From the NCBI GenBank assembly GCA_027618515.1, contig JAQCEV010000023.1:1-34220 (forward strand): a stretch of 34,220 bases of DNA. Direction: 5' to 3'. Of the stretch, positions 1 to 34,220 are shown one piece after another. Below the pieces are notes generated by a model, which made no database searches, was not told where the DNA came from, and was given only the letters and a program-made list of their open reading frames with translations. Both the position numbers and the translations under genes were made by a program. This DNA comes from Chloroflexota bacterium (GTDB lineage Bacteria; Chloroflexota; Dehalococcoidia; Lucifugimonadales; Australimonadaceae). The first letter of the stretch is position 1; every line of letters begins with the position of its first letter.

Positions 1-465
1 GGCCAGGAATCCGTGTGGGACTACCCACGCCCGCCCGCCGTCAAATCCGCCGAATCACGCCTCCAGGTCTGGTTCGCCGGCGTCGCGCTAGCCAACACCG
101 TCCATGGCCTGCGAGTCATCGAAACGTCCAGCCCACCTGTCTACTACATCCCCCAAGAAGACGTCCGCCGGGATTTCCTCACCGCAATGATTCACACCAC
201 CCTCTGTGAATGGAAAGGCGTCGCCACCTATTGGAACGTCAGCATCCGCGGTCGGCGGCAAGAAGCGGTCGGCTGGTCGTACGACAACCCCGAACCGGGG
301 TACGAGCGACTGAAGCGTCACTTCGCCTTCTACGCCGGGCTCGTCGACGAATGCCACGTCGGCGACGAGCAGGTACTGCCCCAGCCGGGCGACTACTACG
401 GCGGGTGGGTAACATCCAACATCGTCGGCCCGTTCAAAGGCACAGCAGGTACCCAACTCTGGTAG
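1..465 (+). CDS. DUF427 family protein, 5' end cut by window
   Basis: The frame is open from base 1 and reads GQESVWDYPRPP, so the GTG at 13 is an internal Val codon, not the start; the true start lies upstream of the window. The visible part is 154 residues and ends TAG. It has the hallmarks of the DUF427 (NTP_transf_9) family: the early VWDYPRPP segment, a central HTTLCEWKGVATYW block with a conserved Cys-x-Trp-Lys-Gly, a YDNPEP segment, and the C-terminal GGWVTSNIVGPFKG signature. The biochemical role of DUF427 proteins is not established; they are small soluble beta-rich proteins. A second DUF427 gene follows 117 bases downstream on the same strand, so the two may be co-transcribed. Family assignment is firm; function is unknown. 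Confidence 0.88.
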   Translation, partial: GQESVWDYPRPPAVKSAESRLQVWFAGVALANTVHGLRVIETSSPPVYYIPQEDVRRDFLTAMIHTTLCEWKGVATYWNVSIRGRRQEAVGWSYDNPEPGYERLKRHFAFYAGLVDECHVGDEQVLPQPGDYYGGWVTSNIVGPFKGTAGTQLW

Positions 466-582
466 CACATCATCTCGTATCTAGAACCTGCATCCTTTGG
501 CAGCACCGTGCATCTGAAACTTTGGACTGCTACGCCCTACAAAAACGGGCGTCACCATCACCAAGAGACGGAGGGCCCCGCA

Positions 583-879
583 ATGCCTAGCGCGAAAGTA
601 CTGCTGAACGGCAAAGTGATTGCAGAAAGTGACAAGACCATCATTATAGAGGTAAGTCACTACTTCCCTCCCGAATCCCTAAGCACCGAGTACTTCTCGG
701 AAAATGACCGCCACACCACCTGCCACTGGAAAGGTGTCGCTAGCTACTTCGACATCGCAGTCGATGGCAAAGAGTCCGACAGCGCTGCGTGGACCTACCG
801 CGAGCCCTCCCGCGCCGCAGAGCGCATCAAGGACTACGTAGCGTTCTACGACCACCAAGTCGAAACCATCGAGGGCTAG
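583..879 (+). CDS. DUF427 family protein, short form
   Basis: This is a 98-residue protein starting at the ATG at 583, chosen because a GGAGGG ribosome site lies at 570-575 and because the family core begins right there (AKVLLNGKVIAES). An upstream GTG at 508 in the same frame has no such support. The central block TTCHWKGVASYFDI carries the same Cys-x-Trp-Lys-Gly signature as the gene before it, followed by AAWTYREPSRAAERIKDYVAFY. It is the compact, single-domain form and lacks the C-terminal GGWVTS extension of its neighbour. The two copies are clearly diverged, so this is an old paralogue pair rather than a fresh duplication. Function is unknown beyond family membership. Confidence 0.88.
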   Translation: MPSAKVLLNGKVIAESDKTIIIEVSHYFPPESLSTEYFSENDRHTTCHWKGVASYFDIAVDGKESDSAAWTYREPSRAAERIKDYVAFYDHQVETIEG

Positions 880-1040
880 ATCCTCGTAGCGACCAGGCCG
901 TCGACGCATCGTCGCCCGCCAACGAAACATCGCAATACAGCCCTCGCCGCCGAGCCTTCCAAGGTCAGTGCGTCGAGGGCTGCGTCCGCTCCGCGTCTTA
1001 CAGATAGAATCGTGACCACCAATCACTGCGGGAGGCCCCG

Positions 1041-1640
1041 ATGTCCGACATGCTGCTGTTCGACGCGCTCAATGCCCAGTGAGCCATCCGATTCCTGAAG
1101 TCCGATTCCATCCCCGACGACGTGCTCAACCAGATCCTAGAGGCCGCGCTTCGGGCCCCTTCTGGAGGCAACTCACAACCCTGGGCATTCATCGTCGTTC
1201 GCGACCCAGCCGTGACGCACCAACTGGCAATTTGGTACAAAGACTTTTGGGACAACGTCTATTCCAAGCGGCCGGACCGCAAGGACAGTCCCGTCTCCCG
1301 CTCCGCTGGGCACCTCGTCCAGCACTTCGCGGAGGCCCCAGTCATCGTCATCCCCTGCATCGTGGGATCCAAAGGATCGGATCGCGACACCATGACCACA
1401 GGCGCGTCCATCTACCCTGCCGTCCAGAACCTCATGCTCGCCGCCGTTGGTCTGGGCGTGGGCAGCGTCATCACCACATTCCTCCAGAACCACGAAGACA
1501 AAGTAAAAGCGCTCCTCGGCGTCCCTGACGACTACCAAACGGCCTGCGCGGTGCCCCTAGGTTACCCATCGGGCGAAGAGACCTTCGTGGGGTCCAAGCG
1601 AAGGCCACTCGACGAAGTCGTCCACTGGGATCGCTGGTAA
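1041..1640 (+). pseudogene. nitroreductase family protein interrupted by in-frame TGA at codon 14
   Basis: A GGGAGG ribosome site at 1030-1035 precedes an ATG at 1041. The frame then reads MSDMLLFDALNAQ, TGA (1080-1082), AIRFLKSDSIPDD and on through ALRAPSGGNSQPWAF without a break to TAA at 1640. Restored, the protein would be about 199 residues, normal for NAD(P)H/FMN-dependent nitroreductases. The APSGGNSQPW segment is the family's FMN-binding signature. The stop falls where the family has its conserved Arg pair near the N-terminus (R-x-I-R), and a single C-to-T change in CGA would create it. TGA is a normal terminator elsewhere here, so reassignment is unlikely. The remainder could be expressed only by read-through or by restart at the in-frame GTG at 1122, which would lose part of the FMN site. 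Confidence 0.8.
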
Positions 1641-1654
1641 ACGGCCACGCCTGC

Positions 1655-2176
1655 TCAGCGCATCCAACCCTCGCCCTGCACCACTCCACGCGCGTAGGCG
1701 ACCTGACCGGTATGCTGAACAGCCTCGATAACTAGTCCCGCGGCGCGTGACGACAGCGGCACCATCGCGGCCCCAAAGCCCGGCACCAGCCGTTCGGGAT
1801 CATCAGCCTCAAGCGTGTCCAACAACTCGTTCACGAACGCGCGCGCAGCCACGTAGTACTCCACCAGCAGCGCAGCACTCGGCGCGGCGAACGCCGCCAC
1901 CTGCTCTGGCGTATCGCCGTTCCCGCGCTCCTCGGGGTCGGCCTCCCTGCCAAGTTTCGCGTGCCACCCATCGCGGATCCACAACTGCTCCCCGCCACTC
2001 ATGCCAGCGACCGCCCTATCCTGCACTCGCGTCAAGTGCCACATCAGCCAGCCGATAGGGTCACCGCCAGCAGCAACCGTCTGACGCAACTCAGCGTCCG
2101 TCAGCCGCTCGAACCCTGGCAGCAAGTAATGCTCGTTACGATCGAGAACGTCCCTAAGCAACTTCCCTGAATCCAT
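1655..2176 (-). CDS. DinB-family protein
   Basis: The gene encodes 173 residues, with ATG at 2174-2176 preceded by AGGAGA at a normal distance, and ends TGA. The sequence has the four-helix DinB/YfiT-like metalloenzyme pattern: an N-terminal helix ending in NEHYLLPGFERLTDAEL, a WLMWHLTRVQD helix carrying the first metal-ligand His near residue 47, and a C-terminal HTGQVAYARG helix carrying a further His. Members of this fold include mycothiol- and bacillithiol-dependent transferases and maleylpyruvate isomerases, but most are uncharacterised, so the substrate is unknown. It lies downstream of the ribosomal-protein operon and is separated from it by a strong terminator, so it probably has its own promoter. 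It converges with the nitroreductase locus. Confidence 0.8.
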   Translation of the reverse strand: MDSGKLLRDVLDRNEHYLLPGFERLTDAELRQTVAAGGDPIGWLMWHLTRVQDRAVAGMSGGEQLWIRDGWHAKLGREADPEERGNGDTPEQVAAFAAPSAALLVEYYVAARAFVNELLDTLEADDPERLVPGFGAAMVPLSSRAAGLVIEAVQHTGQVAYARGVVQGEGWMR

Positions 2177-2226
2177 ACCCTATCTCCTGCCTCGCCTCAT
2201 TGATGTCACTCATGCTGATGATACGC

Positions 2227-2259
2227 AAAAAGGCGGCCCCCATTGGGGGTCGCCTTTTT
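2227..2259 (-). terminator. intrinsic terminator after rplL
   Basis: A hairpin with GGCG-x-CCCCC paired to GGGGG-x-CGCC around an ATT loop is flanked by five A on one side and five T on the other. It therefore works as a rho-independent terminator in either direction. It lies between the rplL stop (2283) and the DinB-family start (2176), both on the minus strand, so its main job is to end the ribosomal-protein operon. Confidence 0.88.
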
Positions 2260-2282
2260 GATACACACTATCGGGTCGAAGC

Positions 2283-2657
2283 TTAGGCGACTGCGGCCGA
2301 CGCGCCAGCCTCTTCAAGCTTGGCCTTCGTCTCGGCGGCGTCGTTCTTGGTGATGCCCTCGCGGACAGCCACAGGAGCGGACTCCACGAGTTCCTTGGCC
2401 TCACGTAGGCCCAGGTTCGTGAGCTCACGAACGATCTTGATCACGTTGATCTTGTTGGCGCCGATGTCGGTTAGCGTAACCGTGAACTCGGTCTGCTCTT
2501 CTTCGTCAGCAGCAGCGGCGGCGCCAGGTGCTGCAGCAGCTGCTACAGGCGCAGCGGCGCTAACGCCAAACTCTTCCTCAAGCGCCTTCACCAGCTCGGA
2601 GAGCTCCAGCACCGTGAGGCCCTTGATTGACTCGATAAGTTCGTTTTTAGTTGCCAT
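2283..2657 (-). CDS. rplL: 50S ribosomal protein L7/L12
   Basis: This 124-residue protein has the full L7/L12 layout: an N-terminal dimerisation and L10-binding helix region ([28 protein letters not shown]), an Ala-rich hinge of about 20 residues, and a C-terminal domain ([24 protein letters not shown], then [13 protein letters not shown]) that contacts translation factors. The start is an ATG with an upstream GGAGAAAT site. It ends TAA and is followed by a terminator. The last residues (GASAAVA) are typical. It lies 51 bases after rplJ, in the usual order. Confidence 0.97.
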
Positions 2658-2708
2658 TTCTATTTCTCCTGCTCCCTACATCAGTAGGGCATTGTGTATT
2701 TTCGGGAA

Positions 2709-3236
2709 CTACGCTGCCGCGTCTAACTGCTCTGCCCGACGCTGCAACACCACCGCAAGTCCGCCAATCGTGCCATTGAGCACATGAACGAGACCCGTGA
2801 TCGGGGCGTTCAACTGACCCAACAACATGGCCACAAGCTGATCCCTCGGGGGGAGCGCCGCCAGCGCTAAGACCTGAGCGGAGGAGATAACATCCCCACC
2901 CATAACGCCACTGCGAATCGTCAACTCCACCTTTGTCTGCTTCACATACTCGTCGAGTGCCTTCGCGGCGGCTACAACATCGTCGTAGCCGAACACGACT
3001 CCAGTCGACCCCTCCAAGATATCCTTGAAGGCCTCAACCCCGGACTGCGCTGCCGCGATGGCTGCGATCCGGTTCTTGACCACTTTGTACTCAACACCAA
3101 CCGCACGAAGCTGCTTTCGCAACTCAGTTACGTCATTGACGCTGAGGCCAGAGAAGTCAGTCGCGATGGCGATGGTAGACCGTGACATACGATCTACTAG
3201 ATCCGCTATCGCAGCTTCTTTTGCTTCTGTTGGCAT
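2709..3236 (-). CDS. rplJ: 50S ribosomal protein L10
   Basis: The protein has 175 residues and forms the base of the ribosomal stalk, binding 23S rRNA through its N-terminal domain and L7/L12 dimers through its C-terminal helix. Visible family features are the N-terminal helix EAKEAAIADLVDRMS, the stretch DFSGLSVNDVTELRKQLR, EYKVVKNRIAAIAA, and a C-terminal Ala/Leu-rich helix (LAVVLQRRAEQLDAAA) that carries the L7/L12 sites. It starts at ATG 3236 and ends TAG. The 207 bases upstream carry an L10-leader-like structure, consistent with the known autoregulation of rplJ-rplL by the L10-L12 complex. Confidence 0.97.
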   Translation of the reverse strand: MPTEAKEAAIADLVDRMSRSTIAIATDFSGLSVNDVTELRKQLRAVGVEYKVVKNRIAAIAAAQSGVEAFKDILEGSTGVVFGYDDVVAAAKALDEYVKQTKVELTIRSGVMGGDVISSAQVLALAALPPRDQLVAMLLGQLNAPITGLVHVLNGTIGGLAVVLQRRAEQLDAAA

Positions 3237-3443
3237 CTTTTGTTAAAGCGTCCCTTTCACTAGATTCTGCTTCCGATTCAGTCTCTACCGTAACAACGAA
3301 AAACCCGCGATCCGAAGGCGCGGGTTGCACTAGATTCATGAGAATCGTCCGTGTGCACCTCGGCGGGCTTGCTGCTTAAGTCTCTGCCGATCAGAAACGC
3401 CCGCTGTCTTCGGTGGACTATTCGTTTGTACTGCTAGTCTCTG
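3237..3443 (-). promoter_or_regulatory. L10 (rplJ) leader with attenuator hairpin
   Basis: The 207-base gap between rplA and rplJ is too long for a simple spacer and holds a strong hairpin on the minus strand (3302-3326, ACCCGCG-type stem) followed by five U (3299-3303), that is, an intrinsic terminator or attenuator. Upstream of it lies a purine-rich GAAGACAGCGGGCG segment resembling the L10-binding part of known r-protein leaders. Such leaders are known to let L10-L12 repress rplJ-rplL. The hairpin and U-run are directly visible; binding by L10 is inferred from position. Confidence 0.7.
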
Positions 3444-4157
3444 CTACTCAGCTCGGAGCGTCAACGTCGTCGCTAGATCCAACGACACGCTCGGGCCCAT
3501 GGTGGATGTCAGGTATGCCGTCTTCACGAACGGCCCCTTGATCGCGGACGGGCGGAGCTGGTTGATCGTGTCCATCACGGCCGTCAGGTTCTCCATCAGC
3601 TGGCTAGCGTCGAAACTCGCCTTGCCCACCGCTGAGTGGATGATTGCCGTCTTGTCCATCCGCAACTCAACGCGACCTTTCTTGGCCTCGATCACAGCGG
3701 CCGCGATATCACCCTCTTGCACGACCGTATTAGTCCTCGGGTTAGGCATCAGGCCCTTCCGACCGAGGATCCGACCGAGCTTGCCGATCTTACCCATCAT
3801 GTCGGGGGTCGCAATCGCGACATCAAAGTCGGTGAACCCTCCCTCAACACGCTCGATGAGGTCATCGGCTCCCACGAACTCCGCGCCGCTCTCAGAAGCG
3901 ATTCGTGCGCCTTCACCACCCGCGAATACGGCGACTCGAATAGTCTTACCGAGGCCCGCGGGCAACGTTGCCACACCGCGCAACTGCTGATCTGCGTGAC
4001 GCGGATCAGCCGTGGTGCGGAGGTGAAGTTCAATGGTCTCATCGAACTTCGTGCTCGACGCCTGCTTCACCAACTCGATGGCTTCAGCGGGCTCGTACTT
4101 CTTCTCAACGTCGACGAGCCCTTCGGCTGCTTGGAATCGCTTTGAACGCTTGGCCAT
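3444..4157 (-). CDS. rplA: 50S ribosomal protein L1
   Basis: The gene encodes 237 residues starting at the ATG at 4155-4157 (MAKRSKRFQAAEGLVD), which has a GAGGGG ribosome site within the end of rplK. The same frame is open further upstream but that extension would overlap rplK and has no family match. L1 forms the mobile stalk by the E site and represses its own operon by binding the L11-L1 leader. Family signatures include TKFDETIELHLRTTADPRHADQQLRG, LPAGLGKTIRVAVFA, the KLGRILGRKGLMPNPRTNTV block, and the C-terminal GPFVKTAYLTSTMGPSVSLD. Only a few bases separate it from rplK, consistent with translational coupling. It ends TAG. Confidence 0.97.
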   Translation of the reverse strand: MAKRSKRFQAAEGLVDVEKKYEPAEAIELVKQASSTKFDETIELHLRTTADPRHADQQLRGVATLPAGLGKTIRVAVFAGGEGARIASESGAEFVGADDLIERVEGGFTDFDVAIATPDMMGKIGKLGRILGRKGLMPNPRTNTVVQEGDIAAAVIEAKKGRVELRMDKTAIIHSAVGKASFDASQLMENLTAVMDTINQLRPSAIKGPFVKTAYLTSTMGPSVSLDLATTLTLRAE

Positions 4158-4161
4158 GTGG

Positions 4162-4587
4162 CTACCCCTCGATATCGACGCCCATGCTGCGGGCGGTACC
4201 TTCAATAATCTTCATAGCCGCTTCAACATCCCCAGCGTTCAGGTCCTTCTGCTTAGCTTCCGCGATCTCTCGAACCGCGGAGCGTGACAGCTTGCCAACC
4301 TTCTCGTGGAGCGCGCGACCGCTACCCTTGGACACACCAAGTGCCTTGCGGATCAACTCAGGCGCCGGAGGCGTCTTGGTGATGAACGTGAATGAGGAAT
4401 CCTCAAAGACCGTGATCTCGGCAGGGATGATCGTCCCTGACTGGCTCGCGGTTCGAGCGTTGTACTCTTTCACGAACGCCATGATGTTGATGCCGTGCTG
4501 ACCCAACGCAGGACCCACCGGAGGCGCTGGCGTTGCCGAGCCTGCCGGCAGTTGGAGCTTCAGTATTGCTTTGACGCGCTTTGCCAT
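4162..4587 (-). CDS. rplK: 50S ribosomal protein L11
   Basis: The 141-residue protein is the standard length. The N-terminal domain shows the Pro-rich [22 protein letters not shown] segment that binds thiostrepton-type drugs together with rRNA, then [11 protein letters not shown]. The C-terminal RNA-binding domain shows [20 protein letters not shown] and [30 protein letters not shown]. It is required for the stringent response through RelA in well-studied bacteria. ATG lies at 4585-4587 and the stop is TAG, four bases before rplA. The 85-base gap to nusG is where an L1-binding leader would be expected. Confidence 0.97.
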
Positions 4588-4672
4588 TTCCTACTCTCTC
4601 TCTACCTACTACATCGTCCACCGGCCGTGCCCTCATCGTGAAGGACTCACCGTTGGCTCACCGACCGAAGGC

Positions 4673-5239
4673 TTACGCCTTCTCCACCTGCAGGAAGTCC
4701 AACTCCACGGGAGTCTCGCGACCGAAGAACGAAACGAGAACGCGGATCTTACCCTTGTCCTCATCCACAGAATCGATCGCCCCCATGAACTCAGCGAACG
4801 GACCACTCGTGATCCGAGCCATATCCCCGGCAGCTAGGCCAATGATGACCTTCGGTTCCGGAGAGTACATCCGCTTCATGATGAGCTCGACCTCTTTAGG
4901 CTCAAGCGCCACAGGCTTTGGCCTGCGTTCGCGCTCGTCCTCCGCAGACACGAAGCCCGTAACACCAGGAGTGTTCCGCACCACGTACCAGCTTTGGTCG
5001 TCCATCGTCATCTGTACGAGAATGTACCCAGGGAAAATCTTGCGCTGAACGTGCTTGCGCTGACCTTCCTTGATCTCAATCTCGTCCTCGGTCGGAATCA
5101 TCACCTGGAAGACCTTGTCCTTGACGTCCATGGACTCGATCCGCATCTCCAGGTTCCGCTTCACTCGGTCTTCCTGACCGGAGTACGTGTGCACTATGTA
5201 CCAGTCAGCACTGGTTTCAGACGCGACTTCTTCAGTCAT
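4673..5239 (-). CDS. nusG: transcription termination/antitermination factor NusG
   Basis: The protein has 188 residues. The N-terminal NGN domain (about residues 10-115) contains WYIVHTYSGQEDRVKRNLE and the KIFPGYILVQM hallmark; it binds the RNA polymerase clamp. The C-terminal KOW domain (from about 130) contains GDMARITSGPFAEFMGAI and DEDKGKIRVLVSFFGRETPVELDF, which contacts Rho or ribosomal protein S10. It starts at ATG 5239 and ends TAA. It follows secE by 37 bases in the highly conserved secE-nusG-rplK order. A small GGGGA/TCCCC inverted repeat lies in that gap. Confidence 0.97.
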   Translation of the reverse strand: MTEEVASETSADWYIVHTYSGQEDRVKRNLEMRIESMDVKDKVFQVMIPTEDEIEIKEGQRKHVQRKIFPGYILVQMTMDDQSWYVVRNTPGVTGFVSAEDERERRPKPVALEPKEVELIMKRMYSPEPKVIIGLAAGDMARITSGPFAEFMGAIDSVDEDKGKIRVLVSFFGRETPVELDFLQVEKA

Positions 5240-5276
5240 TCTTTGGTACCTGAATCCTCAACGGGGAACTCCCCGC

Positions 5277-5525
5277 TCAACGATCGAGAAGCAACCGTTC
5301 GACAGCTGTGGTCAGAATCGTGTCCAAGATGATGCCCAGGAACACACCCATAACCACCGCTACCCCGATGACCAGCATCGCGAGACGGAATGTAGTCTGC
5401 CGGTCGGGCCATGTCACTTTGGCGAGCTCTGAATAAATCTCGACAAAGAAGGCAAACCGGCTCCGTCGCCGGACTTGCCCCTCGTCCATCATCCCGCGCA
5501 ACTGGTTCCCGCCGCGAGCCGTCAT
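5277..5525 (-). CDS. secE: preprotein translocase subunit SecE
   Basis: This 82-residue protein has an Arg-rich cytoplasmic N-terminus, the amphipathic segment FFVEIYSELAKVTWPDRQTTFRL that is the most conserved part of the family (Lys-Val-x-Trp-Pro), and a single C-terminal membrane helix (LAMLVIGVAVVMGVFLGIILDTIL). SecE clamps the two halves of the SecY channel. ATG lies two bases after the rpmG stop. It ends in TGA, direct evidence that TGA is a terminator in this genome. Confidence 0.95.
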   Translation of the reverse strand: MTARGGNQLRGMMDEGQVRRRSRFAFFVEIYSELAKVTWPDRQTTFRLAMLVIGVAVVMGVFLGIILDTILTTAVERLLLDR

Positions 5526-5527
5526 CT

Positions 5528-5698
5528 CTAGCGAACCTCGCGGTGAGTAGTATGCTTACGACAACGCGGGCAGAACTTATTCAGTTCAATCCGGTTCGGG
5601 TCGTTCCGCCTATTTTTTTCGGTGTGGTACGTCCGCTCCCTGCACTCGCTACACGCAAGATTGATGAGCTGGCGTACGTCTCCACGCTTCTTTGCCAC
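5528..5698 (-). CDS. rpmG: 50S ribosomal protein L33
   Basis: A 56-residue gene starts with GTG at 5696-5698 ([19 protein letters not shown]) and ends TAG at 5528. The two Cys pairs CSEC and CPRC make it a zinc-binding C+ form of L33. The rest, [33 protein letters not shown], matches the family from end to end. It sits between tuf and secE, its normal place in many phyla, with 8 bases to tuf and 2 to secE. Confidence 0.96.
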
Positions 5699-5706
5699 GC
5701 TAACCC

Positions 5707-6903
5707 CTAACTAACGCTAGTGATGACGCCAGCGCCCACGGTCCTACCACCCTCGCGGATAGCGAATCGCAGACCCTCTTCCATGGCCATCGGGTAGATC
5801 AATTTGATCTTCATCTTCGTGTTGTCACCCGGCATAACCATCTCAACGCCATCTTCGAGTTGAATCTCGCCGGTAACGTCTGATGTCCGGATGTAGAACT
5901 GCGGCTTGTAGCCAGGGAAGAACGGCGTGTGACGGCCCCCTTCATCCTTGCTCAGCACATAAACCTCGGCCTCAGCGTCGGTCAAAGGCTTGATCGAACC
6001 GGGCTTGGCCAACACCTGGCCGCGCTCGATATCTTCGCGCTCAACACCGCGGAGCAGCGTGCCAACGGCATCGCCAGGCTCTGCTTCGTCCAGCAGCTTG
6101 TGGAACATCTCCACGCCGGTAACCGTCGTCTTGCGCGTGGCCTTGATGCCCACGATCTCAATCTCGTCACCAGGCTTGACCACTCCACGCTCCACACGGC
6201 CGGTCACCACAGTGCCACGACCCTTGATGGAGAAAACATCTTCAACAGGCATGAGGAACGGAAGATCTCGGGGGCGGTGAGGCACCTCGATGTATGAATC
6301 AAGCGCATTCACGAGATTCATGATCCCTTCGTACTCTGGTGCACTCGCATCAGTACTCGCGGACTCAAGGGCACCCAACGCGCTGAGGCGGATGATCGGG
6401 GTGTCATCACCAGGGAAGTTGTACTTGTCGAGCAGTTCGCGGATCTCCATCTCGACCAGCTCCAGAAGCTCCTCGTCCTCCATCATGTCTACCTTGTTCA
6501 AGGCGACAATCATGCGGGGAACGTTCACCTGGCGAGCCAGGATGATGTGCTCACGTGTCTGCGGCATAGGGCCATCAGGCGCGCTAACCACGAGGATCGC
6601 ACCATCCATCTGAGCGGCACCCGTGATCATGTTCTTGACATAGTCAGCGTGACCGGGGCAGTCCACGTGAGCGTAGTGCCGTAGCGGCGACTCATACTCC
6701 ACGTGGGAGATGTTGATGGTCACACCACGTGCCTTCTCTTCCGGCGCACTGTCGATCGTGTCGAATGCCCGGAAGGCACTGCCACCAGCGAGGGCCAGCA
6801 CTTTCGTGATCGCTGCCGTAAGGGTGGTCTTGCCGTGGTCGACGTGACCGATAGTGCCGACGTTCAAGTGCGGCTTGGTTCGCTCAAACTTCTGCTTCGC
6901 CAT
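5707..6903 (-). CDS. tuf: translation elongation factor Tu
   Basis: The protein has 398 residues and carries aminoacyl-tRNA to the ribosome as a GTPase. The G domain shows GHVDHGKT (P-loop, about 19-26), a switch I region [18 protein letters not shown], and NKVD; the switch II His is present. Domains 2 and 3 follow with [13 protein letters not shown], the conserved [23 protein letters not shown] divided among strands, and the C-terminal [23 protein letters not shown] at 6903 has a GGAGG site. It follows the tRNA-Tyr and tRNA-Thr genes on the same strand, as in many bacteria, and heads the r-protein/SecE/NusG run. It ends TAG. Confidence 0.98.
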
Positions 6904-6957
6904 GGAATTCTTTTCCTCCGAACTGCTCTTCTAATCCTGTTGGCCGAGTCCGAAAAA

Positions 6958-7032
6958 TGGAGCCCACAATCGGACTTGAACCGATGACCTCTTTCTTACC
7001 AAGAAAGTGCTCTACCACTGAGCTATGTGGGC
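6958..7032 (-). tRNA. tRNA-Thr (anticodon GGT)
   Basis: On the minus strand the cloverleaf is complete: acceptor GCCCACA paired with TGTGGGC, D-arm GCTC-AGTGGTA-GAGC, anticodon stem CTTTC/GAAAG with loop TTGGTAA giving anticodon GGT, short variable loop, and T-arm with TTCAAGT. The discriminator base is T and CCA is encoded (6958-6960). It sits 54 bases upstream of tuf. Confidence 0.96.
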
Positions 7033-7109
7033 GGACCCTCGAACTGACCTATCTATCGTGTCTACTACGGCGACCGCCCATTGGGGCTTACTGCCCACGC
7101 AGAGCTTGC

Positions 7110-7196
7110 TGGTGGAGGGAGCAGGATTCGAACCTGCGTAGCCCATCGGGCGTCAGATTTACAGTCTGATGGATTTAACCGCTCTCCCATCCCTCC
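7110..7196 (-). tRNA. tRNA-Tyr (anticodon GTA)
   Basis: This is a class II tRNA on the minus strand: acceptor GGAGGGA/TCCCTCC, anticodon stem TCAGA/TCTGA with loop CTGTAAA giving anticodon GTA, a long variable arm (CGCCCGATGGGCTACG), T-arm GCAGG-TTCGAAT-CCTGC, discriminator A and an encoded CCA (7110-7112). It is the first gene of the tRNA-tuf run. Confidence 0.96.
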
Positions 7197-7363
7197 AGAG
7201 AAGGCCGTCCGCAAGTTTAGCACAGAGGTGGGCTCACGCCCACGGCATGATCTGAGATCAAGGCATACCAAGCGCTCGAAAGCACACCAACCCACAAACT
7301 GATGACCACACGACAACTGCACCATCCACTGCGCTAGTTGAGCAGTACGGAATCCGCCCAACT

Positions 7364-7390
7364 AAAAAAGGACGGCCTTTCGGCCAGTCC
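7364..7390 (-). terminator. intrinsic terminator on the minus strand
   Basis: Read on the minus strand, GGAC-T-GGCC, loop GAAA, GGCC-GTCC forms a stem with one bulged base, followed by six U. It points toward the tRNA-Tyr gene, and no coding gene lies upstream of it on that strand. It may end a small RNA or act as a leader attenuator or insulator for the tRNA-tuf operon. Confidence 0.75.
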
Positions 7391-7527
7391 ACGGTCAAGT
7401 ATAGGTACGCGCGGGAAACTCCGTCAACAGCCAATCCGTCAGAAACAAACCTCCTCAGCCCACCCCGTAAACTCTCGCGATGAAACTGTGGTGCTTCTGA
7501 GTTCCTGAAAACTGGATTTCCAGACAG

Positions 7528-7556
7528 TTCACAAAAACCAAAGCTTAGTATAAAAT
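7528..7556 (+). promoter_or_regulatory. predicted promoter for the small membrane protein gene
   Basis: TTCACA at 7528-7533 and TAAAAT at 7551-7556 are 17 bases apart, each one mismatch from the sigma-70 consensus, in the only AT-rich patch of the region. The start site would be near 7563, about 70 bases before the ATG at 7636. A TATACT hexamer on the opposite strand (7547-7552) overlaps it. Confidence 0.5.
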
Positions 7557-7635
7557 TTTGCCCATCGATTCGAATCGCGTATTAGCCGTGGCATGACCGT
7601 CGGTCGCCATAGCTGCAGATAAAAACGGTGAGCGT

Positions 7636-7899
7636 ATGCGCCCAGGCCTGTTGTTCGTCGGCCTTTTCGCAGTACTGATACTCACGTACGTACTGCTCAT
7701 AGATTCTCTTGGCACGCTTGGGAAATTCCTGCTCCAAGCCGCCCTTGTCATCCTGCTGCTTGCGGGCGCCACCTGGTTCCGCTACGCAAAGCGACGCAGC
7801 GGCTGGCTCTTCTTCGGCGACGATGACGGCGGCGAGCCCGAAGGCCCCAAGCCCACCGACACCGACGAGTCCAACGACGAGCTCCGAAAAGCTAGCTAG
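7636..7899 (+). CDS. small two-helix membrane protein, unknown function
   Basis: The 87-residue protein starts at ATG 7636 with only a weak GGTGAG upstream. Residues 4-23 (GLLFVGLFAVLILTYVLLID) and about 30-47 (FLLQAALVILLLAGATWF) are two hydrophobic helices; then comes a basic RYAKRR turn and an acidic, Pro-rich tail (GDDDGGEPEG, then PTDTDESNDEL). The positive residues after helix 2 suggest that both ends face the cytoplasm. No family was recognised. Support that it is real: good codon use, a promoter-like pair upstream and a strong terminator downstream. Confidence 0.65.
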   Translation: MRPGLLFVGLFAVLILTYVLLIDSLGTLGKFLLQAALVILLLAGATWFRYAKRRSGWLFFGDDDGGEPEGPKPTDTDESNDELRKAS

Positions 7900-7922
7900 G
7901 TTCCCGCTACCTGCAACTCAAC

Positions 7923-7968
7923 GCTTAACAAGGAAGAGGCGCCTCAGGGCGCCTCTTCCTTGTTAAGC
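7923..7968. terminator. bidirectional terminator, 21-bp perfect stem
   Basis: A perfect 21-base inverted repeat with a four-base loop (TCAG) lies between the convergent membrane-protein gene and the NHL-thioredoxin gene. The GGCGCC core is flanked by AAGGAAGAG on one arm and CTCTTCCTT on the other. There is no separate poly-U run; the pyrimidine-rich arm ends in TTGTTAAG. Confidence 0.8.
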
Positions 7969-7991
7969 CACCATCACGGCACACCAAACCT

Positions 7992-9485
7992 CTAGAAATC
8001 GACTGTCAGCGTACGCACCGTTGCCGTGTCGAGGTCGATCGCCCGCACAGCGTGGTTATTCGTATCTGCCACGTAGATCGTCGATCCACCCATCGACAGC
8101 CCGCCAGGCTCGTAGAACGTAGCGCTCGCTGACGGCCCGTCGTCGTGCCCAGGCTCGCCGCTGCCCGCCAACGTCGATACCATCAAACTATCGGTTCCCA
8201 GTCGCTTGATCTTGTGGTTATACGTATCCGCGATGAACACCGTCCCGCCGTCGTAATCGATCCCCAACGGATGCTGCAAGCGCGCGCCCGAAGCCTCACC
8301 GTCTGCGTCACCGAAATCGAAAAGCCCAGCGCCCACCAGCGTACTCACGTGATGCGCACTCACCGCGTCCACCGCCCGGATCGACGACGTCTCGCTATCC
8401 GCAACGTACATCACGTAGTCCTCATCCACCGTGATACCGCTTGGTTGGGCCAGCAGAGCCTCTTCTGGCGGGCCATCAACGATGTTCTCCGCCCCCGTGC
8501 CCACCGTCGCCTGCACGATGTGCGTATCCAGATTCATCGTCCATATCTGGTGACTACCGGCCATCGCGATATGCAAGTTCCGCCCAGCCAACGCGATATC
8601 CCACGGCGAGCGCAGGTCAACCTCAAGCGCCAGCCCACCCTCAACGTGCCCTACCGCCTGATTGCCCGTACCAGCGATGGTCTCCACCGTCCCCATCTCC
8701 AGATCCACCACCCGCAGCGCGTGATTCTCCGTATCGGCCACAAACAACGTTTCGCCGTAGACCGCCATACCCTGAGGGTGATTGAACTGCGCCCCCTCCA
8801 GCACGCCGTCCGCCAGCCCCTCGTGGCCGCTCCCTATCACCGTCTGGATCTCGCCGTTAAGGTCAGTCACCAAGACTCGATTATGGCCAGTGTCAGCGAT
8901 GAAGAGACGCTCGTTCTCCTCATCCGCCACGATCTTGCCGGGATAGTTCAACACCCCCACACGTAGTGCCTGCTCGGTGTAGTGCCCTGGTGACGGCCGA
9001 AGCGTCCCTGCCGCACGGAACTCCGCCAGCATCTCATCGAAAAGAGTCACGCCATCGTCGTAGGTAAGCTCACCCTCGATCCGACCGACCACTTTCCCCA
9101 AAGGGTCAACGAACATCAGCGTCGGCCATGCGCGCACCGCATACGACTGCCAAACAACCTTGTCCGCATCGTTGATGACCGGATGGCTCACTCCGTAGCG
9201 CATGATCGCCTGATGGATGTGCTCGGTCGCCCGCTCCTCGTCGAACTTCGCCGAATGCACCCCGACCACCGCGATCTCCTCGGGGTACTTGCGTTCGAGC
9301 CGACGCAGAACGGGGATGACATGCATGCAATTGATGCAGCAGTACGACCAAAAATCGAGAACCAACAGCTTGCCCTTGAAATGCTCAAGCGACAGCGACC
9401 CAGGGCTATTCAGCCACTCGACCCCACTCGGAAACGGCGGAGCGTTCACCTTACCCGCGTACTTGCTCGTCAACACATCCTCCAT
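7992..9485 (-). CDS. thioredoxin-like and NHL-repeat protein (NHLRC2-like)
   Basis: This 497-residue protein has two parts. Residues 15-165 are a thioredoxin/TlpA-like fold (FKGKLLVLDFWSYCCINCMHVIPVLRRLE) with the redox pair in C-C-I-N-C near 49-53 and a cis-Pro region AWPTLMFVD. From about 175 to the end are repeated NHL blades, each with a pattern like LFIADTGHNRVL, LFVADTENHALRVVD, MYVADSETSSIRAVD, VFIADTYNHKIKRL and IYVADTNNHAVRAID, forming a beta-propeller. The layout matches bacterial relatives of NHLRC2, whose substrate is unknown. No signal peptide is seen, so it is probably cytoplasmic. It converges with the small membrane protein gene. Domain assignment is firm; role is open. Confidence 0.9.
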   Translation of the reverse strand: MEDVLTSKYAGKVNAPPFPSGVEWLNSPGSLSLEHFKGKLLVLDFWSYCCINCMHVIPVLRRLERKYPEEIAVVGVHSAKFDEERATEHIHQAIMRYGVSHPVINDADKVVWQSYAVRAWPTLMFVDPLGKVVGRIEGELTYDDGVTLFDEMLAEFRAAGTLRPSPGHYTEQALRVGVLNYPGKIVADEENERLFIADTGHNRVLVTDLNGEIQTVIGSGHEGLADGVLEGAQFNHPQGMAVYGETLFVADTENHALRVVDLEMGTVETIAGTGNQAVGHVEGGLALEVDLRSPWDIALAGRNLHIAMAGSHQIWTMNLDTHIVQATVGTGAENIVDGPPEEALLAQPSGITVDEDYVMYVADSETSSIRAVDAVSAHHVSTLVGAGLFDFGDADGEASGARLQHPLGIDYDGGTVFIADTYNHKIKRLGTDSLMVSTLAGSGEPGHDDGPSASATFYEPGGLSMGGSTIYVADTNNHAVRAIDLDTATVRTLTVDF

Positions 9486-9522
9486 GCACTACTGCGCAGA
9501 AGGATTCTACCTGGCTGTCCCA

Positions 9523-10368
9523 CTATCCCTCGGACTGCAAGCGCCAGCGCTTTATGAAAGGTTCCGCCCCAGCGAACAGCACGTTGCGCAACCGAAAGCT
9601 AGTGAATATCACAATCGCGCCAACGATAGGATCCACGAAATAGTGGTTCCCCGTAACGATCACCGCAGCAAACAGGATCGCCGGGTACACGAACGCCGCC
9701 GCCTGGAGCCATCGCCGCCTTGTGCGGAAGAACATCACCCCGTACAGCACCGGCCAACCGAAGTGCATGCTGGGCATCGCTGAATAAGCGGTGTAGAAAG
9801 ACTGACTCTCCCTGGACGAATAAATATCTGGCCCAAGAGCCACCATCGCATCAACGAACCCCTCTCCCGGAAGCATCCGTGGCGGCGCCAAAGGGAAAAG
9901 CGAGTAAAGCGTCCACGTTAAAACCAAGCTGATAAGAAACACATCCCGGTAATAGGAGAACGTCCTTGGCCAGACCAGGAAGACCAGAATCGCGATAGGC
10001 AGGATCACGGGGAAGAAGCCCAACGTATAAAACCAATTGAACAACAGCACTGCCCACTCTGCGTGCTCCAGCATCCACCGCTGGATATCCACCTCGTGGT
10101 AGATTCCCAGCGTCCGCTCCAGGGCAATCACCGCATCAGCATTCGCGAATGCCGTTGCTTCAACGTTCTCCAGCACTGAGTAACGCAGCAGCAGGTATAC
10201 CAAGTACGCCAGCGCGAGTAGCAATATGTTCGTGCCCCACCGGCTTTGCAGCAGCCGTTTCCACGAATCCGTCGGGGGTGGGGTAACGCGCACAGGGCCT
10301 CCAGAGGGCGACTTCCTACGATCCGGCCATGCAGAGCGAATCGACATCGCCACGGTACCAGCAACCAC
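9523..10368 (-). CDS. PAP2-superfamily membrane phosphatase
   Basis: The protein has up to 281 residues and several membrane helices (ILLLALAYLVYLLL, WAVLLFNWFYTLGFFPVILPIAILVFLVW, VFLISLVLTWTLYSLFPLAPPRM, then two more near the C-terminus). Two PAP2 motifs are clear: AYSAMPSMHFGW (the Ser-x-x-x-His motif) and VTGNHYFVDPIVGA, with the catalytic His followed by Asp four residues on. The first motif appears as the PLAPPRML segment. This pattern fits the PAP2_3/Aur1-like branch acting on phospholipid or phosphoinositol-type lipids; the exact substrate cannot be told. The start is uncertain: GTG at 10368, or ATG at 10347, seven codons later. It ends TAG. Confidence 0.85.
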   Translation of the reverse strand: MVAGTVAMSIRSAWPDRRKSPSGGPVRVTPPPTDSWKRLLQSRWGTNILLLALAYLVYLLLRYSVLENVEATAFANADAVIALERTLGIYHEVDIQRWMLEHAEWAVLLFNWFYTLGFFPVILPIAILVFLVWPRTFSYYRDVFLISLVLTWTLYSLFPLAPPRMLPGEGFVDAMVALGPDIYSSRESQSFYTAYSAMPSMHFGWPVLYGVMFFRTRRRWLQAAAFVYPAILFAAVIVTGNHYFVDPIVGAIVIFTSFRLRNVLFAGAEPFIKRWRLQSEG

Positions 10369-10570
10369 GCAGTCACGTCTTCAATCTCGGACGCACCAAC
10401 GCACTGCAATCTACCCTGCGGTACTTTGATGCGTGGGATCGAGGAACGGAACAGGTCCCGTCACAAAGCGGACAGAATCAAGTTGACACCCTGCATTGCG
10501 GTTTGGTTCACTGGCTCCGACTGGAGAGGTCCAGCAGTCTCGGCGTCCTGAAAGGGAAGCGCCGGGGCTG

Positions 10571-10604
10571 TTGCGGTTAAGGCCCCTTGCTATACTCCTA
10601 AATC
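10571..10604 (+). promoter_or_regulatory. predicted extended -10 promoter for gatB, likely leaderless
   Basis: TGC-TATACT (hexamer 10591-10596) lies eight bases before the gatB ATG at 10605, so transcription would begin at or next to the start codon. No Shine-Dalgarno sequence is present in front of the ATG. The -35 is weak (TTGCGG at 10571-10576, short spacing). The remaining bases back to the divergent PAP2 gene show nothing else convincing apart from an isolated TTGACA at 10483-10488. Confidence 0.5.
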
Positions 10605-12083
10605 ATGACTGAATACGAACCCGTCATCGGCCTCGAGGTCCACGCCCAACTGATCACGAACAGCAAGATGTACTGCTCGTGCCCTGCCGACTACCAATCG
10701 GCTGAGCCGAACAGCCATGTCTGTCCCGTGTGCCTCGGCTTGCCCGGCACATTACCCGTGATCAACCGCGAAGCCATCAAGAAGATCATCATGACCGGAC
10801 TGGCGTTGAACTGCGGCATCGCAGAACAAACCAAATTCGACCGCAAGAATTACCCCTACCCCGACCTCATGAAGGGCTACCAGATCTCGCAGTTCGACCT
10901 CCCCATCTGCCATGACGGTTACCTGGACATTGAGGTCGACGGCGAAACTCGGCGCATCGGCATCGAGCGCGTGCACATGGAAGAAGATGTCGCCAAGCTC
11001 TTCCACCGTACTGAGGCTGGATCCGGCAAGGGCTATAGCCTGGTCGACGTGAACCGCGCGGGCGTTCCTCTCATGGAGATGGTGGGCCGTCCGGATATCC
11101 GCACCGCCGAAGAAGCGCGCCAGTACCTCATATCCTACCGATCCATCCTCCAGTATCTCGGCGTTTCCACCGGGAGCATGGAAGAAGGCTCCTTCCGATG
11201 CGACGCCAACGTGAGCATCCGCCCCAAGGGCGTCTCAGAGTTCGGCACCAAAGTCGAAGTCAAGAACATGAACAGCTTCCGCGCTGTATTCCGAGCCATC
11301 GAATTTGAAATCGACCGACAGACCAAAGTCCTCAACCAAGGCGGACGCATCGTACAAGAGACCCGCGGCTGGGTCGAGGCAACCGGCGAGACCATTTCAT
11401 TGCGCAGCAAGGAAGAAGCGAACGACTATCGATTCTTCCCTGAACCGGACCTCCCACCGCTCACCGTCGCCCCGTCCTGGGTCGCCGAGATCGCCGCGCT
11501 GTTACCAGAACTCCCGACTGAACGTCGAGCACGATTCGAAGACAAGCTGGGCCTCTCGCCCTATAACGCAGGCCAGCTCACCGCATCACCTCGACTCGCC
11601 GACTACTACGAATCGGTGCTTGAGCACTACACCAAAGCCAATGGAGCATCGGATACCATTGCTAAGTCCGCTGCCAACTGGACCATCACGGAACTCGGCA
11701 GGCTCTCCAACGAGGCGCATGTGGCCATCGAGGAATCACCGCTGACTCCTGAACACCTCGCTGAACTGATCAGCCTGATCGACAAGCAAACCATTGGCTC
11801 ATCGCAAGCCAAGACCGCTGTAGAGTCCATGTTCAACACGGGCAAGTCGGCCAGCGCCACCGTTGATGAACTGGGCCTCGCCCAGATCACCGACTCAGAC
11901 GCCATCGGCGACGCAGCCAATGAAGCCATCTCGGCCAACCCCTCGGCTGTCGCCGACTACATGGCCGGCAAAGAGACCGCCGCCAAATTCTTGGTGGGGC
12001 AGGTCATGAAGGTAACCAGAGGAAAAGCAAACCCCAGCATCGTTTCAGAGCTGATCGTTGAACAGCTTGAGGCCCTGAAATAA
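10605..12083 (+). CDS. gatB: aspartyl/glutamyl-tRNA amidotransferase subunit B
   Basis: The protein has 492 residues. GatB is the kinase/transamidase part of GatCAB, which turns Glu-tRNA-Gln and/or Asp-tRNA-Asn into the amide form. It starts VIGLEVHAQL, the family's N-terminal signature. A zinc site is formed by C24-x-C26 and C40-x-x-C43. Further family blocks are YPYPDLMKGYQISQFD, IERVHMEEDVAKL, DVNRAGVPLMEMV, SFRCDANVSIRP and the GTKVEVKNMNSFRAV stretch. The C-terminal YqeY-like tRNA-binding tail covers roughly residues 330-492. gatA and gatC are not adjacent. secG follows after 27 bases. It ends TAA. Confidence 0.97.
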   Translation: MTEYEPVIGLEVHAQLITNSKMYCSCPADYQSAEPNSHVCPVCLGLPGTLPVINREAIKKIIMTGLALNCGIAEQTKFDRKNYPYPDLMKGYQISQFDLPICHDGYLDIEVDGETRRIGIERVHMEEDVAKLFHRTEAGSGKGYSLVDVNRAGVPLMEMVGRPDIRTAEEARQYLISYRSILQYLGVSTGSMEEGSFRCDANVSIRPKGVSEFGTKVEVKNMNSFRAVFRAIEFEIDRQTKVLNQGGRIVQETRGWVEATGETISLRSKEEANDYRFFPEPDLPPLTVAPSWVAEIAALLPELPTERRARFEDKLGLSPYNAGQLTASPRLADYYESVLEHYTKANGASDTIAKSAANWTITELGRLSNEAHVAIEESPLTPEHLAELISLIDKQTIGSSQAKTAVESMFNTGKSASATVDELGLAQITDSDAIGDAANEAISANPSAVADYMAGKETAAKFLVGQVMKVTRGKANPSIVSELIVEQLEALK

Positions 12084-12110
12084 TGCTGAAGAAATCGTCG
12101 GGAGCATAGC

Positions 12111-12326
12111 GTGGAAAGTTTTATCAGCATCGCCGTCATACTCGTAGTCGGCCTGCTCGTCGCCTCCATTCTCCTACAGGTGAAAGGCGCTGGTGGTGGA
12201 CTGTTCGGCGGCGGTGAAGCCCAATTCCGCACCCGCCGTGGTGTCGAAAAAACACTCTTCCAGATCACCATTGGCCTAGGCATTCTGTTCGTGATCCTCG
12301 CCATCATTAACCTCTGGTACAGCTAG
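12111..12326 (+). CDS. secG: preprotein translocase subunit SecG
   Basis: The 71-residue protein begins with GTG at 12111 behind a GGGAG site (12099-12103). Two membrane helices (SIAVILVVGLLVASILLQ and ITIGLGILFVILAIINLW) flank the family's central loop KGAGGGLFGGGEAQFRTRRGVEK, which includes the Gly-Gly-rich turn and the Arg-Arg-Gly motif. SecG helps the SecYE channel during export. It lies between gatB and the SAM hydrolase-type gene with short gaps and probably shares their transcript. Confidence 0.94.
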   Translation: MESFISIAVILVVGLLVASILLQVKGAGGGLFGGGEAQFRTRRGVEKTLFQITIGLGILFVILAIINLWYS

Positions 12327-12341
12327 CCCCGGAGCATCGGC

Positions 12342-13169
12342 ATGCAACCGCCGATCATCACGCTCACCACAGACTTTGGCACCGCTGACACCTTCGTCGG
12401 TGCCATGAAGGGCGTCATCCTGGGCATCGCTCCTGATGCCCAGGTCATCGATCTCACCCACGAGATTCCACCCCAAGATGTGCAAGCCGGAGCTTTCACT
12501 CTGGCTTCCGTATACCGCTACTTCCCTCCAGGAACCATCCACGTTGCCGTTGTTGACCCAGGCGTCGGCACGCGCCGACATCCCATCGCGGTCACCACCG
12601 ACGACGCTACGTTCATTTGCCCAGATAATGGACTGCTCTCGTATCCCTTGGATGAAGCCCGCGCCTTCGTCGATCGCGATCCATTCGCCATGGGCCGCGT
12701 CGCGGTGCCCCGCGACTGGCACGCAGTACACCTCTCAAACGCGGACTATTGGCGCCAACCGCTGAGTTCAACTTTCCATGGTCGCGACATCTTCGCACCC
12801 ATAGCAGGCCACCTCGCAGCAGGCGTGGCCATCGCATCGTTGGGCACCCGCGTGATGGACCTCGCGGCATTCGCGGTACCCCGACCGCGCACCGCAGGCG
12901 ACACATCCATCGGCCAAGTGCTCCACGTGGATCACTTCGGTAACCTGATCACGAACCTGCACCCAGCCAATTTTCCAGATGGCCGACTGCGGATACGCGT
13001 CGGTGGAACGACCATCTCCGGCCTTTCCGATGCCTACCAGGACGGAGGGGACCTCGTGGCCCTCATAGGCAGCAGTGGCACCCTTGAGATCGCATTCCGC
13101 AACGGTAACGCCGCACGCACCCTAGGCGTCACCGTCGGCGCCGATGTCCACGTCATCAGCCGAGGCTAA
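12342..13169 (+). CDS. SAM hydrolase / hydroxide adenosyltransferase (DUF62 family)
   Basis: The protein has 275 residues and starts at ATG 12342 behind CGGAG. The N-terminal domain shows ITLTTDFGTADTFVGAMKGVI, DLTHEIPPQDVQAGAF and VHVAVVDPGVGT-type blocks (HVAVVDPGVGTRRHPI), the SAM and hydroxide site in which Asp, Arg and His act. The middle shows TFHGRDIFAPIAGHLAAG, and the C-terminal domain shows LHVDHFGNLITNLH. Characterised members hydrolyse S-adenosylmethionine to adenosine and methionine, and relatives are fluorinases or chlorinases; the halogenase-specific loop is not apparent here. Its stop overlaps that of the convergent downstream gene by four bases. Confidence 0.9.
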   Translation: MQPPIITLTTDFGTADTFVGAMKGVILGIAPDAQVIDLTHEIPPQDVQAGAFTLASVYRYFPPGTIHVAVVDPGVGTRRHPIAVTTDDATFICPDNGLLSYPLDEARAFVDRDPFAMGRVAVPRDWHAVHLSNADYWRQPLSSTFHGRDIFAPIAGHLAAGVAIASLGTRVMDLAAFAVPRPRTAGDTSIGQVLHVDHFGNLITNLHPANFPDGRLRIRVGGTTISGLSDAYQDGGDLVALIGSSGTLEIAFRNGNAARTLGVTVGADVHVISRG

Positions 13170-14107
13170 TCGTCCGCAGACCAATCAGCGACCCGCTCCG
13201 CGAAGTGATCCCTGAGCAAGCGTGTCCCTGTCTCCGGTGCCACCAGATCAGTGTGCGCCGACGCCGTATTCACCGCGCTCACGAACTTGTTGTGGCCACC
13301 GCGGAGCACGGACAGCCGCGACCAGTACGCCGCCAACGCCAACGGCAGGCTGCTGATCTTCGGTTCTTTCCCCCACGCCTCGATAGCCATCTCGGCGATC
13401 TCACGCCGCGTCAGCACCTCAGGCCCGCCCACGTCGATCTCCGACTCGCGAGCCTCGACCGCATCAACGAACGCCACAGCCAGATCATCTCGGTGGATAG
13501 GATTGAGTTCCGCTGAGCCCCCAGCGATCACGCGAAGCTTCCCCCTGCGCGCTTTCTTTAGCATCCCATCGAATGAATCGAACACCGGCGTCGTCCGCAC
13601 TACCTGGTAGCGCATCCCTGAGGTCTTCAGCGCCGCAACGAAGGACTCATGGGCGCGGATGTACTCACTCATCATGAAACGACCGCCGAATACGCTCACG
13701 TACGCGAACCGCCGCACCTTCGCTTCGTACGCAGTATTCAGCAGCGCCCTGTTTCCGATGTCGTCGATGCCAGGAAACGAATAACGGCCCGCCCGTGCAC
13801 CGACGAACCCTGGAGGCGCTCCAGCCGCAGAGATCACCAGGTCCACTCCTGTCACCGCGCTATCCAACGTGTTTGGCTGGAGCAAGTCGCCAACGAATAT
13901 CTCATCCACGTCGGCCGTCACACCGCTCGCGTGGCGAGTCATACCGCGAACCCAGTACCCACGTTTCTTGAGCTCAACCGCGAAAGCGGTACCGATCGTA
14001 CCTGACGCTCCCGCGAGCAATACGCGCTTCCCGACCGTCGCCTGCGCTTCCTCTGATATGGGCTGTGCTGCGGATCGTTGGCTTGCCCTGCGGCGTTGAT
14101 TATTCAT
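13166..14107 (-). CDS. NAD(P)-binding protein, NmrA/SDR-a5-like
   Basis: The protein has 313 residues. After a basic, disordered N-terminus of about 25 residues, a Rossmann fold begins with KRVLLAGASGTIGTAFA, giving G-x-x-G-x-x-G near 33-39. VDLVISAAGAPPGF and KVRRFAYVSVFGG are typical of atypical short-chain dehydrogenases in the NmrA/complex I NDUFA9-like group. The catalytic Tyr-x-x-x-Lys is not obvious, so it may be a redox sensor, chaperone or reductase. Its ATG overlaps the TGA of the upstream oxidase gene by four bases (ATGA), so the two are translationally coupled. It ends TAG, overlapping the convergent gene's stop. Confidence 0.83.
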   Translation of the reverse strand: MNNQRRRASQRSAAQPISEEAQATVGKRVLLAGASGTIGTAFAVELKKRGYWVRGMTRHASGVTADVDEIFVGDLLQPNTLDSAVTGVDLVISAAGAPPGFVGARAGRYSFPGIDDIGNRALLNTAYEAKVRRFAYVSVFGGRFMMSEYIRAHESFVAALKTSGMRYQVVRTTPVFDSFDGMLKKARRGKLRVIAGGSAELNPIHRDDLAVAFVDAVEARESEIDVGGPEVLTRREIAEMAIEAWGKEPKISSLPLALAAYWSRLSVLRGGHNKFVSAVNTASAHTDLVAPETGTRLLRDHFAERVADWSADD

Positions 14108-15537
14108 AGTCCTAGCTTACCTGAATTCAAGATTCCGTTAGGGTCAACCGCGCCCTTCAACCGCCGTGCGAGGAGCAGTGCATCGCCCCACTCCTGGTCT
14201 GCCCACCCCGCGAGCTTCGTACCCAGGCCGTGGCAGTATTCGACCCCTCCCCCCATCCGCAGCGCTCCCGCCAGCAACTCGTCGACCGCGCCCCAAAGTG
14301 CGGGCGCCTTGCCAGTCCCACCATCTGCGTCCAGATCCGCGCTCGGGTCAACGATGTAGACCGAGAAAAGCCGAGGGTCAGTCCAAACTGCCGTTTCCCT
14401 GATCTGCAAACCATGACCCGCCGCCACATCATCGGCGAAACGCTTGTACTCGATCACTCGTGAAACCGGCAGCGATACGTGCAGATAGTCTGCCGTTCGC
14501 CATCATCGATTCGCCCAGCGCTCGGTCGGACGCAACGGCCGCGTGCTATCACGCCATCGCTCAGCGACCGCGTGACGTGTATCCCAGTAATGCAATCTCG
14601 CTCGCGGCCCGATATCGACGCCCCCTGCCGCAGTCGCCTCTACCAGCGACCGCACCCGCTGAGCCTCGACTTCCTCGCGGTATCCCTCGAATCCCAGATA
14701 CAACAAGCACCGGAACCCCTGAGCGTCATCTCCGGGCTCCTCCTCGGTCAGATCGATCAGCGCAGGGATAAGTCCCAGGTCGAACAAGCGCACCACCACG
14801 GGATAGCCCGCCTCGAAGCTCTCGAAACCCACCGTCGCGAATTCACGCGCCTCAGGCTCCGCGAACAAACGAACGGTCGCCTCAGTGATGATCGCCATCG
14901 TACCCTCGGCACCAGACAGCAACCGCCCCAGCATCGGCCCTGAGCTCTGGCGTGCGAGCGGCTTCGTCCTCACGACCTCGCCGTCTCCCAGCACCGCCTC
15001 GTACGCGACCACCTGCTCCCCCATCGAGCCATACTTGCTCGCCCTGTACCCCACACTGTCGGTCGAGATCGCCCCGCCAACAGTCGCGATCGGCACGCTC
15101 CATGGATCGTGCGCCATCTGTAAGCCATAAGCTTTCGCCGCAGCATCCAGATCCGCCAGCACCACTCCAGGCTGCACCACCGCCAAGCGATCCGCAGCAC
15201 GAACCTCCAGCACACGATCCATACGCCTAAGGTCGACCGCGATACCGCCGCTCAGCGGGATCACCGCACCCATCACACCCGTACCACCACCATAGGGAAT
15301 CACTGGTAAACCGAGCTCGTTGGCCAAACGCACCACGCCTGAGACCTCATCGGTCGTAGCGGGGCGCACCACCGCGGTCACGCGGGAATCCACAGCGCTG
15401 GCGCGAGCCATCAACCTGCCCGGGTCGATCGCATCGAACGACAACCGCTCAAGCGACTCGTCGTCGGTGCTCACGTGGGCTGCGCCAACGATACTGGCTA
15501 GGCGTACTGATAAGTCGATTGGATCGTGAGGGGGCAT
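14104..15537 (-). pseudogene. FAD-linked oxidase (GlcD-like) interrupted by in-frame TGA at codon 345
   Basis: The open frame from ATG 15537 encodes a PCMH-type FAD domain: VVRPATTDEVSGVVRLANE, IPYGGGTGVMGA, ATVGGAISTDSVGYRASKYGS and LLSGAEGTMAIITEATVRL are typical of glycolate/D-lactate oxidases and related flavoenzymes. It stops at TGA 14503-14505 after PTERWANR. The same frame continues WRTADYLHVSLPVSRVIEYK and runs to the family-typical C-terminus DPNGILNSGKLGL, ending TGA at 14104. Together the two parts make 476 residues plus the interrupted codon, normal for the family, with no frameshift. The lost C-terminal third holds the substrate-side residues. The tail fragment could restart at GTG 14457. 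Its true end overlaps the next gene's start. Confidence 0.85.
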
Positions 15538-15576
15538 ACGCCCCCATTGTCGCTCATCGGCGCAAAGCGCGGCCGC

Positions 15577-17022
15577 CTAGCTGGCCAGCCGAAATCTACC
15601 GACCGCTTCAGCGGGAAAAGTCACCCTGAACGTCGAGCCTACATTCAACTCGCTGCAAACATCGATAGTTCCATTCATCATCTCAACCAGAGACTTGACG
15701 ATGTACAGGCCCAACCCCGTACCTCGGATAGCGACCGTCTCTGGGCGGCGGACCCGATGAAAACTGGTGAACAACTGCTCGATATCAGATGCCGCTATCC
15801 CCAAGCCTTCGTCCGTAACGGAAACCACAACGCGCCCATCGCCATCCGTACGCGCTTCGATGCTGACAGCGCCCCCCGCAGGGCTGTACTTCAACGCGTT
15901 CCCAACCAGGTTCGACAGAACCTCCACGAGTTTCCCTGAATCTGCCACCACTGCAGGGAGCCCAGCGGCGACGTCGACCACGATGCGACGCTCCGGTGCC
16001 CCGGCCGCGACAGACGTGATCACCCCATCAAGTACCGCCTCCAGATCCAGTGGCTCTAGCACGACCTCGAGCCGACCAGATTGGATAGTCGACACGTTCA
16101 GCAGGCTCTCGATGATCGCCGCCATGCGCCGTCCATCGCTATTGATCGCCTGCAGCCATTCACGGCGAAGCTCCTCCGGCACGTCTCGCATGAGCAGTAG
16201 CTCGCTGAAACCCAGGATTGCCGTCATCGGCGTTCGAAGCTAATGAGAGGCGATCGACACGAAATTGTTACGACGCAGTTCCGCTTGCTTGCTATCCGTG
16301 ATATCCCGTGCGATGACTGAAAATCCCTCTCCGTCACCCGCTGCCGCTGGCGATACCTGGGTCGAGACCCAGATCTCGTCACCACCCTCCCGGGTTACCA
16401 GCGCCTCAGCCTTCTCCACTTTGACGCCCCACTGAACCTGGTCCAACAAGCCACCGAGAAGAGCTTCATCGTTGAAGCCCATACATGTTATGGATTGTCC
16501 TACCGCCTGGTCTGAGGTAAGACCGAACACGCGGAAAGCGCCAGCGTTCCAACTACGGATCGCTCCATCAGCCCCCACCTCAATGATCGCATCGTGAGCG
16601 AACTCAACGACCGACGCCAGACGGCGCTGCTTCTCGGCCTGCACCCGGGCGATCGCATACCGAACCGAGCGCTCCACGAGACCAGCGCTAGACTGCCCCT
16701 TCACCAAGTAGTCAGCAGCGCCTGCCTTCATAGCCGCCAGGTCCACCGACGCCTCGTCACTACCCGTCATCAGGATGATCGGCATACGGGCAGTCCCGTC
16801 GCCCATCTCCATCATCAGGTCGACACCCGTCTTGGCCCCTAGGTGGTAGTCCAGCAAGCAAGCGTCGTGCTTGCCCTCGCGTACCGCTGCCAACCCATCC
16901 TGGTAGGTCGACACCCAGTGGACATCGACATCGTCTTCCCAAACATCCCTCAGGATGTCCCTGGTCACAACGAAATCATCCTCGTCATCGTCGATGACAA
17001 GTATGCGAAGTCGATGGTCCAT
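15577..17022 (-). pseudogene. REC-PAS-histidine kinase interrupted by TAG just after the phospho-accepting His
   Basis: The start is ATG at 17020-17022, four bases after the preceding regulator gene; a longer upstream frame overlaps that gene and is unlikely. Domains in order: receiver domain (about 5-125, phospho-Asp 58 in CLLDYHLG), PAS domain (about 138-250), HisKA, then HATPase. The H-box reads NNFVSIASH, TAG (16240-16242, codon 261), LRTPMTAILGFSELLL, where the family has His-Glu-Leu-Arg-Thr-Pro. So GAG-to-TAG by one change has cut it right after His 260. The remainder has intact N, G1, F and G2 boxes (LVGNALKYSP, DEGLGIA, FTSFHR, GTGLGLYIVKSL) to TAG at 15577. An ATG at 16227, four codons after the stop, could allow restart of the ATPase part. 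Confidence 0.88.
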
Positions 17023-17026
17023 CAAC

Positions 17027-17485
17027 CTATGCGGCCTCAGCGTTGGGGAGGCAAACGATCTGGAACCAGTAGCGCTCCAGCGACTGCATGACTTCAACCA
17101 GTCCCTCGAATGAGACTGGTTTCGTGATGTACGAATTTGCGCCCGTGGCATAGCTGCGAATCACATCCTCTTCCGCCTGAGAGGTCGTCATCACAATCAC
17201 CGGGATATCCTTCAGCCTGTCGTCTGCCCGGATCTCGGCGAGCGCCTGGCGACCTTCGACCTTTGGCATATTCAGATCCAACAAGATCAGCCCGGGTCGT
17301 CGGTAGCGGGCTATGTCGCCGAATCTACCCTCGTTGCGCAGATACTGCAGCAGTTCTTCACCGTCCGACACCACATGCAACTCATTGGCGAGCTTCGCCT
17401 CGGTGAGGGAGTCCTGCGCCAACATGCAGTCCTCTTCGTCATCGTCTGCCATCAATATCGGTACCGAATTCGTCGTAGTAGCCAT
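17027..17485 (-). CDS. single-domain response regulator, Rcp1-like
   Basis: The 152-residue protein is a lone receiver domain: PILMADDDEEDCMLAQD (acidic pocket), phospho-Asp 70 in LILLDLNMPKVEGRQAL, the Thr/Ser switch in VIVMTTSQAEEDV, and Lys 122 in YITKPVSFEGL. The long loop before the Asp (NEGRFGDIARYRRPG) is typical of regulators paired with phytochrome-type or PAS histidine kinases, as in Rcp1. There is no DNA-binding domain, so output would be by phosphotransfer or protein binding. It lies between two histidine kinase genes, both interrupted by stops, and is itself intact. ATG at 17485 and TAG at 17027. Confidence 0.93.
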   Translation of the reverse strand: MATTTNSVPILMADDDEEDCMLAQDSLTEAKLANELHVVSDGEELLQYLRNEGRFGDIARYRRPGLILLDLNMPKVEGRQALAEIRADDRLKDIPVIVMTTSQAEEDVIRSYATGANSYITKPVSFEGLVEVMQSLERYWFQIVCLPNAEAA

Positions 17486-17508
17486 GTCGGTAGCTCCTCA
17501 GCCTTCGT

Positions 17509-18777
17509 CTAGCGTTTGGGGAATCTCATAACGAATCGCGCGCCAGCACCTACGTCCGATTCAGCCTCGATCGTGCCGTCGTGCTGTTCCACGATCTTCT
17601 TGCACACTGCCAGGCCCACGCCGGTCCCTTCGTACTCACTCCGGCCGTGCAGGCGCTGAAAAATGCCGAAGATACGGTCCGCGTAGACTTGGTCGAATCC
17701 GATGCCGTTGTCCTCAACGGTGACACACCACAACTCGTTGGGAGCGAAGTCAGACTCGATCGCCATTGCTTCGTCACCTACTTCGAGAGTCACGCCGATT
17801 TGGATTACCGGCTTGCGGTCGGGGACACGGAACTTAAACGCATTACCCAGCAGATTCTGGAACAACTGCCGGAACTGCACGGGGTCGCCCCAGAGCACGG
17901 GAAGTTCCGCGAAGGTTATCTCCGCGTCCGCCTCTTCGATCGCAATCTCAAGATCGCTCAACACGCCATCGACAACACTCCGCAGATCCACGGGTGCAGG
18001 TTCTTTCGCGCGGACTCACACTCTTGAATAGGTCAGTAGATCGTTGATGAGTACCTGCATCCGCTCAACTGCATTGTGCATGCGCCCCAGGTAGTCCGCG
18101 CCCCGCTCGCTCAGGTTTTCACTTTCAGAAGCAACTAGACGTGTCCCGAAAGCCTGGATCTTGCGCAACGGCTCCTGCAGATCGTGCGATGCGACATAGG
18201 CGAATTGTTCCAACTCACTGTTGGATTGCTCAAGCGTCTTCTTCTGCGCATCGAGCGCCCCCAGCGCCGCCGAAAGATCGATCGCCCGCTGACGCAACTG
18301 CCCCTCACGCTCGCGGGCCTCGCGCTCCCCTTGCCTACGGCGTGAGATATCACGAAACACCCCGGTGTAGACCCTCACGCCAGCAATGACGCTTTCACTC
18401 AGAACAAGATCCATCGGAAACGCAGATCCATCTTTCCGCAGGCCCTCTACCGTCCTCCCCGTACCCAGCATCGTTGCCTTGCCCGTCTCCACGTACCGCG
18501 CCAGATACCCATCGTGACCTCGCGAGTCCTGTTCCGACATGAGAAACGATATGTTCTCGCCGATCACCTCGGCGGCGGTATAACCCACGAGCTCCTGAGC
18601 GCCCTCACTCCAAGAGATTATTCGACCGCGATCATCAGTGGTAACGATCGCGTACACCGTCGTAGCAGCGGCCGGCGCAGCGCGCGATGCCGCAAACTCA
18701 GGGTTCGCCAAATCGTAAGCGGATCCGATCCCTAAAAACTCACCAGGGGCTTCGATTACCAAGCTGAGCGGCTCCAA
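17509..18777 (-). pseudogene. PAS-histidine kinase interrupted by in-frame TGA at codon 254
   Basis: The best start is TTG at 18775-18777, without a strong ribosome site. Residues about 40-150 form a PAS domain (YAIVTTDDRGRIISWSEGAQELVGY through VYTGVFRDISRRRQ), 150-190 a coiled coil, then a HisKA domain with His 198 in FAYVASHDLQEPLRKI, the form found in phytochrome-like kinases. The frame reads INDLLTYSRV, TGA (18016-18018), VRAKEPAPVDLRSVVDG; relatives commonly have Gly after SRV, so GGA-to-TGA is the simplest cause. The HATPase domain then runs intact (NLLGNAFKFR, EDNGIGFD, FQRLHGRSEYEGTGVGLAVCKKI) to TAG at 17509. A GTG at 17991 could restart it. It is the first gene of the three-gene signalling cluster. 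Confidence 0.86.
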
Positions 18778-18963
18778 AGATGATCCGACAGCCTCCGCAA
18801 CCTCGTGCGCAGGCTGTCGACACAGATTCCCTATCGGGTGCTGCCCATTTAGACACTACGGATAGAGATGCGCCCACGCGGTAGGTACGCAAAGGGCATA
18901 ACAGCCCGCCCCTACAAGCGCTCTTGTGTAGGCCACCATAGATCGCCGTTTACGCGCTGCGGT
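18778..18963. other. intergenic gap between the PAS kinase and Rieske oxygenase genes
   Basis: These 186 bases contain no supported gene, and the minus-strand frame of the kinase stays open to 18855 without an ATG or GTG. No clear terminator or promoter was found. Open frames on the plus strand here run on into the Rieske gene and are its antisense shadow. Confidence 0.5.
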
Positions 18964-20280
18964 CTACTGCGGCGAATCGGGGTTGACCGCCACGTTCACC
19001 TTCCGACGATCAGCCGTTCTCGCTACCCAGGACTCGTCAGGCTGGAGGAACAGTGCATCCGCCCGTATCTGGTAAACCTCAGGATGCGAGATCTCCGGCG
19101 GTGTAACGCCATCGCTCGCGAACTTCTTCGCAGCCCCCAGCAACCGTCGACGCACAGCGATGATCCCCCCATCAGACGTCCCCAGGTGCTCCCTGGTGCG
19201 GTTGTAGATCGTCCCCATCGTCAATTGCGGAGCAGCGTCTTGCGCCCAGAACTCAGCGATGCCTGAATAGATACCCGTCTTCTGTAACTCGCGATCCTGA
19301 TGAAAATCGTTCTCAACCGTCAACGCCGGACGCCACCTGCCGAACGGCGCGCTCGTCACTGGCGCACGATTCTCTGGCGAGATCGTCCACACGTTCGCAC
19401 TGGACTCCAACCGCGTTCGCTCCTTGTCGGTGAACGCGCGGTTCGGGTGGAACGTAAGCCCGATCACGAAAACATTGTGATCGTCTATCGGCACCCACGC
19501 CCGCCAATTGCGCGTCGGGTTATCCCCATACGGTGGAGTGATCGTGTGGAACGGCATCATGTGCTGGCTCAGCCGCCAGTACTTCTGCCCATCGCCCGCC
19601 TCACGACTGCACCCCACCAAAACACCGTAGTCCGTATCAAGAACCTCGAAGTGCGGATGTGAGTCCTTCTCGCGGATCACGTCCACTCCCGTCCGGATCG
19701 AATTGGGGTTGGGCTTCAGCCATCGGTGCGTGAACGACAGGTGCGACTGATCCAAGTCACCCTCCATCGCCTGCACCCAATTGCTGTACTGCACACGCTT
19801 GGACGCGATCACCTGATCCTCTGGCACATCGAGCCACTCAAGCCCAGGCAGCGGTGGCGGGACGGACTCCCTGCCCATGTACGCCCAAATCACCCCGCCC
19901 TTCTCCACCAGCGGGTACGACAGGCCAGCGACCTTCTCGTGGAAATTACTCGTGGGCGGCTCGCTTGGCATCTCCACGCACCGGCCGCTCACGTCGAACT
20001 TCCACCCGTGGTAGATGCACGCGAGCCCACCGTTCTCGTTTCGACCGAAGTAAAGCGACGCCCCACGATGCGGGCAATTCTCCGCGATCAGCCCAGGCTT
20101 GCCAGAGCTATCGCGAAACGCGACCAGATCCTCGCCCAGCAAGCGCACTCGCTCCGGCGAACCATCCGCCTCAATCTCCCAGGACAACAGGAAAGGGATC
20201 CAGTACTCGCGCATCAGGTTGCCCATCGGGGTACCCGCACCAACGTGGGTCATCAGCTCGTTATCGGTCGCGCTCAACAT
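18964..20280 (-). CDS. Rieske non-haem iron oxygenase, large subunit
   Basis: The protein has 438 residues, with ATG at 20280 behind a strong AGGAGG site. The N-terminal Rieske [2Fe-2S] domain has C69-P-H71 (ENCPHRGASLYF) and C88-x-x-H91 (ACIYHGWKFD). The catalytic domain has its mononuclear iron site at EGDLDQSHLSFTH, with His 180, His 185 and a bridging Asp nearby. The sequence style (NLMREYWIPF at the start, WKFDVSGRCVEMPSEP) matches phthalate 4,5-dioxygenase-type monooxygenases and aromatic demethylases. No ferredoxin or reductase gene is adjacent, so the electron donor must be elsewhere. The substrate cannot be inferred. It ends TAG. Confidence 0.93.
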   Translation of the reverse strand: MLSATDNELMTHVGAGTPMGNLMREYWIPFLLSWEIEADGSPERVRLLGEDLVAFRDSSGKPGLIAENCPHRGASLYFGRNENGGLACIYHGWKFDVSGRCVEMPSEPPTSNFHEKVAGLSYPLVEKGGVIWAYMGRESVPPPLPGLEWLDVPEDQVIASKRVQYSNWVQAMEGDLDQSHLSFTHRWLKPNPNSIRTGVDVIREKDSHPHFEVLDTDYGVLVGCSREAGDGQKYWRLSQHMMPFHTITPPYGDNPTRNWRAWVPIDDHNVFVIGLTFHPNRAFTDKERTRLESSANVWTISPENRAPVTSAPFGRWRPALTVENDFHQDRELQKTGIYSGIAEFWAQDAAPQLTMGTIYNRTREHLGTSDGGIIAVRRRLLGAAKKFASDGVTPPEISHPEVYQIRADALFLQPDESWVARTADRRKVNVAVNPDSPQ

Positions 20281-20341
20281 AGCGATCCTCCTGTGTACCT
20301 AGGGCCAGGGCCAACACCTACGACCAAGGCTATACAGGGGA

Positions 20342-20370
20342 ATGGTAGAACGGACGCATAGGCCGTACAA
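20342..20370 (-). promoter_or_regulatory. predicted promoter for the Rieske oxygenase gene
   Basis: On the minus strand TTGTAC (20365-20370) and TACCAT (20342-20347) are separated by 17 bases, each matching four of six sigma-70 consensus bases. Transcription would begin near 20336, giving a leader of about 55 bases. This is the only fair pair in the 111-base gap after cysS. Confidence 0.35.
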
Positions 20371-20391
20371 GCGACCTCAAAGACAACGTGG

Positions 20392-21759
20392 CTAATCCAC
20401 GTGCCAGGTCGTGCCGCCTGCGCTATCAGTGAGCGTCACGCCCAGCGCCGTCAGCTCGTCGCGCACTCCGTCCGCATCCGCGAACTGTTTCGCCGCGCGC
20501 AACTCCACCCGACGATCCACGAGCGCCTGGATCTCCGCCGCCTTGTCGTCCCCGACCTCCACTTCACGCTCCTTGAACGTCAAGCCGAAGATCGCCGTAC
20601 CAAGCTCCCGCAGCAACGCCTGCGCATCACCCACGTCCGAGCCAGTCTCCGCATCGCGATTGATATCCCGTGCCATATCAAACAACGTCGCCAGCGCCTG
20701 CGGTGTATTCAAGTCATCGTCCATCGCCCCGATGAATCGCTCTTTATACCCCGCCGCATCCAGCTTGCTACCTGCGCCCGCATTCGACGGTGCCTGCAAC
20801 GCCTGCCGGAATCGGTTCAACGCTCGGTCGTTCTCCGCCAGCGCCTCATCGGAGTAGTACCCAGGCCCTCGATAGTGCGACTTCAGAACGCTCAACCGGA
20901 TAGCGTCAGAAGAATAAGACTCAAGCGCCTCCCTGATGGACACCAGATTCCCGAGCGACTTGCTCATCTTCTCGTCGCCCTTCAGCAGCAACCCGTTGTG
21001 GAGCCAGAAGCGAGCGAACGGCGCAACGCCGGTGAACGCCTCGCTCTGCGCGATCTCGTTCTCGTGATGGGGGAACACCAAGTCCTGGCCGCCCCCGTGA
21101 ATATCTATGCTCTCGCCCAAGTACCTCAGCGACATCGCCGAGCACTCGATATGCCAACCTGGCCGACCGGGCCCCCATGGGCTATCCCATGCTGGCTCAC
21201 CTGGCTTCGCGCCCTTCCACACGGCGAAGTCCATCGGGTGATCCTTCTCCACGCCGGCTTCGACGCGCGCCCCTGCCCGCATCTGATCGACCGACCGATG
21301 GCTGAGCTTTCCGTAGCCCTCGTCCTTCGTAACACGGAAGTACACGTCGCCGTGCGACGGGTACGCGAAATCCTTCTCGATCAACCCAGCGACCATCTCG
21401 ATAATCTTCGGCACTTCCTGCGTCGCTCGTGGATACTCGTCCGCCTTGCGAACGTTCAGCGCGTCCATATCCTCGAAGTACTCGTCGATGTACTGCCCTG
21501 CCAACTCTTCAACGGTCTTGCCCTGCTGAGCCGCGCGGTCGATCAACTTATCGTCGATGTCCGTGAAATTCTGAACCCTGCGTACCTTGTACCCCCGGTA
21601 CTCCAAGTAGCGATGCAGCACGTCAAACACGATGTAGCTCATCGCATGCCCCACGTGGGACGCCGAGTACGGAGTCACACCGCAAACGTAGATTTTGACC
21701 ACATCGCCAGCAGGTTCGAAATCGCGCTTCTCGCCTGTGAGGGTGTCAGAAAGTTTCAT
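20392..21759 (-). CDS. cysS: cysteinyl-tRNA synthetase
   Basis: The protein has 455 residues. The class I fold is shown by the HIGH-type motif HVGH at 35-38 (TPYSASHVGHAMSYIVFDV) and the KMSKS loop in GDEKMSKSLGNLVS. Cys 26 (KIYVCGVTPY) and downstream residues in GRPGWHIECSAMS and GGGQDLVFPHHENEIAQSE form the zinc site that selects cysteine. The anticodon-binding part follows from about 330. Its ATG overlaps the TGA of ispF by four bases (ATGA), so ispD-ispF-cysS forms one coupled unit. It ends TAG. Confidence 0.97.
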   Translation of the reverse strand: MKLSDTLTGEKRDFEPAGDVVKIYVCGVTPYSASHVGHAMSYIVFDVLHRYLEYRGYKVRRVQNFTDIDDKLIDRAAQQGKTVEELAGQYIDEYFEDMDALNVRKADEYPRATQEVPKIIEMVAGLIEKDFAYPSHGDVYFRVTKDEGYGKLSHRSVDQMRAGARVEAGVEKDHPMDFAVWKGAKPGEPAWDSPWGPGRPGWHIECSAMSLRYLGESIDIHGGGQDLVFPHHENEIAQSEAFTGVAPFARFWLHNGLLLKGDEKMSKSLGNLVSIREALESYSSDAIRLSVLKSHYRGPGYYSDEALAENDRALNRFRQALQAPSNAGAGSKLDAAGYKERFIGAMDDDLNTPQALATLFDMARDINRDAETGSDVGDAQALLRELGTAIFGLTFKEREVEVGDDKAAEIQALVDRRVELRAAKQFADADGVRDELTALGVTLTDSAGGTTWHVD

Positions 21760-22259
21760 GGATACGTTTCTTCTAAAGAGAGTTCTGTGATGGACGCCAC
21801 GGCCATCGCGGATATGCCTGTCCCGCTGCCGGTGAAGCCCATTCCGTCCTCAGTCGTCGCCTTGATACTGACGTTCTCCACAGCAGTTCCCATGGCGCCA
21901 GCAATCGCTCTGCGCATGGCCGTTATCTGCTCGGCGAGGCGCGGACGCTGAGCGACGATTGTAGCATCCACGTTCACCACCAACCATCCAGCGTCAGTCA
22001 GTAGATCCATCGTCCGTTGCAACAATTCCAGGCTTGATATGCCCTCGGGAACCGACGGATCGTCCGCCTTGAAATGGGTGCCTATATCCCCCAGCGCCGC
22101 CGCACCCAGCAGCGCGTCGATGATCGCGTGCGTCGCCACATCTCCGTCGCTATGCCCCGCCAGCCCACTGTCGTAATCCACAGCAACGCCAGCGAGCACC
22201 AACGGCGAACCCGGAGTCAGCGGATGAGCGTCATAGCCGATCCCGAATCGAGTACTCAA
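21756..22259 (-). CDS. ispF: 2-C-methyl-D-erythritol 2,4-cyclodiphosphate synthase
   Basis: The protein has 167 residues. It makes the cyclic diphosphate in the MEP isoprenoid pathway, as a trimer with a metal in each active site. The start MSTRFGIGYDAHPL contains the metal ligands Asp 10 and His 12, and THAIIDALLGAAALGDIG contains the third, His 44; GLAGHSDGDV is the next signature, and SIKATTEDGMGFTGSG is the C-terminal one. The start is TTG at 22257-22259, overlapping the ispD stop by four bases (TTGA). It ends TGA, overlapping the cysS start. Confidence 0.95.
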   Translation of the reverse strand: MSTRFGIGYDAHPLTPGSPLVLAGVAVDYDSGLAGHSDGDVATHAIIDALLGAAALGDIGTHFKADDPSVPEGISSLELLQRTMDLLTDAGWLVVNVDATIVAQRPRLAEQITAMRRAIAGAMGTAVENVSIKATTEDGMGFTGSGTGISAMAVASITELSLEETYP

Positions 22260-22981
22260 GAGCCCCTCTCGCGAGCGGCGATGAGCGCCTCCGCGATGAT
22301 CAGATCCTCGGGCGTCGTCACCTTGATGTTCGTCCGGTCACCCATGTAGACCTCGACCGGCACACCTTGGAATTCCAGCATCGACGAATCGTCCGTCACA
22401 TCGTCCGCTATCTCATCGTGGGCTGCCTGCAGCAGATCGCGACGAAACACCTGAGGGGTCTGAATCGCCGCGATAGTCCGACGGTCCACCGTCTGCACCA
22501 CATGACCATCATCAGTGACTACCTTGATCGTATCCACCACCGGCACCGCAGCCGTCGCCGCACCCGTGGCCATAGCCGTCAGCAGACCGTTCTCGATCAC
22601 CTTCGGCGTCACCAACGGCCGAGCACCATCGTGCACCACGACCCAATCGCAATCGGGAAGCGCTCGCAAGCCCAAGCGGACCGAGTCCTGCCGACGCTGA
22701 CCGCCGAGCCGCACGTGGAGCACCTTCTTCCACTCGTACTCGCGAGCTAGATCAGCGATCGCACTCAAATCCAACCGCGCCACTACCAGCACCACGAAAC
22801 CCACCGCCTCGCAGCGCTCGAAAACGTCCACCGTCCGCGCGATAACCGGGATCCCCGCCAATTCCACCAAAGTCTTATCGACCCCAGCCATCCGCGTGCT
22901 GGCCCCAGCCGACACGATGATCGCGCCCACTCTTTCCGGGTCAGGAAGTTGTTCTTTCGTGTCCATAGCCACCGCTCTCAC
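22256..22981 (-). CDS. ispD: 2-C-methyl-D-erythritol 4-phosphate cytidylyltransferase
   Basis: The protein has up to 241 residues. It couples CTP to MEP in the isoprenoid pathway. The nucleotide-binding loop is VGAIIVSAGASTRMAGVDKTLVELAG; usually this is Ala-Ala-Gly, here Ser-Ala-Gly. Further blocks are RLGGQRRQDSVRLGLRAL, WVVVHDGARPLV, AAVPVVDTIKVV, IQTPQVFRRDLL and TDDSSMLE. The start is either GTG 22981 or ATG 22966 (MDTKEQL). A TATGCT -10-like hexamer lies just upstream. It ends TGA. Confidence 0.94.
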   Translation of the reverse strand: MRAVAMDTKEQLPDPERVGAIIVSAGASTRMAGVDKTLVELAGIPVIARTVDVFERCEAVGFVVLVVARLDLSAIADLAREYEWKKVLHVRLGGQRRQDSVRLGLRALPDCDWVVVHDGARPLVTPKVIENGLLTAMATGAATAAVPVVDTIKVVTDDGHVVQTVDRRTIAAIQTPQVFRRDLLQAAHDEIADDVTDDSSMLEFQGVPVEVYMGDRTNIKVTTPEDLIIAEALIAARERGS

Positions 22982-23164
22982 ACTCCGCGCGAGAGCATAT
23001 CAGCCCAGCCCCCTCAACCCCAGCGCCTCTCACTACCAAGGATCCCCCCATCATGCCGACAAACCGCCTCCAGAACGCAACCGAAGCGAAACCCGTAGTA
23101 TCGAGTCGTAGCCGATACTAGGTAGACACCATCTACGGCTCTTACCCCCATAGGACAAACGACT

Positions 23165-24565
23165 ATGATCCTCAAGCAGTACTACCTCGGATGCCTAGCC
23201 CACGCCTCATACCTCGTCGGCGACGAGAAAGCAGGCGTCGCCGCCGTCATCGACCCCAAGCGTGACATCGACGAGTACGTCGAAGACGCCGCCAAGGCAG
23301 GTCTCCAGATCAAGCACGTCGTCCTAACCCACTTCCACGCCGACTTCGTATCCAGCCACCTGACCTTCCGCGACCGCTTCGGCGCCGCCATCCACATCGG
23401 CGCCCAAGGCCAGGCCGAGTACGCCTTCACACCCGCCCACACCGGCGACGTGCTCCAACTCGGAGACGTTCGCCTTGAGTTCCTCGAAACCCCCGGACAC
23501 ACACCCGAAAGCATCTCCGTCGTCGTCTACGATTCCGCAACCTCCGATGCACCCCACGCCGTCTTCACCGGCGACACCCTCTTCATCGGCGACGTCGGCA
23601 GACCCGACCTCATCGCGTCCGAGGGGTTCGAAGCGAACACGCTCGCTGGTTGGCTATACGAATCGCTGCACGAAAAGCTACTCCCCCTCCCAGACGAAAC
23701 CCTCGTCTACCCTGCCCACGGCGCAGGCTCGTTGTGCGGCCGCAACATGAGCACCGACACCTTCTCCACCATGGGCGTCCAGCGCGCCTACAACTACGCG
23801 CTCCAAGACATGACCCAAGAAGAATTCGTCGCGATGGTCACCAAAGATCAGCCTCCCGCCCCTAGCTACTTTGGCTGGGACGCCCGGCTCAATCGCCTAG
23901 AGGAACCCTTCGAGGCCCGCACCGTCGAACTTGAACGCCTATCACTCGATGTCCTCCTCGAACGCACAGAGCAAGGCGCACAGATTCTCGACGCGCGAGA
24001 CCCCGTCGACTTCGCTGCTGCCCACATGCGCGGCAGCATCAACGTGGGCCTGGACGGATCATTCGCCCAGTGGGCGGGCGCAGTCCTCAACTTCCAGAAG
24101 CCCATCGTCCTCATCGTCTACCCCGGCGGCGAAGCAGAGATCGTCACCAGACTGGCCCGCGTCGGCATGGACAATGTCACAGGATTCCTCAGCGGCGGAA
24201 TGCAATCGCTGGAGCAACGGCCCGACCTCATCGAGCGCACCGAACGCGTGACAGCCAAGAACCTTGACGAATTCCTGGCCGAAACCAACCCGCCGGTCAT
24301 CGTCGACGTTCGCGGGCCGTTCGAATGGCAGGCCGGTCACATCCCCGGCAGCATCGACGTCCCCCTCCAAGAGCTCCAGAGCCGCATCGACGAGATTCCC
24401 CAAGATCGCCCGTTCGCCCTGCAGTGCCTCGCTGGCTACCGATCATCAGTCGCCGCTAGCATCCTGCAAACCGTCGGCATCCACGACTTCATCGAACTCA
24501 CCGGCGGCATCGAAGCCTGGGAAGCCTCCAAGCTCCCCACCGTCGCGGAGCCATCAACGCCCTAG
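23165..24565 (+). CDS. MBL-fold persulfide dioxygenase fused to two rhodanese domains
   Basis: The protein has 466 residues. Residues 1-240 are a glyoxalase II/ETHE1-type metallo-beta-lactamase fold with H56-F-H58-A-D60 (VLTHFHADFVSSHL), a second His in LETPGHTPESISVVV, Asp in FTGDTLFIGDVGRPDL, and YPAHGAGSLCGRNMS. Residues about 255-350 form a first rhodanese domain that lacks the catalytic Cys (IVYPGGEAE at the expected place). Residues 365-460 form a second rhodanese domain with Cys 421 (LQCLAGYRSSVAA). Fusions of this kind (CstB/PRF-like) oxidise glutathione or other low-molecular-weight persulfides and move sulfane sulfur. The stop overlaps that of the convergent aldo/keto reductase gene by four bases. 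Confidence 0.92.
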   Translation: MILKQYYLGCLAHASYLVGDEKAGVAAVIDPKRDIDEYVEDAAKAGLQIKHVVLTHFHADFVSSHLTFRDRFGAAIHIGAQGQAEYAFTPAHTGDVLQLGDVRLEFLETPGHTPESISVVVYDSATSDAPHAVFTGDTLFIGDVGRPDLIASEGFEANTLAGWLYESLHEKLLPLPDETLVYPAHGAGSLCGRNMSTDTFSTMGVQRAYNYALQDMTQEEFVAMVTKDQPPAPSYFGWDARLNRLEEPFEARTVELERLSLDVLLERTEQGAQILDARDPVDFAAAHMRGSINVGLDGSFAQWAGAVLNFQKPIVLIVYPGGEAEIVTRLARVGMDNVTGFLSGGMQSLEQRPDLIERTERVTAKNLDEFLAETNPPVIVDVRGPFEWQAGHIPGSIDVPLQELQSRIDEIPQDRPFALQCLAGYRSSVAASILQTVGIHDFIELTGGIEAWEASKLPTVAEPSTP

Positions 24566-25392
24566 CTAAGCCACCATCGACGCGTGGCGCCATCGCCAGC
24601 AGCCTCAGTCAGCGGATCCCATTGTTCAGCCGACAAACGCCAGCCTGAAGCACCGCAGTTCTCGTCAACGCGCTCAACGCGGCTCGTCATCGGGATCGTG
24701 ATCACATTCGGCTCGCAGATGACCCAGTTCAGCAGAAGTTGCGCCCGCGTCTTGCCCAACTCAGCCCCGATGCGGTCGAGCGTCTCTGCCAACTGCGGAC
24801 GTTCCGCCACCCGATCCTCGAACGCCCCCTGCTCCAGCGAGCTGTACGCGAACACCGTCATACCGCGCTCGGCGCAGTACGGGATCACCTCATCCGCGAA
24901 TTCGTGATCCAGCAAGCTGAACTTGATCTGGTTCTCCACGATGCGCCCGTCGCCCAGCGCCCGTTCAGCCTCTCGCAGCAACTCAGCCGAGAAATTACTC
25001 ACCCCGATGTGCCGCACCTTCCCGTCGGTCACCAGCTTGTCCATCGCCCGCATCGTCTCGTCGATGGGCACGTCATAGCTCGGCCAGTGCAGTTGGTAGA
25101 GATCGATCACGTCCGTCCCGAGTGCCCGCAACGACCCCTCGGCGGCCTTCAGCACATCGGCGTACCGGAAGTGATGCGGCGACACCTTCGTCGCCAGGAA
25201 ATAGGCCTCGCGATTCCCCGCTATCGCCTGTCCGACATAGCGCTCGGTGTCATACGACTCCGCACTGTCAATCAGGAACGCCCCCATCTCCAACGCACGA
25301 CGGATGGTCGCCGGATCGCCATGGTGCTTCCACGTCCCATAGCCCACTTCTGGGATCTGGATACCTGTGTTCCCTAGCTGCTTTGTGTCCAT
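24562..25392 (-). CDS. aldo/keto reductase
   Basis: The protein has 276 residues and forms a TIM barrel. The catalytic tetrad is visible: Asp 42 and Tyr 47 (IDSAESYDTER), Lys 69 (FLATKVS) and His 102 (DLYQLHWPSYDV). The NAD(P)H-binding C-terminal part shows IPMTSRVERVDEN, a place where many members have Ile-Pro-Gly-x-x-x; the Gly is replaced here. It probably reduces aldehydes or ketones with NADPH; the substrate is unknown. It starts at ATG 25392 and ends TAG. It lies 42 bases after the upstream hydrolase gene on the same strand. Confidence 0.92.
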   Translation of the reverse strand: MDTKQLGNTGIQIPEVGYGTWKHHGDPATIRRALEMGAFLIDSAESYDTERYVGQAIAGNREAYFLATKVSPHHFRYADVLKAAEGSLRALGTDVIDLYQLHWPSYDVPIDETMRAMDKLVTDGKVRHIGVSNFSAELLREAERALGDGRIVENQIKFSLLDHEFADEVIPYCAERGMTVFAYSSLEQGAFEDRVAERPQLAETLDRIGAELGKTRAQLLLNWVICEPNVITIPMTSRVERVDENCGASGWRLSAEQWDPLTEAAGDGATRRWWLS

Positions 25393-25434
25393 TCCATCCT
25401 CCCGTGCCCGATAAGGTCAGCGCCCCCGATAGGC

Positions 25435-26304
25435 TCAGCGAGGGCCATTATCCAGGAAGTCGCCCAGAAGCGTATTGAACAGCTCAGGGATCTCCGCGTA
25501 GGGCCAGTGCCCCACATCTGGGAACAGGTGAACCTCAACCTGCGGACACGCCTCCGTGATCCCGTGCAGTTGGCTCACCGGGAACAACCGATCTTGCTCG
25601 CCCCAGTAAACGATGACCGGCACCTCGATCTCATGCAATCGAGGAAGCAGGAAGGACTCAGGGGCAGGCCCAAGCCGCTCAGCGCTGGACCGCACAGCCT
25701 TGCGCACAGCGTCCGCCGAGATATGCGTCATCCTGGACCGGTGCAACGACCTCAGAAGCGAGATGTTCACATCCGCTGGTGGGTTGAAGACTCGCCATCC
25801 ATACAACTTCACCACCAAGACCGCAGGCGAAAACACCAGCCAACCAACCACAGGTATCGACGCCAGCCGCAACAGCCACGACATCTCACGACCTATCCCC
25901 CCAGCATCGACCAAAGCCAGTTTCGTGACTCGATCGTTGTGCGCCAAGGCGAATCGTATCGCGACGAGTCCCCCAAGCGAGTGCCCAACAACGGCGGTCG
26001 CATCCAAGCCCAGCGTGTCGCAGAGAGCTTCGATCGCTTCCACGAGGGGCTCGATCTTCCGCAATCGTCGCGAGCCCCCTGAATCCCCGTGCCCCCACAG
26101 ATCGGGTGCCACGACCCTCCGGGTTTTAGCCAGCGTTTGGATCGTCGTGCCCCACGTCTCTGATGTCGTGCCCAGACCGTGGAGCAACAACACCGGTGGC
26201 CCCGAACCCGCAGTGATGTAGGCGACCTTACCGACGGCCGTCTCCACGGCTTCTTTACGAGCGCCCGGTATATCCAGGTAATCGTTTGGGGTTTCTTGCG
26301 TCAT
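25435..26304 (-). CDS. alpha/beta hydrolase
   Basis: The protein has 289 residues. The oxyanion segment is VLLLHGLGTTSETW, the nucleophile elbow is GHSLGG with Ser 109, the acid is the Asp in YWGEQDRLFP, and the base is the His in DVGHWPYAE. A cap region of about 60 residues (WLLRLASIPVVGWLVFSPAVLVV) is hydrophobic and may touch membranes or a lipophilic substrate. The pattern fits meta-cleavage hydrolases, haloperoxidase-like esterases and epoxide hydrolases; no finer call is possible. It starts at ATG 26304, immediately after the terminator of the clpC operon, so it must have its own promoter or depend on read-through. Confidence 0.9.
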   Translation of the reverse strand: MTQETPNDYLDIPGARKEAVETAVGKVAYITAGSGPPVLLLHGLGTTSETWGTTIQTLAKTRRVVAPDLWGHGDSGGSRRLRKIEPLVEAIEALCDTLGLDATAVVGHSLGGLVAIRFALAHNDRVTKLALVDAGGIGREMSWLLRLASIPVVGWLVFSPAVLVVKLYGWRVFNPPADVNISLLRSLHRSRMTHISADAVRKAVRSSAERLGPAPESFLLPRLHEIEVPVIVYWGEQDRLFPVSQLHGITEACPQVEVHLFPDVGHWPYAEIPELFNTLLGDFLDNGPR

Positions 26305-26307
26305 AAC

Positions 26308-26335
26308 AAAAAAGGCCCGGCGTGACGCCGGGCCC
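26308..26335 (-). terminator. intrinsic terminator of the dnaJ-hspR-clpC operon
   Basis: GGCCCGGCG, loop TGA, CGCCGGGCC forms a nine-base perfect GC-rich stem followed on the minus strand by six U (26308-26313). It sits between the clpC stop (26354) and the hydrolase start (26304). Confidence 0.9.
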
Positions 26336-26353
26336 TTGGATTCCTCGTCTCAG

Positions 26354-28804
26354 CTAAGCAGATCCCTCTTGCTTCGCTGTCACGTGCTTCGCGAACGTCA
26401 GCTTTCCGTTCGCAGCATCAATATCCACAGTATCTCCGTCCGCTAACTCGCCACTGAGGACACGCTTGGCGATCTCGTTCTCGATGTGGCGCTCCACCGC
26501 CCTCCGGAGAGGACGCGCCCCAAACGCCGGGTCGAAACCTTCTTCGACAAGCCAATCCTTAGCGGCCTGCGTGAGCTCGATCCCGATGGACCGCTCCTGC
26601 AACCGCTCTCGAACCTTGTCGACCATCAACTCCACGATCTGCCCAAGCTCCGCTTGGGTCAACTGATGGAACACGATGAAGTCATCCACGCGGTTCAGGA
26701 ACTCTGGCCTGAAGGATTTCTTCAGCGCGTCCATCACAGCCGTCCTGTGGCGCTCCTCATCTGAGGCTTTCGCACCACCCGATTGGAAGCCGATCGCCGT
26801 ACGCTCGAATTCGGCCGTGCCGATGTTCGACGTCATGATGATTACCGTGTTGCGGAAGTCCACCGTGCGCCCATGGCCATCGGTCAGACGTCCATCCTCC
26901 AGCACCTGCAACATCACGTTGAACACGTCCGGGTGGGCCTTCTCGATCTCGTCGAAAAGCACCACTCGGTATGGCCGACGCCTCACCGCCTCCGTCAACT
27001 GCCCCGCCTCGTCATAACCAACGTATCCGGGAGGTGCGCCGATAAGCCGGGAGACAGTGTGCCGCTCCCCGTACTCAGACATATCAATCCGCACCATGTT
27101 GTCCTCATCGTCGAACAAGAACTGGGAAAGCGCCCTCGCAAGCTCCGTCTTTCCCACATCCGTTGGGCCCAGGAACATGAAACTGCCTATGGGACGCTGC
27201 TCACCCTTAAGCCCCGCGCGAGCACGCCGTATCGCATCAGAGACCGCAACGATCGCATCGTGCTGACCGATGACACGCTGGTGAAGATTGTCCTCAAGGT
27301 GGAGCAGCCGCTCCGCCTCCTCTTCTAGGAGTCGTGACGACGGGATGCCCGTCCACTTCGCGATCAACTCAGCGATATCGCTCTCGCGAACCACCATATC
27401 GTCCCTGGCCCTGCCCAGGAAGCTAGCGCGTTCCTTCGAGAACTCCTCCTCGAGGGCACGCCACTCGGTCTTCAGATCCGCCGCGTGTTCATAGTTCCCG
27501 CGCTGAGCTGACGCCGACTCTTCATCCTGCAAGCGCTTTATCTTGCGCTCCATCTCTGTGAGGTCAGGCGGCAAGCTCTCGACATCCAACCTCAGCTTGG
27601 CCGCTGCTTCGTCGATGAGGTCAACGGCCTTGTCCGGCAGGTGACGCCCTGATATGTACCGAGCACTCAAGCGCGCAGCAGCCACCAAGGCGGCATCCTC
27701 GAACTCCACTTTATGATGCGCTTCATAGCGCGGCTTTAGGCCCCGGAGGATCTCTATCGCCTCGTCCACCGAAGGCTCTTCGAGCCACACCGGCTGGAAA
27801 CGACGTTCCAGCGCCGCATCCTTCTCGATGTGCATGCGGTACTCGTCCGGCGTCGTCGCACCGATCACCTGCAGTTCCCCACGAGCCAGCGCTGGCTTCA
27901 TGATGTTGGCGGCGTCGATGCCTCCCTCTGCTGCTCCGGCGCCGACGACCGTGTGCAACTCATCGATGAACAGGATCACCTCTCGCTGAGCCTCCTTCAT
28001 CTCGTCGATAACCGACTTCAGACGCTCCTCGAACTCACCCCTGAACTTCGAACCCGCCACGATCCCCGCCATATCCAGCGCCAACACACGCTTGCCCCGC
28101 AAAGACTCAGGAACGTCCTCCGCGATGATCCGCTGCGCGAGGCCTTCGGCGATGGCCGTCTTGCCGATGCCCGCGCCACCGATGATGACCGGGTTGTTCT
28201 TGGTACGCCGCGTCAGGGTCTGCATCACCCGTCGGATCTCATAGGACCGACCTATCACCGGATCAAGCTTCCCTTCCCGCGCCAGCGCAGTCAGGTCGAT
28301 CGTGTACCGATCCAACGCCTGGTAGTGACTCTCAGCCCTCGGATCTATCACACGGTGACTACCACGCACCTCTTGAAGCGCCTGATACACGCGTTCCTTA
28401 TCCACCCCGTAGCGCTTCAGGATGATCGCCGTGTCACCGCGCTCATCAGAGATAGCCGCGATGAACAAGTGCTCCGTACCGATGTACTCATCGTGGAGCC
28501 GCTCAACCTCCTGCTTCGCTGCCTGTAACAGCTCAAGGGCGCGAGGAGTCGGATGGATCTGCGTCGACTGCGCGCTGACCTGAGGCGTCTCTTGGAGCGC
28601 GACCTCAAGATCGCGCCGTACCTGGTCGACGCTCACGCCTAACTCTTCGAGCAGTTGAACCGGCACGCTCTTTGCCGTCTCCAACAACGCTAGGACGACA
28701 TGTTCAACGTCCCACTGCGGGTGCTTGAAGCGGCGAACCACGTCATACGATGCGCCGACCGCTTCCTGCGCTTGTTCAGTGAAATCATCCTACTTGAAAA
28801 CCAT
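26354..28804 (-). CDS. clpC: ClpC-type AAA+ unfoldase, with TAG at codon 5 of the natural frame
   Basis: The frame encodes a two-ring Clp ATPase: N-domain repeats, first ATPase ([33 protein letters not shown]), a short middle domain with a UVR-like [18 protein letters not shown], and second ATPase ([29 protein letters not shown]). The short middle domain and the ClpP-docking-type loop IGFQ argue for ClpC rather than ClpB. The likely natural start is ATG 28802-28804 (MVFK, TAG at 28790-28792, [30 protein letters not shown]), because the family N-terminus continues upstream of the first uninterrupted start, GTG 28741. If GTG 28741 is used, 795 residues are made and the first N-domain helix is lost; the rest should still work. 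It is the last gene of the HspR operon and ends TAA or TAG before the terminator. Confidence 0.9.
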
Positions 28805-28848
28805 ATTCCTGATGTCCTTTCATCGAATGGGACAGGGCGTTCAGATCC

Positions 28849-29193
28849 CTACGACCGCTCACCCAACTCGTCGCGAAGCCGCCGAACTTCGCGCTCAAGA
28901 TCGGCCATCCTGGCGCTCATGCGCATCATGACATCGACACCCGCGAGGTTCATGCCGAGTTCATCGATCAACGACCTGATCCAACGTGCCTGCTGCACGT
29001 CCAGCGGGGAGTACATGCGGATATTCCCTCGCGACCGCGCAGGCTCAACTAACCCCACGCGTTCGTAGTAACGAAGCGTCTGCGCATGTACGCCGACCAT
29101 CCGCGCGGCGACGCTGATCACGTAGCATGGCTCGTCATCTACGGCCCCTTGCGTAACGGTCACTCGCGTTTCGGCTATTACTCTCTCGGCCAT
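28849..29193 (-). CDS. hspR: HspR-like MerR-family heat-shock repressor
   Basis: The protein has 114 residues from ATG 29193 (MAERVIAET), with an AGAGGTGG site upstream; a TTG two codons earlier is less likely. The winged-helix part is CYVISVAARMVGVHAQTLRYYERVGLVEPARSRGNIRMYSPLDVQQARWI, split here as the MerR helix-turn-helix (VHAQTLRYYERVGLV) and wing (RMYSPLDV), followed by a C-terminal coiled coil (DLEREVRRLRDELGE). HspR represses chaperone operons by binding HAIR inverted repeats, with DnaK as corepressor in Streptomyces. It lies between dnaJ and clpC, and two HAIR-like sites sit upstream of the operon, consistent with autorepression. It ends TAG. Confidence 0.92.
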   Translation of the reverse strand: MAERVIAETRVTVTQGAVDDEPCYVISVAARMVGVHAQTLRYYERVGLVEPARSRGNIRMYSPLDVQQARWIRSLIDELGMNLAGVDVMMRMSARMADLEREVRRLRDELGERS

Positions 29194-29217
29194 GCCCAAC
29201 CACCTCTTGGTCGCCTG

Positions 29218-30132
29218 CTACATCCCTCCGGAGTCCAACTCCTTCAGTTGTTCGAATAAGTTGCGCTGTTCCGGCCCCATATCCTTGGGAAGGACAGCCT
29301 GCACGGTGACCAACTCGTCACCATGAGTGCCAGCGGCTGCTCCACGTTTGAGGGGCATGCCCTTCCCCTTGAGCCTGAAAACCTTCCCGTTCTCGGTCTC
29401 AGGAGGAAGCTTTAGCGCGACTTTTTTTCCCGTGATCATCGGCACCTCGACCTCCCCGCCCAGCACCATGTCCAAGAGCGGCACCGCCACGGTAGTAGCC
29501 AGATCATCGCCATCGCGATGGAATGTCTTATGGGGAGAGACCGTCACAACCAAATAGATATCCAGGCCTGCACGCCTTTGCCCTGACGCGCCTATATGCA
29601 CACGGGATCCAGAGCGCACTCCAGCCGGTATGGACACCTCAAGCCTACGAGCAGCGCCTCCCGTCATTGGACTCGCTGGCATCGTCACCGTCCGCGCAGT
29701 TCCCGCGTACGCCTCTTCCAGCGTCACCGTCACCGGAACGTCGGTACGCCTTGGTGCCGAAATATCCTCAACATGCACCCCACCCAACCCGCCTCCGCCG
29801 AAGATGTCGCCGAACATATCCCCGAGCCCACCGGGCTCCGGACGCTGCCTCCCCCGGTTGAACCAAGAACGCGGCGAAGCACCGCCGCCGCTCCGCTGGT
29901 ATTGATCCGCGTTGCGCCAGTTGCTACCGAAGCGATCATACTTCTTGCGATCCTCAGCATTCGAAAGTACTTGGTAGGCTTCGTTGATCTGCTTGAACTT
30001 GGCCTCTGCGGAATCATCCCCGCGGTTCACGTCCGGGTGGTACTGACGCGCCAAACGCCGATACGCCCCGCGGATATCTTTCTCCGACGCGCCCCGATCC
30101 ACTCCCAACGTCTCGTAATAATCGCCTGCCAT
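29218..30132 (-). CDS. DnaJ/CbpA-type J-domain co-chaperone
   Basis: The protein has 304 residues from ATG 30130-30132 (MAGDYYETLGVDRGAS), chosen for its AGAGG site and because the J-domain begins there. The HPD motif that stimulates DnaK lies in ARQYHPDVNRGDD. A Gly/Phe-rich linker follows (GGLGDMFGDIFGGGGLGG), then two C-terminal substrate-binding domains (VPVTVTLEEAYAGTARTV; DIYLVVTVSPHKTFHRDGDDL; MPLKRG). The Cys-rich zinc fingers of classic DnaJ are absent, so this is the CbpA-like class. It is the first gene of the HspR operon; dnaK and grpE are not adjacent. It ends TAG. Confidence 0.93.
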   Translation of the reverse strand: MAGDYYETLGVDRGASEKDIRGAYRRLARQYHPDVNRGDDSAEAKFKQINEAYQVLSNAEDRKKYDRFGSNWRNADQYQRSGGGASPRSWFNRGRQRPEPGGLGDMFGDIFGGGGLGGVHVEDISAPRRTDVPVTVTLEEAYAGTARTVTMPASPMTGGAARRLEVSIPAGVRSGSRVHIGASGQRRAGLDIYLVVTVSPHKTFHRDGDDLATTVAVPLLDMVLGGEVEVPMITGKKVALKLPPETENGKVFRLKGKGMPLKRGAAAGTHGDELVTVQAVLPKDMGPEQRNLFEQLKELDSGGM

Positions 30133-30189
30133 GATCCTCTTCACACCGCGTCCCATTGCCTGGCCAACGCTATATCTGATGCCATTCCA

Positions 30190-30214
30190 AGGTTGAGCGA
30201 TACACGCTCAACCT
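30190..30214 (-). promoter_or_regulatory. HAIR-like HspR operator 1
   Basis: AGGTTGAGC and GCTCAACCT form a perfect nine-base inverted repeat spaced by seven bases. The spacing and core match the HAIR consensus CTTGAGT-N7-ACTCAAG. It lies in the 5' leader of dnaJ, about 58 bases before the start codon. Confidence 0.8.
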
Positions 30215-30270
30215 CCTCGGCTGATCATTCCCTTGCCGGTGCCCTATGCACTCTGCTGATGACCATACTG

Positions 30271-30306
30271 ATTTTAGCAAACCTTGAGTGAGTACCTGTC
30301 AAGGTT
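30271..30306 (-). promoter_or_regulatory. dnaJ operon promoter overlapped by HAIR-like operator 2
   Basis: On the plus strand CTTGAGT (30283-30289), seven bases, TGTCAAG (30297-30303) match HAIR with the left arm perfect and two mismatches on the right; the wider AACCTTGA/TCAAGGTT repeat is perfect. On the minus strand the same stretch holds TTGACA (30297-30302) and an extended -10, TGC-TAAAAT (hexamer 30271-30276), 20 bases apart. A repressor bound here would cover the -35. Confidence 0.78.
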
Positions 30307-30393
30307 CAATCGAATGGCGTTCCTTGCACCTAAGGCGTGCGTGACCCCTGAACCGACTGCGAACCGCCCGCCCTCGGCCAGCACATAACCACG

Positions 30394-30424
30394 TTGACGG
30401 GCCTCAACGCTCACCTGTTATCAT
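30394..30424 (+). promoter_or_regulatory. predicted promoter for the threonine synthase-like operon
   Basis: TTGACG (30394-30399) and TTATCA (30418-30423) are 18 bases apart on the plus strand. The start site would be near 30430, leaving a GC-rich leader of about 100 bases before the start codon at 30532. That leader contains small stems (CGGA/TCCG and TAGCC/GGCTA) but matches no riboswitch class that could be recognised. Confidence 0.4.
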
Positions 30425-30531
30425 GAGCGTTCGTTGAGAGCCACTGAGTCGGAGAGTCCGGCCCACGTAGCCCCCTATGCGGAGTAGGCTAACCGCCGCG
30501 CAGGGAACAACCAATGAAGGGGGTTGCCATC

Positions 30532-31764
30532 ATGTCCCACGTATTGTCTCTACGGTGCAAGGAGTGCTCCCGGGAATACCCGGTCGAGGCGCTCAATGTC
30601 TGCGATTTCTGCTTCGGTCCGCTTGAGGTTGTCTACGACCTCCAAGCTATCGCCAAATCGACCTCTCGTGAAAAGATCGCGAGTGGCCCGAATAGCCTTT
30701 GGCGTTACGCGGACTTCCTCCCTGCCGAGTACAACCCAGCCATCGACATCAACGCGGGATTCACCCCGCTCATCCGCTCGCGTGGTCTCGCCGAGCGGCT
30801 AGGTCTCGACGAGCTCTGGATCAAGAACGACAGCGTCAATCCGTCGTACTCGTTCAAGGATCGCGTTGTCGCCGTGGCCGCAGCGAAGGCGCTGGAGCTC
30901 GGCTTCGACACCATCGCATGTGCGTCCACCGGCAATCTCGCCTGCGCCGTAGCGGCCGTCGCCGCGCGCTCCGGCATGAAGTCCTACGTGTTCATCCCGT
31001 CTAACCTTGAGGCCGGAAAGATCCTGGGCGCCGCGATCTACAACCCCACCATGGTTGCCATCGACGGCTCCTACGACGACGTCAACCGGCTCTGCAGCGA
31101 GATCGCGGATTCCTATCCGTGGGCATTCGTGAACATCAACGTCCGGCCGTTCTACGCTGACGGCAGCAAGACGCTGGGCTACGAAGTTGCGGAGCAGCTA
31201 GGTTGGCGCGCACCGGATCACGCCGTAGCACCATCCGCCTCAGGCGCGATGTTCACCAAGATTTACCAGGGCCTCAAAGAATTCGAAGCCACTGGCCTCA
31301 TCAGTCATGTCCACACCAAGATGCACTCGGCCCAGGCCCGCGGATGCAGCCCTATCGCATCGGCCTACGAAGAAGGTCGGTTCGTGATCCGCCCCGTGAA
31401 GCCCAGCAGCCTTGCCACATCGCTGGCCATCGGCAACCCAGCCGACGGCTACTACGCACTCAAGGTCATCGAAGCGTCCGGCGGCTCTGCCGTCATCGCA
31501 GAAGAGAACGAGATCGCCGATGGCGTCAAGCTCCTCGCGGAAACCGAAGGCATCTTCACCGAAGGCGCTGGCGGGGTAGCCATCACTGGCCTGAAACATT
31601 TGGTCGAGACAGGTAAGATTAAGCGCGACGAGTCCGTCGTCGTCTACATCACGGGCAACGGACTCAAAACAACCGAACTGGTCGCTGACGTGGTCAACCC
31701 CGTGCTCATCGAACCTAACGTAGAAGCGTTCGAAGCGGCCATGGCTGCCCGAGCGGCCAAGTAG
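30532..31764 (+). CDS. thrC: threonine synthase-like PLP enzyme with N-terminal zinc ribbon
   Basis: The protein has 410 residues from ATG 30532, chosen for the AAGGGGG site at 30517-30523; an in-frame ATG at 30514 overlaps that site. The N-terminal zinc ribbon has C9-x-x-C12 and C24-x-x-C27. The fold-type II PLP core has Lys 109 in NPSYSFKDRV, the phosphate loop CASTGNLACAV, and a C-terminal GNGLK segment. This form is standard for threonine synthase, which turns O-phosphohomoserine into threonine. The cysteine synthase-like family (CysM2, HcyS partners) is similar. It is followed directly by a NIL-domain gene and a ubiquitin-like sulfur carrier, so an alternative role in sulfur insertion is possible. 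Confidence 0.88.
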   Translation: MSHVLSLRCKECSREYPVEALNVCDFCFGPLEVVYDLQAIAKSTSREKIASGPNSLWRYADFLPAEYNPAIDINAGFTPLIRSRGLAERLGLDELWIKNDSVNPSYSFKDRVVAVAAAKALELGFDTIACASTGNLACAVAAVAARSGMKSYVFIPSNLEAGKILGAAIYNPTMVAIDGSYDDVNRLCSEIADSYPWAFVNINVRPFYADGSKTLGYEVAEQLGWRAPDHAVAPSASGAMFTKIYQGLKEFEATGLISHVHTKMHSAQARGCSPIASAYEEGRFVIRPVKPSSLATSLAIGNPADGYYALKVIEASGGSAVIAEENEIADGVKLLAETEGIFTEGAGGVAITGLKHLVETGKIKRDESVVVYITGNGLKTTELVADVVNPVLIEPNVEAFEAAMAARAAK

Positions 31765-31784
31765 CAGTAGCAGGCGTAACCGAC

Positions 31785-32027
31785 ATGCCCATTGAAAAAG
31801 TACGATTGACGTTCCTGGACAGGCTCATTAAAGAGCCTGTCATCTACAGAGTGGGTCGCGACTTCAAAGTTGAAACCAATATCCGCCGTGCTGACATCCA
31901 AGAAGGTATCGGATGGGTCATCCTCGAACTTGAAGGGGAACAGAAGTCCATCGATGATGCCCTGGAATGGGTTCGGTCGGTCGGTGTTCGGGTCGACCCA
32001 GCAGTGGGCGACGTAGTCGAAGGCTAG
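31785..32027 (+). CDS. NIL-domain protein
   Basis: This 80-residue stand-alone NIL domain (the ACT-like module otherwise found at the end of the methionine importer ATPase MetN) reads VRLTFLDRLIKEPVIYRVGRDFKVETNIRRADIQ through GWVILELEGEQKSIDDALEWV, split into its beta-alpha-beta units. In MetN it binds methionine. In methanogens a NIL-ferredoxin fusion takes part in making homocysteine from sulfide; the iron-sulfur part is absent here. It starts at ATG 31785, 20 bases after the PLP enzyme, and ends TAG. Confidence 0.88.
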   Translation: MPIEKVRLTFLDRLIKEPVIYRVGRDFKVETNIRRADIQEGIGWVILELEGEQKSIDDALEWVRSVGVRVDPAVGDVVEG

Positions 32028-32048
32028 CGAAAGCTAACCCAATCAGCA

Positions 32049-32074
32049 CGGCCATCGGCGCACGCCGATGGCCG
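32049..32074. repeat. 12-bp perfect inverted repeat between NIL and carrier genes
   Basis: CGGCCATCGGCG and CGCCGATGGCCG are exact inverse copies around a two-base centre. No U-run follows, so it is not a normal terminator. It hides an in-frame ATG (32068) and ends 20 bases before the carrier's start codon. It may serve as an RNA processing or stability element that sets carrier level. Confidence 0.7.
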
Positions 32075-32094
32075 ATGGAAAGAAGGCAAGCTAC

Positions 32095-32373
32095 ATGAGC
32101 GTAACGGTACGCATCCCTGGCCCGCTTCGGAAGATCACCGAAGGCGCGGACAAGGTACAGATGGAAGGCGAAGACCTCAGTCAACTTATCAGTGCCCTGG
32201 AGGCCCAATTCCCGGGCATGCAAGAGCGCCTGCTAGACGACAACGGTGAATTGCGCTACTTCGTGAATCTCTACCTGAACAACGAGGACATCAGGTTCCT
32301 CGATGGTCTCAAGACCGCCGTCAAGTCAGGCGACGAGATCAGCATCGTTCCCGCCGTCGCTGGCGGCTGCTAG
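32095..32373 (+). CDS. MoaD/ThiS-like ubiquitin-fold sulfur carrier ending Gly-Gly-Cys
   Basis: The protein has 92 residues from ATG 32095, preceded by AGAAGG (32081-32086); an earlier ATG at 32068 lies inside a hairpin. SVTVRIPGPLRKITEGADKV, LISALEAQFPGMQERL, NLYLNNEDIRFLDGLKT and GDEISIVPAVAGG are the beta-grasp family pattern. Carriers of this type are activated at a C-terminal Gly-Gly by an E1-like enzyme and turned into a thiocarboxylate. Here one extra residue, Cys 92, follows the Gly-Gly, so it would need trimming first, as in QbsE. The genomic neighbours suggest amino-acid sulfur transfer rather than molybdopterin work. No E1 or JAMM protease is in the window. Confidence 0.9.
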   Translation: MSVTVRIPGPLRKITEGADKVQMEGEDLSQLISALEAQFPGMQERLLDDNGELRYFVNLYLNNEDIRFLDGLKTAVKSGDEISIVPAVAGGC

Positions 32374-32406
32374 CTCGAACGCATCTCCATCAAGGGAGCA
32401 TAAGAC

Positions 32407-33162
32407 ATCGAGCCTCAGCCCAAAGACTCCGACCGGGTAGACGACGAGCCTGAAGTAGACGAGCCAGAAGACGACGAGTCCGACGAGTTCGAGGATTACG
32501 ACGACGATGAGCTCGACGAATTCGAAGAACTCAACGCGTCGAACTCCTCGGCAACGTTCCTCGATCAGCGCTGGTTTCGTTGGGTTGCCATCGGCATAGC
32601 GGCTCTTGTCGTGATGTCGTTTTCGCTGCCCGTCCTTGCTCCGTTTTTCGGCAACAGCTCCCCCAGCGCTGCTGATCCCAACGAGCCTCAATCCCTCCCC
32701 GACTTCATCCTGCCCACCGCAGATGGTGGAGACATGCGCCTCTCTGAGCGCGCCGCTTCCTACTCCACCATCGTCCTCATCTTCCACCGTGGTTACGACT
32801 GCACAGGTTGCCGCGCCCAGCTTGCTGAACTGCAATCCGGCTACAACGACCTGCGCATCGAAGGCGCTGAAGTCCTCGCCATCGGCCTCGACGACCAACT
32901 CAACACGCAACGACTCGCGCAGCAATTGAACGTCCGCTTCCCCATGCTCGTCGACGCAACTGGCGTAGTCGCCTCCAGTTACGGCCTCCGTCAAGCACTC
33001 GAGACCGACTTCACCAGCGCGATCCTGATCCTGAACGGTGATCTCCAGTTGCTCGCCACTCGCCTCGCGACCAGCACCGACCAAACCCTACCGGTAGAAG
33101 CCATCGTCGACGCGATTCGCGAAGCCAATGGCACCGGCAACGCAGGCGGCACCGCTAGCTAG
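32407..33162 (+). CDS. membrane-anchored peroxiredoxin-like protein with non-standard ATC start
   Basis: About 251 residues, if translation begins at ATC 32407. An AGGGAG site (32393-32398) sits eight bases upstream, a TAA is two codons before, and no ATG, GTG or TTG occurs in frame until 32611, which is inside the membrane helix. The N-terminal 45 residues are rich in Asp and Glu, then comes RWFRWVAIGIAALVVMSFSL, one helix, and an outside redoxin domain: LPDFILPTADGGDMRL, IVLIFHRGYDCTGCRAQLAEL with Cys-x-x-Cys where the peroxidatic Cys is expected, VLAIGLDD, and FPMLVDATGVVASSYGLRQ. It probably reduces peroxides or acts as a thiol oxidoreductase. It follows the sulfur carrier gene by 33 bases. 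Confidence 0.82.
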   Translation: MEPQPKDSDRVDDEPEVDEPEDDESDEFEDYDDDELDEFEELNASNSSATFLDQRWFRWVAIGIAALVVMSFSLPVLAPFFGNSSPSAADPNEPQSLPDFILPTADGGDMRLSERAASYSTIVLIFHRGYDCTGCRAQLAELQSGYNDLRIEGAEVLAIGLDDQLNTQRLAQQLNVRFPMLVDATGVVASSYGLRQALETDFTSAILILNGDLQLLATRLATSTDQTLPVEAIVDAIREANGTGNAGGTAS

Positions 33163-33195
33163 CCGGACGCGCTAGGCCATCTGGCCTCGCCGGGG

Positions 33196-33208
33196 TAGAA
33201 TCCCCGCC
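33196..33208 (+). promoter_or_regulatory. predicted -10 for a leaderless MFS transporter transcript
   Basis: TAGAAT (33196-33201) sits seven bases before the GTG at 33209, so the transcript would start at the start codon. No ribosome site is seen and no -35 is obvious. Confidence 0.45.
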
Positions 33209-34177
33209 GTGACCCAATCCACCCGCACAAGACCATTCCATTGGGTGAGCCGCGACGCCTGGCTCATCATCAGTGCGCGCTCTTTGCGAACCTTCGCCCA
33301 AGCGTCGATCTCTGTATTCTTCGCCATATACATGGTCGAGCTTGGCTACTCAATAACCGAAGCCGGCCTCCTCGCCACCATCGGTTCGGGCGGCAGCGCC
33401 GTCTTCGCGTTCCTCATCGTCTTCGTAGGGGACACCATCGGTCGTCGGAAACTCCTCGTGGGTTTCTCCATCCTCATGGGCCTCGGCGGACTCGGATTCG
33501 CCTTCACCGATGAGTACGCCGTACTCGCGCTCGTCTCGTTCTTCATGGGCAGCCTAGCAATCACTGGCGGAGGCCCCCGTGGGCCGATCCAGCCGCTAGA
33601 GACGGCAAGCCTCCCCGATACCACCGACGCGGAACACCGAACCGAACTCTACGCGCTGTCCGGCATCATCGAACGCATCGCCAGGGTCCTCGGCAGCCTC
33701 GCCGCCGCCCTACCCGCCCTGTTCGTCGTCGTCTTCGATATCACCGACGTTCAGAGCTTCAAAGTGATGTTCGTCTCATACGCCGTGATCATGCTCGCGT
33801 CGGCACTCATGTACTCGTTCCTCTCACCTGCCGTGACACACCACGCAACCGTCGCAGGAACGGAACCGAAACGCGGTTGGCAGAACCCACTTGCACTGCC
33901 TTCCCGCCGTACCATCTTCACCCTCGCCGCTATCTTCTCCGTCGACAGCTTCGCCACACGCTTCGTCTTCTTCGCTCTCGTTGCGCTGTGGTTCAAAACC
34001 AAGTTCGGCCTCGACCTTAGTGAGGTCAGTTACCAACTCGCCGCCTCAACCCTGCTCAGCGCTGTATCCCTCTGGGCGGCAGCCAAGCTCGCCAACAGGA
34101 TCGGGCTGCTGAACACCATCGTCTTCACGCACATCTCGGCCGTCATATGCACGGTCGTGTCCCGTCAAGTGGTGTAA
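33209..34177 (+). CDS. MFS transporter, 3' end disrupted
   Basis: This 322-residue frame starts at GTG 33209. It shows ten or so membrane helices in the MFS pattern, with the loop 2-3 motif GDTIGRRKLLVGFS (the Gly-Asp-x-x-Gly-Arg-Arg family signature) and a long central loop after helix 6. Most members have 12 helices and about 400 residues. The sequence matches the family through LANRIGLLNTIVFTHI and then loses it: the last residues are not hydrophobic and end at a TAA that is part of an IS256-like end sequence (from about 34153). So this is most likely the front part of an interrupted gene. Substrate is unknown. Confidence 0.78.
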   Translation: MTQSTRTRPFHWVSRDAWLIISARSLRTFAQASISVFFAIYMVELGYSITEAGLLATIGSGGSAVFAFLIVFVGDTIGRRKLLVGFSILMGLGGLGFAFTDEYAVLALVSFFMGSLAITGGGPRGPIQPLETASLPDTTDAEHRTELYALSGIIERIARVLGSLAAALPALFVVVFDITDVQSFKVMFVSYAVIMLASALMYSFLSPAVTHHATVAGTEPKRGWQNPLALPSRRTIFTLAAIFSVDSFATRFVFFALVALWFKTKFGLDLSEVSYQLAASTLLSAVSLWAAAKLANRIGLLNTIVFTHISAVICTVVSRQVV

Positions 34178-34220
34178 GAGCGTCACCCTCGTACTGTGAT
34201 CAGGCTGCTCCAACGGGGAG
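34153..34220 (+). mobile_element. possible left end of an IS256/mutator-family insertion sequence
   Basis: The stretch GGTCGTGTCCCGTCAAGTGG followed by TGTAA resembles the terminal repeats of IS256-family elements, which commonly carry GTCC near the tip and GTGTAA about 20 bases in. The downstream bases to the window edge lead to GGGGAG, a possible ribosome site for a transposase lying outside. The element interrupts the MFS gene. Neither the second end nor the transposase is visible, and the exact boundary is a guess. Confidence 0.4.

Follow-up and report, generated by a model that had tools for sequence, protein, structure and literature searches.

The window analysed here is the whole 34,220-nucleotide stretch of contig JAQCEV010000023.1 (assembly GCA_027618515.1) from a bacterium of the Chloroflexota (Dehalococcoidia; Lucifugimonadales; Australimonadaceae). 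Near its end, three consecutive genes lie on the forward strand. The first, metM (30532-31764), encodes a ThrC-like, PLP-dependent predicted homocysteine synthase with an N-terminal four-cysteine motif (C9, C12, C24 and C27). The metM frame is open from 30514, and the ATG at 30532 is the better-supported start because relatives preserve the ribosome-binding site and GGTTGCC before that ATG. In profile searches, the product matched PALP (E=2e-66) and scored 265 bits against TIGR00260, for which the cut-off is 167. The second gene (31785-32027) encodes an 80-amino acid, stand-alone NIL domain protein (E=1e-15) of the type that we refer to as cassette NIL. The third, metO, encodes a ubiquitin-like sulfur carrier that matched the ThiS family (E=1e-15) and scored above the curated cut-off for SAMP1; its ORF opens at 32068, with translation more likely to start at 32095 (MSVTVRIP), as in relatives, and it ends at 32373 with AVAGGC, i.e., a GG followed by one cysteine. 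These searches confirmed a ThrC-like PLP enzyme, a lone NIL domain and a MoaD/ThiS-like carrier where the preliminary description had placed them, and the peroxiredoxin gene that it had noted downstream of the carrier on the same strand is also present. Relatives of the peroxiredoxin lie beside the carrier only in the closest kin of the window. The corresponding peroxiredoxin-like ORF (32404-33162) features an acidic N-terminus and a likely membrane segment, and no ATG, GTG or TTG lies near its expected start.

Maximum-likelihood analysis placed the window enzyme within a MetM clade of 28 rows (support 99/97), which contains members from Chloroflexota, Cyanobacteriota, Nitrospirota, Nitrospinota, Aquificota, Methylomirabilota and Actinomycetota, as well as a Syntrophaceae member and an archaeon. 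This clade is separate from the ThrC proteins of Bacillus, Aquifex, Thermus and Mycobacterium and from the ThrC of the source genome, and the window enzyme did not group with CysM/CysK either. MetM of Streptomyces albulus was not among the rows, and the link of the window enzyme to it runs through the Nonomuraea and cyanobacterial members of the clade. In the alignment, 29 columns separate MetM from ThrC, and the window enzyme has the MetM-type residue in 28 of them and the ThrC-type residue in one. One of these diagnostic columns corresponds to R160 of Thermus ThrC, which is a tyrosine in all MetM rows and which we take to belong to the substrate-phosphate site of ThrC. By the tree and these columns, the window enzyme shows neither the grouping nor the specific residues of ThrC, although it scores above the TIGR00260 cut-off. 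The four-cysteine motif is invariant across 25 aligned relatives, the PLP lysine is expected at K109 within SFKD, and an AlphaFold model of MetM has a ThrC-like fold (mean pLDDT 89.6).

The MetM/MetO pathway was published in 2024 and is not new here. PMC12172450, which cites Hasebe et al. (2024, 10.1128/aem.01247-24), presents S. albulus MetM as a novel homocysteine synthase that uses O-phosphohomoserine to form homocysteine, and describes a carrier gene similar to metO as a neighbour of metM and a SAM riboswitch upstream of metM in S. albulus. The same text reports threonine synthase and deaminase activity for a Microcystis relative that is 51.6% identical to S. albulus MetM, for which MetM function is unconfirmed and which lacks a SAM riboswitch upstream (PMC12172450). 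Because this regulatory trait varies within the group, we do not treat the riboswitch as defining MetM/MetO. In S. albulus, the thiocarboxylate of the carrier is said to be the sulfur source for MetM. The window shares with that system a ThrC-like enzyme with a neighbouring carrier, and many relatives of the window share its SAM riboswitch; the window differs in having a NIL gene between enzyme and carrier, a leader that is not an Rfam SAM riboswitch, and a carrier that ends in GG-C. A second comparison is with mycobacterial CysO-CysM-Mec, as the window carrier is nearest to CysO among PDB entries (E=4e-22) and shares the logic of an E1 and a JAMM protease, whereas its partner is ThrC-like rather than CysM and its relatives are under methionine rather than cysteine regulation. 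Wolinella succinogenes reportedly uses HcyS, HcyD and HcyF with MetY (Krishnamoorthy and Begley, 2011, a work cited in PMC5764234), so that a protein thiocarboxylate, a protease and an E1 serve homocysteine synthesis, as proposed here. The Wolinella enzyme, however, is MetY of the Cys_Met_Meta_PP family, to which the source genome has only weak partial matches. Published work on contiguous riboswitches and on riboswitch regulons, in its accessible parts, does not describe the operon.

The source genome is a 3.0-Mb MAG in 178 contigs that is 93.8% complete, and absences from it are therefore not absolute. It encodes a single E1 (contig C94, ThiF E=2e-84), which adjoins a CysM-like gene, and a JAMM protease (contig C112, Prok-JAB E=1e-17); the preliminary description had proposed a search for both. 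Homoserine kinase (thrB, above cut-off) and homoserine dehydrogenase (hom) are present, as is a 1173-amino acid MetH-like frame with an S-methyl_trans domain. We did not find a full-length Cys_Met_Meta_PP protein (PF01053; MetB/MetY/MetZ family) in the 93.8% complete MAG, in which four weak partial matches resemble aminotransferases and a SufS-like protein, nor did we find HcyBio in it. The genome has further ThiS-family matches. One is a MoaD-MoaE fusion (L144), and we rejected the carrier as the MoaD of molybdopterin synthesis given this fusion elsewhere. Another, on contig C67, is a second carrier-like ORF (L146:1441-1779) that has IPAIAGG followed by a tail of approximately 17 residues and lies beside a xanthine dehydrogenase-like gene.

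These genes very probably make up one route, in which every catalytic step is predicted. MetO ends in GG-C and trimming would therefore be needed: the JAMM protease would remove the terminal cysteine and expose the GG, which the single E1 would adenylate for conversion to a thiocarboxylate. The hom and thrB products would supply O-phosphohomoserine to MetM, which would eliminate phosphate through PLP and add sulfur from MetO-COSH to yield homocysteine, and the MetH-like protein would then methylate homocysteine.

The metM-NIL-carrier order is far from chance, as it recurs across Chloroflexota and has variants in other phyla, which answers the question of conserved neighbours raised by the preliminary description. 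MetM was detected in 124 of 301 Chloroflexota genomes (E<=1e-80). Among 30 Chloroflexota loci, some of which end at a contig edge, the carrier lies beside and downstream of MetM in 26 and NIL is present in 19. Gene order varies among the named genomes, with MetM-NIL-MetO seen in Chloroflexota, MetM-MetO-NIL in Nitrospirota and Nitrospinota, and NIL-MetM-MetO in one Methylomirabilota; cyanobacteria and two of four Aquificota loci have MetM-MetO without NIL, and the remaining two Aquificota loci have no carrier near MetM. Downstream of metM-NIL-metO in one relative, a fusion gene that combines a ThiS-family carrier with an E1 (ThiF) adjoins a CysM-like gene (L105:6371-7219). A strong PF01053 match is missing from 52 of the 124 MetM genomes versus 18 of the 177 others (Fisher 3e-10, uncorrected for kinship), as expected if MetM replaces the Cys_Met_Meta_PP route. 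In one genome (G298), MetM is immediately preceded by a Cys_Met_Meta_PP enzyme (L163:1025-3465), which indicates that both routes can coexist. A genome of the same class as the source (G007) lacks both MetM and a strong PF01053 match and encodes HcyBio with a NIL-ferredoxin instead. There, HcyBio (DUF39) adjoins the NIL-ferredoxin gene (L159:1285-3734), and a neighbouring 249-amino acid ORF has no Pfam match.

Regulatory elements precede the operon in relatives. Of 29 Chloroflexota relatives, 13 have a SAM riboswitch scoring over the gathering threshold upstream of metM; riboswitches over that threshold were likewise found in Nonomuraea, one further actinomycete, L105 and a Methylomirabilota, where the order SAM riboswitch-NIL-MetM-MetO places NIL under the shared riboswitch. 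T-box leaders precede metM in eight relatives, with one over the gathering score and the others at E values no weaker than about 1e-11. The specifier is AUG (methionine) in the five alignments inspected, whereas L046 also has a divergent T-box with ACC (threonine), which provides an internal contrast. Methionine T-boxes precede what databases name threonine synthase in L045, L046, L029, L031 and L032, mostly together with a SAM riboswitch. Because SAM riboswitches and methionine T-boxes precede metM in relatives, we conclude that the operon is tied to methionine, not to threonine or cysteine.

The corresponding region of the window has no Rfam match to either a SAM riboswitch or a T-box. It contains a candidate leader RNA (30476-30528, forward strand), for which Rfam likewise gave no match. 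A hairpin stem would form between 30476-30481 and 30497-30502, and its loop contains GGC-N-AACC (30487-30494), which could base-pair with GGTTGCC (30522-30528) where ribosomes would bind ahead of metM. The loop consensus RAGUAGGCNAACCGY, which is complementary to GGUUGCC, occurs in all four genomes searched of the window's family and in L064, and it is absent from L065 and L066. Across these five sequences, 98.5% of pair cells are standard, two pairs covary and the pseudoknot helix is invariant. Outside the family, the motif gave eight matches, all with two mismatches, versus six for a reversed control; seven of the eight loci lack a MetM-like neighbour, and at the eighth (L062) the sole such protein falls with ThrC in the tree. 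The leader is thus a candidate small regulatory pseudoknot over the metM ribosome-binding site, and only a candidate because the five sequences are closely related.

We weighed two other functions for the window enzyme. One is that of a threonine synthase, whether ordinary or additional, with the carrier and NIL belonging elsewhere. There are three arguments for it: NCBIfam TIGR00260 labels the window enzyme thrC, its closest solved relatives by sequence and PDB fold are threonine synthases, and the cyanobacterial relative has threonine synthase activity in vitro (PMC12172450). Against it stand the MetM-type residues in 28 of the 29 diagnostic columns, including the tyrosine at the R160 position, the SAM riboswitch and methionine T-box control in relatives, and a canonical ThrC elsewhere in the genome. 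This 354-amino acid protein adjoins homoserine dehydrogenase in a hom-thrC pair on contig C95, and its presence led us to reject the idea that the window enzyme is the only threonine synthase of the genome; a third, divergent ThrC-like protein is encoded on contig C4. The search for another ThrC that the preliminary description had advised found a second, canonical copy, with the ThrC-diagnostic residues replaced in the window enzyme; with the neighbours conserved as well, each result runs counter to what that description had named as refuting its proposal. We regard the threonine synthase function as very improbable.

The other function is a carrier-dependent cysteine synthase of the CysO-CysM type that acts on O-acetylserine or O-phosphoserine. 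Two observations favour this function: mycobacterial CysO is the nearest solved carrier, and the E1 of the source genome has a CysM-like neighbour. Cysteine is already covered, however, by this CysM-like gene and a further CysK/M-like one, and the window enzyme groups away from both, while its relatives are under methionine/SAM rather than cysteine control. On tree placement, the cysteine genes elsewhere and the methionine control in relatives, we rejected a cysteine synthase, which has hardly any chance of being correct. The same methionine-type riboswitches disfavour what the preliminary description had listed as alternatives, namely a cysteine product, a serine ester as substrate, or mere co-regulation of threonine and sulfur flow. 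Its leading suggestion, that the PLP enzyme uses an activated homoserine ester and carrier sulfur to make homocysteine, is supported and equals the function reported for MetM/MetO in PMC12172450. Apart from the riboswitch, the window operon fits MetM/MetO in all genome-level features tested. Taken together, the sequence evidence suggests that the trio is very probably an operon for a MetM/MetO-type homocysteine synthase and its NIL subunit.

Within this predicted homocysteine synthase operon, NIL looks like a third partner of MetM/MetO, judging from its distribution. Cassette-type NIL (E<1e-22) occurs in 71 of the 124 Chloroflexota genomes with MetM versus 5 of the 177 others (Fisher 1.5e-28, uncorrected for kinship). 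In half of these 71 genomes, the NIL gene does not adjoin metM. In two such genomes examined, it is fused to the C-terminus of a Gfo/Idh/MocA-type oxidoreductase encoded away from metM (L155:1988-3259 in G213, assigned by Pfam, and L156:1926-3200 in G133, assigned by sequence). At two further loci, MetO and NIL are fused in one 171-amino acid ORF (L098:4288-4803 and L139:1809-2324), in which NIL follows the carrier GG and cleavage would be needed to expose it; in L098, a rhodanese-E1, a JAMM protease and the start of a CysM-like gene lie downstream of the fusion.

The role of NIL is predicted from its relatives. The only PDB relatives of cassette NIL are the C2 (NIL) domains of MetN, from which it differs in standing alone beside an enzyme and a carrier rather than at the end of an ABC ATPase. 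N32 of the window protein aligns with MetN N295, and this asparagine is invariant in 12 aligned proteins. In E. coli MetNI, N295 is required for L-methionine binding and inhibition (PMC12357092). We favour a methionine-sensing NIL because of this alignment and invariance. An alternative, by analogy with the NIL-ferredoxin proteins of HcyBio (DUF39) systems, is that NIL brings MetO to MetM as a subunit for sulfur handing or docking. Cassette NIL would likewise belong to a homocysteine pathway; work on methanogens connects NIL-ferredoxin with homocysteine synthesis (PMC5764234), NIL-ferredoxin lies beside HcyBio in G007, and the MetO-NIL fusions also favour such a subunit. HcyBio was not found in the source genome, however, and the window NIL has no ferredoxin domain. 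The alignment of cassette NIL revealed no ferredoxin part and no conserved cysteine, which argues against sulfur handing, as do the MetN C2 relatives and the invariant methionine-binding asparagine. We give the sulfur-handing role somewhat less than an even chance, and NIL is most likely a methionine-sensing partner of MetM/MetO.

A limited literature search found no report of NIL associated with MetM. The near confinement of cassette NIL to MetM genomes, its several gene orders, the shared SAM riboswitch and the carrier fusion are thus possibly new. More tentatively, and with the odds against all of its parts holding, NIL might be a true third component that reuses the MetN C2 trick as a methionine-sensing subunit gating MetM/MetO, with an undescribed pseudoknot RNA controlling metM in the window's family.

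The homocysteine synthase that many bacteria appear to be missing goes unrecognized because annotations call MetM a threonine synthase. Aquifex aeolicus is among the species whose homocysteine pathway remained to be found (Price et al., PMC5764234), and we found that Aquificota encode MetM (L119:2317-3546, L095 and L130), with L119 coming from a MAG labelled Aquifex aeolicus. The dataset maps where MetM occurs, Aquificota included. The NIL link offers a cheap, testable idea on how the pathway may be regulated, and NIL connects three NIL-using systems around methionine: MetN, HcyBio and MetM/MetO.
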